Source: Burkholderia sp. 9120
Lineage (GTDB): Bacteria > Pseudomonadota > Gammaproteobacteria > Burkholderiales > Burkholderiaceae
Assembly (NCBI RefSeq): GCF_000745015.1
Contig: NZ_JQNA01000001.1
Location: 1 to 64,000 of the forward strand
Direction: 5' to 3'
Length of the DNA stretch: 64,000 bases
The notes beneath the pieces were generated by a model. The model saw only the letters and a program-made list of their open reading frames with translations. It was not told the origin of the DNA and searched no databases. This document shows positions 1 through 64,000 of the stretch, piece after piece (positions within the stretch are counted from its first letter, which is position 1; the number at the start of each line of letters is the position of its first letter). Made by a program: the position numbers and the translations under genes.

Positions 1-1
1 G

Positions 2-2728
2 CCTTCGGTGCGGTATCACGCGGCCGAAGGTGAACTGGCCGCGGGCGATGTGCAGTTGCCGTGGTCGTCGGTGGAACGCGCTGCCGACGCTTCCGAGCCG
101 CCGGTCGTGATCGGCCGTCTCGCGCGCGTGCTCGGCGCTCAGGTGCCGGGACGGCTGGTGGCCAGCGCGAAGAGCTGGCTGTCGCATGCATCAGTTGATC
201 GCGTCGCGCCGATCCTGCCGTGGGGCGCCGCCGACGACGTCCGCAAAGTCTCGCCGGTCGAAGCCAGCGCGAGCTATCTCGCGCATGTGCGCTCGGCGTG
301 GAACCAGCGTTATCCGGATGCGCCGCTCGAACAGCAGGACGTGGTGCTCACGGTCCCCGCTTCGTTCGACGAAGGCGCACGCGCGCTGACCGTGGCCGCG
401 GCGCGCATGGCCGGGCTACCCAAACTGAAACTACTGGAAGAGCCGCAAGCGGCCTTCTACGACTGGCTGTTTCATCATCGCGAACGGCTGGCGGACGAAC
501 TCGCGGCGTCCCGTCTCGTGCTGATCTGCGACGTGGGCGGCGGCACGACCGACCTCACGCTGATCGCCGTCGACGTGCGCGACGGCGAACCGCAGTTGAC
601 CCGCATCGGCGTGGGCAATCATCTGATGCTCGGCGGCGACAACATGGATCTCGCGCTCGCGCATCTGATGGAAGCGCGGCTGCCGGGCGGTGGCGAACGC
701 GCGCGGCTGTCGGCGGCGAGTTTGTCGCAACTGGTCGAGCGTTGCCGCGCGGCGAAGGAACAGTTGCTCGGGCCGCAGGCGCCCGACTCGGCGTCGATCA
801 CGCTGCTCGGCGCGGGCTCGAAGCTGATCGGCGGCGCGCGTAGTGCGCAGGTCACGCGGGACGAAGTGGAGCGGATCATCGTCGATGGCTTCTTTCCGAC
901 GGTGGCCTCGCATGAGCGGCCGGGTAGACCGCGTGGCGCGATCGTCGAGTTCGGCTTGCCGTATGCAACCGATGCGGCGGTGACGCGGCATATCGCGGCG
1001 TTTTTAAGCCGGTTTGCGGCGCAGTCGCGTCAGGCGTTGGGCGCGGGCGATGCTGCGGAAACTCCGGCAACAGACACGCTCGCCCCATTGCCGATTCCCG
1101 ACACGCTGCTGCTCAACGGCGGCGTATTCCGCGCCGAAGCCCTCACGCGACGTCTCGCCGACACCCTCGGCGCGTGGCGCGGCGAAGCGCTCAACGTGCT
1201 GCACAACGACAACCCCGACGTCGCCGTCGCGCGCGGCGCGGTCGCCTATTCACTGGCGCGTGCGGGCGCCGCGCCGAAAATCGGCGGCGGCTCGCCGCGC
1301 AGCTACTTCCTCGTTCTTGAGGAAAGCGGCGAACGCACCGATGCGAACACCGAAACCAACACCGCCGAACCCACGCGACGCGGCATCTGCCTGCTGCCGC
1401 GCGGCACCGAGGAAGGCCAGGAAATCCTGATCGCGGACCGCACGTTCGCGTTGCGTCTCGGTCACCCGGTGCGCTTCCACCTGGTGTCGTCGAGTGCGGA
1501 CACGGTCTATCGCGCTGGCGAGCTGATCGATCTCGCCGATGGCGATTTCGTGCGCCTGCCGCCGATCGCCACCGTCGTTCAACCGCGCGGCGCGAGCACC
1601 GCGCGCGAAACCGTCGTGCGGATCGCCACCTCGCTCACCGAAGTCGGCACGCTCGACGTGCACTGCATCGAACTCGACGATCCCGCGCAACGCTGGCTGC
1701 TCGAATTCCAGTTGCGCGGCGACACCGCGCAGGTGAATCTCGCCGCCGATCCGGCACAAGCGCGGCATCCGCGGCTTGACGACGCGATCGAACAGATCGA
1801 CCGCAGCTTCGGCACGCGCGCGCAGAAAATCGACCCGAAAGAAGTCAAGCGGTTGCGCGCGCAACTTGAGCAACTGCTCGGACCGCGCGACGGCTGGAAC
1901 AGCGCGCTGCTGCGCGAACTGTTCGGCGCGCTGTGGGAACGCGCGCGGCGTCGGCGGCGTTCGGCGGATCACGAGCGGTTGTGGCTGAATCTGGCCGGCT
2001 ATTGCGTACGCCCCGGCTTCGGCTATCCTCTCGACGCATGGCGCGTCGAACAACTCTGGACTTTGTTCGACGACGGCATTCAATACATCAACGAAAGCCA
2101 GGTCTGGTCCGAATGGTGGACGCTGTGGCGGCGCGCGGCCGGCGGTCTCGACGAAAGCGCGCAACTGCGCGTGCTCGACGCGATGGCGTATCTGCAAAAC
2201 GCCGCGCAATCGCGTCACAAGCTGCCGTTCGACGTCGCGAAAACCGGCATCGCCGATATGGTGCGGCTGAGTGCATCGCTTGAACGGATTCCTGTCGAGC
2301 GCAAGATCGAACTCGGCGAATCCGTGCTCGCGCGGCTGCAAAAGGCCACCGAAAATCATCAAAGCTGGTGGGCGGTCGGACGGATCGGCGCGCGGCGACC
2401 GTTCTACGGCAGCGCACATAGCGTGGTGCCGCCCGAGATCGCCGCGCAGTGGCTGAACGCGATACTCGCGCTCGACTGGAAGAAGGTCGACCCAGCCGCC
2501 TTTGCCGCGACGCAGATCGCCCGCATGACCGGCGACCGCTCGCGCGACCTCGCCGACGATTTACGTCATGTAGTCGTGCGAAGGCTCGAAGCGGCCAACG
2601 CGCCGCGCGCGTGGATCACGATGGTGAGCGAGAGCGTCGAACTCGATAACGCCGACGAAGGCCGCGTGTTCGGCGAGTCGCTGCCGGTGGGATTGAAGCT
2701 GATCGGGGCTATTGATAGCTCATCGTGA
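2..2728 (+). CDS. Hsp70-family chaperone-like protein (5' end outside window)
   Basis: The frame is open to the window edge. The N-terminal Hsp70 phosphate-1 motif (GIDLGTTN type) is absent, so the gene almost certainly begins upstream; the GTG at 8 is not a credible start. Visible Hsp70 ATPase marks are the phosphate-2 loop DVGGGTTDLT and the adenosine-type motif LLNGGVF. After the ATPase region comes a long C-terminal part with WLNLAGYCVRPGFG, unlike the DnaK substrate-binding domain and typical of large non-canonical bacterial Hsp70 relatives (DUF3731 type). More than 900 residues are visible. It probably acts as a cytoplasmic ATP-dependent chaperone; its substrate is unknown. The 3' end overlaps the convergent adhesin gene by 20 bp. 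Confidence 0.85.
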   Translation, partial: PSVRYHAAEGELAAGDVQLPWSSVERAADASEPPVVIGRLARVLGAQVPGRLVASAKSWLSHASVDRVAPILPWGAADDVRKVSPVEASASYLAHVRSAWNQRYPDAPLEQQDVVLTVPASFDEGARALTVAAARMAGLPKLKLLEEPQAAFYDWLFHHRERLADELAASRLVLICDVGGGTTDLTLIAVDVRDGEPQLTRIGVGNHLMLGGDNMDLALAHLMEARLPGGGERARLSAASLSQLVERCRAAKEQLLGPQAPDSASITLLGAGSKLIGGARSAQVTRDEVERIIVDGFFPTVASHERPGRPRGAIVEFGLPYATDAAVTRHIAAFLSRFAAQSRQALGAGDAAETPATDTLAPLPIPDTLLLNGGVFRAEALTRRLADTLGAWRGEALNVLHNDNPDVAVARGAVAYSLARAGAAPKIGGGSPRSYFLVLEESGERTDANTETNTAEPTRRGICLLPRGTEEGQEILIADRTFALRLGHPVRFHLVSSSADTVYRAGELIDLADGDFVRLPPIATVVQPRGASTARETVVRIATSLTEVGTLDVHCIELDDPAQRWLLEFQLRGDTAQVNLAADPAQARHPRLDDAIEQIDRSFGTRAQKIDPKEVKRLRAQLEQLLGPRDGWNSALLRELFGALWERARRRRRSADHERLWLNLAGYCVRPGFGYPLDAWRVEQLWTLFDDGIQYINESQVWSEWWTLWRRAAGGLDESAQLRVLDAMAYLQNAAQSRHKLPFDVAKTGIADMVRLSASLERIPVERKIELGESVLARLQKATENHQSWWAVGRIGARRPFYGSAHSVVPPEIAAQWLNAILALDWKKVDPAAFAATQIARMTGDRSRDLADDLRHVVVRRLEAANAPRAWITMVSESVELDNADEGRVFGESLPVGLKLIGAIDSSS

Positions 2729-3740
2729 ACGTCGCGAGCCCTTTCACCGTGCCGCCACTCACCGGCCCCGTGCGCACATAGCGCGCGCTCAACGGAATGC
2801 GGTTCGCCCCGGCGCTCATTTTTCCAACGAACGAAACATTCACGTCGCCGCTGTCCGGATCGTGCGGACCGAACGACAACGCTCTCGACTCCGACATGAT
2901 CTGCATCCCCACGCCTTTCGCGGTCGACCCCGCGGCGGCGCTCAGGATCGTCGACCGGTTGCCCGGGTTAGACGCGTCGTCGAGCGACAGATAGGCTCTC
3001 GCCGGCGCAGCGCAATTGAGCCCGATTGAAAACGGTGCAGCGCCGGCACTCGCCAGGTTCGACGGCGACACGCGCGGCGGCAACGCAACCTGAATCGCCC
3101 GGGTCGTGACGCTGCATGTGCCGGCCGTGAACATACTGCCGGGTGTCACGTGCTGCGTCCTGCTGACCGTATCGAAGCAGCGGCCGGCAAAGGTGACGGT
3201 GAGGCTCGGAATCGTCGTCAACGTGCCGCCGCCGAGCGGCCCCGTCACCACGAGTTCGGCCATGATGTGGTACTCGGCGGCATGGCTGACAGGTGGGAAA
3301 AAAACCGTGGAATACGGCGCGTTCCTGAACTGACCTTTCGATTGACGCTTGATCGAATAGCGCACGCCCAGGCCGGGCACATTGGTCGTGAAGAGTGAGG
3401 CAGAACCGGATGCCAACGTCCCGTTCACCGCGACCGTCTCGAAGATCCGGCAGAGAACCCGCGGCGTGCCCAGACCGACCTCATGGGAAGCCGATTGCAA
3501 CACCTGTCCCACCGATGGGTTGTTCGGAACCCGGATCGTCGGCGCAAACGCGAGGTTGGACAGCGACGTTCCGTTGCCCGGAAATCGGATCGAGCCAGTG
3601 AACGCCGCCGCGCCAGTTGCTTGCAGGAGCGCGGCGGCAAGCACGCCTGCACGCGCCGTGGCGAATCGTGTTCTGCACGAGGCCGTATTCGCGCACCTTC
3701 CACCGAACCCTCCGGTGCCCCAATTAACCTGATCGAACAT
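2709..3740 (-). CDS. Pilus-type adhesin / fimbrial protein (orphan)
   Basis: The 343-aa protein has an N-terminal hydrophobic stretch (AGVLAAALLQATGAAAF) that reads as a signal peptide after a basic leader. It then has Ser/Thr/Gly-rich beta-type sequence with cysteines spaced as in pilin-like domains and a C-terminus (GLATFTMSYQ) like chaperone-usher subunits, where the last strand is donated. I chose the ATG at 3740 because residues further upstream look non-coding. The length suggests a two-domain tip adhesin rather than a major pilin. No chaperone, usher or other pilin gene is nearby, so it is an orphan or works with a remote locus. The 3' end overlaps the Hsp70-like gene. Confidence 0.7.
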   Translation of the reverse strand: MFDQVNWGTGGFGGRCANTASCRTRFATARAGVLAAALLQATGAAAFTGSIRFPGNGTSLSNLAFAPTIRVPNNPSVGQVLQSASHEVGLGTPRVLCRIFETVAVNGTLASGSASLFTTNVPGLGVRYSIKRQSKGQFRNAPYSTVFFPPVSHAAEYHIMAELVVTGPLGGGTLTTIPSLTVTFAGRCFDTVSRTQHVTPGSMFTAGTCSVTTRAIQVALPPRVSPSNLASAGAAPFSIGLNCAAPARAYLSLDDASNPGNRSTILSAAAGSTAKGVGMQIMSESRALSFGPHDPDSGDVNVSFVGKMSAGANRIPLSARYVRTGPVSGGTVKGLATFTMSYQ

Positions 3741-3839
3741 CTTGACGCTCCGCGTGACCGCATGGATAGCAGGCGCCCATGCTAGCCACCGCGGCGGCGA
3801 AAGACCATGAGACCGATGTTCGCATCCGTTGCCCATAAA

Positions 3840-3878
3840 AAACCCGTCGTATCGTTGCCGATAGACGGGTTTCTTTTT
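3840..3878 (-). terminator. Rho-independent terminator after the SDR gene
   Basis: A 9-bp stem (AAACCCGTC at 3840-3848, GACGGGTTT at 3864-3872) has a further inner ATCG/CGAT pairing. It is flanked by T-rich sequence on the plus strand and by A residues that read as a U-tract on the minus strand. It lies about 50 bp past the stop of the minus-strand dehydrogenase gene, so its likely role is ending that transcript. It may also work in the other direction. Confidence 0.8.
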
Positions 3879-3926
3879 GCAGCGCCGGGCATTGCGCGGC
3901 TAGCGCCGCTGCGTCGCCGCTCGCCT

Positions 3927-4709
3927 TTACACCTGCGCCATGCCGCCATCCACAAACAATTCGATGCCCGTGATGTAGCTCGCGTCATCGGACGCCAGGA
4001 ACGATACCGCCTTGGCGATCTCATCGGCTTCGCCGACGCGGCCCAGCGGCGTCGTGTCGCTGACATGCTGGCGATAAGCTTCGATCTGCTCGTCGCTCAT
4101 CTTCAGTTCGGTTTTATAGGCGGGCGTCACCACCACACCCGGCGCGACCACGTTGACGCGAATGTCGCGCCCCTTCAGATCCGACGCCCACGTCCGCGCA
4201 AACGAACGCAACGCCGCCTTGGTCGCGGCATACACGCCAAAAGCCGGCACGCCCTGAATCGACGTGATCGACCCCGTCAGCACGATCGCACTGCCCGGCT
4301 TCATCAGCGGCAACGCTTTCTGCACCGTGAACAACGTGCCCTTGACGTTGATATCGAAGTACTTGTCGAACTGCTCCTCGGTAATCGCGCCAAGCGGTGA
4401 AAACTCGCCGCCGCCCGCGTTCGCGAACAGGATATCGAGCCGCTGATGCGCGGCCTGTACCGTGCTGAACATGCGGTCGAGGTCGACGGCCGACGCAATA
4501 TCCGCGCGAATCGCCACGGCGCCGTGACCGATCTGCTCGACCGCGGCGTCGAGTTCGGCCTGGCGGCGGCCGGTGATAAAGACCTTCGCGCCTTCCTGCG
4601 CGAAACGCACCGCGGCCGCAAGGCCGATACCGCTGCTGCCGCCGGTCACGAGCGCGATCTTGCCGGCATGTTTGCTGGCGTTGACGTTTTCAAGTGTGGA
4701 CTGGTTCAT
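3927..4709 (-). CDS. SDR-family NAD(P)-dependent oxidoreductase
   Basis: A 260-aa classical short-chain dehydrogenase. Visible marks are the cofactor glycine motif TGGSSGIG near residues 22-29, the NAGG motif, the catalytic Ser and the YxxxK pair (YAATK), and a C-terminal GIELFVDGGMAQV. The GR after the second beta strand (ITGRR) favours NADP(H). A good ribosome site (AGGAG, 6 nt before ATG) supports the start at 4709. It is divergent from a LysR gene, which probably controls it. The substrate cannot be read from sequence. Confidence 0.9.
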   Translation of the reverse strand: MNQSTLENVNASKHAGKIALVTGGSSGIGLAAAVRFAQEGAKVFITGRRQAELDAAVEQIGHGAVAIRADIASAVDLDRMFSTVQAAHQRLDILFANAGGGEFSPLGAITEEQFDKYFDINVKGTLFTVQKALPLMKPGSAIVLTGSITSIQGVPAFGVYAATKAALRSFARTWASDLKGRDIRVNVVAPGVVVTPAYKTELKMSDEQIEAYRQHVSDTTPLGRVGEADEIAKAVSFLASDDASYITGIELFVDGGMAQV

Positions 4710-4730
4710 GGAAAGCTCCTGGGTGACATC

Positions 4731-4766
4731 CGTTGAGTTCGTTAAGTTCGCTGAGGTCGCTTGACC
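4731..4766. repeat. Four imperfect 9-bp tandem repeats
   Basis: Units cgttgagtt, cgttaagtt, cgctgaggt and cgcttgacc follow one another in the SDR/LysR divergent intergenic region. They sit just upstream of the SDR start, so they could space promoter elements or arise from slippage. No function is evident. Confidence 0.6.
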
Positions 4767-4823
4767 CTTGACGTCAGCTTATTTGATGCGTCCATGGAGA
4801 TAAATAGCTATGCTGTGGTTTCT

Positions 4824-4843
4824 TTATCCACCGTTGTGGATAA
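4824..4843. promoter_or_regulatory. Perfect inverted repeat, candidate LysR operator
   Basis: TTATCCAC, a 4-bp spacer CGTT, then GTGGATAA form a perfect 8-bp dyad ending 17 bp before the LysR ATG at 4861. LysR-type regulators bind dyads in the divergent region and repress their own gene, which fits the position. No promoter hexamers were identified with confidence. Confidence 0.5.
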
Positions 4844-4860
4844 TCAATCGGAACTGGACC

Positions 4861-5787
4861 ATGGATCATTTGCAGGCAATCCGCATCTTCGCGCGCGTGG
4901 TGGAAACCGGCGGCTTCAGCCGCGCGGCGCAGTCGCTGCAAATGCCCAACGCCACGGTCAGCAAGTGGGTCAAATCGCTCGAAGATCACCTCGGCGTCAA
5001 ACTCCTGGAACGCAGCACGCGCAGCGTCAACGTCACGACCGAGGGCGCCGCGTATTACGAGCGCACCCGGCATCTGCTCAGCGAACTCGACGATATCGAG
5101 GCGACGCTCGGCCGTGACCGCGCGAGTCCACGCGGCGCGTTGCGGGTGGATAGCGGCGGCTCGACCGCGAGCGGCATTCTGATTCCGGCGCTGCCCGAGT
5201 TTTGCGCGCGTTATCCGGACATTCAGATGCAGTTGAGCGTGACGGACCGCACGGCGGATCTGATCGCCGAGAACATCGACTGCGCGATCCGCAGCACGGC
5301 GAATGACCCGGCGCTGGTCACGCAGGCCATCGGCACGCTGCGCTGGACTACCTGCGCGAGTCCGGCGTATCTGGCCGAACATGGCACACCGTTGCATCCG
5401 CAACAGATCGTCGACGACCGTCATGCGGTGGTCAGCTATTTCTCCGCGAGCACGGGGCTCACCCAGCCGCTGCAATTCACAGGCGATGCCGATGCCGATG
5501 GCAACGGCGAGCCCATCGTGCTCGAAGGCGTGCGCAGTCCGGTGATGGTGAGCGAAAGCAATGCGCACCTGGCCACCGCGCTAGCGGGCCTGGGCATTGT
5601 TCATACGTTGGATTTCATGGTGCGGCCCGCTATCGCGCGAGGCGAGCTGGTGCCGATTCTGGCGGACTACCGGCGTCCGCCGCTGGAGGTGTATCTCGCG
5701 TATCCGCCGAGCCGCCGTTACAGCACGAAGCTGCGGGTGTTCGCCGACTGGGTCAAACAGGTTTACGCGAACGTCCGGGAGCGTTGA
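4861..5787 (+). CDS. LysR-family transcriptional regulator
   Basis: The 308-aa protein begins MDHLQAIRIF, the usual start of the LysR winged helix-turn-helix. Helix-turn-helix residues (GGFSRAAQSLQMPNATVSKW) fall at about 18-37 and the effector-binding domain follows. An upstream in-frame start at 4810 would add 17 residues not typical of the family. It is divergent from the SDR gene, which is the likely target, and a perfect dyad lies in its leader. The sequence resembles the many LysR proteins paired with oxidoreductases; the effector is unknown. Confidence 0.9.
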   Translation: MDHLQAIRIFARVVETGGFSRAAQSLQMPNATVSKWVKSLEDHLGVKLLERSTRSVNVTTEGAAYYERTRHLLSELDDIEATLGRDRASPRGALRVDSGGSTASGILIPALPEFCARYPDIQMQLSVTDRTADLIAENIDCAIRSTANDPALVTQAIGTLRWTTCASPAYLAEHGTPLHPQQIVDDRHAVVSYFSASTGLTQPLQFTGDADADGNGEPIVLEGVRSPVMVSESNAHLATALAGLGIVHTLDFMVRPAIARGELVPILADYRRPPLEVYLAYPPSRRYSTKLRVFADWVKQVYANVRER

Positions 5788-5868
5788 GCGCGGCGGCGGA
5801 GAAGCGCTGCGTTAAGTGCGGATCGGGTTACCCGCGCCGCACGCGTCGCGTTACGTTCGCGTTACGTC

Positions 5869-6927
5869 TTACGCCATCGTCACCAGATTACGCCCCGCAT
5901 GCTTCGACCGATACAGCGCCCGGTCGGCGCTCGCAAATCCATCCCGATGTGCAGTTCGCGAGCCTTCGTTGATCCGCGTCATCGCACCGCCCACGCTCAC
6001 CGTCACCACGCCCAACGGCGACGCGCGATGTTCGATCGCCAGATCGACCACGCCCTGCCGCAACGTTTCCAGCGTGCCCTGTAGCGCCGCCGGTTCCGCG
6101 TGCAGCACCAGCAGACCGAATTCCTCGCCGCCCATGCGCCCGGCGATGATGCCTTCGCCATCGGCCGCGGCCTGCATCACCGACGCCACCTTGCGCAGGC
6201 AGTGATCGCCCGCCTGGTGACCATACGTGTCGTTGTATTGCTTGAACCAGTCCACGTCGACCACCACCGAACCCATCACGTCGCCGTCGCGCGCTTCTTT
6301 CCAGCGGCGCGCAATGCTCTCCAGCAGGAAGCGGCGGTTATACAACTGCGTCAGCGGATCGATCGCGGTGGCCGTGCGCATCTTCAGATCGTTTTCGATC
6401 ATCGCGCGCAGGTGGTAGAACACGCCGCGCTGACCTTCGTTGAGGCGGCCGGGCGACGGGTCCATCGCGCACAACGCGCCGACGATCTCGCCGTTCGGCG
6501 CGCGCAACGCGATCGCCGCGTAAAAGCGCACGAACGGATGACGCTGCACCAGCATGCACTCGCCGAAGCGGGCGTCGTCGTGCGCATCTTCGATCACGAA
6601 CAGGTCCGCGTCGCGCACCGCGTAGTCCGCGAGCGAGCGCGCGCGCGTGACGAGCGGCATCGCCATGCCGACTTCGGCGCGGTAATGCTGGTGTTCCTCG
6701 TCGAGCAGCGTGATCGCGGTAATCGCCGCGCCGGTTACGCTCTTCAGGATTTCCGCGGCGTGCGTGAAGCACTCGCGCATCACCTGATCGTCATGCAACA
6801 GCCACTCGATCACCGACGATTCCACCTCGGGTTCGCCCGCGATGGACGGGTCGACCGCCATCCGGCTGGACAAACGGTCGTTACTGTAAGCGAGTTGCAC
6901 GGCTGGGTTCCCGAATTTGATTTGCAT
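5869..6927 (-). CDS. GAF-GGDEF diguanylate cyclase
   Basis: About 352 aa: an N-terminal GAF-type sensor region (about residues 40-185) and a C-terminal GGDEF domain with active-site motif GGEEF, predicted to make cyclic di-GMP from two GTP. The substrate motif FKQYNDTYGHQAGD is present. The RxxD inhibitory site normally five residues before GGEEF is absent, so product inhibition may be lost. No membrane helix is seen, so it should be cytoplasmic. The start is uncertain: ATG at 6927 or 6942, or GTG at 6948; none has a strong ribosome site. It is divergent from the amidohydrolase gene. Confidence 0.88.
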   Translation of the reverse strand: MQIKFGNPAVQLAYSNDRLSSRMAVDPSIAGEPEVESSVIEWLLHDDQVMRECFTHAAEILKSVTGAAITAITLLDEEHQHYRAEVGMAMPLVTRARSLADYAVRDADLFVIEDAHDDARFGECMLVQRHPFVRFYAAIALRAPNGEIVGALCAMDPSPGRLNEGQRGVFYHLRAMIENDLKMRTATAIDPLTQLYNRRFLLESIARRWKEARDGDVMGSVVVDVDWFKQYNDTYGHQAGDHCLRKVASVMQAAADGEGIIAGRMGGEEFGLLVLHAEPAALQGTLETLRQGVVDLAIEHRASPLGVVTVSVGGAMTRINEGSRTAHRDGFASADRALYRSKHAGRNLVTMA

Positions 6928-7165
6928 GTGTGTCAACGGCATCGACACGCGAAACTTGAGCGCCTGTAACGGTTTGCAACGGGTTTTCGCGGGTCGGCGG
7001 CGAAACCGCCAGGCGGATGGGCCCGCTGCGTCAGGAAGTACAATTCACCCGCCGGACGTGCGCCGCCCGCGCCTGCTCAACAAACAGGCAGCGCACTCTT
7101 TCAGCAGACCATTGCTTATCGCCGACGCGCGCCCGGATCACGCGCATCGCAGCCGACCCGCTCTC

Positions 7166-8362
7166 ATGACCACCACCACCCACGCTTTGCTCATCACCAA
7201 CGTCCGTCTGCCGGACGGCGCCCGCGTCGACGTATCGATCGCCGACGGCCGCATCGCGGCGCTCGGCCCGAACCTGCCGCGCGAGCCCGGCGTGACGCGG
7301 GAGGACGGCGCGGGCGCGTTGCTGCTGCCCGGTTTCGTCGAAGGTCATACGCATCTGGACAAGACGCATTGGGGCTTGCCGTGGTATCGCAACGAGGTCG
7401 GCCCGAAGCTGACCGACCGGATCGAGAACGAACGGCGGTTTCGCGCGCAAGGCGATCACGATGCGGGCGTGCAGTCGCTCGCGCTCGCCCGTGCGTTCGT
7501 GCAGGCAGGCACGACGCGTTTGCGCACGCACGTGGATATCGACACCGACGCGGGGCTGCGTCATCTGGAAGGCGTGCTCGCCACACGCGACGCGTTGCGC
7601 GAGGTGCTGGAGATGCAGATCGTCGCGTTTCCGCAGTCGGGCGTGCTCGGGCGTCCCGGCACCGGCGCGTTGCTCGGGCAGGCGCTGGACGCCGGTGCGG
7701 ACGTGCTGGGCGCGCTCGATCCCGCGTTGATCGACGGCGATCCGGTGGCGTCGCTCGACCTGACGTTCGAACTCGCGCAACGCCACCAGAAGCCGATCGA
7801 CATTCACCTGCACGAGCCCGGCGAAGTGGGCGCTTTCACGCTCGGGTTGCTGCTCGATCGCGTCGCGGCGCTCGGCATGCAAGGCCGCGTGGTGGTCAGC
7901 CATGCGTTCTGTCTCGGCGCGCTGCCCGAACGTGAACGCGACGCATTGCTCGCGCGCCTCGCCGATCTGCGCGTCGCGCTGTTGACCACGGCCCCCGCTT
8001 CGACGCCGGTGCCGCCGCTGAAAGCCTGCCTTGAAAAAGGCGTCACGCTGTTCGGCGGCAACGACGGCATACGCGATACGTGGACGCCTTATGGCTCGCC
8101 GGACATGCTCGAGCGCGCGATGCTGATCGCGATGCGCTACGGCCTGCGTCGTGACGACGAGTTGGCCATCGCGTTCGATTGCGTCAGCACGACGGCCGCG
8201 CGCGCTTGCGGCTTCGCCGACTACGGCCTGTCTGCCGGCGCCCGCGCAGATCTGGTGCTGGTCGACGCGGACACGCTCGCGCAGGCGATCGTCGCGCGGC
8301 CCGCTCGCAAACTGGTGGTGGCGAACGGGCGGATCGTCGCCCGCCACCCCACACACGCTTAA
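7166..8362 (+). CDS. Amidohydrolase, cytosine-deaminase-like
   Basis: A 398-aa metal-dependent amidohydrolase of the CodA/AtzC branch. Visible are the first metal motif HTHLDK, the later IHLHEPGE, SHAF and GGNDGIRDTW motifs, and the closing ADLVLVDA segment of the composite beta domain. The ATG at 7166 starts the beta domain (ALLITNVRLPDG); the frame is open upstream but without family-like sequence. It hydrolyses a cyclic or linear amide or amidine C-N bond; the substrate cannot be assigned. A LysR gene starts 23 bp after its stop and may be co-transcribed. Confidence 0.85.
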   Translation: MTTTTHALLITNVRLPDGARVDVSIADGRIAALGPNLPREPGVTREDGAGALLLPGFVEGHTHLDKTHWGLPWYRNEVGPKLTDRIENERRFRAQGDHDAGVQSLALARAFVQAGTTRLRTHVDIDTDAGLRHLEGVLATRDALREVLEMQIVAFPQSGVLGRPGTGALLGQALDAGADVLGALDPALIDGDPVASLDLTFELAQRHQKPIDIHLHEPGEVGAFTLGLLLDRVAALGMQGRVVVSHAFCLGALPERERDALLARLADLRVALLTTAPASTPVPPLKACLEKGVTLFGGNDGIRDTWTPYGSPDMLERAMLIAMRYGLRRDDELAIAFDCVSTTAARACGFADYGLSAGARADLVLVDADTLAQAIVARPARKLVVANGRIVARHPTHA

Positions 8363-8385
8363 ACGACACCGCTTTTCGCACTGAC

Positions 8386-9339
8386 ATGATCAATCTCTTT
8401 CAGGCCATGCAGGCCTTCGTCAAGGTCGCCGAAGCGGGCAGCTTCGCGCAGGCCGCCGAGCAACTCAACGTCTCGACCTCCGTGGTGACGCGCCACGTGT
8501 CGAGCCTCGAAAAACATCTCGGTATCCGGCTGTTCCAGCGCACCACGCGCAAGGTCGTGCTGACCGAAGCCGGTGCGGATTACGCTGACGGTTGCCGCGT
8601 GGTGATGTCGGAACTGGAAGAGGTCGAATCGCGCGCGACCACCACGTCGAAGGAAGTCGCGGGCGATCTGCGTATCGTGGCGCTCGGCAGCTTCTCGCTG
8701 TTCCGGCTCACGCCGCTGTTCGCGGAATATCAGGCAAAGTTTCCGCAGGTGAATCTGCGCGTCACGCTCACCGAGAAACGGGTCGACCTGCTTGAAGGAG
8801 GATTCGACGTGGGGATCGTCACCGAACATATGATCCGTTCGGAGTCGCTGGTGGTGCGGCGACTGATCAACTCGCACGCGGTGCCGGTGGCGGCGGCCGC
8901 GTATCTGGCGCAGGCCGGCCAGCCGAAAACGCCGGCCGATCTGGCGCGGCATCGCGTGATTGCCGCCGCGCTCGACACCAGTCCGCAGACGTGGGTGTTC
9001 AGCCATAGCGGTGACAACGGCAGGCACGGTAACAACGGCACTGCGAACGGCACCGCGAACGGCACGGCGGGCAACGAAGAAAGCATCGCGCTCGACGCCT
9101 CGTTCACGGTCAACAGCATGATCATGCAGAAGCAGGCCACGCTAGGCGCGATGGGCATCGCGCTGTTGCCGCTCGAAATGGTCGCCGACGAATTGCGCAG
9201 CGGCACGCTCGTGCGCGTTCTCGACGACTATGCGGTCACCAACGGCGACGTGGCCGTGTCGCTCGTGTACCCCAGCCGCGAGTTCGTGCCGCGCAAGATT
9301 CGCGAGTTTATCGATCTGGCGGTGGGGTTTTTCAACTGA
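8386..9339 (+). CDS. LysR-family transcriptional regulator
   Basis: A 317-aa LysR protein starting MINLFQAMQAF, with a helix-turn-helix at about residues 18-37 (GSFAQAAEQLNVSTSVVTRH). The effector domain holds a low-complexity Asn/Gly/Thr/Ala insert (NGTANGTANGTAGN) at about residues 218-231, from a 12-bp tandem repeat near 9030-9075. It extends a surface loop between strands and keeps the frame. It follows the amidohydrolase gene closely and may regulate it. Confidence 0.88.
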   Translation: MINLFQAMQAFVKVAEAGSFAQAAEQLNVSTSVVTRHVSSLEKHLGIRLFQRTTRKVVLTEAGADYADGCRVVMSELEEVESRATTTSKEVAGDLRIVALGSFSLFRLTPLFAEYQAKFPQVNLRVTLTEKRVDLLEGGFDVGIVTEHMIRSESLVVRRLINSHAVPVAAAAYLAQAGQPKTPADLARHRVIAAALDTSPQTWVFSHSGDNGRHGNNGTANGTANGTAGNEESIALDASFTVNSMIMQKQATLGAMGIALLPLEMVADELRSGTLVRVLDDYAVTNGDVAVSLVYPSREFVPRKIREFIDLAVGFFN

Positions 9340-9386
9340 GCGCCTGACTCACAAAGCCAGACGCTCAAGGACCGCTCAAGGACCGC

Positions 9387-10190
9387 TTACGGCCGCTCGC
9401 CACGCTCCAGGCGCGCTTCGATGTCATACACCACCGGCATCAGATCCGCGACGCTGTCGATCACATAATGCGCGCCGGCCGCCTGCAATTTCTGAATCGC
9501 CGCCTTGCGCCGCCGGGCGAACTCGGCCGGCGCCAGGGCCTTGACGTCGTCTTCGGCCATACCGAACGCGTTGCCGCTCACCGCGACGCCGACCGCCCAC
9601 GTGCCGCCGTTGATGCCTTCTTCAATGCCGACCTCGGTGTCGTCCACCTTGATCGCCTCTTTGGCGCGCCACACGCCGAGCGCCGGCAAGGTCTTGTAGA
9701 TCATGTACGGTGACGGCCGGCCTTCCGGCGTATCGCCGGTGCAGACGATGCTGTCCGGCGAAAAGCCCTGCTCGGCCGCGCCCGGCACGATCTCGGCCAT
9801 GATCTCGCGGGTGTAGCCGGTGGTCGTGCCGATGCGGATATCGTCGCCGCGCAGCGCGCTCGCCACGGCCGCGACACCCGGAATCACCGAACTGTAGCTC
9901 GCCGCCACCGCGATGTTCTTCGGCACGAAGACGTCGTAGACCGCGTCGATATCCGCTTCGCCCGGCGCGTGGCCATACTTGTCCGCCCACGCCTGCGCGA
10001 CGCGCGGCAATGCCATCAACGCCGCGATATGCGGGCGCTTGGCCATGCCCATCGGACCGCGCGCTTCGTCGACCGAGATCGACACGCCGAACTGTTCGAA
10101 GGTCTCGACGAAGGCGCCCATCGGCGCGAGAGAACCATAGTCGACCACCGTGCCGGCCCAGTCGAAAATCACTGCTTTGACGTGTTTCAT
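9387..10190 (-). CDS. phnX: Phosphonoacetaldehyde hydrolase (phosphonatase)
   Basis: A 267-aa HAD-superfamily enzyme splitting phosphonoacetaldehyde into acetaldehyde and phosphate. The nucleophile is Asp10 in FDWAGT. The Schiff-base lysine is Lys51 in GPMGMAKRPH, the feature separating phosphonatases from other HAD enzymes. Downstream HAD motifs TTTGYTREIM and KVDDTEVGIEEG are intact. The start at 10190 gives the usual MKHVKAVIFDWAG beginning. It lies 95 bp downstream of phnW on the same strand, the two-step 2-aminoethylphosphonate route, supplying C, N and P. Confidence 0.95.
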   Translation of the reverse strand: MKHVKAVIFDWAGTVVDYGSLAPMGAFVETFEQFGVSISVDEARGPMGMAKRPHIAALMALPRVAQAWADKYGHAPGEADIDAVYDVFVPKNIAVAASYSSVIPGVAAVASALRGDDIRIGTTTGYTREIMAEIVPGAAEQGFSPDSIVCTGDTPEGRPSPYMIYKTLPALGVWRAKEAIKVDDTEVGIEEGINGGTWAVGVAVSGNAFGMAEDDVKALAPAEFARRRKAAIQKLQAAGAHYVIDSVADLMPVVYDIEARLERGERP

Positions 10191-10285
10191 TTCACTTCGA
10201 TCCTTTGATATTGCCCAGCCGCGCGCAGCGTGCCGCGCGGTTGATGACCCGCTATCCTTGCGTGTTCCGCCGACGTCCGGCGCAT

Positions 10286-11512
10286 TCAGTCCGCGTCCGC
10301 CAACGCCTTGCGTTCTTCGAGCGCGGCGGCCGGCGGCTCGGCGCCAGGCACGCCCATCTCTCGCAGCGAACTGGCGCAAGCCCGCACCACGGCGCGCATG
10401 ACGTGCTCATCCACCTGACCGATACAGCCGATGCGAAAGCTGTCCGCCACCGTCAATTTGCCCGGATAGATGATGAAACCCTGGTGCTTCATCGATTCGT
10501 AAAAGCGCTCGAAGCGGAACGACGGATGCGCCGGCGCAAAAAACGTCACGATGATCGGCGAGCGCCAGCGCGCGTTCAGCAGCGGCTCGAAACCGAGCTT
10601 GCCCATGCCGGCGACCAGCACGTCGCGATTGTTCGCGTAACGCGCGAGACGTCCGGCCTGGCCGCCTTCGAGCTTGTGCAAGCGCAGCGCCTCGATAAAC
10701 GCAGCCACGGTGTGCGTGGGCGGCGTAAAACGCCACTGCCCGGTGCGGTTCATCACGTCCCACTGATCGTAGACGTCGAGCGCGAGCGAATGGCTGCGGC
10801 CCTTCGCTTCCTGCAACGCGCTTTTACGAGCGATCACGAAACCGAACCCCGGCACGCCTTCGATACATTTATTCGCCGACGAAACGAACGCCTCGCACGG
10901 AATCTGCCGCACGTCGAGCGGCACCGCGCCGAACGCGCTCATCGAATCGATCAGCAGTTTGCGGCCCTGCTTCGCGGTGGCGGCGGCGATCTCTTCGATC
11001 GGATTGAGAATCCCCGAGCTGGTCTCGCAATGCACCGCGACCACATGCGTGATGCTCGGATCGGCGGCCAGCAGACGTTCGACCTCGGCGCCGCGCGGCG
11101 GCAGGTAGTCGCCCTTGTCGAGCACGGTGGCGCTGCGGCCGAGATAGCCGAGCGTGGTGGCGATGCGCTTGCCGTACGCGCCGTTGGCGAGCACCAGCGC
11201 ATGGCCGTCGCGCGGAATCAGGCTGCCGAGCATGGCCTCGACGCAGTAACTGCCGCTGCCCTGCAACGGCACGCAATCGTAGTCGCCGGCCGTATCGCCC
11301 GCGATCTCCAGCAGGCTGGCGCGCAGTTGCGCGGTCATGGCGCGGAAATCGCCATCCCACGAGCCCCAGTCGCGCAGCATCGCCTCTTTGGTCGAGAGCG
11401 CCGTGGTGAGCGGGCCCGGCGTCAACAGATACGGCTCGCCTTTGGCCGGCGCCGCACACATGAAGGTCTCTGCCGGGGACGCTGCGATGGGACGGTCGAT
11501 CACGCTGTGCAT
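10286..11512 (-). CDS. phnW: 2-aminoethylphosphonate--pyruvate transaminase
   Basis: A 408-aa class V PLP aminotransferase converting 2-aminoethylphosphonate and pyruvate to phosphonoacetaldehyde and alanine. Family marks are YLLTPGPLTT near the N-terminus, LQGSGSYCVEAMLGSL, IDSMSAFG and the PLP lysine in SSANKCIEGVPGFGFV. About 20 residues precede the usual core and the C-terminus carries an Ala/Glu-rich tail. The start at 11512 is preferred over upstream ones that run into the promoter region. It is first in a unit with phnX and divergent from a LysR gene. Confidence 0.95.
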   Translation of the reverse strand: MHSVIDRPIAASPAETFMCAAPAKGEPYLLTPGPLTTALSTKEAMLRDWGSWDGDFRAMTAQLRASLLEIAGDTAGDYDCVPLQGSGSYCVEAMLGSLIPRDGHALVLANGAYGKRIATTLGYLGRSATVLDKGDYLPPRGAEVERLLAADPSITHVVAVHCETSSGILNPIEEIAAATAKQGRKLLIDSMSAFGAVPLDVRQIPCEAFVSSANKCIEGVPGFGFVIARKSALQEAKGRSHSLALDVYDQWDVMNRTGQWRFTPPTHTVAAFIEALRLHKLEGGQAGRLARYANNRDVLVAGMGKLGFEPLLNARWRSPIIVTFFAPAHPSFRFERFYESMKHQGFIIYPGKLTVADSFRIGCIGQVDEHVMRAVVRACASSLREMGVPGAEPPAAALEERKALADAD

Positions 11513-11578
11513 GGCCGGAATCTCCGATAACGCTGTTTCGATGACTGACACAGTAGCGAAACTTAGTCCATCGGTAAA

Positions 11579-11593
11579 ATCGATATAATCGAT
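11579..11593. promoter_or_regulatory. Dyad overlapping a -10 box in the phnW/LysR region
   Basis: ATCGAT, a 3-bp spacer ATA, then ATCGAT form an inverted repeat. It contains a consensus TATAAT (11584-11589) reading towards the LysR gene, 42 bp before its GTG. A regulator bound there would block the LysR promoter. No convincing -35 was seen at 17 bp. Confidence 0.5.
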
Positions 11594-11631
11594 GCAGGTA
11601 TCGCAAAAACTTATCACTCAGCGAGGCACAG

Positions 11632-12513
11632 GTGCAATACGCGCAATTGCGGGCGTTTCATGCGGTCGCGGAACACGGCGGCTTTTCCAAAGCGGCGCAG
11701 GCGCTGTCGCTCACGCAACCGGCGGTGTCGGACCACGTGCGACGGCTGGAGCAGGATTACGGCGTCAAACTGTTCGAGCGCGGGCCGCGCGGTGTCGAAA
11801 CCACGGAGCTCGGTCTGCGTCTGTTCGCGGTCACGCGGCATATGCTGAGTGGCGAGCGCGACGCGCGGCAACTGCTTGAATCGGCGGGCGGGCTGGAGTC
11901 CGGTTCGCTCTCGATCGTGGCCGACGCACCCGATCTGGCGGTCGCGCTGATCGGCGCGTTTCGCAAGCTGCATCCGGGAATCGTCGTGACGCTGTCGATC
12001 GCCAACGCGGCGGACTGCATGCAGCGCGTGCTGTCGAGCGCGGTGGACGCCGCCATTACCGCCGCGCCGCAAGTGCACAGCCGGCTGGAGGCGCGGGTGT
12101 TGCGGCGCGATCCGCTGGTGGCGATGGTGCCGGCGAATTATCCAGCGGCGAAGAAACGCAAGCTGAGCTACGCGGAACTGGTCCGGCAGCCGATGATTTT
12201 TCGCGAGCCGCAATCCGTCACGCAGCAGTTGCTCGAAACCGAGCTAGTGCGCGAGTCCTTGCAGGTCGAACCGGTGATGTATGTGGACGGCCGCGAAGCG
12301 CTTGAAGAAGCGGTCGCGCAAGGGCTGGGCGTAGGGGTGATCGCGCGCGCGGAATTCAAGGAGTCGCGGCGGATCCGCATGGTCCCGCTGCAGGATTGCC
12401 AGGTGCGGATGATCGAATCGCTGACGCGACTCGCCGAGCGGCCTGGATCGAACCTGCTCGATGCGTTGTTCGCGGTGGAGTTGCCGGAACCGGCGCCGCA
12501 TGTGGCGGGATAG
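11632..12513 (+). CDS. LysR-family regulator, probable control of phnW-phnX
   Basis: A 293-aa LysR protein starting at a GTG with a purine-rich stretch (GCGAGG) just before it. The helix-turn-helix is GGFSKAAQALSLTQPAVSDH at about residues 16-35. It is divergent from phnW with a 119-bp shared intergenic region, the usual arrangement of a LysR activator and its target, so 2-aminoethylphosphonate is the expected signal. That role is inferred from position only. Confidence 0.88.
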   Translation: MQYAQLRAFHAVAEHGGFSKAAQALSLTQPAVSDHVRRLEQDYGVKLFERGPRGVETTELGLRLFAVTRHMLSGERDARQLLESAGGLESGSLSIVADAPDLAVALIGAFRKLHPGIVVTLSIANAADCMQRVLSSAVDAAITAAPQVHSRLEARVLRRDPLVAMVPANYPAAKKRKLSYAELVRQPMIFREPQSVTQQLLETELVRESLQVEPVMYVDGREALEEAVAQGLGVGVIARAEFKESRRIRMVPLQDCQVRMIESLTRLAERPGSNLLDALFAVELPEPAPHVAG

Positions 12514-12531
12514 CGCGATAGCGCTATCGCG
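12514..12531. other. 18-bp perfect palindrome between convergent genes
   Basis: CGCGATAGCGCTATCGCG starts right after the LysR stop codon and reads the same on both strands. It could fold as a 7-bp stem with a 4-base loop. There is no U-tract on either side, so it is either a weak terminator for the two convergent genes or a protein-binding site. Confidence 0.5.
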
Positions 12532-12591
12532 GCATAAAACAGCGGCGGCGCCAAGACGTTTAAAAACCTCACGTCTCAGCGCCGCAACCAC

Positions 12592-13344
12592 TTAACGCGA
12601 GCCGCCGCTCGCAATCAGGCTTTCGCCCGTCACCCAGCGTGCGTCGTCCGACACGAGGAACGTCACCACGTCGGCGATATCGTCCGGCTGGCCGATGCGG
12701 CCAAGCGGCGTCGTGCTGAGCGCCCACGCTTCGAAATCGGAGTCAGCGCCGGTAATGCCCGCGCTATGCGTGCCTTCGGTCGCGACCATGCCCGGATTCA
12801 CCGAGTTCACGCGGATCTTGCGCGGACCGAGTTCGCGCGCGAGCGCGCCGGTAATGCCGTCCACCGCGCCCTTGGTCGCGGTATAAACCGCGCTGCCTGC
12901 CGGCGTGATACGGCTCACCACCGAACTGACGTTGACGATGCTGCCGCCTTCGCCGATATGTTTGACGGCCGCCTGCGTGACCAGCAGCACACCCAGCACG
13001 TTGACGTTGAAGTGCTTATGGAAATGCTCTTCGGTGATTGCTTCGATCGGTGCGAACGCGTACACGCCCGAGTTGTTGACCAGAATGTCCAGACGGCCAT
13101 ACGTTTCGACCGCCGCGTCGACGATACCTTGCGCGTCGGCCGCTTTGGACACGTCGCCGCCCACCGCCACCGCCTTGCCGCCCGCCGCAGTAATCGCGGC
13201 GACGACGTCGTCGGCACCCGCCTTGCTCGACGCATAGTTGACCACCACCGACGCACCTTGCGCAGCCAGCGCCTTCGCGATGGCCGCGCCGATACCTTTC
13301 GATGCGCCGGTTACCACTGCCACCTTACCTGTGAGCTTGCTCAT
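12592..13344 (-). CDS. SDR-family oxidoreductase (FabG-like)
   Basis: A 250-aa short-chain dehydrogenase with TGASKGIG (residues 12-19), NNSG, the catalytic Ser in VNVSSVVS and YTATK, and a C-terminal ASGGSR. The start at 13344 has a clear AAAGGA ribosome site, and the upstream part of the frame is not family-like. No partner enzyme is adjacent and there is no FabG operon context, so it is an accessory carbonyl reductase or alcohol dehydrogenase of unknown substrate. Confidence 0.88.
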   Translation of the reverse strand: MSKLTGKVAVVTGASKGIGAAIAKALAAQGASVVVNYASSKAGADDVVAAITAAGGKAVAVGGDVSKAADAQGIVDAAVETYGRLDILVNNSGVYAFAPIEAITEEHFHKHFNVNVLGVLLVTQAAVKHIGEGGSIVNVSSVVSRITPAGSAVYTATKGAVDGITGALARELGPRKIRVNSVNPGMVATEGTHSAGITGADSDFEAWALSTTPLGRIGQPDDIADVVTFLVSDDARWVTGESLIASGGSR

Positions 13345-13536
13345 GATCGTTTCCTTTAATGGGGTTTCGCGCCGGCCAGTTGCCGCGAAGAGTCGCGGTA
13401 CTGACCCCGATGAAGCCGATGAAGCCGGACATGCAATGGCGCTGTCACTGGAAACAATGTAGGCGGATATGCGTTGCGGATAAAGCGGTTGCAAACGAAC
13501 AGATACGTCGCTTGAGCAGAACAATCGGAAACGGAT

Positions 13537-13560
13537 GGCGCAAGCGTTACGCGTTGCGCC
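13537..13560 (-). other. GC-rich hairpin downstream of the deacetylase-like gene
   Basis: Arms GGCGCAA and TTGCGCC with a 10-base centre lie 27 bp past the stop of the minus-strand gene. The following minus-strand sequence is only weakly T-rich, so this is a possible but not convincing terminator. The rest of 13345-13587 shows no gene. Confidence 0.4.
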
Positions 13561-13587
13561 CGGAAAAATGTTATCGATCCGATTACA

Positions 13588-14610
13588 TTAACGCCTCGAA
13601 GCAAAGCCGCCGAAGAACGAACGCGCATTCGCATCCAGCGTTTCGATGTGATACCCGCCTTCCTGCACGATCAGCGTGGGTAGTTTCAATCCGCCGAGCT
13701 TGCTGCCTAATTCGCCGAAACCTTCGGTCGTCACGGCCACCATCGCTTGCGGGTCGTCCTTGTAGATGTCGAAGCCGAGCGCGACCACCAGCACATCTGG
13801 TTGAAAACGCGCGAGCGCGCCCAGCGCGGTATCGAGTTGCTCGAAGAACACCGCTTCCGGCGAACCGTGCGGCATCGGCAGATTGATGTTGTAGCCCTCG
13901 CCTTGCGCCGTACCGCGTTCGTCTTCGAAACCTGCGACCACCGGATAAAAATTGGTCGGGTCGCCGTGAATCGACGCATATAGCACGTCGTCGCGGTCGT
14001 AGAAAATCTCCTGAATTCCCTGCCCGTGATGCATGTCGGTATCGAGAATCGCCACGCGTCCATACCGCTGGCGCAGCGCCTGCGCGGCGACGGCCGCGTT
14101 GTTCAGATAGCAGAAACCGCCGGCCGCTTCGGCGCGCGCATGATGCCCCGGCGGACGGCACAGCGCATACGCTTCGCCCGCGCCGTCGAGCAACGCCTGC
14201 GCACCCGCCAGCGCACTTTGTGCGGACCAGTAGGCCGATTCGTAGGTGTGCTCGCCGACCGGGCAACTGCCGTCGGCCAGATAGCGCGCGGCTTGCGCGA
14301 GCACGCCGCGCAGCGGATTGTTCTCGCGGATATACACGTTCGACATCACTTCGTCGCCCCACTCCGCGGGCATCTTCTTCCACTCGCGGTGCGCTTCTTC
14401 GAGAAAGCGCAGATAGTTCGTGCCATGCACGGCGGCAAGCGGTGCGCTGCCGAAATCGGCCGGCTCGCGCACGTCGAAGCCGAGTTTTTTTGCTGCCTCG
14501 ACGAGCCGCAACGCGCGCTCGGGGACTTCCTGCGGCGTGCGCATCTGGCCGCGCGACAGATAGCTGCGCGGATGATGCTTCAACTGCGCCGGATGAAAAA
14601 ACGTCTGCAT
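13588..14610 (-). CDS. Histone-deacetylase-family amidohydrolase (acetylpolyamine type)
   Basis: A 340-aa zinc hydrolase of the arginase/deacetylase fold. Active-site motifs are RPPGHHA, GGFCYLNN and DTDMHHGQG, with the expected His pair and Asp/His zinc ligands, and a late GGYH with the transition-state residue replaced as in bacterial acetylpolyamine amidohydrolases. The start at 14610 gives the conserved MQTFFHPAQ opening. It is last of three minus-strand genes after a transporter and an M20 amidohydrolase, suggesting removal of an acyl group from an imported amide. Acetylpolyamine is only one possible substrate. Confidence 0.88.
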   Translation of the reverse strand: MQTFFHPAQLKHHPRSYLSRGQMRTPQEVPERALRLVEAAKKLGFDVREPADFGSAPLAAVHGTNYLRFLEEAHREWKKMPAEWGDEVMSNVYIRENNPLRGVLAQAARYLADGSCPVGEHTYESAYWSAQSALAGAQALLDGAGEAYALCRPPGHHARAEAAGGFCYLNNAAVAAQALRQRYGRVAILDTDMHHGQGIQEIFYDRDDVLYASIHGDPTNFYPVVAGFEDERGTAQGEGYNINLPMPHGSPEAVFFEQLDTALGALARFQPDVLVVALGFDIYKDDPQAMVAVTTEGFGELGSKLGGLKLPTLIVQEGGYHIETLDANARSFFGGFASRR

Positions 14611-14653
14611 CGTGAGATTCCTTGGTTCAGGCTGGTTCAGGCATTCAGATGTG

Positions 14654-15901
14654 TCACGCGAGCACCGGCGCAACCACTTTCGCGCGCGCCAGCACCGCAT
14701 TGAGCAACACGTTCGCGCCGGCGGTCACATCGGCGGGCAACGCGTCTTCGGCTTCGTTGTGCGAGAGGCCATCCACGCACGGAATGAAGACCATTGCGGT
14801 CGGCACATGGCGCGCCAGATGAATCGCATCATGCCCCGCACCGCTGACGATACGCTCATAGGTGTAGCCGAGTTGCCGCGTGGCGTCCTCGACCAGCGCC
14901 ACGCAGGCCGGATCGAACGGCGTGGCGGGACTCGTCCAGTAGGTCGAGATCGACGCCTGCACACCGCGCTGCGCGGCGACGCGTTCGAAGGCGGCGCGCA
15001 CGTCGCGCTCCATCGCGTCGATCTTCGTATCGTCGGGATGACGCAGGTCGACGGTGAACGCCGCCTTGCCCGCAATCGTATTGCGCGACGAATTCGGCAC
15101 GTCGATCTGGCCGATCGTAACGAGTCCGTGCGGCGCGTAACGCCCGGCGACGGCTTCGAGTTCGAGCGCCATCGCCGAGGCCGCGAAGAACGCGTCCTTG
15201 CGGTAAGGCATCGGCGTGGTGCCTGCATGCGCCGCCACGCCGCTCACGTCGATATCGAGCCAGCGGATCGATTGCCCGCCGGTCACGACGCCAATCGGAT
15301 GACCGTGGCTTTCGAGAATCGGCCCCTGTTCGATATGGGCTTCGAAATAGGCTTCGACGTCATTTGTCGTCAATTTTTCGGCATCACTCGTGCAGCCGCA
15401 CGCTTCGAGCGCGGCGGCGAGCGTCACGCCTTGCGCGTCCTGCGTGCGCAACGCGTCGGTCAACGGCGTCGCGCCGACGAACACCGCGGAGCCCAGCATC
15501 GCGGGCGTGAAACGCGCGCCTTCTTCATTCGTCCACGACACGACCTCGATCGGATGATGCGTGTGGATTCCCTGTTCATTCAGCGAGCGCACGACTTCGA
15601 GACCGGCCAGCACGCCATACACGCCGTCGAAACGGCCGCCCTCGGGTTGCGTATCCAGATGGCTGCCGATCAGGATCGGCTTCGCATCCGCATCCGTGCC
15701 TTCACGGCGCGCGAACAGGTTGCCGACCGCATCGGACCGCATCGTCATACCGGCCGCTTCGCACCATTCGGCGAACAGCGCGCGGCCGCGCCGATCTTCC
15801 TCCGTCAGCGCCAGCCGGCGCACGCCGCCACGCGCGGTCACGCCCACTTGCGCCATTGCCATCAAACTCGCCCACAGGCGTTGTCCATCGACTTTCAACA
15901 T
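14654..15901 (-). CDS. M20-family Zn hydrolase (N-carbamoyl-amino-acid / allantoate amidohydrolase type)
   Basis: A 415-aa dinuclear zinc peptidase-fold enzyme with GSHLDTQPEGGRFDG, the WTNEEGARF motif, EAHIEQGP and a late SGAGHDA. This set is typical of hydantoinase/carbamoylase-family (HyuC/AmaB/AllC) enzymes that release carbamate or ammonia from N-carbamoyl compounds. A 43-bp gap to the downstream deacetylase-like gene and 19 bp from the transporter support an operon. The exact substrate (N-carbamoyl amino acid, ureide or beta-ureidopropionate) cannot be chosen from sequence. Confidence 0.88.
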   Translation of the reverse strand: MLKVDGQRLWASLMAMAQVGVTARGGVRRLALTEEDRRGRALFAEWCEAAGMTMRSDAVGNLFARREGTDADAKPILIGSHLDTQPEGGRFDGVYGVLAGLEVVRSLNEQGIHTHHPIEVVSWTNEEGARFTPAMLGSAVFVGATPLTDALRTQDAQGVTLAAALEACGCTSDAEKLTTNDVEAYFEAHIEQGPILESHGHPIGVVTGGQSIRWLDIDVSGVAAHAGTTPMPYRKDAFFAASAMALELEAVAGRYAPHGLVTIGQIDVPNSSRNTIAGKAAFTVDLRHPDDTKIDAMERDVRAAFERVAAQRGVQASISTYWTSPATPFDPACVALVEDATRQLGYTYERIVSGAGHDAIHLARHVPTAMVFIPCVDGLSHNEAEDALPADVTAGANVLLNAVLARAKVVAPVLA

Positions 15902-15920
15902 CACGATTGTCCTCTTCGAT

Positions 15921-17231
15921 TCAACGTGCCGGCAGCGCTTCGGGCGCATCGGCGCGGCGGTGCTTGAGCGCATCGAGCGCGACGATGCACGACAGCGAAA
16001 TGCCCGCGAGACACGTATAAAACACCGCCAGCGGCCACCATTGCCCCACGAACTTGTGCGCGAGCCAGGTGCCCGCGAGCGGCGTCAAACCCCCGGCAAT
16101 CGCGCCGCACACCTGGTACGACAATGAAATCGCGGAATAGCGCACGCGCACCGGAAACACACCGCTGACAAAGCCCGCGATCACCGAATAAAAGCTCGCC
16201 ATGCACACCACCGCCAGCGCGATACCGATGATCATCGAGCCGCGATTGCCGCTCTGCACGAGCGTAAACATCGGATACGGCGACAGCATCGCGGCGAACG
16301 CGGCGAGTTTCAGAAAACGCGCACTGCCGAGTTTTTCAGCGAGCAAAGCGGCGAGCGGCTGCGCCAGAAACTGGATGATCGCCACCGCGAACAGGCAGTC
16401 GAGAATCAGCGACTTCGACACGCCGACGTTCTGCGTGGTGTACGAAATCATGAACGTGTTGGTGAAATACACGCCGGCAATCCCGATCGTATTCGCGCCG
16501 ATGCACAACGCGACGAGCGCGCCGGACGAGCGGAACACCTCGGCGATCGGCAACTCGACGGTGCGCTTCGCCGCTTTCTCGCGCGCGAATTCCGGCGACT
16601 CGTTCACGCCCATCCGGATGAAAATGCCGACCGCGAGCAGCACCGCGCTCGCCAGAAACGGCAGGCGCCAACCGTAAGCCAGGAAATCGTCATGCGGCAT
16701 GGCGGTCACGGCGCGAAACGCGATCAGCGACAGAATCAGGCCAGCCGGACTGCCTAGTTGCGCGAACGACGCGAAGAACGTGCGCCGCCCTTGCGGCGCG
16801 TGCTCGCCCGCCATCAGCACGGCGCCGCCCCATTCGCCGCCGACCGCGATGCCTTGCACCACCCGCAGCAACACCAGCAGCACGGGCGCCAGCATGCCGA
16901 CCTTCGTGTAGGCCGGCAGCAGGCCGACGCATACGGTTGCCACGCCCATCATCATCAGCGTGGTCATCAGCGCCTTCTTGCGGCCGATCCGGTCGCCCAG
17001 GTGGCCGAAAATCACGCCGCCCAGCGGCCGCGCGAAGAAGCCGACCGCGAAGGTCGCGAACGACGCCATCGTGCTGACGAACGGATCGTGCGACGGGAAA
17101 TACAACTCGCCGAACACCAGCGCGGCGGCCGTGGCGTAGATATAAAAGTCGTACCACTCGATCATGGTGCCGATGAAAGCGGCGCTGGCCGCTCGCACAG
17201 GCTGGCGGGTCGGGGCGGTCGAAGTGTTCAT
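15921..17231 (-). CDS. MFS transporter, metabolite:H+ symporter (MHS) family
   Basis: A 436-aa inner-membrane protein with about 12 hydrophobic segments. The MHS signature IEWYDFYIY falls near residue 24 and the MFS loop motif GHLGDRIGRKK near 77-87, with VVQGIAVGGEWGGAVLM in helix 4. The family imports organic acids and zwitterions such as proline, betaine and alpha-ketoglutarate with protons. As the first gene before two amide hydrolases and divergent from a LysR gene, it most likely imports their substrate. Confidence 0.9.
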   Translation of the reverse strand: MNTSTAPTRQPVRAASAAFIGTMIEWYDFYIYATAAALVFGELYFPSHDPFVSTMASFATFAVGFFARPLGGVIFGHLGDRIGRKKALMTTLMMMGVATVCVGLLPAYTKVGMLAPVLLVLLRVVQGIAVGGEWGGAVLMAGEHAPQGRRTFFASFAQLGSPAGLILSLIAFRAVTAMPHDDFLAYGWRLPFLASAVLLAVGIFIRMGVNESPEFAREKAAKRTVELPIAEVFRSSGALVALCIGANTIGIAGVYFTNTFMISYTTQNVGVSKSLILDCLFAVAIIQFLAQPLAALLAEKLGSARFLKLAAFAAMLSPYPMFTLVQSGNRGSMIIGIALAVVCMASFYSVIAGFVSGVFPVRVRYSAISLSYQVCGAIAGGLTPLAGTWLAHKFVGQWWPLAVFYTCLAGISLSCIVALDALKHRRADAPEALPAR

Positions 17232-17276
17232 GGCGGCTCCTCAGTTGTTATTCCGGATGGATATCTGTCGAGGGCT

Positions 17277-17330
17277 TTTATCGCCATCCATAAAACATTA
17301 GTCAAATTTCGGTTTATTATCTTGACTATA
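17277..17330. promoter_or_regulatory. Promoter and LysR-type dyad in the transporter/LysR region
   Basis: On the minus strand, TTGACT (17300-17305) and GATAAA (17277-17282) are 17 bp apart, a plausible sigma-70 promoter for the transporter operon. The -35 is part of an inverted repeat ATTAGTCAA (17297-17305) / TTGACTATA (17322-17330), so the divergent LysR product could act directly at this promoter. Confidence 0.5.
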
Positions 17331-17380
17331 AATCTGGCTAATACCTCAGCCCTACTTTGCCGACCCACCGAGGCGAACCG

Positions 17381-18349
17381 ATGACCCAACTGCGCGCGGA
17401 CGTCACGCGTTTTCTGAACGACCGGCTCGACTGGAACCTGCTGCGCACCTTTCTCGTGATCATGCAGGAGCGCAGCGTGAGTCGCGCGGCGGCGCGTTTG
17501 CATCTCACGCAGCCCGCGGTCAGCCAGGCGCTCAAGCGGCTCGAAGACACGCTCGGGCGCACGCTGATCCAGCGCCGTGGTCCGCACTTCGAACCCACGC
17601 GCGCCGGTGAAGAGGTGTATCGCATCGCGAGCGATATCTACGGCCACATGTCGCGGCTCGAAACCGAACTCGACGATCGCAGCGACGACATCACCGGTTC
17701 GATCCGGCTGCTGAGCGTGAGCCGGATCGACTCGGGCGTCTACGACGAATTCCTCGCGGAATTCCACAAGACGTATCCGCGGGTGGATTTGCAGATCGAG
17801 GTGATGCGTTCGTCGGACATCATCTCGTCGCTGTTGCAGAAGACCGCGACCGCCGGGCTCGGACTGTGCCGCACGCCGGTCGACAAACTCGAACAGCGCT
17901 GTTTTCTGCGGCAACGGTATGCGCTTTTCTGCGGCCGGCATCATCGGCTGTTCGGGCGGCATGCGCTGTCGGTCGATCAGTTACTGGCGGAAAATTTCGT
18001 GTCGTTCACCAGCGATCAGATCGGCGACAGCCTGTCGCCGCTCACCGTGTTTCGCGATCAGCGCGGTTTTACGGGGCGCATCGTGGCCGCGTCGCCGAGT
18101 CTCGACGAAGTGCGGCGGCTGATCTTCGCGGGTTATGGCATCGGCTGTTTGCCGGAGCACATCGTGCGTGACGATCTCGCGCAACAGCGGCTGTGGCGTC
18201 TGCCGCCCGATGAAGGTCTGGTCGATGTCGATATCGATCTGCTGTGGCTGCGCGCGCGCAAGATGAATGCGGCCGAGCAGGCGTTTCTCGACGGCATGGA
18301 GCGCACGATGCAGCGCTATGCGCTGCCGGAGCGGCTCGCGCCGCGTTGA
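17381..18349 (+). CDS. LysR-family transcriptional regulator
   Basis: A 322-aa LysR protein. The start at 17381 has a GAGGCG ribosome site; the DNA-binding part begins about 20 residues in (LDWNLLRTFLVIMQERSVSRAA). The helix-turn-helix runs over about residues 37-56. It is divergent from the MHS transporter operon, with a dyad over that operon's -35, so it is the likely regulator of the amide-uptake genes. Confidence 0.9.
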   Translation: MTQLRADVTRFLNDRLDWNLLRTFLVIMQERSVSRAAARLHLTQPAVSQALKRLEDTLGRTLIQRRGPHFEPTRAGEEVYRIASDIYGHMSRLETELDDRSDDITGSIRLLSVSRIDSGVYDEFLAEFHKTYPRVDLQIEVMRSSDIISSLLQKTATAGLGLCRTPVDKLEQRCFLRQRYALFCGRHHRLFGRHALSVDQLLAENFVSFTSDQIGDSLSPLTVFRDQRGFTGRIVAASPSLDEVRRLIFAGYGIGCLPEHIVRDDLAQQRLWRLPPDEGLVDVDIDLLWLRARKMNAAEQAFLDGMERTMQRYALPERLAPR

Positions 18350-18352
18350 GCT

Positions 18353-18442
18353 TTACGGCTTGCCGCGCAGAAACGCGATCTGCGCGGCCACACTGGCCAG
18401 CACCGCCAGCGCGCCTAACGTATCCAGAATAGTGGCCCACAC
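18353..18442 (-). CDS. Candidate 29-aa single-helix membrane peptide
   Basis: A GTG-started frame encodes 29 residues: a short start, a hydrophobic run LGALAVLASVAAQIAFL and a basic end RGKP. A strong ribosome site (GAGGTG, 6 nt before the GTG) precedes it. It fills almost the whole space between the TauE-like gene (same strand, 49 bp upstream) and the convergent LysR stop. I do not recognise a family. Against it is the short length and the possibility of chance in GC-rich DNA. Confidence 0.4.
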   Translation of the reverse strand: MWATILDTLGALAVLASVAAQIAFLRGKP

Positions 18443-18491
18443 GTTCTCACCTCGCCTTCGTTTTGACTGTCGGTTGACTATCGGTCATGGG

Positions 18492-19241
18492 TTAAACGAG
18501 CACACGCGCCATCAGTTGAATGCCGAGCACGAGGAGACAGATAAAGAACCAGCGCCGGAAGGTTTCCGCACCGATGCGCCCGCGTATCCGCTGTCCGATC
18601 CACATGCCGAGCAGCGCGGGCACGACCGCGAACAGCGACTCGCGCAGATCGTCGACGGCGAACGCGTGCTCGCGGGCAAGACCGACCGCGAGCGCGATCG
18701 TGGACACGGTGAAGGACAGCCCAAGCGCCTGCACCATGTCTTCCTTCTTCAGCGCAAGACCCTGCAGATAAGGCACCGCCGGCACGGCGAACACGCCAGT
18801 GCCGCCGGTGATCACGCCCGTCACCACGCCGACTGCAGGCGACAGCCAGCGCTCGTGTCGCGCCGGCACCGAGAACCGCCAGGCCAGCAGACCGGCGGCC
18901 GCATAGAGCGATAACGCGGCGCCCAATCCGACGACGGCCCATGCCCCGCCGCCGCCCGCAATGAACGACGCCGCCGCGATCGTGCCGGCGACGATGCCCA
19001 GCATCATCGGCCAGAGCCGTCTGAGCAGCGCGCCGACATTCGGCCCCGCGAACAGTTGCCAGACATTCGTGACGAACGACGGCAACAGTAGCATCGCGGC
19101 CGCCTGAGCGGGCAGCATCAGCGTGCCGAGCACGGCCATCGCGACGGTCGGCAGTCCCATGCCGGTCACGCCCTTGACGAAGCCGGCCAGCACGAACGTC
19201 GCGGCCACCACGCCCGCCCGCATCGCAAACGAAGAGATCAT
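18492..19241 (-). CDS. TauE/SafE-family (TSUP) membrane transporter
   Basis: A 249-aa protein with about eight hydrophobic segments. It has the two half-repeat motifs of the family, GFVKGVTGMGLPTVAM near residue 20 and GVVTGVITGGTGVFAVPAVPYLQ in the second half. TSUP proteins export sulfite, sulfoacetate or related organosulfur compounds. No sulfonate genes are adjacent, so the substrate is open. The divergent LysR at 19426 is a candidate regulator. Confidence 0.85.
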   Translation of the reverse strand: MISSFAMRAGVVAATFVLAGFVKGVTGMGLPTVAMAVLGTLMLPAQAAAMLLLPSFVTNVWQLFAGPNVGALLRRLWPMMLGIVAGTIAAASFIAGGGGAWAVVGLGAALSLYAAAGLLAWRFSVPARHERWLSPAVGVVTGVITGGTGVFAVPAVPYLQGLALKKEDMVQALGLSFTVSTIALAVGLAREHAFAVDDLRESLFAVVPALLGMWIGQRIRGRIGAETFRRWFFICLLVLGIQLMARVLV

Positions 19242-19425
19242 TGGAGAGTTTTAGGGAAGCGATGTCGGCGATTGTCGATTGCGTCAACGCTGCCCACAAT
19301 GCGTAAGATACGTACCGTGACTTAGGCTAGGGCTAAGGCTGAAACCCAGGCTGAAATTCACGCTAAAACCCAGGCCAAGGCCCAGGGTGAACCTTGGCGG
19401 CCTGCCGCCCACTACTACGCCCTCC

Positions 19426-20310
19426 ATGCGCTTCGATCTCGTCGACTTACGGCTGTTTCTCTACATTCTCGAAACCGGCAGCATTACCCACGGCGCGGCA
19501 CGCGCGAACCTGTCGCTGCCGTCGGCGAGCGCGCGGCTGCGCGGCATGGAAGACACGCTCGGCATGCCCCTGCTCGAACGCGGCCGGCGCGGTGTGGAAT
19601 CGACGCCGACCGGCGACACGCTCGCGCATCACGCGCGGCTCGTGCTCGGCCAGATCGAACGGATGCAGGGCGAGCTCGGCGAGCATCAGGAAGGCCGTAA
19701 AGCCTGCATTCGCCTGTGGACCAATTCCGCGGCGATCACCGAGTTTCTGCCGTCGCCGATCGGCCGCTTTCTGCGCGATCACCCGAACGTGCAGATCGAT
19801 CTGAAGGAACGCCAGAGCAGCGAAACGGTGAAAGCGGTGCTGACCGGCGCGGCGGAAATCGGCATCATTTCCGATGCGGTCGAACACGGCGCGTTGCAGA
19901 CGCTACCGTTCGCGGTCGACAGACTGGTGCTGATCGCGAGCCGCGACGACCCGCTCGCGCAGTTGACCCGCACCACGCTGGCGGAGGTTGCCGGGCGGGA
20001 ATTCATCGGCCTGAGCGCGGACAGCGCGTTGCAGGCCTACCTCGGCGAGCGCGCGCTGATGGCCGGGCGCACGCTCAGTTTCCGCGCCCACATGCGCACC
20101 TTCGACGGCGTCTGCTGCATGGTCGAGCAAGGCGCCGGCATCGGCATCGTGTCGGCTGCGGCGGCGCAGCGCTATCGCGGCACGCCCGGCATCGGCACGA
20201 TCGAACTCGCGGATAGCTGGGCGACCCGCCAGTTGCTGATCTGCATGCGCGACCGGGACGCGATGCCGCGCGCGGAGAAGGCGCTGGTGGAGCATCTGGC
20301 GGGAGTTTGA
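19426..20310 (+). CDS. LysR-family transcriptional regulator
   Basis: A 294-aa LysR protein starting MRFDLVDLRLFLYI; a GTG at 19387 would add 13 residues from a repetitive leader. The helix-turn-helix covers GSITHGAARANLSLPSASAR. It is divergent from the TauE-like gene and convergent with catA. The leader at about 19321-19390 is built of degenerate AGGCTGAAA / CCCAGG repeats. Position favours control of the exporter rather than of the catechol genes. Confidence 0.87.
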   Translation: MRFDLVDLRLFLYILETGSITHGAARANLSLPSASARLRGMEDTLGMPLLERGRRGVESTPTGDTLAHHARLVLGQIERMQGELGEHQEGRKACIRLWTNSAAITEFLPSPIGRFLRDHPNVQIDLKERQSSETVKAVLTGAAEIGIISDAVEHGALQTLPFAVDRLVLIASRDDPLAQLTRTTLAEVAGREFIGLSADSALQAYLGERALMAGRTLSFRAHMRTFDGVCCMVEQGAGIGIVSAAAAQRYRGTPGIGTIELADSWATRQLLICMRDRDAMPRAEKALVEHLAGV

Positions 20311-20315
20311 CGTTG

Positions 20316-20390
20316 CACGCTTTGACGTTCCACGCGTTGAGACCTCACGCTTCGAGACCTCACGCGTTGAAGCCTCACGCTTCGGCGCGC
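20316..20390. repeat. Five 15-bp tandem repeats across the LysR/catA 3' junction
   Basis: Each unit starts CACGC; the three central ones are cacgcgttgagacct, cacgcttcgagacct and cacgcgttgaagcct, with more degenerate copies at each end. The array fills the gap between the convergent stops and enters the last codons of catA (stop at 20375), encoding its final residues. No terminator is visible, so the repeats may have replaced it. Confidence 0.75.
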
Positions 20391-21283
20391 ACACGCTCCA
20401 CGTCGGCATCCGGCAGGTTGTCGCGTTCCTTGAACAGCGTGAAGTCGAAATCGATCAGCGCGAACCGACCGTCCACGCCATACGCCTGACCTTCCGCCCC
20501 TTCGGCCTGTTTGACGGCCGGCACGAGACCGTCTCGCGTGGCGAACGCGAAGTCGTCCCACAGATACGGATCGCCGTCGATATTGATCTGCGTGGTCAGC
20601 TTGCGACAACCGGGCGCGGAAATAAAGAAGTGGATATGCGCCGGACGATGCCCATGCCGGCCCAACTGGTCGAGCAGCAACTGCGTCTGTCCTTGCGGCG
20701 GCACGCTATAGCCCACGGGTACGACGCTGCGAAAGCTGTACTTACCCTCGGCATCGGTACGAATGGAGCGGCGCAGATTGAAGGCCGGCTGCGATTTGTC
20801 GAAATACGAGTAGTTGCCGAGATGGTTCGCGTGCCACACCTCGACCAGCGCATGAGCCAGCGGCTGGCCGCCCTCGCCGAGCACACGGCCGCGCATCACC
20901 AGCGTCTGGCCCGGATCGGTGCCGTCGTCGAGGCGCGCGTGTCCTTCCGACAGCGGCGCGCCCGCCACATACAACGGACCTTCAATCGTGCGCGGCGTGC
21001 CGCCCTCGATACCCGCCTTCGCCTCCGCTTCGTCCAGACGCAGATCGAGAAAATGCTCGAAGCCGAGACCCGCTGCAAGCAGACCCACTTCGCCGCTCTT
21101 GCCGGCATCGCCGAGATAGTTCAGCGCGGTCCAGAATTCGTCGGGCTGCACGTCGAGGTCTTCGATCGTATGGAACAGATCGCGCACGATCCGGTGGACG
21201 ATCTGCTTCGCGCGCGGATTGCCCTCGCGGGTGGCGCTGTCGTTGATCTTTTGCAGCAGGGCGTCGATGGTTTGCGGGTTCAT
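20375..21283 (-). CDS. catA: Catechol 1,2-dioxygenase (intradiol)
   Basis: A 302-aa intradiol ring-cleavage enzyme turning catechol and O2 into cis,cis-muconate. The Fe(III) ligands are visible as two tyrosines (in GNYSYF and VGYSVPPQG) and two histidines in HGHRPAHIHFF. The N-terminal helical dimerisation region and EGPLYVAGAP are normal, and the length fits CatA. Its final codons lie within a 15-bp repeat array. It is 96 bp downstream of catB on the same strand. catC is not in the window. Confidence 0.93.
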   Translation of the reverse strand: MNPQTIDALLQKINDSATREGNPRAKQIVHRIVRDLFHTIEDLDVQPDEFWTALNYLGDAGKSGEVGLLAAGLGFEHFLDLRLDEAEAKAGIEGGTPRTIEGPLYVAGAPLSEGHARLDDGTDPGQTLVMRGRVLGEGGQPLAHALVEVWHANHLGNYSYFDKSQPAFNLRRSIRTDAEGKYSFRSVVPVGYSVPPQGQTQLLLDQLGRHGHRPAHIHFFISAPGCRKLTTQINIDGDPYLWDDFAFATRDGLVPAVKQAEGAEGQAYGVDGRFALIDFDFTLFKERDNLPDADVERVRAEA

Positions 21284-21379
21284 GAGGTATCTCCTTCGTT
21301 TGATGTTCGGGATGGCTAGCGGATGAGCCTTCCGTGCGTACTGGTGCGGATAAAGCTGCGGGTAATGCCGGGCGAGGCG

Positions 21380-22513
21380 CTAATGCGTAGCGCGCCGAAG
21401 GCGGTCGATCTTGTCCCAGTCGAGCGCGATGCCGAGACCGGGACCGTCAGGCAGATGCAGCGCGAAATTCTCGTAGCGCAGCGGTTCGGTGAGGATTTCT
21501 TCGGTGAGCAGCAAGGGGCCGAACAACTCGGTGCCCCACTTCAGCTCGCCGAAGGTGCTGAAGAGTTGCGCGGAGGCCATCGTGCCCACCGCGCCTTCGA
21601 GCATGGTGCCGCCGTAGAGATCGAGATGCGCGGCCGATGCGATCGCGGCCACTTGCGCCGCGCCGGCCAGACCGCCCGACTGCGCGATCTTCACCGCGAA
21701 CACGTCGGCGGCGCGCGCGCTCGCGAGGGCGAACGCATCGGCGGGACCGTGCAGCGCTTCGTCGGCCATGATCGGCACGATGGCGAGGTCGGTCAGGCGT
21801 TTGAGGCCCGCGCGGTTGTGCGCCGCGATCGGTTGCTCGATTAGCGTCACGCCCGCGTCGGCGAAACGGCGCGCGGCCCAGATCGCTTCGGTTTCGCTCC
21901 ACGCCTGGTTCACGTCCACCCGCACTTCGCCACGGCTTTCGAGCGCCCGCCCGATCGCGACCACATGCGCGACGTCGTCGGCCAATGCGCGCGCGCCGAT
22001 TTTCAGTTTGAAAATGCGATGCCGCTTCGCTTCGTAGACGCGCGCGGCTTCGTCGATATCACGCTGCGTGTCGCCGCTCGCGAGCGTCCAGGCGACCTCG
22101 ACGGAATCTCGCACGCGGCCGCCGAACAGTTCCGACAAGGGCACGCCGAGGCGCTGCGCCTGCGCGTCGAACAACGCGGTTTCCAGCGCGGATTTCGCAA
22201 ACCGGTTGCCCTGGAACAATTTGCGCAGCGTCGCCATCGCGGCGCCTGGGCGCGTGGCGTCCCGCCCTTTGAGCAGGGGCGCGAAATAGGTGTCGATATT
22301 GATCTTGATGCTCTCGGGGCTCTCCTCGCCATACGCGAGCCCGCCGATGGTGGTGCCTTCACCGACGCCGACGATGCCGTCCGCGCAACGAATGCGCACC
22401 AGCACGAGGGTCTGGCAGTTCATCGTCGCGACCGAGAGGCGGTGCGGGCGAATCGTCGGCACGTCGACGAGGATCGTCTCCACGCTGTCGATCTTCACGG
22501 GTGCTGCTGTCAT
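21380..22513 (-). CDS. catB: Muconate cycloisomerase
   Basis: A 377-aa enolase-superfamily enzyme cyclising cis,cis-muconate to muconolactone. Visible are the KxK acid/base pair in FKLKIGA, metal ligands in DVNQAW, the E of IEQP and MADEAL, and a late GGTMLEG. The start at 22513 opens the capping domain; the longer frame adds non-homologous residues. With catA it forms the first two steps of the ortho-cleavage (beta-ketoadipate) route. Chloromuconate cycloisomerase is the nearest alternative. Confidence 0.92.
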   Translation of the reverse strand: MTAAPVKIDSVETILVDVPTIRPHRLSVATMNCQTLVLVRIRCADGIVGVGEGTTIGGLAYGEESPESIKINIDTYFAPLLKGRDATRPGAAMATLRKLFQGNRFAKSALETALFDAQAQRLGVPLSELFGGRVRDSVEVAWTLASGDTQRDIDEAARVYEAKRHRIFKLKIGARALADDVAHVVAIGRALESRGEVRVDVNQAWSETEAIWAARRFADAGVTLIEQPIAAHNRAGLKRLTDLAIVPIMADEALHGPADAFALASARAADVFAVKIAQSGGLAGAAQVAAIASAAHLDLYGGTMLEGAVGTMASAQLFSTFGELKWGTELFGPLLLTEEILTEPLRYENFALHLPDGPGLGIALDWDKIDRLRRATH

Positions 22514-22685
22514 GCGTTGTCCTCCTGAACTGCGCGACTGAGGACACCATGGTAGAAACAAACCCGCGAAGCCGTCCAACACCGATTCCGACTACTTTCA
22601 TACCTTGGCGGTATGGAAGGCGAAGCGTTCAGGGAAGTAGAGCTTCAGGCGGAATCACGCCGCGGCGGCGTAAAAACGGCCAGGA

Positions 22686-23480
22686 TCACGACGCGGCGCT
22701 GCGCATTTCCCGATACTCGCGCCGCACGATCTCCATCAGTTCGGCCACCGAGGTACTGGCCGCTTCCCGCTGATAGGTCACGCGGCCGCGCTGCATCAGC
22801 ATCACGCGATCGGCGATATCGAGCGTCTGCGCGTAGTTGTGCATGATCATGACGATGGAGAGCCCGCCCTTCTCCTTCAACCGTAAAATCAGGTCGATAA
22901 TCAGCCCGGCCTCGCGAGCACCCATGGCCGCGAGCGGTTCGTCGAGCAGCAGAATCCTGGCATTGGAATTGACCGCGCGCGCCACCGCGATCGCCTGGCG
23001 CTGCCCGCCCGACAACTGCTCGACCGGCAGATCCACCGAAGGCACGTGCACGCCGATCTCGTCGAGACACTCCGCGGCGCGAGCGCGCATCGCGCGATTG
23101 TTCAGCAGCCGGAACGGACCCCGGCGGATGATCTCGCGATTCAGGAACATGTTGTGATAGATGCTGAGCGAGTTCGCCAGCGCCAGGTCCTGATACACGC
23201 ATTCAATGCCCAGCGAGCGCGCGTGATCGACCGAGCGAAGCAGCGTTTCCTCGCCATGCACGAAGAGCTTGCCGCTGGTCTGCTGATGAAAGCCCGTCAG
23301 AATCTTGATCAGCGTCGACTTGCCCGCGCCGTTGTCGCCCAGCACGCCGAGTATTTCGCCCTGCCTGAGCGTCAGGCCCACGCCGTCGAGCGCCGTGACC
23401 GCGCCGAAACGCTTGACGATATCCTCGCCGCGCAGCGCTTCGGGTGGCACCTCGGGTGGCACTTCCCGCAGCGTCGCCAT
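22686..23480 (-). CDS. ABC transporter ATP-binding protein (sugar type)
   Basis: A 264-aa single ATPase domain with Walker A GDNGAGKST, Q-loop YQDLAL, signature LSGGQRQAIAVARA, Walker B LLLDEP and the switch His in MIMHN. Carbohydrate importers of the ribose/xylose class often have two fused ATPase domains; here there is one, as in the FrcA/XylG-like short form. The start at 23480 overlaps the permease stop by one base, showing translational coupling. The motor of the three-gene importer 22686-25566. Confidence 0.92.
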   Translation of the reverse strand: MATLREVPPEVPPEALRGEDIVKRFGAVTALDGVGLTLRQGEILGVLGDNGAGKSTLIKILTGFHQQTSGKLFVHGEETLLRSVDHARSLGIECVYQDLALANSLSIYHNMFLNREIIRRGPFRLLNNRAMRARAAECLDEIGVHVPSVDLPVEQLSGGQRQAIAVARAVNSNARILLLDEPLAAMGAREAGLIIDLILRLKEKGGLSIVMIMHNYAQTLDIADRVMLMQRGRVTYQREAASTSVAELMEIVRREYREMRSAAS

Positions 23481-24481
23481 CACAACTCCCCCTTGCGCGC
23501 GAGCCGAACCACGTGGATGTTGAAGATCATCGCGGCCAGAATCGCGGCGCCGAGAATCATGTTGAACGTGAACGCGTTGATGCCGATCAGCGTGAACCCA
23601 TCGTTGAGAATCCCCAGCACCGCCGCGCCGATCAGACCGCCGATGATCGTGCCCGATCCGCCGGCCAGGGGCGTACCGCCAATCACCGCCGCGGCGACCG
23701 CGAGGAACATGATCTGGTTGCCGCCCGCCTGCGGATCGATCGAGGTAATCCGGAAGCCTTCGAGAATGCCCGTGAAGCCCGCGAGGACCGCCGCGATCAC
23801 GAAGTTGCCGAGTTTCAGGCGTCGAACGTGAATGCCGGCCTCGCTCGCGCCGAGCGGATTCGCGCCGCCCGCGATGGTATGCAAGCCCCAGCGCGTATGC
23901 CGCAACAACACATGCATGATGGCCGCGATCGCGACCGTCCAGATGATTTCGCTGTAACCCCACGCGCCCATGAAGGCGGCGAAATTCGCATTGTCCGGCG
24001 GCGACACCGGCGTGCCGCGCGAGATCGTCAGCGTGAAACCGTTGACGAAAAAGAGCGTACCGAGCGTAGTGACAAACGAAGGAATGCGCAGATACACCGT
24101 CACCGCGCCATTGATCAACCCCACCAGCGACGCCGCCAGCAGACCGGCGAGCAACGCGGCCCACACCGGCAGACCGGCTTCGGCCGCGAAATGCATGACG
24201 AACGGCGCGAACGCGAACACCATGCCGGCGGACAGATCGATCTCGCCGCCGATCATCAGCATGATTTCGCCGAACGCAATCAGCGCCACCGGCGCGATGA
24301 ACTGCGACAGGTTTTCCAGGCTCGCGCCCGTCAGCAGGAAGTCATGATTCGCGGTTTCGAAATAGGCGCACAGAATCAGCGCTACCGCGAGAATACGAAT
24401 CTCGCTGGAACGCCAGATGCGCCTCGACCCGAAGCGCCGGCGTTCGCGCGATGTCGAGGCGTCCGTCACGGAAGACGTCAC
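23480..24481 (-). CDS. ABC transporter permease (ribose/xylose type)
   Basis: A 333-aa BPD_transp_2-type inner-membrane permease with about eight to ten hydrophobic segments and the family sequences GEIDLSAG and GGTPLAGGSGTIIGG. The N-terminus is basic and cytoplasmic. It overlaps the binding-protein gene by 4 nt and the ATPase gene by 1 nt, so the three are one transcript and should form one importer. Confidence 0.92.
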   Translation of the reverse strand: MTSSVTDASTSRERRRFGSRRIWRSSEIRILAVALILCAYFETANHDFLLTGASLENLSQFIAPVALIAFGEIMLMIGGEIDLSAGMVFAFAPFVMHFAAEAGLPVWAALLAGLLAASLVGLINGAVTVYLRIPSFVTTLGTLFFVNGFTLTISRGTPVSPPDNANFAAFMGAWGYSEIIWTVAIAAIMHVLLRHTRWGLHTIAGGANPLGASEAGIHVRRLKLGNFVIAAVLAGFTGILEGFRITSIDPQAGGNQIMFLAVAAAVIGGTPLAGGSGTIIGGLIGAAVLGILNDGFTLIGINAFTFNMILGAAILAAMIFNIHVVRLARKGEL

Positions 24482-25566
24482 CCTTTGATCCCACCCGTAT
24501 GCGGCACGATCTGCGGCTTGGTGCTCTTGCCTTCATACCGCGTCGAGGTGCTCAGATACGGATCGACGCTGCCCTTGGTGACGAATTTCAGACCGGTGTT
24601 GACGTTCGCCGGTCCCACCAGCCCGCCGGAAGCGAGAAACACGAAGGCCTGCACCACGGTATAGAAACCTTGCACGTACGGCTGCTGGTCGATCGTGAAG
24701 TCGAGAAAGCCGTCGTGGATCAGTTCGACCGTGCGCGGCAACAGATCGAAGCCGCCGCCGTGCACGCCCTTGGACGGCAGGTTCGACGCCTTCATCACTT
24801 CGGCCACGCCTTGCGTGCTGCCCGCGTCGACCGCGAACATGCCTTTCAGGTCCTGATGTCCCAGATAGAAGGATTTGATCTTGGAGAGTTCTTCGTTGAC
24901 CGTCGCGCCGGTCGCGATGGTCTGCACGTCGATCTTCTTGCCGGACTTCCTGATCGCGGCGACCGCGCCGTCGAGTCGCGGCTGAATGTTCAGTTGCCCG
25001 GGCGTCGCGATGAAGAGCGCGACCATCCCGCTATCGATCAGGCTCGCAATGCGCTCGCCCATCTGATACCCGGACAGATACAGATCCTGGCCGATGTACG
25101 CGAGCCGTGGATTCGACGTGCCTTGCGGCGCATCGGCGTTATAGGCGAACACCGGAATGCCGGCGTCGAGCGCGGCCTGGATCGGTTTGTCGAAGGCTTT
25201 CGGATCGACGATCGGCACGGCGATCGCGTCCGCCTTGCCGGCAATGGCCGCGTTGACCGCGTTCACCATCTCGGCGATATCCGCATTCGCGGAGCCGGTC
25301 CACTGGTAGTCCATACCGAGTAGAGCCGTGGCGTCCTGAATGCCGTACTGCGTCGGCACGAAGAAAGGATTCGTCGTGACGTGGTTGACGAAGACGATCT
25401 TCCAGCGCTTGTGATCCGGAAACGGCCCGCCTTCCGCCGCCTGGGCCACCTGGGTGGCGGCCAGGCCGCCGCCGAGCAGCGCCAGCGCCGCGCCGAGGCC
25501 CGCGCCTTGCAGCAGTCCGCGGCGTGTGTGTTGTACGTCGCCCTTGTCTTCCTGTTCGTCCGCCAT
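24478..25566 (-). CDS. ABC sugar-type substrate-binding protein, Tat-exported
   Basis: A 362-aa periplasmic-binding-protein type I fold (RbsB-like), starting at 25566 after non-homologous upstream codons. It has a twin-arginine signal (RRGLLQGAG followed by a hydrophobic run and an AQA cleavage region), so it is predicted to be exported folded. The fold marks are KIVFVNHVTTNPFF, IAVPIVDPKAF and IPVFAYNADAP. First gene of the importer operon. The sugar or polyol cannot be named; there is no catabolic gene nearby. Confidence 0.9.
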   Translation of the reverse strand: MADEQEDKGDVQHTRRGLLQGAGLGAALALLGGGLAATQVAQAAEGGPFPDHKRWKIVFVNHVTTNPFFVPTQYGIQDATALLGMDYQWTGSANADIAEMVNAVNAAIAGKADAIAVPIVDPKAFDKPIQAALDAGIPVFAYNADAPQGTSNPRLAYIGQDLYLSGYQMGERIASLIDSGMVALFIATPGQLNIQPRLDGAVAAIRKSGKKIDVQTIATGATVNEELSKIKSFYLGHQDLKGMFAVDAGSTQGVAEVMKASNLPSKGVHGGGFDLLPRTVELIHDGFLDFTIDQQPYVQGFYTVVQAFVFLASGGLVGPANVNTGLKFVTKGSVDPYLSTSTRYEGKSTKPQIVPHTGGIKG

Positions 25567-25940
25567 GTCAGTCTCCAGTCGTTCAGTTATGGAATAACTC
25601 GCTGTGTGCATGACGGCGCAGGCCAGGAAAGCGCCGGTGCCGGGCTCCACCACACCCACAAACCCGTGTGCATGCGCGTGCGCCAGACAACCCCGAAGAA
25701 AATGCTATATCACGTACTTTTGCCCGCTAATCGATGTATACCCTGGACTCGTTAGAGGATTGCGAAGCACGCTTACCGTTAGCCGACGTCCGCCTCAAAC
25801 AAACGGGAACAGGCGGTTTAAGCCTGATACCATGAGCACCGCATCAGCGAAGCGGGATGCCCGGCAGAGCCTGCCGCCACGGTGTCCTCCTGACGATCGA
25901 CCCGGCGTCGCCAAAGCCGGGCTTGCGTGGTCCGATAAAG
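25567..25940. other. Intergenic region, divergent promoters expected
   Basis: 374 bp between the importer operon (minus) and the Cache-GGDEF gene (plus). It has no supported gene. A small GC hairpin CGGCAG-AGC-CTGCCG lies at about 25862-25876. No consensus promoter or operator was recognised. A short ATG-led frame at 25604 looks like chance. Confidence 0.5.
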
Positions 25941-27461
25941 ATGATAAAAACGGAAAACGATCTGCTTGCAAACTTCCGGGGGCTCGTCACACGGAAATTC
26001 GCGTCGTCGTCGCTACTCGTTGCGGGATGCGGCGCGGTGATCGCAATCGTCATGGTCGGGTTATGCGGAATCGTGCTTTACCAGAGCCGCCAGGACACGC
26101 TCGATCACACCCGCGAAACCTTGCGCGATATCGCGTTGATCGCCGAACGCGACATAGAACGCAATTTCGAGCTTTACGACCTCTCGCTGCAAGCCGTGGT
26201 CGACAACGTCAAGGACCCGGAGGTCATGGCGCTGTCGCCGAGAATGCGCCGTGAGGTGCTGTTCGACCGGGCTGCCAGCGCCAAATATCTGGGCTCGATC
26301 CTCGTGCTCGATGCCAAGGCCAATATCGTGATCGATTCCGGCGGCGACGTGCCGCGCCACGGCAATTTCGCCGACAGAAAATACTTCACCGTTCACCGCG
26401 ACAACCCAAATGTTGGTACGTACGTCAGCGATCCTTACGAGTCGCGCCTGAGAGGCGGTTCGCCGAGTATCGCGCTGACCCGGCGCATTTCGAATCCCGA
26501 CGGCTCGTTCGGCGGCATCGTGCTGCTGGCGGTCAATCTCGAGTATTTCCACGCGCTGTTCGCGGGGCTTTCGCTGGGGCCGCACGGTTCGCTGTCGCTG
26601 ATCGGCAAAGACGGCGTGATGGTGATGCGACAGCCTTACGATTACAAGATTATCGGCCGCGATATCCGCAAAGCCAGCACCTTCCGTCATTTCATGGCGG
26701 CCAACGAAGGCAGTTTCGAAGACACCGCGTCGATCGACGGGGTTCGGCGCCTCTACTGGTTCAGGAATTTCCCCAACACGCCGATGATCATCATGGCCGC
26801 CGCCGCGGAAGATGACATCTACGCGAACTGGCGCCGCCGCGCGCTGACGATCGGGTCGCTGATGGTCGTGTTCGGTTCGGTGTTTATCGGCTTGACCTCG
26901 CTCCTCGGCATCCAGTTGCGGCGGCGCATGCGCGCGGAGTCGGAATTGCGCCTGCTGGCGCGAACCGACGGTCTGACGGGTTTGAACAATCGCCGCAGCC
27001 TCGGCGAGATTCTCGATACGGAATGGCGCCGCGCGAAACGCACTCGCAGCATGGTGTCGCTGCTGTTCGTCGATATCGACCGGTTCAAGTCGTACAACGA
27101 TACCTACGGCCACCAGGCCGGCGACGATGCGCTAGCCGCCGTGGCGCGCTGCATTACCGACAGCATCCGGCGGCCGGCGGATACCGCCGCGCGTTACGGC
27201 GGCGAGGAATTTATCGTCGTGTTGCCCGATACGCCGGCGGAAGGCGCAACGGAAATCGCGGAACGGATTCGCAACGCCATTTCCGAATGCGCGATCGAAC
27301 ACGCCGGCAGCGAATATGGACGCGTGACCGCGAGTATCGGTGCGGTCAGTTGCGAGCCCCAGCGCGACGACGAAGTGACCGCCGTGATCAAAGCCGCGGA
27401 CGAAGCGCTCTATGACGCCAAAGCGAGCGGGCGCAATAAGGTGTCAATGTCGCGGGTGTAG
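25941..27461 (+). CDS. Membrane diguanylate cyclase with Cache sensor
   Basis: A 506-aa protein: a first membrane helix at about residues 21-42, a periplasmic double-Cache-type sensor (about 45-290) with the typical ISNPDGSFGG segment, a second helix at about 300-320, then a GGDEF domain with GGEEF and FKSYNDTYGHQAGD. The RxxD inhibitory site (RPAD) sits five residues before GGEEF, so product feedback is expected. The start at 25941 is preferred; earlier codons do not look coding. It may sense a small extracellular ligand. Confidence 0.9.
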   Translation: MIKTENDLLANFRGLVTRKFASSSLLVAGCGAVIAIVMVGLCGIVLYQSRQDTLDHTRETLRDIALIAERDIERNFELYDLSLQAVVDNVKDPEVMALSPRMRREVLFDRAASAKYLGSILVLDAKANIVIDSGGDVPRHGNFADRKYFTVHRDNPNVGTYVSDPYESRLRGGSPSIALTRRISNPDGSFGGIVLLAVNLEYFHALFAGLSLGPHGSLSLIGKDGVMVMRQPYDYKIIGRDIRKASTFRHFMAANEGSFEDTASIDGVRRLYWFRNFPNTPMIIMAAAAEDDIYANWRRRALTIGSLMVVFGSVFIGLTSLLGIQLRRRMRAESELRLLARTDGLTGLNNRRSLGEILDTEWRRAKRTRSMVSLLFVDIDRFKSYNDTYGHQAGDDALAAVARCITDSIRRPADTAARYGGEEFIVVLPDTPAEGATEIAERIRNAISECAIEHAGSEYGRVTASIGAVSCEPQRDDEVTAVIKAADEALYDAKASGRNKVSMSRV

Positions 27462-27569
27462 CGGTCGAATTCGGGCGCGTGCGACGGCGCCCGGCAAGCG
27501 CGCATATAGATCATGTTGTGATAGATGGGCCAACGGCTCGCCCTTCGCGAAACGCCAGGCCGCTGCTTA

Positions 27570-27587
27570 GTGGCCAATAAAGGCCAC
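27570..27587. other. Hairpin GTGGCC-AATAAA-GGCCAC
   Basis: A perfect 6-bp inverted repeat in the 251-bp gap between the GGDEF gene and the HPP gene. It lacks a U-tract. A TATAAT sits at 27622-27627, a possible -10 for the HPP operon, but no clear -35 was found. Confidence 0.35.
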
Positions 27588-27712
27588 GACAGGCCCGCCA
27601 GCAATTTATATCACATTGACATATAATTGCGGCCACCGCGCCTTCGCGTTGCCGGGTTTTCTTCGGCAATTTCGCGCCCGGCATCGTCTTCAACCTCGCT
27701 CGTCCCTACACC

Positions 27713-28534
27713 GTGTTCCATTCCGTCGCGCTTCGCTGGCTGGCCCGTTTTATCCCCGCACCGGTTTCCGTGCGATGGCAGGAGCGCGTGCGTTCCTGTC
27801 TCGGCGCGCTGATCGGCATCGCTTTCACCAGCGGCTCCATGCGCCTGCTGCTCGGGCCCACGGCGAATATTCCGTTGCTGGTCGCGCCAATGGGCGCCTC
27901 CGCCGTGCTGCTGTTCGCCGTGCCCGCGAGCCCGCTGGCGCAGCCCTGGTCGCTGATCGGCGGCAATCTCGTTTCTGCCGCAATCGGTGTGACCTGCGCC
28001 AGCCTGATCGGCGACCCGACGCTCGCCGCCGCGTTGGCCGTCGCGCTGTCGATCTGCGGCATGTTCGCGCTGCGCTGCGTTCACCCGCCGTCGGGCGCGG
28101 TGGCGTTGACGGCAGTGCTGGGCGGCCCCGCCATTCACGCGCTGGGCTACCGCTTCGTGCTGGAGCCAATAGCGATCCAGTCGGCCGCGCTGCTGGCGGC
28201 GGCGCTGGTTTATCACGCCGCGACCGGCCACCGCTACCCGCACGCGCACCGGCCAGGCCGCGCCGCGACCGGCAACGCCGTTGGCGAACCGCCGCACGCC
28301 GGCTTTACCCGCGCGGATTTCGAAGCGGTGCTGAAGCGTCGCAGCGAAATGCTGGACATCGACCCGGACGATCTCGAAGCGCTGCTGCATGAAGTGGAAC
28401 TTCAGGCCATGTCGCGCGGTTCCAAAGGCAACGCCCAAAGCATGCAAAGCGCTAACCGAGCGCCCGCGCAAGCCATTGCATCATCTCGTGATACGAATTC
28501 CGACCAGCAGACACGCCATGAAAGCACGCACTAA
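27713..28534 (+). CDS. HPP-family integral membrane protein
   Basis: A 273-aa protein from a GTG start. The N-terminal about 165 residues hold four hydrophobic segments and the family motif RCVHPPSGAVAL (His-Pro-Pro). The C-terminal cytoplasmic tail is hydrophilic and ends in a low-complexity Ser/Thr/His stretch. HPP proteins have been linked to nitrite transport in chloroplasts and cyanobacteria, but bacterial roles are mostly unknown. It overlaps the MarR gene by 17 nt, with a ClC gene after it, so anion transport is a reasonable guess. Confidence 0.8.
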   Translation: MFHSVALRWLARFIPAPVSVRWQERVRSCLGALIGIAFTSGSMRLLLGPTANIPLLVAPMGASAVLLFAVPASPLAQPWSLIGGNLVSAAIGVTCASLIGDPTLAAALAVALSICGMFALRCVHPPSGAVALTAVLGGPAIHALGYRFVLEPIAIQSAALLAAALVYHAATGHRYPHAHRPGRAATGNAVGEPPHAGFTRADFEAVLKRRSEMLDIDPDDLEALLHEVELQAMSRGSKGNAQSMQSANRAPAQAIASSRDTNSDQQTRHESTH

Positions 28535-28934
28535 CGGCTTGAAAAAAACCGACTTCGAGCAACTGTCGGAGTTTCGCTACCAGATGCGCCGCTTTGAACG
28601 CTTCTCCGAACAGGCCGCGCAGAGCGAAGGCATCACGCCGCTGCAGTATCTGCTGCTGCTGCATATCAAGGGCTATCCGGAGCGCGACTGGGCGAGCGTC
28701 GGCGAACTGGCGGAACGCTTGCAGTCGCAACATCACGGCGTGGTCGCGCTGGTGTCGCGTTGCGAAGCGCTCAATCTGGTGCGCCGCCAGGTCAGCGAAA
28801 CCGATCGCCGCCAGGTGGAAGTGCATCTCGAGAAAGCCGGTGAACGGGTGCTGGCGCGACTGGCGGAATTGCACCGGGCGGAGTTGAAATCGCTGCAGGG
28901 CGCGTTCCAGGTTCCACAGATCGACTACGAGTAA
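28518..28934 (+). CDS. MarR-family transcriptional regulator
   Basis: A 138-aa winged-helix protein with the MarR core LQYLLLLHIKGYP, recognition helix ERLQSQHHGVVALVSRCEAL, and the wing RRQVSETDRRQVEVHLEKAG. The start at 28518 lies inside the end of the HPP gene, and its stop is 2 bp before the ClC start, so it sits in the middle of a three-gene operon and probably controls it. The signal is unknown. Confidence 0.88.
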   Translation: MKARTNGLKKTDFEQLSEFRYQMRRFERFSEQAAQSEGITPLQYLLLLHIKGYPERDWASVGELAERLQSQHHGVVALVSRCEALNLVRRQVSETDRRQVEVHLEKAGERVLARLAELHRAELKSLQGAFQVPQIDYE

Positions 28935-28936
28935 TC

Positions 28937-30736
28937 ATGAGCACAGCCTCACACAAGCGCGATTTTGCAGCCAACGCGCGGCTGCCCGGCATTTTTGCGT
29001 TGGCCGCGTGCATCGGCGCGGTCAGTACGCTCGCGGCGTACGCCCTGCTGAATCTGATTCGCCTGTTCACCAATCTGTTCTTCTTCGGCACGCTGTCGTT
29101 CGTCGAACGCTCGCCGGCTGGAAATACGCTCGGTCTTTGGGTGATCGGCGTGCCGGCGGTGGGCGGTCTGATCGTCGGTCTGATCGCGCGTTACGGTTCC
29201 GAGAAAATTCGCGGCCACGGTATTCCGGAGGCGATCGAAGCCATCCTGTTCGGCAAGAGCCGCATGTCGCCGAAAGTGGCGCTGCTCAAGCCGTTGTCGT
29301 CCGGTATCGTGATCGGCAGCGGCGGGCCGTTCGGTGCGGAAGGCCCGATCATCATGACCGGCGGCGCACTCGGCTCGCTGATCGCGCAATGCGTGAAGGT
29401 CACCGCGGCGGAGCGCAAGACGCTGCTGGTTGCCGGCGCCGCGGCCGGCATGACCGCCGTGTTCGGCACACCCGTAGCGGCCGTGCTGCTGGCGGTCGAA
29501 CTGTTGCTGTTCGAATGGCGGCCACGCAGCTTCCTGCCGGTGGCGATCGCCTGCGCGGTGGCCGGTTTCGCTCGCGCGCTGTGCTTCGGCGCGGGCCCGC
29601 TCTTTCCGCTTGAAACTGCTGTGCCGGATAGCTGGGCGCTGCTGTCCTGCGTGATTGCCGGCCTGCTGTCGGGCGCGCTCGCGTCCGGACTTTCCGCGGC
29701 GTTGTACAAGACCGAAGATCTGTTCGGCAAGCTGCCGGTTCACTGGATGTGGTGGCCCGCGCTCGGTGGGATCGTCGTCGGTATCGGCGGCTGGCTCGAA
29801 CCGCGTGCGCTCGGTGTCGGTTACGACGTGATCGGCGACCTGCTGCATCAGCACATCGCATTGCAAATCGCCCTGCTGCTGCTCGCCGTGAAGGCGGTGA
29901 TGTGGGTCGTCGCGCTCGGCTCCGGCACTTCCGGCGGCGTGCTCGCGCCGCTATTGATGCTCGGCGCCGGCCTCGGCACGGTGCTGTCGCACTGGCTGCC
30001 GGGCAACCAGCCGGCGCTGTGGCCGCTCGTCTGCATGGCGGCCACGCTGGGCGCGACGCTCGGTGCACCGTTGACGGCGATCGTGTTCGCTTTCGGCCTG
30101 ACTCATGACAGCAATGCGCTGCTGCCGCTGTTGACGGCCACGCTGATCGCGCATGGCTTTTCGACGGTGGTCATGCGCCGTTCGATCATGACGGAGAAAA
30201 TCGCCCGGCGCGGGTATCACATCTATCGCGAGTACGGCGTCGATCCGCTCGAACGTCATTACGTCGACGAGGTCATGACGGCCACCGTCGACTCGATCGA
30301 TGCCACCATGACGGTCGGCGCGGCACTGAACGCGTATTTCGGCGCCGGCCAGTTGCGTCGCGCTTATCCGGTCACACGCGACGGCGCGGTGATCGGTGTG
30401 GCCGACCGGGCAACACTCGACCGCTTCTGTCGCGACGATGAAGCTCTTGCACGCGCGGCGACACTCGCCGACGTGTTCGCTCAAACGGCGCCGGTCTTTG
30501 CGTTGTCGTCCGAAACCTGCCGGCTCGTCGCCACGCGGCTGGCCGTGCAGGGACTCGAACGGCTGCCCGTGGTGGCCGACGGCAAGACGCTGCGCCTCGT
30601 GGGCATCGTGTCGCGCAGCGACCTGGTGAAGCCGTCGTTGAGCCACTTCGAAGAAGAACACAAGCGGGAACGTTTCAGAAGGCTCGTCCCGATGCCGGCC
30701 AGGCGACGTTTTGCGGCGGGTCGCAAAGCCGGCTGA
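28937..30736 (+). CDS. ClC-family chloride channel/antiporter with CBS domains
   Basis: A 599-aa protein. The ClC membrane part (about residues 10-425) has GHGIPEA, the GSGGPFGAEGPI motif holding the gating glutamate, and GSGTSGGVLAPLLMLGAG. Two CBS domains follow (about 440-590), suited to nucleotide sensing. Retention of the gating Glu allows either proton-coupled exchange or channel activity. It directly follows the MarR gene. Chloride is the default ion; nitrate and fluoride transporters also occur in this family. Confidence 0.92.
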   Translation: MSTASHKRDFAANARLPGIFALAACIGAVSTLAAYALLNLIRLFTNLFFFGTLSFVERSPAGNTLGLWVIGVPAVGGLIVGLIARYGSEKIRGHGIPEAIEAILFGKSRMSPKVALLKPLSSGIVIGSGGPFGAEGPIIMTGGALGSLIAQCVKVTAAERKTLLVAGAAAGMTAVFGTPVAAVLLAVELLLFEWRPRSFLPVAIACAVAGFARALCFGAGPLFPLETAVPDSWALLSCVIAGLLSGALASGLSAALYKTEDLFGKLPVHWMWWPALGGIVVGIGGWLEPRALGVGYDVIGDLLHQHIALQIALLLLAVKAVMWVVALGSGTSGGVLAPLLMLGAGLGTVLSHWLPGNQPALWPLVCMAATLGATLGAPLTAIVFAFGLTHDSNALLPLLTATLIAHGFSTVVMRRSIMTEKIARRGYHIYREYGVDPLERHYVDEVMTATVDSIDATMTVGAALNAYFGAGQLRRAYPVTRDGAVIGVADRATLDRFCRDDEALARAATLADVFAQTAPVFALSSETCRLVATRLAVQGLERLPVVADGKTLRLVGIVSRSDLVKPSLSHFEEEHKRERFRRLVPMPARRRFAAGRKAG

Positions 30737-30843
30737 AGGCAACCGCCGCCCGCGCCGCGCGAGAATCTGCGTGGCAAACCGCGTGGCAAATTGCGTAACA
30801 AACCGCGGCAATCGATCAGCGCACCTCTCCCTCAGGGATTTGC

Positions 30844-31731
30844 ATGGAACTTCGTCAACTGCGTTACTTCATCGCGGTCGCGGAAGAAATGAACATCACG
30901 CGGGCGGCGAATCGTCTGCATATGACGCAGCCGCCGCTGAGCCGCCAGATCCAGCAGATCGAGGAAAGCGTCGGCTTGCCACTGTTCGAACGCGGCGCGC
31001 GGCCGTTGCGGCTCACGGAAGCCGGGCGGATTTTCTACGCGCAGGCCAGGCGCCTGATCGACGATGCCGACGAACTCGCGCCGCTCACCCGGCGTCTCGC
31101 GCAACTGGCCGAACGTATCGTGATCGGCTTCGTGCCGTCGACGCTCTACGGCGCGCTACCCGCCGTGATCCGCGCGTTTCGCGAGGCCGCGCCGCAGATC
31201 GAGCTGTCGCTGATCGAGATGTTTACGATCGAACAGCTCGGCGCGCTCAAGGGTGGCCGGATCGATGTGGGCTTCGGCCGCCTGCGTTTCGATGACGCGC
31301 AACTGGCGCGCGAGGTGCTCGTCGAAGAACGGATGATCGCCGCGTTGCCGCAAGGCCATCCGCTCGCGAAGCAGAAGAAGGCCGTGACGCTGGCCGCGCT
31401 CGCGGCGGAAACCTTGATCGTCTATCCGAGTACGCCGCGGCCGAGCTACGCGGACCAGCAACTCTCCGCGCTGCACGATCATGCGCTGGAGCCGAAAGCG
31501 ATTCACGAAGTACGGGAATTGCAGACCGCGTTGGGTCTGGTGGCCGCGCAGGTGGGCGTGTGTCTCGTGCCGGAAAGCGTGGAAGGCTTGCGCGCGCATG
31601 GCGTGGTGTACCGGCCGATTCCGGCGGCCAACGTGGTCTCGCCGATCATCATGAGCCGCCGTTTGCAGGATGAATCGCCGGCGACCACGCTGCTGTGCTC
31701 GCTCGCACGAGAACTGTTCAAAAAGAGCTGA
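30844..31731 (+). CDS. LysR-family regulator, CatM/BenM-like
   Basis: A 295-aa LysR protein beginning MELRQLRYFIAVAEEMNITRA, with QPPLSRQIQQIEESVGLPLFER. This opening and the LFERGARPLRLTEAG segment are characteristic of the CatR/CatM/BenM subfamily that responds to muconate or benzoate. It stands alone about 9 kb from catA-catB and is convergent with hypB. Control of aromatic catabolism is an inference from sequence type. Confidence 0.88.
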   Translation: MELRQLRYFIAVAEEMNITRAANRLHMTQPPLSRQIQQIEESVGLPLFERGARPLRLTEAGRIFYAQARRLIDDADELAPLTRRLAQLAERIVIGFVPSTLYGALPAVIRAFREAAPQIELSLIEMFTIEQLGALKGGRIDVGFGRLRFDDAQLAREVLVEERMIAALPQGHPLAKQKKAVTLAALAAETLIVYPSTPRPSYADQQLSALHDHALEPKAIHEVRELQTALGLVAAQVGVCLVPESVEGLRAHGVVYRPIPAANVVSPIIMSRRLQDESPATTLLCSLARELFKKS

Positions 31732-31769
31732 CTCGAAGACCTGCCCCAACGACCTGACGCGCCGCGTTT

Positions 31770-32711
31770 TCAGCGCGCGGCGGCATGCGGCGCGGCGTCC
31801 GCCGTCAGCGTGCGCAGCCAGCCGTACCATCCGTCCATGCCCTCGCCCGTCTGCGCCGACACCTGAAGAATCCGCATGCGCGGATTGACGCGTCTGGCGT
31901 AGTCGATGCAACGCTCGACATCGAACCGCAGGTGCCGTAACAGATCAATCTTGTTCAACAGCAGTAACGAACAGGCCTGGAACATGTGCGGGTATTTGAC
32001 CGGCTTGTCCTCGCCTTCCGTCACCGACAGAATCAGCACCTTGGCGGCTTCGCCGAGATCGAACAGCGCCGGGCACACCAGATTGCCGACGTTCTCGATC
32101 ATCACGACCGAATGCAACGGCGGGTCGAGTTGCGTCAGTGCCCGCGCGGCCATGGCGGCGTCCAGATGGCATCCCGTCCCCGTGTTGATCTGCACCACGC
32201 GGGCGCCGGTCGCGCGAATCCGCTCGGCGTCGTTGAGCGTGGCCTGATCGCCTTCGATAACCGACATCGGCAACGTGTCGCCCAGCTCGCGGATCGTCCG
32301 TTCGAGCAGCGTGGTTTTGCCCGAACCGGGAGAGCTCATCAGGTTGAGCGCCACGATCGAACGGCCCGCCAGCCAGCCGCGATTGCGTTCGGCCAGTAGC
32401 TGGTTTTTCGCCAGGATGCCCTGCTCCAGGGTGATCGTCGCGCCGTGTTCGTCGTGGCGATGCGGCGTGTGGTCGTGCGTGTGGTCGTGCTCGTGCGTGT
32501 GCTCATGATCGTGTTCGTGAGGATGCGTGTGCGGATGCTCATGCGCGTGAGCGTGCGGATGAGCATGCCCATGCGCCCCCTCATCCACCCGCCGATAAAC
32601 CGTCTCAACCGCCCCAGCCGCCCCCACCGCCGCCGGCTTCGTCTGCGCATCCAGATCGGTCACGGCCGCCGCACGCCCCGTCTCCGAGCACCCGCATGTC
32701 GTACACATCAC
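31770..32711 (-). CDS. hypB: Hydrogenase nickel incorporation GTPase HypB
   Basis: A 313-aa protein. An N-terminal CTTCGC motif (high-affinity metal site) is followed by a long His/Asp/Glu-rich stretch (about residues 45-95), then a SIMIBI GTPase with Walker A SSPGSGKTT. It delivers Ni(II) to the large subunit with HypA, and the His-rich part can store nickel. It starts within the hypA stop (4-nt overlap) and ends the operon, 38 bp from the convergent LysR. A GC hairpin (31760-31782) covers its stop codon. Confidence 0.96.
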   Translation of the reverse strand: MMCTTCGCSETGRAAAVTDLDAQTKPAAVGAAGAVETVYRRVDEGAHGHAHPHAHAHEHPHTHPHEHDHEHTHEHDHTHDHTPHRHDEHGATITLEQGILAKNQLLAERNRGWLAGRSIVALNLMSSPGSGKTTLLERTIRELGDTLPMSVIEGDQATLNDAERIRATGARVVQINTGTGCHLDAAMAARALTQLDPPLHSVVMIENVGNLVCPALFDLGEAAKVLILSVTEGEDKPVKYPHMFQACSLLLLNKIDLLRHLRFDVERCIDYARRVNPRMRILQVSAQTGEGMDGWYGWLRTLTADAAPHAAAR

Positions 32712-33037
32712 ACCACCTCCATCTGCCGGATTTTCAACTGCTGGCCGGCGATCAACTCGAGATCCTCGCTACCGCACGCACACTGTCCGAACGGCACGTC
32801 GACGACGAGCGTCGCGCCGCAGGCGAGGCACTTCGCCTGCCCCGGAATTTCGACGATCTCCAGCGTGGCGCCTTCGAGCGCCGTATCTTTCGCGCACACG
32901 TCGAAACAGAAGCGGATCGCCTCCGGCATCACCGCCGAGAGTTGCCCGATCTCCAGCGTGACCCGTCTGACGCGCGCACCGTGCGCCTGCTCCGCGCAAA
33001 TCTCGACGACACTGGTGGCGATACTCAACTCGTGCAT
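32708..33037 (-). CDS. hypA: Hydrogenase nickel chaperone HypA
   Basis: A 109-aa protein starting MHELSIATSVVE, with the nickel-binding N-terminal MHE and a zinc site made of CLAC and CACG pairs. Works with HypB in nickel insertion. The start at 33037 is set by the invariant MHE; upstream frame is not coding. It lies 20 bp after hypE and overlaps hypB by 4 nt. Confidence 0.95.
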   Translation of the reverse strand: MHELSIATSVVEICAEQAHGARVRRVTLEIGQLSAVMPEAIRFCFDVCAKDTALEGATLEIVEIPGQAKCLACGATLVVDVPFGQCACGSEDLELIAGQQLKIRQMEVV

Positions 33038-33057
33038 GAGACGCTCCCGGCGTGTCG

Positions 33058-34164
33058 TCAGCAGATGCGCGGCAGTTGCTCGCCCACCAGCATATCGACG
33101 ATACGTTGCCCGCCGAACGTGGTCTGCATCACCACGAGGCCTTCTTCCGCGCTTTCGTCGCACGCTTCGACCGTGCCGATCACCGCCGCCTCGCGGCCGG
33201 CCGGATGCACGCGCATCGCCGTCAGCACCTGCTGCGCGGCATCGGCGGGCACCACGGCGACCAGCTTGCCTTCGTTAGCCAGATAGAGCGGGTCCAGACC
33301 GAGAATTTCGCACGCGCCCTGCACCGGCTCGCGCAGCGGCAATGCGGTTTCGTCCAGCCGTATCCTCACGCGCGAGCTCTGCGCGAACTCGTTCAACACG
33401 GTCGCGACACCGCCGCGCGTCGCATCGCGCAAACAGTGGATTCGCGGGCACGCGTCGAGCATCGTCGCGATCAGTCCGTTGAGGGGACAACAATCGCTTT
33501 CAATGTCGGCGTCGAGCGCAAGCTGCTGGCGCGCCACCAGAATCGCGGCGCCATGATCGCCGAGAAAACCGTTGACGATCACCACGTCGCCGGGCCGCGC
33601 ATTGCGCGCCGAAATCGACACGTCGCGACGCACCACGCCAATCCCCGCCGTGTTGACGAACAGCTTGTCGGCGCAACCCCGCTCCACCACTTTGGTATCG
33701 CCCGTGACGATCGCGACGCCGGCTTCGCGCGCGATCCGTTGCATGCTCGCGGCGACGCGTCGTAGTACGTCGACGGCGAGCCCTTCTTCGATTACCACCG
33801 CGCACGACAGATACAGCGGCGTGGCCCCGCAGACCGCCAGATCGTTGACCGTACCCGATACGGCGAGCGTGCCGATGTCGCCGCCGGGAAAGAACAGCGG
33901 GTCGACGACATAGCTGTCGGTCGTAAAAGCGAGGCGGTCGCCGCGTGTGGCGAGATCGGCCAGCGCGAACACCGCCTGATCTTCGAGCGCGGCCAGCGTC
34001 GGATTGTCGAAGGCCGACACGAACACGTCTTCGATCAGATCGCGCATGGCGCGTCCACCGCTGCCGTGCGCGAGATTGACGGCGACGTCGTTCACGCGGC
34101 GCCGCTGACGCACGCGCCGCGGCTCGCCCGGTTCAATGGAAACAGCCACCCGGTCGTTCATCAC
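33058..34164 (-). CDS. hypE: Hydrogenase maturation protein HypE
   Basis: A 368-aa PurM-like ATPase. Its last residues PRIC end in the cysteine that receives the carbamoyl group from HypF and is dehydrated to thiocyanate, the source of the active-site CN ligands. Other marks are AHGSGGRAMRDLI and GDTKVVERG. About 25 extra N-terminal residues precede the usual core. The start overlaps the hypD stop by 4 nt. Confidence 0.95.
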   Translation of the reverse strand: MMNDRVAVSIEPGEPRRVRQRRRVNDVAVNLAHGSGGRAMRDLIEDVFVSAFDNPTLAALEDQAVFALADLATRGDRLAFTTDSYVVDPLFFPGGDIGTLAVSGTVNDLAVCGATPLYLSCAVVIEEGLAVDVLRRVAASMQRIAREAGVAIVTGDTKVVERGCADKLFVNTAGIGVVRRDVSISARNARPGDVVIVNGFLGDHGAAILVARQQLALDADIESDCCPLNGLIATMLDACPRIHCLRDATRGGVATVLNEFAQSSRVRIRLDETALPLREPVQGACEILGLDPLYLANEGKLVAVVPADAAQQVLTAMRVHPAGREAAVIGTVEACDESAEEGLVVMQTTFGGQRIVDMLVGEQLPRIC

Positions 34165-35474
34165 GCGCCTCGCGCGATCGAAGCGGCCAGCGTGTCCGCC
34201 GTCAAGACAGGCTCCGCGATCGCGCTAACGGTGTTGCTTGCGGCCCCTGCGCCGACGCATTCCGCCGTGCTCGCAGCGCTCGCACCGAGGCACGCAGCGG
34301 CCGCCTCGCCTATCTCGCCCGCAGTCGCCTGCCGCGCACGACGCCGTTCCTCGATCGCCGACACATCGATACGCCCGTAGTTGTAATACGCCGCGCAAGC
34401 GCCTTCGCTCGACACCATCAGCGCCCCGAGCGGCGACTCCGGCGTGCACGCGGTGCCGAACACCTTGCATTGATGCGGCCGGATCAAGCCCTTCAGCACT
34501 TCGCCGCATTGACACGCCTTCGGATCGGCCACGCTCAGATTCGGCATCGCGAACTTGCGCTCCGCGTCGAAGCCCGCGAACGCCTCGCGCACCCTGACAC
34601 CCGAACGATCGATCGACCCAAGCCCACGCCACTCGAAGAACTCGCGTGTCTCGAACACCTGATTCACCGCCGACAACGCCTGCGCATTGCCGTCCTCCGG
34701 CACGATCCGGCCGTATTGATTCTCGACCTCGCAACGGCCCTCGGCAATCTGCCGGATCACCATCCACATGGATTGCAGGACGTCGAGCGGTTCGAAGCCC
34801 GCCACCGTAATCGGCTTGCGATACTCGCGAGCAATGAAATCGTAGGGTCGCGTACCGATCACCATGCTGACGTGTCCCGGTCCGAGAAAACCGTCGAGCT
34901 GCAAATCCGGCGCATCGAGAATCGCCTTGATGGTCGGAATGATCGTGATGTGATTGCAGAACAGCGAGAAATTCGTGATCTTGCGCGCGTGCGCCTGCAA
35001 CACGGTCATCGCGGTGCTCGGCATGGTCGTCTCGAAGCCGAGACCGAAGAAGATCACCTCGCGGTCCGGATTGAGTTGCGCGATTTTCAGCGCATCCAGC
35101 GGCGAATAGACCATCCGCACATCGGCGCCGTCGGCCTTTGCTTTGAGCAGGCTCTTCTTCGAACCGGGCACGCGCATCGCGTCGCCGAAGGTCGTGAAAA
35201 TCACCTCGGGCCGCTCGGCCAGCGCCACGCAGTCATCCACTCGGCCGATCGGCAGCACGCACACCGGACAACCGGGGCCATGCACGAATTCCACCGTGTC
35301 GGGCAGCAGTTGCTGGATGCCATAGCGAAAAATCGTATGGGTATGGCCGCCGCACACTTCCATGATCTGCAGCGGCCGCTGCTTCACGCGCTCGATGCGC
35401 GACACCAGCGCGCGGATCTCTCTCGCCAGCGTCCGGGCTTTATCCGGATCGCGAAACTCGTCGACGTATTTCAT
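34161..35474 (-). CDS. hypD: Hydrogenase maturation protein HypD with C-terminal extension
   Basis: A 437-aa Fe-S scaffold protein where, with HypC, the Fe(CN)2CO group is assembled. The conserved MEVCGGHTH, GPGCPVCVLP and CQCGEVLKG cysteine motifs are present. Typical HypD ends near residue 375; here about 60 further Ala/Ser-rich residues follow YYNYGRIDVSAIEER, some of it repetitive (ACLGASAAS, VGAGAAS). The extension has no recognised domain. Overlaps hypC and hypE by 4 nt each. Confidence 0.95.
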   Translation of the reverse strand: MKYVDEFRDPDKARTLAREIRALVSRIERVKQRPLQIMEVCGGHTHTIFRYGIQQLLPDTVEFVHGPGCPVCVLPIGRVDDCVALAERPEVIFTTFGDAMRVPGSKKSLLKAKADGADVRMVYSPLDALKIAQLNPDREVIFFGLGFETTMPSTAMTVLQAHARKITNFSLFCNHITIIPTIKAILDAPDLQLDGFLGPGHVSMVIGTRPYDFIAREYRKPITVAGFEPLDVLQSMWMVIRQIAEGRCEVENQYGRIVPEDGNAQALSAVNQVFETREFFEWRGLGSIDRSGVRVREAFAGFDAERKFAMPNLSVADPKACQCGEVLKGLIRPHQCKVFGTACTPESPLGALMVSSEGACAAYYNYGRIDVSAIEERRRARQATAGEIGEAAAACLGASAASTAECVGAGAASNTVSAIAEPVLTADTLAASIARGA

Positions 35475-35785
35475 GGCGCGCGACTCCCTTCGGTGCGGAA
35501 CTCGTCCGTCTGATTCATCTCGTCCATCTCATCCATCTCGCCTTGCGCGACGCCCAGCTCGTGCAGTAACGCGAGCGTGCGGGCCGCTTCCTGCTCGTCG
35601 AGCCGGCTCATTGCAAAACCGACATGCACCAGCACCCACTCGCCGACACAGGCACTGGCGGGCCGGTTATCGTCGATCACGAAGGCGATGTTGATCACGC
35701 GCCGCACGCCGCCCACATTCACGAGCGCAAGATCGTTCGCCGCGTCCGTCACTTCGACGATCTGCCCTGGGATTCCCAAGCACAT
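35471..35785 (-). CDS. hypC: Hydrogenase maturation chaperone HypC, extended
   Basis: A 104-aa protein beginning MCLGIPGQIVEV, with Cys2 that binds the Fe(CN)2CO unit and docks on the large subunit. The OB-type core ends near residue 80. The last about 20 residues are an acidic Met/Asp/Glu tail (MDEMDEM) encoded by a 9-bp repeat at about 35515-35545. Located 56 bp after hypF and translationally coupled to hypD. Confidence 0.95.
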   Translation of the reverse strand: MCLGIPGQIVEVTDAANDLALVNVGGVRRVINIAFVIDDNRPASACVGEWVLVHVGFAMSRLDEQEAARTLALLHELGVAQGEMDEMDEMNQTDEFRTEGSRAP

Positions 35786-35841
35786 GTCCTTCTCCCCTTA
35801 GCGCGCTCATGCAGCATCCCGCCAGCGCGATTCAACGCGAT

Positions 35842-38247
35842 TCAACGCCCTCGCGCCGCCGCCACGACCGCCTGCCCAAGCGATAAGCCACCGTCGTTAG
35901 CCGGCATCTGCCGATGCGTGAGCACCCGAAACCCGGCCGCGTCGAGGCGCGTCACGACCTGCTCGAACAGCACGCGATTCTGGAACACGCCGCCTGACAG
36001 CGCGACGCTGCGGGTATCCGCGGGACCGCTCAGCAGATCGGCCAGACCTTCCACCATCCGTTCGATCGCGATGGCAAGACCCTTGTGAAAACGTACCGCG
36101 ATCAGCGGCGCCGGCACGCCGCGCAGCAGATCGTCGAGCAGCGCTTCCCACATGGAGCGCGGCTCGATGCAGCGCAAACCGTCCGGCGCGGTGCTGACGA
36201 TTTCGAACGGGTACGCATGAGCGTCGCTGTCGTCGCGCAGCGCGCGCGGATCGACCAGCGCCTCCAGTTCGATCGCGGCCTGACCTTCGTAAAGCACGCG
36301 CTCGCGACAGATCCCCACGGTAGCCGCCACAGCGTCGAACAGGCGCCCCGCGGAACTCGATGGCGGGCTGTTCACGCGCTGCGCGATCATCGTATCGAGC
36401 GCGGCGCGGGGACGGCGGCTCAGGAACCGCACGATATCGAGGCCGCCGTATTGCCGTGTCAGACCTTGCCAGTCGAAGGCCGCGCGCAACTGCGCGTACG
36501 CGTTGCGCCACGGCTCGTCGATCGCGCGCGTGCCGCCCGGCATCGCCACCGGTTTGAGGCGGCCGAGGCGCGTGTAGCCGCGGTAATCCGCCAGCATGAA
36601 TTCGCCGCCCCACAACGTGCCGTCGTCGCCGTAACCGAGACCGTCGAGCGCGACGCCGAGCATCGGCAACGCGTCGAACGGCACGCCGTTTTCGGCCATA
36701 CAGGCCACCAGATGCGCGTGATGATGCTGCACCTCGACCACCGGAACCTGCATGGCTTGCGCGAGCTCGTAGCCGATCTTGCGCGACAGGTACTCGGGGT
36801 GAGAATCGAGCGCGATGACTTCCGGCTCATGGTCGAACAGGCGCAGATACTGGGCGATCGCGCGGCGATAGTCCGCATACGTCAACGCGTCGGCCAGATC
36901 GCCGAGATGATGCGAGACGATCGCCTGCGTGTCGCGCGCCACGCAGAAGGTGTTCTTCAGTTCGCCGCCCATCGCCAGCACGGCGGGCATGTCGGCGAAA
37001 CCTTCGGGCAAGAGCAGCGGCGTGGGCGCGTAGCCGCGCGCGCGGCGCACCATGCGCGGCGTCCCCTGCACCACCCGCGCGACCGAATCGTCGACCCGTC
37101 TGGCGATGTCGCGATCATGCATCAGAAAGACATCGGCGATACGGCCGAGACGCGCGCGTGCATTGGCATTGTCGACACAGGGCGGCTCGTCGCTGGTGTT
37201 GCCGCTCGTCACCACCAGCGCGCCCTCGAGCGATTCCATCAGCAAACGGTGCAGCGGCGTGGACGGCAGCATGAAGCCGAGCGTGCCGACACCCGGCGCG
37301 ACGCTCGCCGCAACGCATTCGGGGCCATTGGCGCGCAGGATCACGATCGGGCCAGCGGCATTCGCCAGCAGTTCGCGTTCGGTCTGGTTGAGCGTGCAAT
37401 AGCGGCGCACGGCTTGCAGGTCGCGCGCCATCAGCGCGAACGGTTTGCGCTCGCGGCGTTTGAGGCGCCGCAAACGTGCGACGGCGACTTCGTCGGCGGC
37501 GTCGCAGGCCAGTTGAAACCCGCCTAACCCTTTGATCGCGACGATCGAGCCGTGCCGCAGCAGCAGACTGGCCGCGCGGCACGGATCGTCGCCTTCGACG
37601 CGGCGGCCGCCGTCGCGCGTTTCCAGCCAGACGCGCGGACCGCACGCCGGGCAGGCCACCGGCTGCGCGTGAAAGCGTCGGTCGGCGGGATCGTCGTATT
37701 CCGCGCGGCACGCGTCGCACATCGCGAATGCGGCCATCGTGGTGTTGGCGCGATCGTACGGAATGGCCTGCACGATCGACAGACGCGGCCCGCAATGCGT
37801 GCAGTTGGTGAACGGATAACGGTAGCGGCGGTTGGCCGGGTCCGCGATATCCGCCGCGCAGTCGGCGCACACCACCGCGTCCGGCGTCACGCCGGTGTGA
37901 ACCGGACCACCCTCGCTCGGCACGATCCGGAAGTCGCTCGCCTCGGCCGCCTCGTTCAGTTGATGCCGCTCGATCGCGTCGATACGCGCAAGCGGCGGGC
38001 ACTCGGTGCTCAGACTTTCGATGAACCGCTGCAGCGTCCACGCGTCGCCCCACGCGTGAATCAGCACGCCGTCGCTGTCGTTGCGCACGTCGCCGACCAC
38101 GCCGCAAGCGTGCGCGATCCGCCACACGGTAGGCCGGAAGCCGACGCCCTGCACCAGCCCGCGCACGCGGATTTCTTCCCCCGGCGGCCCGCTCAACGGC
38201 GGAAGCTGGGTTGAACTGGGTCCAGCAGGCTGTGCATGTGTGCTCAT
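35842..38247 (-). CDS. hypF: Carbamoyltransferase HypF
   Basis: An 801-aa protein making the carbamoyl-AMP precursor of the CN ligands. Domains in order: acylphosphatase (VRGLVQGVGFRPTVWR near residue 30), two zinc-finger pairs (CADC/CTHCG and CDAC/CPACG, about 125-205), a YrdC-like domain, and a Kae1-like carbamoyltransferase with the metal motif HHHAHL. The ATG at 38247 has the ribosome site GGAGG at 5 nt; a GTG at 38253 is the alternative. First of the hyp genes. Confidence 0.95.
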   Translation of the reverse strand: MSTHAQPAGPSSTQLPPLSGPPGEEIRVRGLVQGVGFRPTVWRIAHACGVVGDVRNDSDGVLIHAWGDAWTLQRFIESLSTECPPLARIDAIERHQLNEAAEASDFRIVPSEGGPVHTGVTPDAVVCADCAADIADPANRRYRYPFTNCTHCGPRLSIVQAIPYDRANTTMAAFAMCDACRAEYDDPADRRFHAQPVACPACGPRVWLETRDGGRRVEGDDPCRAASLLLRHGSIVAIKGLGGFQLACDAADEVAVARLRRLKRRERKPFALMARDLQAVRRYCTLNQTERELLANAAGPIVILRANGPECVAASVAPGVGTLGFMLPSTPLHRLLMESLEGALVVTSGNTSDEPPCVDNANARARLGRIADVFLMHDRDIARRVDDSVARVVQGTPRMVRRARGYAPTPLLLPEGFADMPAVLAMGGELKNTFCVARDTQAIVSHHLGDLADALTYADYRRAIAQYLRLFDHEPEVIALDSHPEYLSRKIGYELAQAMQVPVVEVQHHHAHLVACMAENGVPFDALPMLGVALDGLGYGDDGTLWGGEFMLADYRGYTRLGRLKPVAMPGGTRAIDEPWRNAYAQLRAAFDWQGLTRQYGGLDIVRFLSRRPRAALDTMIAQRVNSPPSSSAGRLFDAVAATVGICRERVLYEGQAAIELEALVDPRALRDDSDAHAYPFEIVSTAPDGLRCIEPRSMWEALLDDLLRGVPAPLIAVRFHKGLAIAIERMVEGLADLLSGPADTRSVALSGGVFQNRVLFEQVVTRLDAAGFRVLTHRQMPANDGGLSLGQAVVAAARGR

Positions 38248-38271
38248 CGCCACCTCCCCGGCAGCTATCGT

Positions 38272-38373
38272 CTACATGTTGCGGATGCGGATATAGCGCT
38301 TGATGTCCTTCATATTCGCCAGCACGCCGACCACCAACGCCGGCAACAACAGGTATTTCAGCAAGCCTTTCAT
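38272..38373 (-). CDS. 33-aa single-helix membrane peptide of the hydrogenase locus
   Basis: An ATG frame of 33 codons with ribosome site GGGAG 6 nt before it. The product has a short basic start (MKGLLKY), a hydrophobic helix LLLPALVVGVLA and a charged end DIKRYIRIRNM. It lies between the protease and hypF on the operon strand. I recall similarly sized peptides ending in a D-I-x-R-Y-x-R-I-R-x-M pattern (annotated as DUF6893 small proteins); that match is from memory. It may be a membrane tether or small partner for the cytoplasmic hydrogenase. Confidence 0.7.
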   Translation of the reverse strand: MKGLLKYLLLPALVVGVLANMKDIKRYIRIRNM

Positions 38374-38421
38374 GACGTCTCCCACTCCGGTTACTTCAGC
38401 GCCTGTTCACTGGCGTATTCA

Positions 38422-39000
38422 TCAGCTCGCAAGCGCTGCGTGTCGCTCCAATCTCGCCATCACGAGCCGTACCACCGCTTCCGCCGCGGGCTCGACTGCT
38501 TGCGCTACCGCGTGACTCAAACCCATACGCCCCTGCTCTCCGTTTTCGCAGCCGAAGTCCTGCGGCTCGCAACCGAGCACGACGATGTCCTCGCAGCCGC
38601 CGCCCAGCATCCGCACCGTTTGCAGCACCTTGACCGGGTCCATCTCATGCGGCGACATCAGCACAGGCGTTGCATACGGATCGCCAACGCCGCCAACGCC
38701 GCCACCGCTTACGCCGCTTACGCCGCCACGGTCTGCTTCGGACGGCTCGATCACGTACAGCGTGCCGGGCGCGCCGCCGCGCTGCGTCGCGTCGATCAGG
38801 ATCGCGCTGTCCACGCCGTCGAGCAGCGCATAGCAAAGATCGATGCCGCGAATGCCGAAATCCACGACGCTCACGTCGCTCGCGAGCGTCGGCCATTCGC
38901 CCGCGTCCAATCGCTCCCGCAGACGCCGCACGACTTCGACGCCAAAGCCGTCGTCGCCGAGAAACACGTTGCCGATGCCGGCCACCAGAATCGCGCTCAT
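38422..39000 (-). CDS. Hydrogenase maturation protease (HyaD/HupD family)
   Basis: A 192-aa endopeptidase that cuts the C-terminal tail of the large subunit after nickel insertion. Metal ligands are visible: Glu in GDDGFGVEV, Asp in LIDATQRGG and His in MSPHEMD. The sequence between them carries a Gly/Val/Ser-rich insert (GGVSGVSGGGVGGVG) encoded by 9-bp repeats at about 38684-38735. It overlaps the upstream 504-aa gene by 4 nt. The expected target is the His579 cleavage site of the large subunit. Confidence 0.93.
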   Translation of the reverse strand: MSAILVAGIGNVFLGDDGFGVEVVRRLRERLDAGEWPTLASDVSVVDFGIRGIDLCYALLDGVDSAILIDATQRGGAPGTLYVIEPSEADRGGVSGVSGGGVGGVGDPYATPVLMSPHEMDPVKVLQTVRMLGGGCEDIVVLGCEPQDFGCENGEQGRMGLSHAVAQAVEPAAEAVVRLVMARLERHAALAS

Positions 39001-40511
39001 GCGAGACCTCGCCGGCCGTTGGAGGTGGGTTTCTGCAGCTTCAGCGGCTTCAGCGACTTCAGCGACTTCAGCGACTTCAGCGACTTAAGCGACTTGAGCG
39101 GCTTCACGGTCTTCACCGGCGTCAGCGGCTCGATCTCGTCCGGGCCGAAAAAGAAGCGATGCCCCGGCATGCGTTGCATGCCGAAGTCCTTACCGGGATC
39201 GTCGTCGATCGTGACCGCCACATGCACGTGATCGTCGAAATCGCGTTCGATCGATTCGATCGTCGCGACCATGCCGCTCAGCGCGATATCGAAGATGTCG
39301 GCACGGCCACGCGGCCGCAGGCGCACCTGATCGCCGATGCGAATCTCCACGCCCGCCACCCGCACGCAGGCAAGATGCGGCCGCGCGTCGAGTTCGGCCC
39401 ACGGCGAGACCGGCAGCGCGGCATCTTGCGGTGCCGTGAAAACCGGCACGCTCACGCTCGCGGCGTCGAACGAGCGCACCTGGCGAACCTGACGCAGCGT
39501 GCCGTGCAGCTTCTGCATCTGCTCGGCGCCGAGGCCTTCGGTGCGCGTCAGCAACGCGCGCGCGCGTTCGTCGGTCGCGATCATTTCGCGCTTTTCGTCA
39601 TCCGTCATGGTCAGAATGCGCAGCGTGAGAATCTCGTCGATCTCGGTCGCGTCGAACAGATCGCCGGCGCTTTCCGGCGCGATCTGCGGGAAGTCGTAGA
39701 GGATGATCGGCGACGCGAGCATCGTGTCGGGCTGCTGCTCGTCGCCCACCAGCACCGGCCACACGCCGATATTGCGGCACGCGGCGGAGCACGCCGCCAA
39801 CTCGTCCGGCGGATCGATCGACGAGAGCCACGTACCGCCGTCGACCGTGAGCACGGTGTGGCAGGACACCAGCGCGTACAACGACGCGGCATCGCGCGTC
39901 AGGTCGCGGGCGCGGTCGAGCGGCGTTTCGTTGACGATGCGCGTCTTTAATCGGTAAACCCCGGCGCTCACGCTGGCCGCGCTCAGTTCGACCCGCCCTT
40001 GCAGCGCCGCGCGGGTGCGACGCAATGCGCCGCACAAGGTCCCCTGGGAGTCCGCGAGCGGTTCGAGATCGCAGGCGGCGTCGAACGAAAAAGCGATCTC
40101 TGTTGGGGCTTTCAGCAAGTCGCCGAGCACCAGCACCGGCAAGGCGATGTGACGCTCGGCCGCTTCCTGCCACGGCGTATAGCGGCGCTCGCCGATATCG
40201 AGCACGGGCACCGTGCGCCACGTGGGTTCGCCCGATTCCGGCCGCACCGCCGTGTTCTCCGCTTCCAGCACCGTACGGTCGATCACCTGCAGAAAACCGG
40301 GGCGCACCGCCACGCGGGTGTGCTCGCCGCCGCGCAGCAGGCACTCGCTCTGCGTCACCCACGGATCGCTGCCGGACGCCTCCGCATAGGCGCGCGGATA
40401 CACGCCGCCGAAGGTCCAGCGCTGCCGGTTCTTCACCGAAGTCGGCCGGTACGGATACAGCAGGTAGCCTTCGTACAGCACCGCCTGAACGACACTCTCG
40501 ACCACGTTCAC
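38997..40511 (-). CDS. Unrecognised 504-aa protein of the hydrogenase locus
   Basis: Starts at a GTG (40511) that overlaps the previous stop by 4 nt and stops over the protease start, so it is firmly part of the operon. No membrane helix, signal peptide or known motif was recognised. The N-terminus (AVLYEGYLLYPYRP) and a middle rich in WLSSIDPPDE, ILYDFPQIAPES and RILTMTDDEK look like a soluble globular protein. The C-terminal 38 residues are Lys/Leu/Ser repeats (KSL) from a 9-bp array. A role in assembly or electron coupling is inferred only from linkage. Confidence 0.85.
   Translation of the reverse strand: MNVVESVVQAVLYEGYLLYPYRPTSVKNRQRWTFGGVYPRAYAEASGSDPWVTQSECLLRGGEHTRVAVRPGFLQVIDRTVLEAENTAVRPESGEPTWRTVPVLDIGERRYTPWQEAAERHIALPVLVLGDLLKAPTEIAFSFDAACDLEPLADSQGTLCGALRRTRAALQGRVELSAASVSAGVYRLKTRIVNETPLDRARDLTRDAASLYALVSCHTVLTVDGGTWLSSIDPPDELAACSAACRNIGVWPVLVGDEQQPDTMLASPIILYDFPQIAPESAGDLFDATEIDEILTLRILTMTDDEKREMIATDERARALLTRTEGLGAEQMQKLHGTLRQVRQVRSFDAASVSVPVFTAPQDAALPVSPWAELDARPHLACVRVAGVEIRIGDQVRLRPRGRADIFDIALSGMVATIESIERDFDDHVHVAVTIDDDPGKDFGMQRMPGHRFFFGPDEIEPLTPVKTVKPLKSLKSLKSLKSLKSLKPLKLQKPTSNGRRGLA
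39042..39113. repeat. Eight 9-bp tandem repeats encoding (K-S-L)n
   Basis: Unit cagcgactt repeats four times exactly (39051-39086), flanked by one-base variants aagcgactt, gagcggctt and cagcggctt. All copies are in frame in the 504-aa gene and give a cationic Lys-Ser-Leu tail. Copy number changes would not shift the frame. Confidence 0.85.
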
Positions 40512-41179
40512 GATAGGTCCTCCTCGAGGCCGTCGAGCAGGCTCGCCACCGCCTGATCCCAACTCGTGAGACCGCGCCGGGTCCTGAAACGCGCGAGGCG
40601 GTCGAACACATCCCGGTGCAGGGACAACCATGCGCCGTTCGGGTAGTAACGGCTCATCATGTCGCGCCACAACGCCACCGGCATACGGAACGCCGCGTCC
40701 TTGTGCCACGGAATCGGCGCGGCCTGCAACGCGCCGTCGGCTTCGCGGTAGAACACGGTGCCGCTGAATTGCAGGAGCAACGGAATCTCGCCGTCCTCCA
40801 GTCCATAGAAATATTTGCTGGCGGCGACGTTGAAGTCGTAGCTGCACGGCACGGGTAGATCGACCGTGCATGCGCCAGTGAACGGCGGCACGACCACGGA
40901 CGTATGCGTCCACAGCAGCGTGCGCAAGGTATCGCCCCAGCGCGGCGGCGCGCCGAACAGGTCTTCGAGTCCGTACTGCTCGGCCGGCGTGTAGCGGCGC
41001 CGGGTGGCTTCGATCTGGATCTGGCATTGCAGCGTGATGCTGGCGACGGCTTCGTGCGCGGACTTGGCGCTCGCCGTGTGCGACGACGTATCGGCAATCC
41101 GCAGCCTGAACATGATGAGCGGCGCCGCGGCGAACGGCGCCACCTCGGCGGACTCGACCGTGAACCCGAGATCAGGCAT
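40508..41179 (-). CDS. DUF6084-like protein of the hydrogenase locus
   Basis: A 223-aa soluble protein starting MPDLGFTVESAEV. Features are IQIEATRRRYTPAEQYGLEDLFG, LRTLLWTHTSVVVPPF and DFNVAASKYFYGL, which I associate with the DUF6084 family found beside actinobacterial-type hydrogenases (recalled, not searched). No cysteine motif or membrane helix. It overlaps the DUF5947-like gene by 8 nt and the 504-aa gene by 4 nt. Function unknown; likely needed for hydrogenase assembly or coupling. Confidence 0.8.
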   Translation of the reverse strand: MPDLGFTVESAEVAPFAAAPLIMFRLRIADTSSHTASAKSAHEAVASITLQCQIQIEATRRRYTPAEQYGLEDLFGAPPRWGDTLRTLLWTHTSVVVPPFTGACTVDLPVPCSYDFNVAASKYFYGLEDGEIPLLLQFSGTVFYREADGALQAAPIPWHKDAAFRMPVALWRDMMSRYYPNGAWLSLHRDVFDRLARFRTRRGLTSWDQAVASLLDGLEEDLS

Positions 41180-41813
41180 GGAGCAAGCCCTCCGGTACGC
41201 GGCCATGGCTCTTTATCGCGGCAAAGAAACGATGAATCGCGTCCCACGCCTGGCGACCGCCCGACACGCCGCGCCAGCGCGCGCGAATCACGCCGGTCAG
41301 CGCGTAACACTGGTCGATCGGCACACGGAAGTACTCGCGCGCGCCTTCGCTGCGATTCACCAGCAGCGCTTCGACGTCGGGCTCCAGTTGCGCGAGCAAC
41401 GGATTGTCGGCAACGAGTTCGTCCCATGCATCTAGTCGCAGCAGCGATTGCGTGCCGCCGGCCGGTCCCGGATACAGCGCTACGACGCGTTGCGCCGAAC
41501 TGTCGTGAAAGAAGAACGCAATGTCGATCGGAATCGCCAGCGCGCCCCACTGTGCGTCGCTCATGCGAAAGCCCGTGAGCCATTGCGCGTCGCGCGGCAC
41601 CGGACGATAGCGCGTGTTCTGCTGATTGCCGAACAGCAGCGCGCACGCCCGGCAGCAACAATAAAGCTGCCGTTTGGCGGTTTCGAATAGATGCGGATGA
41701 TCGGCGAGCAACAACGCGCCGCATAGCTCGCACTGCACGTCGTCGGCACGGCGCACGAAACGCCGCAGGCCCGCGACCCAACCGTGCGTTGGCGATGCGG
41801 CGGCGGGTGTCAT
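41172..41813 (-). CDS. DUF5947-like cysteine-rich protein of the hydrogenase locus
   Basis: A 213-aa protein. Near residues 28-57 it has CELCG followed by YCCCRACALLFG, enough cysteines for a zinc or Fe-S site. The rest is soluble with PIDIAFFFHDS and FRVPIDQCYALTGVIR. I associate it with the DUF5947 family of group 1h hydrogenase operons (from memory). It overlaps the NifU-like gene by 4 nt. A rubredoxin-like electron carrier or a metal-binding assembly factor are both possible. Confidence 0.8.
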   Translation of the reverse strand: MTPAAASPTHGWVAGLRRFVRRADDVQCELCGALLLADHPHLFETAKRQLYCCCRACALLFGNQQNTRYRPVPRDAQWLTGFRMSDAQWGALAIPIDIAFFFHDSSAQRVVALYPGPAGGTQSLLRLDAWDELVADNPLLAQLEPDVEALLVNRSEGAREYFRVPIDQCYALTGVIRARWRGVSGGRQAWDAIHRFFAAIKSHGRVPEGLLHA

Positions 41814-42460
41814 GGCGCGCTGGCCTCGGTCCGGCGGGTTGGCTCGGGATGCACGGTGCGGTCGGCCTGCCCGCTGCGCTCGGTATGTTCGCTGGGCTCA
41901 GCATGTTCGCTGTGCTCGGAATGCTTCGGCACGAAACGCAACTCATGCACGTTGACGTCCTGCAAGCCTTCGATAGCGACGCGCATGGCCTCCGGCGCCG
42001 CTTCAAAAATGGCGCGCTCGATTTCCTGCTGCAATTCGCCGATGGAATTGTGCTTGCCCTGCAAACGTCCCGCCACGCGCACGCGCACCGCCTCTTCCGC
42101 CGCATCCAGCAAATCGATCTGAATGCCTTGCACGCCGAGCAACGGCCGTAATTTTTCGACTGCCCGCGACGCCCGCGTCGGCAGATCCCGCGGATGCAAA
42201 CCATGCAGCAACAGCAACGCCGAGACCCCGGCGTCGCGCTCGAACGCTTCGACCATCGCGTCGTCCACCACACCGGCCGCCGCGACGATTTCCATTAGCC
42301 GCGCGAGGCCGTTCGTATGCAGATCGAGCACCACCTGCAGCAATTCCTGAGCGCTCTCGCGCGCCTCACGGTCGTCGAGCGTTTCCAGCCTCGCGATCAG
42401 TTCGTCGATGCGCTGCTGCTGCGCGGCGACCGCGCGCTGATCGTCGAGCCGTGCGCTCAC
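41810..42460 (-). CDS. NifU-like domain protein lacking the cysteine pair
   Basis: A 216-aa protein from a GTG (42460) overlapping the large-subunit stop by 4 nt. The N-terminal half is helical (about residues 10-60 coiled). Residues about 95-170 match the NifU C-terminal fold (LRPLLGVQGIQIDLLDAAEE ... GELQQEIERAI). The CxxC that normally binds the Fe-S cluster is replaced by GKHNS, so cluster transfer as in NfuA is unlikely. The end is His/Glu/Ser-rich (HSEHSEHAEPSEHTE), a possible metal-binding tail. Probably a large-subunit-specific maturation factor. Confidence 0.75.
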   Translation of the reverse strand: MSARLDDQRAVAAQQQRIDELIARLETLDDREARESAQELLQVVLDLHTNGLARLMEIVAAAGVVDDAMVEAFERDAGVSALLLLHGLHPRDLPTRASRAVEKLRPLLGVQGIQIDLLDAAEEAVRVRVAGRLQGKHNSIGELQQEIERAIFEAAPEAMRVAIEGLQDVNVHELRFVPKHSEHSEHAEPSEHTERSGQADRTVHPEPTRRTEASAP

Positions 42461-44271
42461 TTGTGCGCTCCCTGCATCACGCCGAAGGTCGGCGAATGCG
42501 AGGTGTCGATCGTCTTGCCGTTGCCGACATACATGTGCACGCCGCACGGCAGGCACGGATCGAAGCTGCGCACCGCGCGCATGATGTCGATGCCCTTGAA
42601 CTTGTCGGGTCCGTTCTCTTCGAAGATCGGCGTGTTCTGCACCGCGTCCTCATAGGGCCCGGGCGTGCCGTAGATATCGCGCGGATTGGCGTTCCACGGG
42701 GTGGGCGGATACGGATGGTAGTTGGCGATCTTGCCGTCGCGAATCACGAGGTGATGCGAGAGCACGCCGCGCACCGCTTCATGAAAGCCGCAGCCGATAC
42801 CCTCTTCCGGCACGGTGAAATCGCTGAACGTGCGGGTCCGGCCCGCGTGCAATTCGGCGAGCGCCTGCTCGGCGAAATACAGCGCGGCCGCCGCCGCATA
42901 TGCCTGAAAATAGGTTCGCGCGCGATCGCGTTCGAGCGCATTGCTCCACTTCGGAATCTTCCATTCGAATTCGACTTCGGGCTTCAGCGCGGTTTTCGGC
43001 AAATAGATTTTCACGCTATGACCCGTCGCCTTGATATAGCCGATATCGACGAGCCCAGCCAACGCCGTCGCCCAAAGCCGCGCGATCGGACCGCCGCCGG
43101 TGTCGAGCGCGAGGTGGTCGCCAGTGCGTTTGTCGAGCCAGCGCGGCGACATGACCCACGTGTAGTTGCCGTCGAATTTGCGCTTCTGCGGATGCGGCAA
43201 TGTGGTCTGATTCCACGGATGCTTGCGGTCCACCGGATTGCCGAGCGGATCGTTCTTGACGAAGGTCTCTTCGTGATCCCAGTCGTCGTAGTACGAGCTG
43301 CCGAGCAGAATGCGAATGTTCAGGTTGATGTCGACCAGGTCCGTGGTCACCAGTTCGCCGTCCACCACCACGCCGGGCGTCACGAACATGCCGCGGCCCC
43401 ATTGCGTCATGGTGTTGTAGTTGTAGTCGCACACGTTCGGGTCCTGGAACGAACCCCAGCAACCGAGCAGCACGCGGCGCCGGCCCACTTCCTCGTAACC
43501 GGGCAGCGCTTCGTAGAAGAAGTCGAACAGATCGTCATGCAGCGGCACGACCTTCTTCATGAACTCCACGTACTTCATCAGCCGCGTGATGTAGTCCGTG
43601 AAGAGCTGAATGGTCGGCACCGTGCCCACGCCGCCGGGATAAAGCGTCGACGGGTGGACGTGGCGGCCTTCCATCAGGCAGAACATTTCGCGCGTATAGC
43701 GGCTCACCATCAGCGTTTCGCGGTAGAACTCGCCGGTGAACGGATTGAGCGCCGTCATGATGTCGGCAATAGTTTTATAACCGTGCTTGTCCGCATGCGG
43801 CGCGGGCGTTTTCTGCGCCTTGGCCCAGACACCCGGATTGGTTTCCTTGACCATCGTCTCGCAGAAGTCCACGCCCACCAGGTTGTCCTGGAAGATGTTG
43901 TGGTCGAACATATATTCGGCCGCTTCGCCGAGATTGACGATCCACTCGGCGATCGCGGGCGGCTTCACGCCGTAGGCCATGTTCTGCGCGTAGACCGAAC
44001 AGGTCGCGTGATTGTCGCCGCAGATTCCGCAGATGCGGCTCGTAATGAAATGCGCGTCGCGCGGGTCCTTGCCCTTCATGAAAATGCTATAGCCACGAAA
44101 GATCGACGACGTGCTGTAGCACTCCGCCACGCGGCGGTTCGCAAAATCGATCCTGGTGTAAATCCCCAGACTGCCGACGATCCGCGTAATCGGATCCCAG
44201 TTCATTTCGACCAGCTTGCCCGGCGCTGCCTGGGTGCTGTGGGTTGCTTCAGGTGCGGTGCTGACGGCCAT
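42457..44271 (-). CDS. hhyL: [NiFe]-hydrogenase large subunit, group 1h (actinobacterial type)
   Basis: A 604-aa catalytic subunit oxidising H2. Nickel-site cysteines are Cys81 and Cys84 in RICGICGDNH, and Cys573 and Cys576 in DPCLPCGVH. A 25-residue tail after His579 is the expected protease product. The start at 44271 has the ribosome site AGGGAG; the longer frame adds ten unlikely residues. Sequences such as SSIFRGYSIFMKGKDPRDAHF and its partner genes point to the high-affinity, O2-insensitive group also found in Ralstonia eutropha and actinobacteria. It lies 61 bp after the small subunit. Confidence 0.95.
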   Translation of the reverse strand: MAVSTAPEATHSTQAAPGKLVEMNWDPITRIVGSLGIYTRIDFANRRVAECYSTSSIFRGYSIFMKGKDPRDAHFITSRICGICGDNHATCSVYAQNMAYGVKPPAIAEWIVNLGEAAEYMFDHNIFQDNLVGVDFCETMVKETNPGVWAKAQKTPAPHADKHGYKTIADIMTALNPFTGEFYRETLMVSRYTREMFCLMEGRHVHPSTLYPGGVGTVPTIQLFTDYITRLMKYVEFMKKVVPLHDDLFDFFYEALPGYEEVGRRRVLLGCWGSFQDPNVCDYNYNTMTQWGRGMFVTPGVVVDGELVTTDLVDINLNIRILLGSSYYDDWDHEETFVKNDPLGNPVDRKHPWNQTTLPHPQKRKFDGNYTWVMSPRWLDKRTGDHLALDTGGGPIARLWATALAGLVDIGYIKATGHSVKIYLPKTALKPEVEFEWKIPKWSNALERDRARTYFQAYAAAAALYFAEQALAELHAGRTRTFSDFTVPEEGIGCGFHEAVRGVLSHHLVIRDGKIANYHPYPPTPWNANPRDIYGTPGPYEDAVQNTPIFEENGPDKFKGIDIMRAVRSFDPCLPCGVHMYVGNGKTIDTSHSPTFGVMQGAHK

Positions 44272-44332
44272 GACCTTCTCCCTGCTGACGGTGCGAACCA
44301 TGCTGGAATGCGGACGAGTCGCGAATGCCGCC

Positions 44333-45391
<1,059 letters not shown>

Positions 45392-45435
45392 GATGTGTCT
45401 CCACTGCGTTCACGTTCTTTTGGGCAAACAAAGAT

Positions 45436-45464
45436 ACGTGGCGAGTGCCGCACGGCAGTCACGT
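45436..45464. promoter_or_regulatory. Imperfect palindrome upstream of the hydrogenase operon
   Basis: ACGTG ... TGCCG-CA-CGGCA-GT-CACGT pairs outer and inner arms around a 2-bp centre, 45-73 bp before the small-subunit start. It could be an operator or a leader hairpin. The rest of 45392-45674 shows no gene and no clear promoter; a -24/-12 (TGGCAC-N5-TTGC) site was not found. Confidence 0.35.
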
Positions 45465-45674
45465 GTCCAGCAAGCGATCAGTCAAACTACCGCGTGGGAG
45501 CGGCTAAAAGATCGTTTTTGCTGCATGTTTTCGTTCGAATGGTGCTCACCGCAATGAGCCCGAAAAACCTTTTGAGTATAGGTCAGCGCTACCAAATAAC
45601 CCAGTTTTCGCAATGGATTCATGAAGGTGCGTGCGCCGTGAATCGCGAAGCGCGAATTGCGAATTGCGGCTCAC

Positions 45675-46730
45675 TCAGGAGCGAATCTCCAGTTCCTCGA
45701 ATCGCTTCCATTTGTAGAATGCCGCGGACAGCAGCCAGCTCGCCAGAAACAGTCCAATGATCGCGTAGCCGACCAGGCCGAAGTTGTCGTTGAGCACGCC
45801 CACCGCCTGCCAGAATCCGCCGCTCAGGTGCAGCCTGTCGGCCAGCAGGCCGAGCCCTTCGATACCGCCCACCAGCAGCGCCACCGCCACCGAGATCGTC
45901 GTGATCGTGATGTTGTAGTAAAGCTTGCGGACCGGCTTCACGAAGGCCCAGCCGTAGGCGCCTAGCATCATGATGCCGTCGGTGGTGTCGACCAGCGTCA
46001 TGCCCGCCGTGAACAGCACCGGAAACACGAGGATCGACCAGATCGACATGCCCTGCGCGGCGCCGGCGGCGGAAATGCCGAGCAGTCCGACTTCGGTCGC
46101 GGTGTCGAAACCCAGGCCGAACAGAAAGCCGAGCGGGTACATGTGCCAGCTTCGTGTGATCAGGCGAAACAGCGGCCGGAAGAGTCGCGCGAGAAAACCG
46201 CGATTGGCCAGCAGCATGTCCAGATCTTCATCAACATAGGGTTCACCGCGCTGCACGCGGCGAAACGCGCGCAGCACCGAGCGCAGCACGATCAGGTTCA
46301 GCAGCGCGATTGCGAACAGGAAAAACGTCGAGACGAGCGTGCCGATCAGCGCGCCGGTTTCCTTGAAATCGCTCATGCGGCTTTGCAAGGCCATCGCGGT
46401 CGCGGCAATGCCGAGCGTCGCCAGCACGACGATGGTGGAATGGCCGAGCGAGAACATCAGCCCGACCGTGACGGGACGCTGGCCGGACTGCATCAGCTTG
46501 CGGGTGACGTTGTCGATGGCGGCGATATGGTCCGCGTCCACCGCATGCCTGAGGCCGAACGAATACGCCAGCAGACACGAACCCATCAGCAGCGGATAGC
46601 CGCGAAACGCCACGAAGGCGGCGGCCCATGCCGCGAGATTGAATGCGAGAAGCGCCGCGTAGAGCCACACGATCTGCCGACGCTGCCGGCCGCGTGTCCC
46701 GGCACCGAGCGCCTTGATGAGCTCCTTCAT
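45675..46730 (-). CDS. hoxN: High-affinity nickel permease (NiCoT/HoxN family)
   Basis: A 351-aa membrane transporter with about eight hydrophobic segments. The signature HAVDADHIAAIDN (the metal-binding H-x4-D-H) lies near residue 63, followed by GLMFSLGHSTIVV and LGFDTATEVGLL. It imports Ni(II), or Co(II), for the hydrogenase. It precedes the small-subunit gene by 283 bp on the same strand with a good ribosome site at its own ATG. Gene symbol by family; hupN or nixA are equivalent labels. Confidence 0.93.
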   Translation of the reverse strand: MKELIKALGAGTRGRQRRQIVWLYAALLAFNLAAWAAAFVAFRGYPLLMGSCLLAYSFGLRHAVDADHIAAIDNVTRKLMQSGQRPVTVGLMFSLGHSTIVVLATLGIAATAMALQSRMSDFKETGALIGTLVSTFFLFAIALLNLIVLRSVLRAFRRVQRGEPYVDEDLDMLLANRGFLARLFRPLFRLITRSWHMYPLGFLFGLGFDTATEVGLLGISAAGAAQGMSIWSILVFPVLFTAGMTLVDTTDGIMMLGAYGWAFVKPVRKLYYNITITTISVAVALLVGGIEGLGLLADRLHLSGGFWQAVGVLNDNFGLVGYAIIGLFLASWLLSAAFYKWKRFEELEIRS

Positions 46731-46889
46731 GGGTTCTTCTCCCTGGCGGCGAAGGACGGTTGCGTTGCACAGCCAGCCGCTTCACGCGTGCTTTCGATAA
46801 TAGACCGTTTCACACGCCCGCGATGCCCGGCGCTATCGTGCGCTGCGTCATCCACGGCGATGGATCACGCAGCGCTTTACCGCTTGTGC

Positions 46890-47270
46890 TTACTTCACAT
46901 TGAAGCCGTAATCGCCATGCGTGCGATGGCCGTCATCGGCCACCGCCACCCAGTGCACCGTGTAGCGACCCGCCGCGAGCGCCGGCAGCGGCACGGCGAT
47001 CGCGGCGGCCTGCTGCGCGTCGACCGCGGACTTCTCCGTGTTGACCTGCTTGCCGGCCGCGTCGGTGACTGTCAGCGAACTGAAGGCCGGTTCCAGCGGG
47101 CCATCGAAAATCACCCGCACCTGCGCGGGCGACGCCACCGTCGCGCCCGCTCCCGGTTCCTGCTTCTGCGGAAATACATGCGCGAACGCGGCGCTTGCGA
47201 ACACGAGGCAGGCCACGAACGTGGTCAGTTTCGCGGTTGTGTGCAGACTTGCCAGCCGATCGTTTTTCAT
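46890..47270 (-). CDS. CopC-like periplasmic copper-binding protein
   Basis: A 126-aa protein with signal peptide (cleavage near AAFA) leaving an N-terminal His (HVFPQ), a 7-stranded beta fold and a late DDGHRTHG. This matches the Cu(II)-only CopC site made of N-terminal His, an acidic residue and a late His. Good ribosome site AGGAG. No copD or copper oxidase gene is adjacent; the preceding genes are an outer-membrane-type protein and a DUF2946-like protein, a common copper-linked trio. Confidence 0.85.
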   Translation of the reverse strand: MKNDRLASLHTTAKLTTFVACLVFASAAFAHVFPQKQEPGAGATVASPAQVRVIFDGPLEPAFSSLTVTDAAGKQVNTEKSAVDAQQAAAIAVPLPALAAGRYTVHWVAVADDGHRTHGDYGFNVK

Positions 47271-47312
47271 CGTGCTTCTCCTGCGTGACTGAAGTTATCG
47301 AGGTTGCCGAGG

Positions 47313-48209
47313 TTACTGAAACAGCGGTTTGCCGATCGTGGTCGGCGCAACGTCGTCGAGAAACACATGGGCCTGAACCAGAATGCCCACGTGCGATCCG
47401 CTGGCGCGATTGATTGGAATCTGCGCTTCCACGCCGAACTGACCGTAACGGTTGATCCAGATAAAGCCCGGATTGACCGTGCCGGTGGTTTGCCCCTGGC
47501 TGCGCGACAGCGGGACTTCCACCAGCGGAATCAGGTTCGACAGCGGCTGCGGCAAGCCGACGTCGTGCACGTGCTGCTGCAGGTACGGCAGGCTGTACTG
47601 GAACGTGAAGCCGTAGTTGAACGCGTTCGGCTGGCCCGCGCCGGTGGTGAGCGCCGGGCCCGCTTCGCCAGTGATCGCGATCGGACGCAGATACGCCAGC
47701 GCGTCGGGCAGATCGCCCATGCCTTTGCCTGCGTAGATCGTCGGCGAAATGGTCGAGAAGCTGTCGCCGATCGCGCGGCTGCCGGTGCCGCCAAGGTCGG
47801 CATCCACGCCGACCGAGGTCATGAACTCGTGCGCGTCGTTGACGTACAGCATGTACTTCAGGCCGACGCCGAAGTTGTCGAAGCCGCGCGCCGTCGGATT
47901 GTTCTGCATCACGTAACTGCCGTTGACGGACACCGCAAGCCGCGGCGTGATCAGCTTGTCGTACTCGACGTTGAAGGTGTTGATGCTCTGATCGCCGTTG
48001 TCGCCGGGCACGCGTTGATGGCCGTACTGGAAGTCGGCTTCGTCGCCGACGCCGGGATCGTCGACGGCCATCGTCGCCGGAAAGATGCGGTCGCCGGCAA
48101 TGGCGTGGGCGTGGGCTAGCGAAGGTGCGCCGAGCAGAACGCTCGCGGCGGCCGCAATGAGCGACGCGGCGCGCAGCGGGCGGCCGTTGCGCGTGGTGGG
48201 GGTCAGCAT
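47313..48209 (-). CDS. Predicted outer-membrane beta-barrel protein
   Basis: A 298-aa protein with a signal peptide (about residues 1-36, ending AHAHA) followed by alternating polar/hydrophobic strands with Gly and aromatic residues (YDKLITPRLAVSVNGSY, FGVGLKYMLYVNDAHEF), as in small porin-like or transporter-type barrels. No specific family was identified. It lies 42 bp before the CopC-like gene on the same strand and is probably co-transcribed, suggesting a link to metal stress. Confidence 0.7.
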   Translation of the reverse strand: MLTPTTRNGRPLRAASLIAAAASVLLGAPSLAHAHAIAGDRIFPATMAVDDPGVGDEADFQYGHQRVPGDNGDQSINTFNVEYDKLITPRLAVSVNGSYVMQNNPTARGFDNFGVGLKYMLYVNDAHEFMTSVGVDADLGGTGSRAIGDSFSTISPTIYAGKGMGDLPDALAYLRPIAITGEAGPALTTGAGQPNAFNYGFTFQYSLPYLQQHVHDVGLPQPLSNLIPLVEVPLSRSQGQTTGTVNPGFIWINRYGQFGVEAQIPINRASGSHVGILVQAHVFLDDVAPTTIGKPLFQ

Positions 48210-48315
48210 GGTTGATCCTGTTTCATGGGTCGTGACGAGGCCGGCGCGCAGCGTCTAACCGACGTGCGGCGGCCGTCGCGCTGCACTTCATGGCATCGCG
48301 ACGTGATGACTTGAA

Positions 48316-48795
48316 TCAGGCGTTGACCGGCGGGGCGCGAGGTTGCGCGAAGGTGAGCGGCTCGACGCGGCGAACGCTCTCGAAGCGGGTGGCGATGGTG
48401 TGCTGGCGAGCCCGTACGGCGACCGTGAAGAGCGTCTCGACGCTCGGCACGGCGGGCATGTGAGCGAGCAGGCTGCAGTAACCGCAGGCGTCGCCGTCGG
48501 ACATCGACGTGTGCTGGGGGTGTTTGCTGGTGGAGTCGGTCGGGGTGCTGGCGGCGGCGGGATCTTGTTGCATGGAGGGCATCGCATGCATTGAAGCCAT
48601 CGAGTCCATCGGCATCGACGCCATCGAGTCCATCGAGTCCATCGAGTCCATCGACGGCATCATGCAATGCTCGGGCATTCCGCCTGCCGCTGCGTCGCGA
48701 GCGGCGAGCGTATGCGAGATCGTCGGCGCGAGCGTGGCCATCAGGATCGCCAACAATCCCAGCCAACTGCCGATCTTCCGATAGAAACGACTCAA
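48316..48795 (-). CDS. DUF2946-like small membrane protein with Met/Asp/Ser repeats
   Basis: A 159-aa protein with an N-terminal hydrophobic segment (residues 11-28) and a CGYCSLLAHMP motif, which I associate with DUF2946 proteins in copper loci. Residues about 40-75 hold MDSM repeats and HCMM and HAM groups from a 9-bp array (gagtccatc, about 48598-48663). Such Met/His runs can bind Cu(I). It starts the small copper-like unit and is divergent from the TAXI-domain gene. Confidence 0.75.
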   Translation of the reverse strand: MSRFYRKIGSWLGLLAILMATLAPTISHTLAARDAAAGGMPEHCMMPSMDSMDSMDSMASMPMDSMASMHAMPSMQQDPAAASTPTDSTSKHPQHTSMSDGDACGYCSLLAHMPAVPSVETLFTVAVRARQHTIATRFESVRRVEPLTFAQPRAPPVNA

Positions 48796-49001
48796 GATAC
48801 GCCCGGCGACACGATGAGAAGCTGTCGCGGATTATGCCATGGCCTCCCCCGCCTGCCGACCGTCCCAGCCGCCGTTATGCCGAACATTCGCCCGCCCGAC
48901 AGATTCTTTCGCCCACCGGGTCAATAGAGCAAACTGCCGACGGCAATCCCCCCGCAGACAGTGGACAATGCCGTCATCCCGGCTCCCGGTACGGAGTGTT
49001 C

Positions 49002-50354
49002 ATGAAAGCGCAGCGCCCGCCTTCCCCGTCGTTTCCCGACGATCATCCGCACGCCGAGTGGCGCGATCACACGCTGTCTTATGTGATCGTGGCCGCGCTG
49101 ATCATCCTGCTGGTAACGCTAGGCGTGTGGCTGATCGATCCGGCGCCGCCGAAGACCATCACGATGAGCGCGGGTCCGCACGACAGCTCGTTCGTCGTCG
49201 CCGCGGAGCAGTACAAGAAAATCCTCGCCCGCAACGGCATCAAGCTGAACGTGCTGGAGTCGGACGGCTCGGTGCAGAACCTGCAGCGTCTGCTGGACCC
49301 GAAGCAGCATGTCGACGTCGCGCTCGTGCAGGGCGGCGTTGCCGATGGCTCCGACATCTCGTCGCTGATGTCGCTCGGCAGCGTGTTCTACATTCCCGTG
49401 GTGGTGTTCTATCGCGGCTCGGGAATATCCGAGCTTTCACAACTGGAAGGAAAGCGGATCGCGGTGGGCCGCGAAGGCAGCGGTACGCGCATGCTGGCGC
49501 TCAAACTGCTGGACGCGAACGGCATTGAACCCGGCGGCAGCACGGTACTGGTGCCGAGCGACGGCATGCAAGCCGCCACCCAACTGGTGGCGGGCGAGGT
49601 CGACGCGGCGATCCTGAACGGCGACTCGGCCACCCGCGGCCTGATGCTGCGCCTGCTGAAAGTGCCCGGCGTGTCGGTGATGGATTTCGACGAGGCCGCC
49701 GCCTATACGCGGCTCTTTCCGTATCTGGACGAGATCGATCTGCCGCCCGGCGTGCTGGATCTGAAGCACAGGATTCCGCCCGAAACCGTGCATCTGATCA
49801 GCCCGACGGTGGAGCTGGTAGCGCGCACGAGCCTGCATCCGGCGATCTCCGATCTGCTGATCGAAGCCGCGCAGGAAGTGCATGGCATGCCGGGCCTGTT
49901 GCAACACGCGGGAGAGTTTCCGAATCCGGTGGCACGCGAGTATCAGATCAGCGACGACGCACAGCGCTACTACAAGACCGGCAAGAGCTTTCTGTACCGC
50001 ACGTTGCCGTTCTGGCTGGCGAGTATCGGCGATCGCACGCTGGTGTTGCTGCTGCCGATGGCGGTGCTGCTGTTCCCCGCCATGCGGCTGATTCCGGCGC
50101 TGTACCGGTGGCGTGTGCGCTCGCGCATCTATCGCTATTACGGGTCGCTGATTGCGATTGAACGCGGCGCGCTCGCCGATTCGACCGATGAGGAACGAAA
50201 ACGTCTATTCGTTGAGCTGGATCAAATCGAGGCGTCGCTAAACCGGCTGCGTATGCCGCTTGCTTATGCGGATGCGTTTTATGTGCTGCGGGAGCACGTC
50301 GGCTTCGTGCGCAGCCGGCTGGCGGCTGCGGCGCGGGAACACAGCCACCCCTAG
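49002..50354 (+). CDS. TAXI-family solute-binding domain, membrane-anchored
   Basis: A 450-aa protein. A membrane helix (about residues 27-50) is followed by a periplasmic TAXI-type TRAP receptor domain (about 55-335; ITMSAGPHDSSFVVAAEQY, GREGSGTRMLA), a second helix (about 340-360) and a cytoplasmic basic/coiled tail of about 85 residues. The start at 49002 has GGAG 5 nt upstream. No DctQ/DctM membrane genes are nearby, so it may sense a ligand rather than import it. It ends in its own terminator. Confidence 0.85.
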   Translation: MKAQRPPSPSFPDDHPHAEWRDHTLSYVIVAALIILLVTLGVWLIDPAPPKTITMSAGPHDSSFVVAAEQYKKILARNGIKLNVLESDGSVQNLQRLLDPKQHVDVALVQGGVADGSDISSLMSLGSVFYIPVVVFYRGSGISELSQLEGKRIAVGREGSGTRMLALKLLDANGIEPGGSTVLVPSDGMQAATQLVAGEVDAAILNGDSATRGLMLRLLKVPGVSVMDFDEAAAYTRLFPYLDEIDLPPGVLDLKHRIPPETVHLISPTVELVARTSLHPAISDLLIEAAQEVHGMPGLLQHAGEFPNPVAREYQISDDAQRYYKTGKSFLYRTLPFWLASIGDRTLVLLLPMAVLLFPAMRLIPALYRWRVRSRIYRYYGSLIAIERGALADSTDEERKRLFVELDQIEASLNRLRMPLAYADAFYVLREHVGFVRSRLAAAAREHSHP

Positions 50355-50374
50355 GCGGGGTGGCGTGGTTTTTT
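50344..50374 (+). terminator. Terminator overlapping the TAXI-gene stop codon
   Basis: Perfect 8-bp stem GCCACCCC (50344-50351) / GGGGTGGC (50357-50364) with a TAGGC loop, followed by GTGG and six T. The TAG stop lies in the loop. The convergent ProQ-domain gene ends at 50373 inside the T-run. Confidence 0.8.
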
Positions 50375-51236
50375 ATGCTGCTGGCGTAGCCGGCGGGGTG
50401 CCGGCTGGGGTTGCAGCTTCAGGTGTCGGCTCGGCTGCCGTTTCGGCAGCCGCTTCGTGACTGACCGCTGCGTCGGCCGCGTCGGCTGGCGGCGTGCTGT
50501 CGGCGCCGGCTTCGGTCAAAGCCGGAGCCTCAGCCGTCGCTTCAGCCGAAGCCTCAGCCGTCACCGCCGCGTTAGCTTCGGTCGAAGCGCCCGCCGCTGC
50601 TGCCGCGGTTGCATCAGCCGCACCCGCAGCCGCGGCCGCGGCCTTCTGCGCCCCACGACCCGCGCGATGCGCTTGCAGACGCTGCGCGCCGGCCGCTTCC
50701 TGCGCGCTCACCGTGCCCGATTCACCGCCGGTCAGATCCACCCGTGCCGCGCCTTCGACGAGGCACTTCCAGTAGCGGCTGCCACGACACCAGGTCTTGA
50801 TCGCGTCGCGCAGTTCGGCTTCGCTCAGCGACAGCTCCTTCGCGTGGACCACGAGGTCTTCGAAAATGCCGACCTTCAGCGGCAGCTTCGGCGCCGGGTT
50901 CTTCGGGAACGCATTCGGAAAACGCTTCTGCAGTCGGCCGATCGATTTCACCACCGGGTCCACCGGCTTCGCATCCGCCGCCGGCCTGGCGTGCGCGGAC
51001 GGCCGCGCGCGCGCGGGCGCCTGGGCGTTCGCGTCCGCATTGGCGGTCGGCTTTGCATCGGGCGCGTGACGGCGCGGCGGCTGCGCAGGCTTCGCGCGAT
51101 GCCGTTCGCCAGCCTGGGCAGCGGGCTTCGCGCCAGGCTTGGAACCACGCTTTGCATCCGGCTTGGCGGCAGGCGCCGCTTCGGCTCGCGCCGCGGCCAG
51201 TTGCTTCTTCAGTTCGGCAAGTTGTTCGAAACCCAT
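50373..51236 (-). CDS. ProQ/FinO-domain RNA chaperone with low-complexity tails
   Basis: A 287-aa protein. The start at 51236 gives MGFEQLAELKKQLA; the longer frame is non-coding. The N-terminal 80 or so residues are Lys/Ala/Pro-rich and basic. The ProQ/FinO domain follows (about 90-170; RLQKRFPNAFPKNPAPKLPLKVGI and WCRGSRYWKCLVEGAARVDL). The C-terminal about 110 residues are Ala/Glu/Thr repeats. It should bind structured small RNAs; flanking low-complexity regions are common in beta-proteobacterial members and may aid RNA binding. Confidence 0.9.
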   Translation of the reverse strand: MGFEQLAELKKQLAAARAEAAPAAKPDAKRGSKPGAKPAAQAGERHRAKPAQPPRRHAPDAKPTANADANAQAPARARPSAHARPAADAKPVDPVVKSIGRLQKRFPNAFPKNPAPKLPLKVGIFEDLVVHAKELSLSEAELRDAIKTWCRGSRYWKCLVEGAARVDLTGGESGTVSAQEAAGAQRLQAHRAGRGAQKAAAAAAGAADATAAAAAGASTEANAAVTAEASAEATAEAPALTEAGADSTPPADAADAAVSHEAAAETAAEPTPEAATPAGTPPATPAA

Positions 51237-51346
51237 AGCGCACAATCGATCGAGAAAGACGAGATTGTAGCAGCGTGTGGAAACCCGCTCGTGACAACGC
51301 TCAGCGGCGGGTCCACACGGCCTGCGGACCGGTGAATCCGGCGCCG

Positions 51347-51511
51347 TCAACGACGCGCCGATGTGGCGATTTCGCCCTCGTGCGCAGGCAGTCCGGACAC
51401 CGCCACGCACAGCCCCGCGCGGCCCGGATTATTGCGCAACGACAGCGCGAGCTGGTGCCGCCCGGCGATGCGCGACACGATCGCGAGCCCCAGCCCGCTC
51501 CGGCGCGAAGG
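51347..51511 (-). pseudogene. 3' remnant of a histidine kinase gene
   Basis: Immediately after the hpnK stop (51512-51514) and in the same frame, 54 codons read SGLGLAIVSRIAGRHQ, the G2 box of a histidine-kinase ATPase, then LALSLRNNPGRAGLCVAVSGLP and a stop at 51347-51349. Everything upstream (H-box, N and G1 boxes, start) is missing. It looks like the tail of a deleted kinase gene. It resembles the intact kinase at 55102-56502 (SGLGLSIVARIAEH) only in the motif, so a recent copy is unlikely. The rest of 51237-51511 has no gene. Confidence 0.7.
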
Positions 51512-52339
51512 CTACCTCGGCAACACATCCGCAAAGCCGCCCAGCCTCGCGCCCGTCGCGCGAATTGCCGCCGCGACTCGTGGCGACAACAGCGCCTGCA
51601 GTTCGTCGGCGTGCCGGTAGCCCCGCATGCCGTGACTCAACGCACGGTCGCCGGCCATGGCGGGATGGCAGTAAATCTCGCTCACGCCATCCGGCAAATC
51701 GGCGAGCGCCTGGAGCCACACCGCTTCACCCATCCGGCCGCTATCCGCGATTCCCACCACGTAATCGTTGTGCGCAATCCCCGCTCGATCCAGCCGTGCC
51801 CGCACCGTTGCGATCCACGGCCTCAGCCAGAGCGGCGCACCCACCTCGAACGGCAGACGCACCGCCCGCATGCCGTACTCGCGGCCAATCTGCAGGATCA
51901 AGCCCAGCACCGTGGGATGCAAATGGAAATGCTTGTGCGTGTTGACGTGGTCGAGCGGCAGACCGGTGTTCGCGAACGCGTCGAATTGCGCGCGAATCTC
52001 TCGCGCAAGTTGTCGGCGCACATGCGGTAAGAAGAAAAACCGCACGCCGTCCCACGCCATGTTGTCGCCGAAACGGCCGTGCTCGTCGAGCAATGCGGCA
52101 ATCTCCGCGCGCGGCATGAGCGCGTCGCCATCGGCCAGCACCAGATGCAGGCCGACGCGCAATTGCGGCAACGTCCGCGCGCGCGCCACCGCATCGGCGG
52201 CGGCCGGCGCGCCGATCATCAGACTCGCGGCGCTCAGCACGCCATCGCGATGCGCGCGCTCGACCGCCAGATTCACGCGCGGGTGCAAACCGAAGTCGTC
52301 GGCGGTCACGATCAGCGCGCGCGGCCGGCTAGCCACCAT
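51512..52339 (-). CDS. hpnK: Hopanoid deacetylase HpnK (YdjC/CDA-like)
   Basis: A 275-aa YdjC-superfamily metal-dependent deacetylase with TADDFG near residue 12, RVGLHLVLADG and NTHKHFHLHP metal-binding histidines. In the known route HpnK removes the acetyl group of N-acetylglucosaminyl-bacteriohopanetetrol to give BHT-glucosamine. It overlaps the upstream hpnI-type gene by 11 nt. A kinase-gene remnant follows in the same frame. Confidence 0.9.
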   Translation of the reverse strand: MVASRPRALIVTADDFGLHPRVNLAVERAHRDGVLSAASLMIGAPAAADAVARARTLPQLRVGLHLVLADGDALMPRAEIAALLDEHGRFGDNMAWDGVRFFFLPHVRRQLAREIRAQFDAFANTGLPLDHVNTHKHFHLHPTVLGLILQIGREYGMRAVRLPFEVGAPLWLRPWIATVRARLDRAGIAHNDYVVGIADSGRMGEAVWLQALADLPDGVSEIYCHPAMAGDRALSHGMRGYRHADELQALLSPRVAAAIRATGARLGGFADVLPR

Positions 52340-53705
52340 CGGAAGTCTCCATCACGTCCATCATGCTGAGCGCCGCGTTACGCGCCGTCGACGCGTCGAG
52401 CGGCACGCGCGCGCCACGCCACGTGACATGCGAGCCGAACGCGGCCGCGGCCCATTGCAGCGTCAGCAACGTATCGCGCAACGGCACGAGCGGCAGATCG
52501 CGCCAGAAGGTCCGCTCATGACGCGCGGCGCGTCCATGCAATAACAAGCGCGCTGCCGCGCCCGCGAGCGTGCCGGCCGCGCAGGCGAACGCCGCCGTGA
52601 GGTGCAGGTCGTCCACTGGACCGGTCGCCAGATTAGCCGTGAGCCACACGCCGGCCAGCAACCAGGGCGACGTGAACGTGATAGGCAGCGCGGCAAAGCC
52701 CAACAGATTCACCGAGCGGATGGTGCGCAGCCAGCGCGTCTCACGTTGCCACAACGCGGCGAAGATCGGCTCGATCACGTCCGTGGCCACCATCACGCGC
52801 GAGAGCACCGTGGGCAGTCCCAGTGCGCGGACGTGTTCGGCCAGCCAGTAATCGTCGGCGAGGCAGTTTTTCAGCGCGGCGAAACCGCCGATGCGGTCGA
52901 GCGTCGCGCGCCGCAATGCGAGTGTTGCACCGAAACCGAAGCGGCGCGATCCGGCCGCGTGCGCGACGCGCACCGACGGCGCGAACCACTCGTTGATGAA
53001 GAGCGCGCCCAGCCGCGGCCAGAATCCGCCGACGCCCTGCGCGACATAGAGACAGGTGACCACACCGACCCGCGGATCCGCCAGCGGCGCGGCGACGGTG
53101 TCGAGATAATCGGCTTCGACGGCGATGTCGCTGTCGGCGATCACGATCACCTCGTGACGCGCGTGCCCCGCCATATTGATCAGGTTGCTGACCTTGAGAT
53201 TGGTGCCGTGTACGCGCGTGTCGATTGCGAGTTCGATGTCGTGCTGCGGATACGCCGCTTGCAGACGGCGCACCACGGCGATCGCGGGATCGTCCGGCGA
53301 CGATACGCCGAGCACCAGCTGAAAATGTCCGTGGCGTTGATCGCAGAACGTGCGCAGGTTTTCGTAGAGACGCGGTTCGGCGCCGCACAGCGGCTTGAGC
53401 ACGCTGACGCCGACGTTGGCGAAGGAATAGCAAGCGGGTGTCGCGTTAGTCGCTGCACTAACGGCTGTATTAGCCGTTGTATTAGCCGTTGTATTAGCCG
53501 TTGTATTAGCCGTTGTATTAGCCGTTGTATTAGCCGTTGTTTTAACCGTTGTTTTAACCACCGCATTAACCGCCGAAGCGGATGCCGCACGGCGGCGTCC
53601 ACCGAAAAACGGCATCGCCACCGCCGCGACCATTGCATACAGCGATGCGCCGGCGCACGCGGCCAACAGAAGCCATTGCCATACCGTCAACGCGTGCGCG
53701 GCCAC
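52329..53705 (-). CDS. hpnI: HpnI-type hopanoid glycosyltransferase with repeat insert
   Basis: A 458-aa GT21 (ceramide-glucosyltransferase-like) membrane enzyme. Marks are the N-terminal helix, LKPLCGAEPRLYENL, DSDIAVEADYL, and QRETRWLRT (QxxRW type), with further helices at the C-terminus. HpnI adds N-acetylglucosamine to bacteriohopanetetrol. Between the first helix and the catalytic domain (about residues 49-80) is a Thr/Ala/Asn repeat insert from a 12-bp array. Coupled to hpnK. A second hpnI-type gene is at 57744-58904, so which one does the BHT step is uncertain. Confidence 0.85.
   Translation of the reverse strand: MAAHALTVWQWLLLAACAGASLYAMVAAVAMPFFGGRRRAASASAVNAVVKTTVKTTANTTANTTANTTANTTANTTANTAVSAATNATPACYSFANVGVSVLKPLCGAEPRLYENLRTFCDQRHGHFQLVLGVSSPDDPAIAVVRRLQAAYPQHDIELAIDTRVHGTNLKVSNLINMAGHARHEVIVIADSDIAVEADYLDTVAAPLADPRVGVVTCLYVAQGVGGFWPRLGALFINEWFAPSVRVAHAAGSRRFGFGATLALRRATLDRIGGFAALKNCLADDYWLAEHVRALGLPTVLSRVMVATDVIEPIFAALWQRETRWLRTIRSVNLLGFAALPITFTSPWLLAGVWLTANLATGPVDDLHLTAAFACAAGTLAGAAARLLLHGRAARHERTFWRDLPLVPLRDTLLTLQWAAAAFGSHVTWRGARVPLDASTARNAALSMMDVMETSDGG
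53461..53568. repeat. Nine 12-bp tandem repeats inside the hpnI-type gene
   Basis: Unit gccgttgtatta occurs five times exactly (53473-53532), flanked by degenerate copies on both sides (acggctgtatta, gccgttgtttta, accgttgtttta, accaccgcatta). All are in frame and encode Asn-Thr-Thr-Ala-type repeats in the linker after the first membrane helix. Exact copies next to decayed ones suggest recent slippage at the core. Confidence 0.9.
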
Positions 53706-53717
53706 GATGCGGCGCCA

Positions 53718-54086
53718 TCAATGCGCGGCGAGCACGAACGGCCTGCCCGTCAGGCGCAAATGGAGAACGACGAGCCAGCACTGCGGACAGTCGGCGGCGA
53801 TGGCGACACAGCGCGCGTGGGCGTGAGCGTGAGCGTGAGCCTCGTGCGAGGTGACATGACGGCTTTGCAGCGCGGAGTCGAAGGCGGCCTGCGCGAATTC
53901 GCGCGTCACGATCACGCCGCTGACGATCGCGGCAACCGCCAGCAAGCGGAACGGCGTGGAACTGAATAGCTGCTGCGAGACCGGCAACAACAGCAACGCG
54001 ACGCACGCGAGCAATTGCGCGCACAGGGCCGTGAACGAGGCCACGATCAGATGGGCGCGCAGCATGTCGACGGTAAGTGGCTTCAT
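53718..54086 (-). CDS. Small membrane protein upstream of hpnI-hpnK
   Basis: A 122-aa protein with two hydrophobic segments (about residues 13-36 and 47-62), then an (Ala-His)n run (SHEAHAHAHAHARC) and a CPQC pair near the C-terminus, enough for metal binding. I do not recognise the family. It starts the unit that continues with hpnI (12-bp gap) and hpnK, and lies 222 bp from a PmrA-type box. Confidence 0.7.
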   Translation of the reverse strand: MKPLTVDMLRAHLIVASFTALCAQLLACVALLLLPVSQQLFSSTPFRLLAVAAIVSGVIVTREFAQAAFDSALQSRHVTSHEAHAHAHAHARCVAIAADCPQCWLVVLHLRLTGRPFVLAAH

Positions 54087-54307
54087 GGCGTGGTCTCGTG
54101 ACCTGGCTTCTGGCTAACCTGGTGAAACACACAGCGCCCCCGGCATCGGTGCGCGTTGTCGGCATTAAAACCGACCATGCGTTTCATCGATATGCTTACG
54201 ATCAAATTGCGACGACGTGGCGGGACAGCGACGACACAGCATGGTGCCGTGCGTTCATGACGGCCACACGACAGTCACCTGTCGAACGGCGATGGTATCG
54301 ATCCAAG

Positions 54308-54324
54308 CTGAAGGAAACCTTAAG
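54308..54324. promoter_or_regulatory. PmrA/QseB-type box, copy 1
   Basis: CTGAAG-GAAAC-CTTAAG, two 6-mers 11 bp apart, fits the (C/T)TTAAG-N5-(C/T)TTAAG site of PmrA/QseB-type regulators with one mismatch. It lies 119 bp upstream of the response-regulator ATG and 222 bp upstream of the minus-strand membrane protein/hpnI/hpnK unit. More CTTAAG-like hexamers occur at 54367-54372 and 54392-54397. The same spacer and flank recur at 60432. The rest of 54087-54442 holds no gene. Confidence 0.65.
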
Positions 54325-54442
54325 AAAAAAAACGCCATGAAACACGGTGCAAACGAGCTGGTTACACTTAAGATAAGCGGCTCGTCGGACGCTTAAAAAG
54401 CCACGACGTCATGCGGTCCACGTCGAACGGAATCACACCATC

Positions 54443-55102
54443 ATGCGCATCCTTCTCGTAGAAGACGACGATCTGATCGGCTGCGGAATCGAGGCCGGTT
54501 TGCGGCAGGCCGGCTTCACCGTCGACTGGGCGCGCGACGGCCACAAAGCCGGTCTCGCGCTCGACACCACCGCGTATGCACTGCTGATACTCGACCTCGG
54601 TTTGCCGCGCGTTTCCGGTATGGAATTACTGAAGCGTTTGCGCGGCGCGGGCAAAGACGTGCCGGTGCTGGTGCTGACCGCGAAGGGTACGGTCGTGGAC
54701 CGCGTGAGCGGTCTCGAAGCCGGCGCCGACGACTACCTCGGCAAGCCCTTCGATCTGACCGAACTGATCGCCCGTTGCCGGGCTTTGCTGCGGCGAGCAC
54801 AGGGCCGCAGCGTCGAGCTGATCCGTTATCGGGATCTGACCGTCAATCCGAGCGCGCAAACCGTGGAGGTGGGCGCGACGCGCGTGCCGCTCACGTCGCG
54901 CGAATGGGCGATCCTGATGCAGTTGCTGACGCACCAGGGCATTCCGCAATCGCGCTCGCGGCTCGAAGAAAGCCTGTACGGCTGGCAGGAGGAAATCGAG
55001 AGCAACGCGATCGAAGTTCACGTGTCGAACCTGCGTAAAAAACTGGGCGCCAAGCTGATCCGCACCGTGCGCAATATCGGCTACGTCGTGGAGAAAACGT
55101 AA
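54443..55102 (+). CDS. OmpR-family response regulator, PmrA/QseB-like
   Basis: A 219-aa protein: receiver domain with acidic pocket VEDDD and phosphoacceptor Asp51 (LLILDLGLP), switch Thr in LTAKG and Lys in LGKPF, then a winged-helix DNA-binding domain (TSREWAILMQLL, SNAIEVHVSNLRKKLG, IRTVRNIGYVV). Sequence style is closest to QseB/PmrA. It overlaps the kinase start by one base. A PmrA-type box upstream suggests autoregulation, and the same box upstream of hpnJ suggests control of hopanoid modification. Confidence 0.93.
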   Translation: MRILLVEDDDLIGCGIEAGLRQAGFTVDWARDGHKAGLALDTTAYALLILDLGLPRVSGMELLKRLRGAGKDVPVLVLTAKGTVVDRVSGLEAGADDYLGKPFDLTELIARCRALLRRAQGRSVELIRYRDLTVNPSAQTVEVGATRVPLTSREWAILMQLLTHQGIPQSRSRLEESLYGWQEEIESNAIEVHVSNLRKKLGAKLIRTVRNIGYVVEKT

Positions 55103-56502
55103 TGTCGCCGTCTATCCGCCGGCGCCTCGTTCTGCTGGTGCTCGCCAGCATCGTGCTGGTGTGGGGTGTCGCGCTGATCACCAGTTACGGCCAGGCCAAG
55201 CGTGAAGTCAGCGAGTGGGAAGAAGCGCGCCTCGCGGAACTCGCGCAGATTCTCGCGCTGCTCGATCAACGCAATCTGACCACGCTTGCGAATGCGCGCA
55301 TTGACGTGCGCGAAGAAGAGAAAGGCGGCGAGCCCGGTGCGAACGACGCCGATGACGACGACGCCTTGCCGCGCGACGCCCTCTTCCAGGTACGCAAGGC
55401 AAACGGCGACATGCTGGCGGGCAGCCCGCAATTGCATGCGCTCAACGCGTGGGATCTGCCGGTGCCGCCCGCGAGCGGCGCCCAGGACGTCACGCTCGGC
55501 GGCCAGCGGTACCACTCGTTCACGTTGCGCGACACCACCCTCGGCCATATCGTGCGCGTGTTCGAACCGGCCAATACGCGCAGCGATCTGGTGAGCGGCG
55601 TGGCGAGCCGGATTGCGCGGCCTACGCTGATCGCGCTGCCGGTGCTCGCGCTGCTGGTGTGGTTCAGTATCGGTTTGAGTCTGGCGCCGCTCAAGGTGCT
55701 GTCGGGCGCGATCCGTTCGCGCGACGTCAACCGCCTCGAACCGGTCGACATTGGCCGCGCGCCGACCGAGGTGCGCCCGCTCGTCGACGCGATCAATCTG
55801 CTGCTGTCGCGCTTGTTGCATTCGCTGGAGCGCGAACGCGCGTTTACCGCCGACGCCGCCCATGAACTGAAAACGCCGCTCGCCGCGATCAAGGTGCAGG
55901 CGCAAGTCGCGCTCGCCGAACCGGATACGGCATTGCAGCGGCTCGCGATGGAACGCGTGGTGCAAGGCGTGGACCGCAGCGCGCGGCTCGCGGAGCAACT
56001 GTTGCTGCTGGCGCGACTCGACGTGCACGAGAAACTGTCCACGGTGCCGCTCAAGCCCGCTGCGGTCGCGAAAGACGCGCTGCTCGCCAACGAACGCAAT
56101 GCGCAGCAGAAACATATCCGCGTGACGCTCACCGGCGATCTGCGCGCCGAGATCCATGCGGAGCCGGTGCTGATCGGGATTCTGCTCGACAACCTGCTCG
56201 ATAACGCGATCAAGTACGGGCAGACCGGCGGCAGCATCGAGGTCGCGGTGGAACACGCGGTCGACCGGGTGCAGTTGACGGTGCGCGACGACGGCCCGGG
56301 CGTCGCGCCTGGCGATCTCGACCGTCTGACGAATCGCTTCTTTCGCGCGACCGGCAATCAGGCGACGGGGAGCGGGCTGGGTTTGTCGATCGTCGCGCGG
56401 ATCGCGGAACATTTCGGCGCGGATTTGCGGCTCGGCCGGGGGATTGGCGAGCGTGGTTTGTCGGTGGAGGTGTCGTTTCCGGCATACGCGGCGGTGCGGT
56501 GA
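55102..56502 (+). CDS. Sensor histidine kinase, PmrB/QseC-like
   Basis: A 466-aa inner-membrane kinase: helix 1 (about residues 9-28), periplasmic part (about 30-172), helix 2 (about 173-195), HAMP-type linker, H-box HELKTPL with His254, N-box NLLDNAIKYG, G1 DDGPGV and G2 GSGLGLSIV. The periplasmic part has a dense acidic loop (about residues 71-88, EEE and DADDDD), suited to metal or cationic peptide sensing. It partners with the response regulator at 54443. Confidence 0.93.
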   Translation: MSPSIRRRLVLLVLASIVLVWGVALITSYGQAKREVSEWEEARLAELAQILALLDQRNLTTLANARIDVREEEKGGEPGANDADDDDALPRDALFQVRKANGDMLAGSPQLHALNAWDLPVPPASGAQDVTLGGQRYHSFTLRDTTLGHIVRVFEPANTRSDLVSGVASRIARPTLIALPVLALLVWFSIGLSLAPLKVLSGAIRSRDVNRLEPVDIGRAPTEVRPLVDAINLLLSRLLHSLERERAFTADAAHELKTPLAAIKVQAQVALAEPDTALQRLAMERVVQGVDRSARLAEQLLLLARLDVHEKLSTVPLKPAAVAKDALLANERNAQQKHIRVTLTGDLRAEIHAEPVLIGILLDNLLDNAIKYGQTGGSIEVAVEHAVDRVQLTVRDDGPGVAPGDLDRLTNRFFRATGNQATGSGLGLSIVARIAEHFGADLRLGRGIGERGLSVEVSFPAYAAVR

Positions 56503-56550
56503 AGCGATGTGATGCGGTGCGGTGCGGTGTGATGAAGCAGCAGCCGCGCC

Positions 56551-57615
56551 CTAACGCTGGCTCGCTTCGCCCGCCACTTGCCGATCGGCGAGCGGGACAG
56601 ACGGTACAGTCGGCACAAGCCCCATCTGTTCCGAAGCCCCCTCAGGCGCACGCTTAGACGACTCCGCGAACTGCCACGCAATCAGCCCCGGCACGAACAT
56701 CAACAGATCGCGAATCCGCCGCGCGCCGGCCAGCGCAAGACACAGCGAAGGCTCGAGCCCCAGCGCACCGCCGATCAGAATAAACCCGCCCTCCTGCACT
56801 CCCAAACCGCCCGGCACGAAGAACGCCGCGCTGCTGATTGCCTGGATCAGCGACTCGATCACCACCGCCTCGACCAGCGTGATACGCACACCAAGAAAAA
56901 CCAGCGCGATCCAGATTTCCAGCGACGTCAGCAGACATTGCAGCGGCTGCCAGAAGAACAGATAGCGCAGCACCACGCCGCGCCGCCGCCAGATCAGTTT
57001 GATGGTCTGATCGATCCGCGCCGATTGACCGACCAGCGCCGCGAGCTTGCCGCTCGTCATCCGGTCGAGCACGCGGCTCATCCGTTCGAACGGACTCGCA
57101 TGCTGCACAAGCGCGAACAGCACGAATAGCGGCGTCAGCACCACCACGCCCCACGCGAGTTGAGAGGCCAGCCGCAACGTATCCGAATGCGCATGCGCGA
57201 ACAGAAAGCCGATGCCCACCATCGTGAACATCAGCTGGCTGATCACCGTGAGTTGCATGTCGACGATGATGCTGCCCACCGCCATCGACGGTCGCACACC
57301 CCAGCGCCTGAGCATGCGGAACGACACGACTTCGCCGCCGATCCGCGCGACCGGCAGCATGCAGTTGACCGATTCGCGTACCCACACGAGATGCAGCATC
57401 CGGCCGAGGCTCGGCCGGTTCGCGCCGCGAATCAGCGAACGCCAGTCGCAGGCGTTGGCGATCATCGGCAGTATGTGCGCGAGCGCCGCCAGCACCAGAC
57501 CCGCGCCGGCCGCCCGCAACGCGCCGAGTACGGCGCCGGGATTCTCCCGCCAGACGAGCCACAGCGACACCAGCAAGCCGGCGAGCGCGGCCGCGCGACC
57601 GAGGTGCTTGATCAC
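56551..57615 (-). CDS. hpnL: Hopanoid-associated membrane protein HpnL
   Basis: A 354-aa protein with about eight hydrophobic segments and the motifs of the LPG-synthase-membrane-domain/UPF0104 family (PVARIGGEVVSFRMLRR, FFVPGGLGVQEGGF). The GTG at 57615 has a strong ribosome site (GAGGTGG); the longer frame is non-coding upstream. HpnL proteins are found with hopanoid genes and may move hopanoids or lipids; the precise role is unproven. It is 128 bp after the hpnI-type gene on the same strand. Confidence 0.85.
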   Translation of the reverse strand: MIKHLGRAAALAGLLVSLWLVWRENPGAVLGALRAAGAGLVLAALAHILPMIANACDWRSLIRGANRPSLGRMLHLVWVRESVNCMLPVARIGGEVVSFRMLRRWGVRPSMAVGSIIVDMQLTVISQLMFTMVGIGFLFAHAHSDTLRLASQLAWGVVVLTPLFVLFALVQHASPFERMSRVLDRMTSGKLAALVGQSARIDQTIKLIWRRRGVVLRYLFFWQPLQCLLTSLEIWIALVFLGVRITLVEAVVIESLIQAISSAAFFVPGGLGVQEGGFILIGGALGLEPSLCLALAGARRIRDLLMFVPGLIAWQFAESSKRAPEGASEQMGLVPTVPSVPLADRQVAGEASQR

Positions 57616-57743
57616 GGCGCCACCTCGCGCGCGCGATTCGGATTCGCCGCGCCGAGCGCGGCATGACGTAGAGGTTCGGGAAAGCCGCGTTTCATGGCCG
57701 ATCCGGACTGCCGTTGATCCGTCATTCGTGGATGATTCGTTCG

Positions 57744-58904
57744 TCATTCGTCCGGCTGCGCCGACAACAGGCCGTCGCCGTCCACCTTGAAACTGAAGCC
57801 GCGCCAGATCACGCGCGACGACCAGAAACTCGCGACGAAAATCGCAAATGACACGATATCCCATAACGGCAACAACCACAGATCGCGACGCGCTTGCCGC
57901 AGCGCACGATCGGACAGCAGCTTCAGCGCAAGCCTTGCGCTCATCGCCAGCAACGCGAGTGCCCACGCCCACGGCGCACCGCCGGAAAACATCACGGTCA
58001 GCAACGCGAACGCGAGCGGATGGATCAACGCGGAGCCGAGATGCCCGAGCGGATCGACGCTGCGAATCGTGCGGCTCCAGCGCAGTTCGTGCGCGATCAG
58101 TTGCATCGCGCTCGTTTCGACGCACGCGTGCGAAATCGTGAACGGCGGAATCACCACCTTCTCGCCGATCATGCGCACCGCTTCGCCGATTGCGTGATCT
58201 TCGGCGAGGTGCCGCACGAACGGCGTGAAGCCGCCGATTTTTTCGAGGGTATCGCGCCGCATCGCGATCGTCTGACCAAAGCACGGACGCGCGAGGCCGA
58301 GCGCAAGACCGGTCACGACGCCGGGCAGGAACTGATAATTGGTCGCCTTCGCCGACAGCCTCGGCCAGAAACCCGGATCGGGCGCGCCGCGATACGCGCA
58401 GGTCACAAGCCCGACGCCCGGCTTCTGCAATTCGCCGATCACGTTGCGCAGATAATCCGGGCCGACGCTGACGTCGCTATCGGCGAACACCAGCACGTCG
58501 TGCCGCGCTTGCGGCAGCATATTGAGGATGTTGCTGATCTTGCGGTTCGGGCCGTAGAGGCGCGTGTCGGCCACCACGGTGATATCCGCGCCGGGATGCA
58601 GGCGCCGCAGGTCGTCGACGGTGTGCAGCGCGGGGTCGGCGCAATCGTGCACGCCGAACAGGAATTGCACCGGACCCGGATAGTTCTGCTGGCAAAAGCT
58701 CGACAGATTGGCGAGCAACGCCCATTCGTTGCCGTGCAGCGGCTTGACGATCGTGACCGGCGGAAAGCTGCTCGGCTCGGACACCGCTCGCGCGAAGAAG
58801 CGCCCGATCAGCGCGCCGGCCAGCACCGTATAGGCGACGCCGAACGCCGCCCCCGCCGCGCACGCACAGGCCAGCGCGGCGGCGACCAGATGCAAGGCGC
58901 TCAC
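57744..58904 (-). CDS. Second HpnI-type glycosyltransferase
   Basis: A 386-aa GT21-type membrane glycosyltransferase with an N-terminal helix, VTIVKPLHGNEW, FADSDVSVGPDYL, ELRWSRT (RW motif) and several C-terminal helices. It overlaps hpnJ by 4 nt. In known clusters HpnI is next to hpnJ/hpnK, so this could equally be the true HpnI. It lacks the repeat insert of the other copy and is well diverged from it. Confidence 0.87.
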   Translation of the reverse strand: MSALHLVAAALACACAAGAAFGVAYTVLAGALIGRFFARAVSEPSSFPPVTIVKPLHGNEWALLANLSSFCQQNYPGPVQFLFGVHDCADPALHTVDDLRRLHPGADITVVADTRLYGPNRKISNILNMLPQARHDVLVFADSDVSVGPDYLRNVIGELQKPGVGLVTCAYRGAPDPGFWPRLSAKATNYQFLPGVVTGLALGLARPCFGQTIAMRRDTLEKIGGFTPFVRHLAEDHAIGEAVRMIGEKVVIPPFTISHACVETSAMQLIAHELRWSRTIRSVDPLGHLGSALIHPLAFALLTVMFSGGAPWAWALALLAMSARLALKLLSDRALRQARRDLWLLPLWDIVSFAIFVASFWSSRVIWRGFSFKVDGDGLLSAQPDE

Positions 58905-60322
58905 GCCTCGTGAGCGCGCAGGAAGCGGAAGAATTCGACGCCTTCACGCAGGCGTCGTTTCATCATGTCCCAACTGGTCAGCATCTCGCGCAGGATTTCC
59001 CAGATCTTCGAGGGTCGGAAATAGAAGCGCTTGTAGAAGTTCTCGAGCTGATGGAAGATCTCGTCGCGCGACAGATGCGGATAGCCGATCGCCGCCAGCT
59101 GCACGCCCGATTTGCTGACGAGGTTGATCACCTTGTTCTCTTCGAGCCAGCCGTTTTCTACCGCCTGGTTGTACAGCGTCGTGCCCGGATACGGCGCTGC
59201 AAGCGAGACCTGGATGGTATGAGGATTGATCTCTTTGGCGTACTCGATCGTCTTCTGGATCGTGTCCTGCGTCTCGCCGGGCAGGCCGAGAATGAAGGTG
59301 CCGTGAATCTTGATGCCGAGCTTGCGGCAATCGTCGCTGAAACGACGCGCGATATCGGTACGCAAGCCCTTCTTGATGTTCAGCAGAATCTGGTCGTCGC
59401 CCGATTCGTAGCCGACCAGCAGCAGGCGCAGGCCGTTTTCCTTCATGATTTTCAGCGTCGCGTAGGGCACGTTCGCCTTCGCGTTGCAGGACCACGTCAC
59501 GCCGAGTTTGCCCAGACCGCGCGCGATTTCCTCGACGCGCGGCTTGAAGTCGGTGAAGGTGTCGTCGTCGAACATGATCTCTTTCACTTCAGGCATGTTG
59601 TCGCGAATCCACTTCACTTCTTCCAGCACGTTCTCCGTGGAGCGCGTGCGGTAGCGATGCCCGCCCACCGTTTGCGGCCATAGGCAGAACGTGCATTTCG
59701 AGCGGCAGCCGCGGCCCGTGTAGATCGACACGTACGGATGCTTCAGATAGCCGATGAAATAATTGTCGATCTTCAGATCGCGCTGGTAGATCGGCGCGAC
59801 GAACGGCAGTTCGTCCATGTTCTCGAGGATCGGACGGGCTTCGTTGTGTTCGATCGAACCGTCGGGCGCGCGGTAGCTCAGCCCCTTGATCTGCGCGAAC
59901 GGTTTGCCTTCGGCGACTTCCTGGCAGGTGAAATCGAATTCTTCGCGGCAGACGAAATCGATCGCATCACTCGCGATCAGCGAGTTGTGCGGATCGACCG
60001 CGACCTTCGCGCCGACCATGCCGATCAGCATCGCGGGCCTGCGCTTTTTCAGGTCTTCGGCGAATAAAGCGTCGGTGGGGAAAGACGGCGTGCTGGTGTG
60101 GATCACCACCAGATCGTATTGCTGGGCGATGTCGAGCGTGGCGTCGACGGACAGGCCGTCGGCGGGCGCGTCGAGCACGCGGCTGTCGGGCACCAGCGCG
60201 GCGGGCTGGGCGAGCCACGTCGGATACCAGAATGAACGGACTTCACGCTTGGCCTGATAGCGCGAACCCGCGCCACCGTCGAAGCCGTCATACGACGGCG
60301 CCTGCAAAAACAGGGTTTTCAT
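58901..60322 (-). CDS. hpnJ: Hopanoid radical SAM enzyme HpnJ
   Basis: A 473-aa radical SAM protein with an N-terminal B12-binding-like domain (about residues 1-150), the cluster motif GRGCRSKCTFC (Cys206, Cys210, Cys213), and a C-terminal extension. In the known pathway HpnJ contracts the glucosamine ring of BHT-glucosamine to give the cyclitol ether head group. First gene of the unit hpnJ-hpnI-type-hpnL. A PmrA-type box is 110 bp upstream of its start. Confidence 0.92.
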   Translation of the reverse strand: MKTLFLQAPSYDGFDGGAGSRYQAKREVRSFWYPTWLAQPAALVPDSRVLDAPADGLSVDATLDIAQQYDLVVIHTSTPSFPTDALFAEDLKKRRPAMLIGMVGAKVAVDPHNSLIASDAIDFVCREEFDFTCQEVAEGKPFAQIKGLSYRAPDGSIEHNEARPILENMDELPFVAPIYQRDLKIDNYFIGYLKHPYVSIYTGRGCRSKCTFCLWPQTVGGHRYRTRSTENVLEEVKWIRDNMPEVKEIMFDDDTFTDFKPRVEEIARGLGKLGVTWSCNAKANVPYATLKIMKENGLRLLLVGYESGDDQILLNIKKGLRTDIARRFSDDCRKLGIKIHGTFILGLPGETQDTIQKTIEYAKEINPHTIQVSLAAPYPGTTLYNQAVENGWLEENKVINLVSKSGVQLAAIGYPHLSRDEIFHQLENFYKRFYFRPSKIWEILREMLTSWDMMKRRLREGVEFFRFLRAHEA

Positions 60323-60431
60323 TGACGCTCCGGCAAGCCTGGATGGGTGCTTTCAGTTTTCTGTCGGAAAACTATCGGCACACTTACCCGCGGGGAAACG
60401 GGTGAATCGCGCTAAATACTACGGAGCGAAG

Positions 60432-60448
60432 CTGAAGGAAACCTGAAG
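60432..60448. promoter_or_regulatory. PmrA/QseB-type box, copy 2, upstream of hpnJ
   Basis: CTGAAG-GAAAC-CTGAAG, with the same 5-base spacer and the same flank (AAG before, AAAAA after) as the box at 54308-54324. It lies 110 bp upstream of the hpnJ start, in reverse orientation relative to that gene. The rest of 60323-60650 holds no gene. Confidence 0.6.
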
Positions 60449-60650
60449 AAAAAACGTCCGCCGCAGCGCGCGTGGCGCTGACGTGGAAGTCCGCTCGTCG
60501 GCCTGGCTCCGACGAGTTTGTACCATCGCTTCCAGGCAAAATTTATTACAGCCGGAAGGCGATTTCGCGGACGATTCGAGACTGCGCCGACGCTACCCGC
60601 GACGCATGACCGGCCGCGCACTCACGCGCACGGACCGGCTGCCCGCACCT

Positions 60651-60854
60651 TCACACCGGCTTGATATCCGCTGCCTGCTTGCCCTTCGGCCCCTGCTTGA
60701 TTTCAAAGCTGACCTTCTGGTTTTCCTGCAGCGACTTGAAGCCCTCGGAACGAATCTCCGAGAAATGCGCGAACAGATCTTCGCCGCCGTCGTCGGGGGT
60801 GATGAAGCCGAAGCCTTTCGCGTCGTTAAACCATTTCACTGTACCGGTTGGCAT
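60651..60854 (-). CDS. Cold-shock protein (CspA family)
   Basis: A 67-aa single OB-fold RNA/DNA chaperone with RNP1 (KGFGFI) and RNP2 (DLFAHF), and a normal [10 protein letters not shown] start. Solo gene, upstream of the hpnJ unit on the same strand. Its 5' leader in 60855-61157 is shared with the divergent dehydrogenase; no thermosensor motif was checked. Confidence 0.95.
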
Positions 60855-61157
60855 GTCGATTCCTTGTGCATCGGGTTGATTGGGGCTGCATTTGCCGCCG
60901 CGGGGCCGCGCCGGTTCGTGCCACTGCCGTTTGACTTTACGCCTCTTTGCGCGACGCCGCTTCCACTACGTTGCCGCCGTCGCGGCAGCCGTGCCGCAAG
61001 CCGCGTGCCGGGCGCCGCGGATGGGCGCGTGGTCGATGCCATCGGCTGCAATCAGATAAGATGATTGGTATCGGCAGTCCATCCCTGGCCGCGCTGTTTC
61101 AGCCCAATGTTTCACGACCGCGCGGCCTGTCGTTTTCCCACTTACAGGAACCCCAGC
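60855..61157. other. Divergent intergenic region cspA / dehydrogenase
   Basis: 303 bp with no supported gene. It should contain the cold-shock leader on the minus strand and the dehydrogenase promoter on the plus strand. A plausible ribosome site (ACAGGA) lies about 10 bp before the dehydrogenase ATG. Confidence 0.45.
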
Positions 61158-62603
61158 ATGGCCATTCCGAGCTATACCGACACCCAACTCCTGATCAACG
61201 GCGAGTGGTGCGACGCCGCGAGCGGCAAGACCCTCGACGTCGTCAATCCCGCGACCGGCCAGCCGATCGGCAAAGTGGCCCATGCCGGCATTGCCGATCT
61301 CGACCGGGCGCTGGCCGCAGCGCAACGTGGTTTCGAGGCCTGGCGCAAGGTGCCGGCCAACGAGCGCGCCGCGATCATGCGCAAGGCTGCCGGACTGGTA
61401 CGCACGCGCGCCGCCGACATCGCCCGTCTGATGACGCTGGAACAGGGCAAGCCGCTGGGTGAAGCACGCGTCGAGGTGCTGTCCGCGGCGGACATCATCG
61501 AGTGGTTCGCGGACGAAGGCCGCCGCGTCTACGGCCGGGTCGTGCCGCCGCGCAACCTGTCGGTGCAGCAACTGGTGCTGAAGGAGCCGATCGGCCCGGT
61601 CGCCGCTTTCACGCCGTGGAATTTCCCGGTCAATCAGGTGGTGCGCAAGCTGAGCGCGGCGCTGGCCTGCGGTTGCTCGTTCCTCGTCAAGGCGCCGGAG
61701 GAAACCCCGGCGTCGCCCGCAGCGCTGCTGCAGGCGTTCGTCGAAGCGGGCGTACCGGCTGGTGTGGTCGGCCTCGTGTTCGGCGATCCGGCCGAGATTT
61801 CGAGCTATCTGATCCCGCACCCGGTGATCCGCAAGGTCACGTTCACCGGCTCGACGCCGGTCGGCAAGCAACTGGCCGCGCTGGCCGGCGCGCACATGAA
61901 GCGCGCCACGATGGAACTGGGCGGTCACGCGCCGGTGATCATCGCCGAAGACGCGGACGTGGCGCTCGCCGTCAAGGCGGCCGGCGCCGCGAAATTCCGC
62001 AACGCGGGGCAGGTTTGCATCTCGCCGACGCGTTTCCTGGTGCATAACAGCATCCGCGAGGAATTCGCCGCGGCGCTGGTCAAGCATGCTGAAAGCCTCA
62101 AGCTCGGCGACGGTCTGACGGAAGGCACCTCCATCGGGCCACTCGCCAACGCGCGCCGCCTCACGGCCATGAGCAAGGTGCTCGACGACGCACGCAAGAC
62201 CGGCGCGACGGTGGCAACGGGTGGCGAGCGGATCGGCTCGGAAGGCAACTTCTTCGCGCCGACCGTGCTGACCAACGTGTCGCTCGAAGCGGACGTGTTC
62301 AACAACGAGCCGTTCGGCCCGATCGCCGCGATTCGCGGTTTCGACAAGCTCGAAGAAGCGATTGCCGAAGCCAACCGTCTGCCGTTCGGCCTCGCCGGTT
62401 ATGCGTACACGAAGTCGTTCAGCAACGTGCACATGCTGTCGCAACAGATGGAAGTCGGCATGCTGTGGATCAACCAGCCGGCTACGCCCTGGCCGGAAAT
62501 GCCGTTCGGCGGCGTGAAGGATTCCGGCTACGGCTCGGAAGGCGGTCCGGAAGCAATGGAAGCCTATCTGGTCACCAAGTCGGTTTCGGTGACGGCGGCT
62601 TAA
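61158..62603 (+). CDS. gabD: NAD(P)-dependent succinate-semialdehyde-type dehydrogenase
   Basis: A 481-aa aldehyde dehydrogenase, the length of GabD. The catalytic Glu is in MELGGHAP and the catalytic Cys in [13 protein letters not shown](P) motifs TPWNFPVNQ and FTGSTPVGK are intact. The start at 61158 gives a normal N-terminus; longer frames are not homologous. It converts succinate semialdehyde (or a related semialdehyde) to the acid. Neighbours give no pathway, so alpha-ketoglutarate semialdehyde is a possible substrate. It is followed by a strong terminator. Confidence 0.85.
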
Positions 62604-62686
62604 GCGCTCGCTATGGCCGCTGTGGCCTTAAGGTAGTTCGGGAGCGCTTGCTCCCGCTGCCTGGTCAGCAACGTTTACTGTGCCGG

Positions 62687-62716
62687 GTCCGCGAGGTGTT
62701 GCTCGCGGACTTTTTT
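62687..62716 (+). terminator. Rho-independent terminator after the dehydrogenase gene
   Basis: A perfect 9-bp stem GTCCGCGAG / CTCGCGGAC with a 6-base loop (62687-62710), then six T. This rules out the long upstream frame for the acetyltransferase gene and places its start downstream. Confidence 0.9.
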
Positions 62717-62755
62717 ATTGTGACGACCGTGAACAACGACAACCTGCCCCGACTC

Positions 62756-63331
62756 ATGCAACCCACGCTGACTGGCAAGACCCTCGAACTTCAACCGCTT
62801 CAGCCGGAACACGAGCAAGGCCTGCTCGACGCCGCCGCGGACGGCCAATTGTGGAACATGACCGTCACCGTGGTGCCGGGTCCGCAAACCATGGGCGCGT
62901 TTATCGCCGCCGCGCTCGAAAGCCGGGCGGGCGGTACGGTGATGCCGTTCGTGATCGTTAAACGCGATACGGGCAAGCTGGTCGGCAGCACGCGGTTCTG
63001 GAAAATCGACCGGATCAACCGCAAGCTCGAAATCGGTCACACCTGGTTGAGTCAGTCGATGCAGCGCACGGGCGTGAACACCGAAGCGAAGTATCTGCTG
63101 TTGCGCCATGCATTCGAAGCGATGCAGTGCGTGCGCGTGCAACTCACCACCGACGAATCGAACGAGAAATCGCGCGCGGCGATTCTGAGTATCGGCGCGA
63201 AACTGGAAGGCATCGTCCGGCATGAACGCATCATGCCGGATGGACGCAAACGGAATTCGGCGCGCTTTAGCATCATCGACGATGAGTGGCTTGAGGTGAA
63301 GGCGATGCTGGAGCGGAAGATGGCCCGCTGA
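62756..63331 (+). CDS. GNAT-family N-acetyltransferase
   Basis: A 191-aa RimJ/RimL-like acetyltransferase starting MQPTLTGKTLELQPLQ. The substrate fold has GSTRFWKIDRINRKLEIGHTW and the acetyl-CoA region YLLLRHAFEAM, followed by TTDESNEKSRAAI. A GTG at 62729 would add nine residues. The upstream terminator at 62687-62716 excludes longer frames. The acceptor (protein or small molecule) is unknown. Confidence 0.85.
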   Translation: MQPTLTGKTLELQPLQPEHEQGLLDAAADGQLWNMTVTVVPGPQTMGAFIAAALESRAGGTVMPFVIVKRDTGKLVGSTRFWKIDRINRKLEIGHTWLSQSMQRTGVNTEAKYLLLRHAFEAMQCVRVQLTTDESNEKSRAAILSIGAKLEGIVRHERIMPDGRKRNSARFSIIDDEWLEVKAMLERKMAR

Positions 63332-63354
63332 GCGAGCCAACGTCCGCCCCACCC

Positions 63355-64000
63355 TCAAACATGCGCGTCGCGCGGCTCATTCAACGGCGCGGGCGGCGCC
63401 TTCCCCGCCTCCAAGCCTTCGCCTGACGACGCGTTCCGCGACTGATGCCGATGCACCCACAGCGCCGTCAGGATCGGCACCAGAATCGCCGTCACCAGAC
63501 ACGCGGTTGCCACCATCGCGGTCGCCGCCGGCACCAGCGGTTTGAAGCGCGGAATCATCTCGCCGATGATCGCCGGATTCGCGACCGCGGCGCCCGCAGT
63601 CGACGACGCCGCCAGCCCCGCCGCACCATTGCCTCCCGCAATCCAGCGATCCGCGAGAATCAGCGGAATGCCCGTCACGACGATCACCCCGAGTCCGAGT
63701 ACGACGCCCGGCAGGCCGCTCGTCACGATCACGTTCAGATCGATGCCGTTGCCGAGCGCGAAGCCGAAGAACGGAATCAGCGGATGCACGCAGCGCCCGA
63801 AGAACTCGCGCAACTCGCTATCCAGATTGCCCAGCACGAAGCCGATCAGAAACGGCAGCACCGCGCCGACGAACAGCCGCGGCTCGAAGAACGCCACACC
63901 GGTCGCGCCCAGAATGATCATGCTGACGAGCGGCCCCGATTCGACCGACATCAGCACGAATGCGCCGGCCTCCTCTTTCGTGCCGTACTGCTGCATCACC
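63355..64000 (-). CDS. kdgT: 2-keto-3-deoxygluconate permease, partial (5' end outside window)
   Basis: 214 residues of a KdgT-family membrane transporter; the N-terminal third lies beyond the window. Hydrophobic segments and family sequences include [35 protein letters not shown] and PFFGFALG. It imports 2-keto-3-deoxygluconate by proton symport. The C-terminus has a hydrophilic Gly/Ala/Pro-rich tail. It is convergent with the acetyltransferase gene. Confidence 0.9.

Follow-up and report, generated by a model that had tools for sequence, protein, structure and literature searches.

A QseBC/PmrAB-Type Two-Component System Probably Controlling Hopanoid Head-Group Genes in Burkholderia sp. 9120

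Organization of the Locus

The window analysed here, the whole stretch of 64,000 nucleotides from contig NZ_JQNA01000001.1 of Burkholderia sp. 9120, carries a group of hopanoid side-chain genes wrapped around a regulator and kinase pair, with the following features:

51512..52339, minus strand: hpnK, YdjC-type deacetylase (TIGR03473, 404.8 bits, cut-off 232.6; PF04794)
52329..53705, minus strand: hpnI, first copy, glycosyltransferase (TIGR03472, 440 bits, cut-off 310)
53718..54086, minus strand: small membrane protein (122 aa) of no known family, encoded at the head of the box 1 operon
54292..54297, minus strand: -10-like hexamer TACCAT, exactly 10 nt past box 1, without a -35
54308..54324, minus strand: box 1, CTTAAG-GTTTC-CTTCAG, some 220 nt ahead of the gene for the small membrane protein
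54443..55102, plus strand: response regulator of the OmpR/PhoB class, PmrA/QseB-like (PF00072 and PF00486 above cut-offs)
55102..56502, plus strand: QseC-like sensor histidine kinase whose presumed periplasmic domain contains an acidic DDDD stretch
56551..57615, minus strand: hpnL, membrane protein (TIGR03476, 334 bits, cut-off 195.65)
57744..58904, minus strand: hpnI-family glycosyltransferase, second copy (TIGR03472, 504 bits, cut-off 310)
58901..60322, minus strand: hpnJ, radical SAM protein (TIGR03471, 842.1 bits, cut-off 577.6)
60416..60421, minus strand: -10-like hexamer TAGTAT, exactly 10 nt past box 2, without a -35
60432..60448, minus strand: box 2, CTTCAG-GTTTC-CTTCAG, about 110 nt before hpnJ

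All five side-chain proteins (HpnI twice, HpnJ, HpnK, and HpnL) exceeded their NCBIfam cut-offs, which bears out the gene calls of the preliminary description, and the pair was nearest to PmrA/QseB and QseC, below the respective cut-offs. The regulator reached 226.8 bits with the PmrA profile NF007928 (cut-off 330) and 216.8 bits with the QseB profile NF007663 (cut-off 345), its best-scoring solved structures being those of BasR/PmrA (8jo2, 4s04), and the kinase scored 259.2 bits with QseC, its nearest profile (cut-off 475). The longer listed ORF of hpnL begins within hpnI; judging from the range of the profile match, translation more likely starts at the GTG at position 57615. The 122-aa protein, called a membrane protein because its helices are hydrophobic, was modelled as two long helices with a short C-terminal part (mean pLDDT of 77.6); it showed no Pfam match above cut-off, and its model had no PDB match at an E value of 0.001 or better. 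The core hopanoid cyclase is encoded elsewhere in the genome, without such a box, and no cytochrome b561 was found among the proteins of the cluster.

Two Matching Boxes at the -35 Position

Two boxes of PmrA/QseB layout with a common spacer had been proposed beforehand, and both were found exactly where they had been placed and unique in the genome at up to one mismatch. Box 1 (CTGAAGGAAACCTTAAG) and box 2 (CTGAAGGAAACCTGAAG) share the minus-strand consensus CTTMAG-GTTTC-CTTCAG and were the only matches in the window at up to three mismatches, whereas shuffled windows gave a mean of 0.02 matches, and none of them contained two. Throughout the 8.46 Mb genome, 22 matches were detected at up to three mismatches (two with none, one with 2, and 19 with 3), so that no third near-perfect box exists at one mismatch or fewer; the reversed-pattern control gave 13 at the same threshold, and thus the 3-mismatch matches are background, but the two perfect boxes are not. 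The single 2-mismatch match sits in GGAGGAAACATGAAG, resembling a ribosome-binding site plus start codon. The loose layout CTKAAG-N5-CTKAAG is not rare alone (8 strand-matches in the genome vs. 4 in the control), and it is therefore the spacer common to both boxes that makes the pair distinctive. A chance origin of the boxes was ruled out by the window shuffles, the whole-genome scan, and the controls of the genus scan described below.

The hexamers downstream of the boxes both fit TANNAT, and in each putative promoter the box occupies the expected position of the -35, for which the best match reached 2/6 positions. Both promoters face the hpn operons and point away from the regulator gene, an orientation that the preliminary description had missed, as it had the -10-like hexamers. 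Among boxes selected at up to one mismatch, with the -10 playing no part in the selection, TANNNT was found at exactly +10 in 31/32 hpnJ sites and in 38/40 membrane-protein sites. PhoB-type activators act at promoters of this kind, without a -35 and at a strict 10-nt distance from the -10.

It could also be that the same regulator represses both operons through the same boxes until a signal relieves the repression, as a box covering the -35 region can either recruit the polymerase or obstruct it. We consider this unlikely, since the promoters without a -35 and their strict spacing correspond to those of PhoB-type activators. Moreover, activation is the role described for PmrA and for Salmonella PreA (PMC3973317, PMC2653508).

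Conservation and Co-Inheritance with the Kinase

The genus scan at up to one mismatch revealed the box in 94/144 genomes, against 2 hits in total for the reversed control. It was present in all 74 genomes with a kinase of at least 72% identity, in 10 of the 23 with only a distant kinase relative, and in 8 of the 45 without a kinase relative at 47% or more; for the association between kinase and box (74/74 vs. 8/45), the Fisher p of 1e-20 is too strong, because the genomes are related. A search for the exact box in 398 genomes of the family yielded 52 matches in 30 genomes (0 for the reversed control), 51 of which lay within 8 kb of the kinase, as compared by eye, and the remaining one precedes an unlinked hpnJ in genome G033. 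Among the kinase-linked exact boxes, one in G135 faces a gene encoding a 92-aa protein.

At hpnJ itself, box 2 was found at up to one mismatch in 19/19 of the fetched class A loci containing this gene. Of the 20 hpnJ regions fetched that lacked the pair, none had a box at up to two mismatches and one had a box at three, which rules out the box as a fixed part of every hpnJ promoter. In addition, hpn genes displaced from the pair carry boxes of their own. In G033, boxes precede hpnJ (0 mismatches) and the membrane protein-hpnI genes (2 mismatches) on contig 1, and the pair is on contig 2. In G039 and G081, hpnI-hpnK lie on another contig, each with a box at 1 mismatch, and in G066, a five-gene hopanoid operon 1.3 Mb away is preceded by a box at 1 mismatch.

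These data also bear on whether box 1, which lies roughly 120 nt ahead of the regulator gene, serves only the autoregulation of that gene, box 2 being a decayed copy without a role in hopanoid synthesis. A weak 3-mismatch site does persist near the regulator of G033, although the operon is elsewhere, but the -10 points away from the regulator, box 2 is preserved at the class A hpnJ loci, and the displaced hpn genes are boxed, which makes this reading highly improbable. That the boxes serve the regulator gene only was rejected on the promoter orientation and the boxed displaced genes.

The boxes could, on the other hand, belong to another OmpR-class regulator, with the adjoining pair a bystander, as the genome contains 31 regulator matches including the query itself, i.e., 30 further ones, the half-sites are similar among PmrA/QseB-type regulators, and cross-regulation occurs within this class. 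One of these paralogues, at 53%, is located at C1:1606012. We judge this explanation quite improbable, somewhat more so than repression, because the box is inherited together with the kinase and is missing from the hpnJ regions without the pair, and because the recognition helix (ESNAIEVHVSNLRKKLG), nearly invariant in the regulator orthologues down to about 63% identity, differs in the nine closest paralogues of the same genome, which were aligned with it.

Overall, boxes, pair, and hpn genes tend to occur together across the related genomes compared, which suggests a dedicated switch for hopanoid surface chemistry.

Exceptions and Other Targets

The expected conservation of the boxes in relatives was not refuted in those examined, except that six fetched loci of one related genus (g12) having the regulator, hpnI, and hpnL presented no canonical box before the operon. 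Some kinase relatives (e.g., L250, L260, L263, and L264) showed neither box nor hopanoid genes nearby, and the same was found for a second pair in G041 and L177. Boxes also precede non-hopanoid genes in relatives, being exact in L169, L171, and L174 among the matches listed, and similar boxes precede cytochrome b561 in relatives of the pair, so that the targets appear to have been re-wired. For the 92-aa family, a third target, no convincing Pfam match was obtained, and a search of the present genome, run without a positive control, gave no match. In the kinase tree (44 rows), 26 rows, all of them hopanoid, formed a single clade with full support, but over the whole tree the hopanoid label had to change 5 times, a number that both recruitment and loss fit.

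Comparison with Known Systems

The output of PmrAB (BasRS) is the modification of envelope lipids, and PmrA boxes have a 5-nt spacer between hexamers. The regulator described here shares its class with PmrA, which binds paired hexamers head to tail (PMC3973317), and the boxes have this layout with the half-site CTTMAG in place of CTTAAT/CCTAAG (PMC3973317). It differs in its score under the PmrA cut-off, in the recognition helix (EVHVS vs. EVHIH in PmrA), and in its targets, which are hopanoid genes.

With QseBC and PreAB, the locus has in common a kinase nearest to QseC. Cytochrome b561 is boxed in relatives of the pair, and a b561 gene was activated 30-fold by Salmonella PreAB in one array (PMC2653508); the genome analysed here has no third box at up to one mismatch. 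In contrast, our pair falls under both Qse cut-offs and its cluster is devoid of cytochrome b561; no hopanoid targets of QseB were found in the literature search.

A further parallel is BesRS of Burkholderia thailandensis, a two-component system through which exposure to polymyxin B reportedly induces a hopanoid operon, the authors stating that the box at this operon needs verification (PMC9426598). BesR is described there as an RstA-like regulator of 711 bp with a TGCG-based box and a broad regulon (PMC9426598), whereas ours is PmrA/QseB-like, of 660 bp, with a CTTMAG box, a distinction drawn from the published description of BesR. The preliminary description knew of no account of such a link; given BesRS, a general regulatory link between polymyxin and hopanoids is not new (PMC9426598), but no description of the present dedicated system was found in a literature search that covers subscription journals poorly.

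Finally, the canonical hpnI-hpnJ-hpnK-hpnL'-type cluster has the identical enzyme set, but neither the kinase pair beside it nor a box, and it is also present in 8/9 control genomes that hold the kinase pair.

Proposed Mechanism and Meaning

We propose, with a probability of about 0.8, that a QseBC/PmrAB-type two-component system directly controls, and most likely activates, the tailoring of hopanoid head groups, a reading built on sequence comparison. The kinase and the regulator would form a dedicated system in which the phosphorylated regulator would bind CTTMAG-N5-CTTCAG head to tail and, from the -35 position, most likely recruit RNA polymerase, as the box replaces the -35 element 10 nt before the -10. 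The small membrane protein-hpnI-hpnK and hpnJ-hpnI-hpnL operons would thus be switched on jointly, and the polar head on bacteriohopanetetrol (glucosamine or cyclitol ether) would change as a result. The earlier proposal that the system switches on head-group synthesis is supported in part by boxes conserved in many relatives, tied to the regulator, and placed at both operons; its activating sense, instead of repression, we only infer, and likewise polymyxin as the signal of the pair. One guess, prompted by the acidic stretch conserved in the sensor, is that the signal consists of cations or cationic peptides.

More tentatively, and with some doubt, a QseBC-like system with cytochrome b561 as its older target might have been re-targeted to hopanoid heads, so that these bacteria could sense cations and inducibly alter the surface charge of their hopanoids; the small membrane protein and, in some species, the 92-aa protein would then be unrecognised helpers. 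If true, this would be the hopanoid counterpart of the remodelling of lipid A by PmrAB.

Hopanoids are sterol-like bacterial lipids, whose heads matter for envelope strength and as sediment biomarkers, and to our knowledge, how bacteria choose the polar head is largely unknown. As the dedicated regulator has just two near-perfect boxes in its genome, the control of the head group can be tested directly through a single deletion and two promoters. In addition, a box that accompanies its target genes even far from the regulator offers a clean case for studying how two-component systems acquire targets and lose them.

Organization of the hopanoid locus and its promoters

The window covers the first 64 kb of contig 1; the genome comprises two contigs and 8.46 Mb. 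The closest named matches of the window's kinase are from Paraburkholderia. The two-component genes lie between two sets of hopanoid genes:

51512-54086, minus strand: small membrane protein gene, hpnI and hpnK
54443-56502, plus strand: OmpR-class regulator and kinase genes
56551-60322, minus strand: hpnJ, a second hpnI-family gene and hpnL

The genome has only one copy of hpnJ, and contig 2 carries the squalene-hopene cyclase gene. General background are the enzymatic functions of HpnI, HpnJ and HpnK and the contribution of hopanoids to polymyxin tolerance in Burkholderia. The first hpnI contains an in-frame 12-bp tandem repeat (53440-53570) encoding a Thr/Asn-rich stretch (TTANTTANT...) near the glycosyltransferase N-terminus, and directly 3' of hpnK is a gene for a ProQ/FinO-domain protein with long Ala-rich stretches (50373-51410).

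The preliminary description, which proposed that this pair switches on hopanoid head-group genes, had located boxes at 54308-54324 (box 1) and 60432-60448 (box 2), and both were found there; it had not given their direction, which is toward the hpn operons. On the minus strand they read CTTAAG-GTTTC-CTTCAG and CTTCAG-GTTTC-CTTCAG, each followed after exactly ten bases (+10) by a -10-like hexamer, TACCAT for box 1 and TAGTAT for box 2; this orientation and spacing thus make both promoters face the hpn operons. Neither promoter has a -35 element (best match, 2/6). No other site in the genome comes within one mismatch of the 17-mer they share; the looser half-site layout is by itself not rare.

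Conservation within the genus

A scan of related genomes, suggested in the preliminary description, found the box (at most one mismatch) in 94 of the 144 genomes of the genus, with two matches in total for the reversed-pattern control. Kinase relatives (E 1e-60) were present in 102 and HpnJ (E 1e-100) in 135 of them. The box accompanied the kinase in 74/74 genomes at identities of at least 72%, 2/2 at 61-63% and 10/23 at 49-56% (the distant class), and was present in 8 of the remaining 45. Among HpnJ-positive genomes, the figures were 74/74 for the first two kinase classes versus 8/39 for the remainder, a comparison that leaves out the 22 HpnJ-positive genomes of the distant class; as the genomes are related, the Fisher value for the kinase-box association is only a guide.

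Twenty clusters with close-orthologue kinases (class A) were fetched by kinase position. Nineteen contained hpnJ, preceded in 19/19 by a box with at most one mismatch; the other (fetched locus L198) had a 2-mismatch box before hpnI. A box with at most one mismatch also preceded the membrane protein gene in 18/20, with only a 3-mismatch site in the other two (L186, L202). At sites with at most one mismatch, TANNNT was found at +10 in 31/32 hpnJ sites (including L166, with only a 56-residue hpnJ remnant before hpnI), 38/40 membrane-protein sites (one further at +11), the single hpnI site and 12/22 sites lacking a downstream hpn gene. Once near-identical contexts were removed, spacer and hexamer carried 1.1-1.5 bits per base versus 0.2-0.4 in the flanks.

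Internal stops interrupt the kinase gene in L203 and L204 (genomes G129 and G130), while both boxes stay perfect. Apparently a duplicate in decay, the second hopanoid cluster at L304 (G049, contig C20) has a box before its membrane protein gene, a regulator match that looks intact and a kinase found only as fragments.

Hopanoid genes away from the pair

Boxes were also found at displaced hopanoid genes. Contig 2 of G033 carries the pair and a box (1 mismatch) before an hpnJ remnant and hpnI, and contig 1 carries a boxed hpnJ (0 mismatches) and a boxed membrane protein-hpnI unit (2 mismatches). G039 and G081 have boxed hpnI-hpnK (1 mismatch each) on a different contig from the pair, and G066 has a five-gene hopanoid operon with a box (1 mismatch) 1.3 Mb from it. 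Twenty hpnJ regions not adjoining the pair showed no box at up to two mismatches in the 12-13 kb fetched; 11 of these regions come from 9 genomes in which the pair is also present. One of the twenty, L242 (G097), has a 3-mismatch site.

A canonical hpnI-hpnJ-hpnK-hpnL'-type cluster without a box (L226-L245) occurs widely in the genus, including as an additional cluster. In L242, whose genome has no listed kinase relative, the 3-mismatch box is the only one of a membrane protein-hpnJ-hpnI-hpnL operon, possibly an orphan in decay. The 5'-nucleotidase gene at L169 (G052, C12) has a promoter that nearly matches the boxed one of hpnJ; no hpnJ was found in that genome.

Distribution in the family

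The family set comprised 398 genomes of 25 genera, 60 of the own genus and 338 outside it. Kinase relatives (E 1e-100) occurred in 74 genomes of 8 genera, and the exact box gave 52 matches in 30 genomes, with 0 for the reversed control. By eye comparison of positions, 51/52 were at most 8 kb from the kinase, including one in G135 that faces a 92-aa protein gene; the remaining one was the unlinked hpnJ of G033. Outside the genus, only 4/338 genomes had the exact box, in each case at a fetched locus that contains both the pair and genes for hopanoid synthesis (L246, L247, L248, L265).

The boxes are conserved in many relatives, but not throughout the related genus g12. There, the membrane protein-hpnJ-hpnI-hpnL operon of G447 (regulator 66% identical) is preceded by an exact box and has TAGCAT at +10, whereas six other fetched loci with regulator, hpnI and hpnL lack a canonical box before the operon; CTGAAG-N4-CTTAAG takes its place in all five whose intergenic stretch was viewed. 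Just past the kinase, all six have a box with 2 mismatches that is followed at +10 by TAGAAT or TAAAAT; it precedes cytochrome b561 in the two loci examined (L252, L255).

Regulator specificity and sensor signal

Aligned orthologues with overall identities of about 63% or more keep the recognition helix (ESNAIEVHVSNLRKKLG) almost unchanged; it is altered in the three at 61-62% (L261-L263) and different in the nine closest paralogues of the window's genome. Where PmrA has EVHIH, the present regulator has EVHVS; the two EVHIH histidines were proposed, in a docking model of PmrA, to set base specificity (PMC3973317).

The presumed periplasmic part of the sensor is as conserved as the kinase part (80.3 vs 79.9% identity, 24 class A rows) and carries DDDD in every row as printed, with DDD in L007, a broken kinase gene. 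Given these acidic residues, the reported response of a Haemophilus QseC relative to ferrous iron and zinc (PMC12737762) and the putative DxxE iron site of PreB (PMC2653508), the signal may be a cation or cationic peptide, a fair guess and no more.

Relation to known systems and other boxed genes

A general two-component link between polymyxin and hopanoids, of which the preliminary description knew no account, is published: in B. thailandensis, BesRS is reported to raise a hopanoid operon on polymyxin B, and its authors state that the box there needs verification (PMC9426598). BesRS differs from the present system in regulator class, box and breadth. For the PmrA/QseB-like hpn-box system itself, the literature search, on partly available texts, found no account.

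A further box (at most one mismatch) precedes a conserved ~92-aa protein gene in 11 class A genomes (L175, L179, L184, L287-L291, L295, L296, L301); since the gene was found via the box, only its recurrence counts as evidence. The protein had no convincing Pfam match and, in a search without positive control, no match in the window's genome. Most of its loci lie far from the pair. The remaining boxed genes of relatives showed no obvious link.

All 14 fetched distant-class Paraburkholderia loci with hopanoid genes have CTTAAT-N5-CTTCAG half-sites upstream of membrane protein-hpnI-hpnJ-hpnK, where the -10-like hexamer is in most cases at +11. They also have a second box adjoining the regulator; the gene behind this second box is cytochrome b561 in L206 (PF01292) and, by sequence, L210. 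In other relatives, L172, L221 and (with 2 mismatches) L225, a box precedes cytochrome b561, and the sequence fetched contains no hopanoid gene. Cytochrome b561 genes with this box or one resembling it lie beside relatives of the pair in L206-L219, L172, L221, L225 and L252 (Pfam-confirmed in five). One array showed a 30-fold activation of a cytochrome b561 gene by PreAB, the orthologue of QseBC in Salmonella (PMC2653508). We infer that these regulators have controlled cytochrome b561 for longer than the hopanoid genes, which would be a more recent target, an order that the kinase tree neither proves nor excludes.
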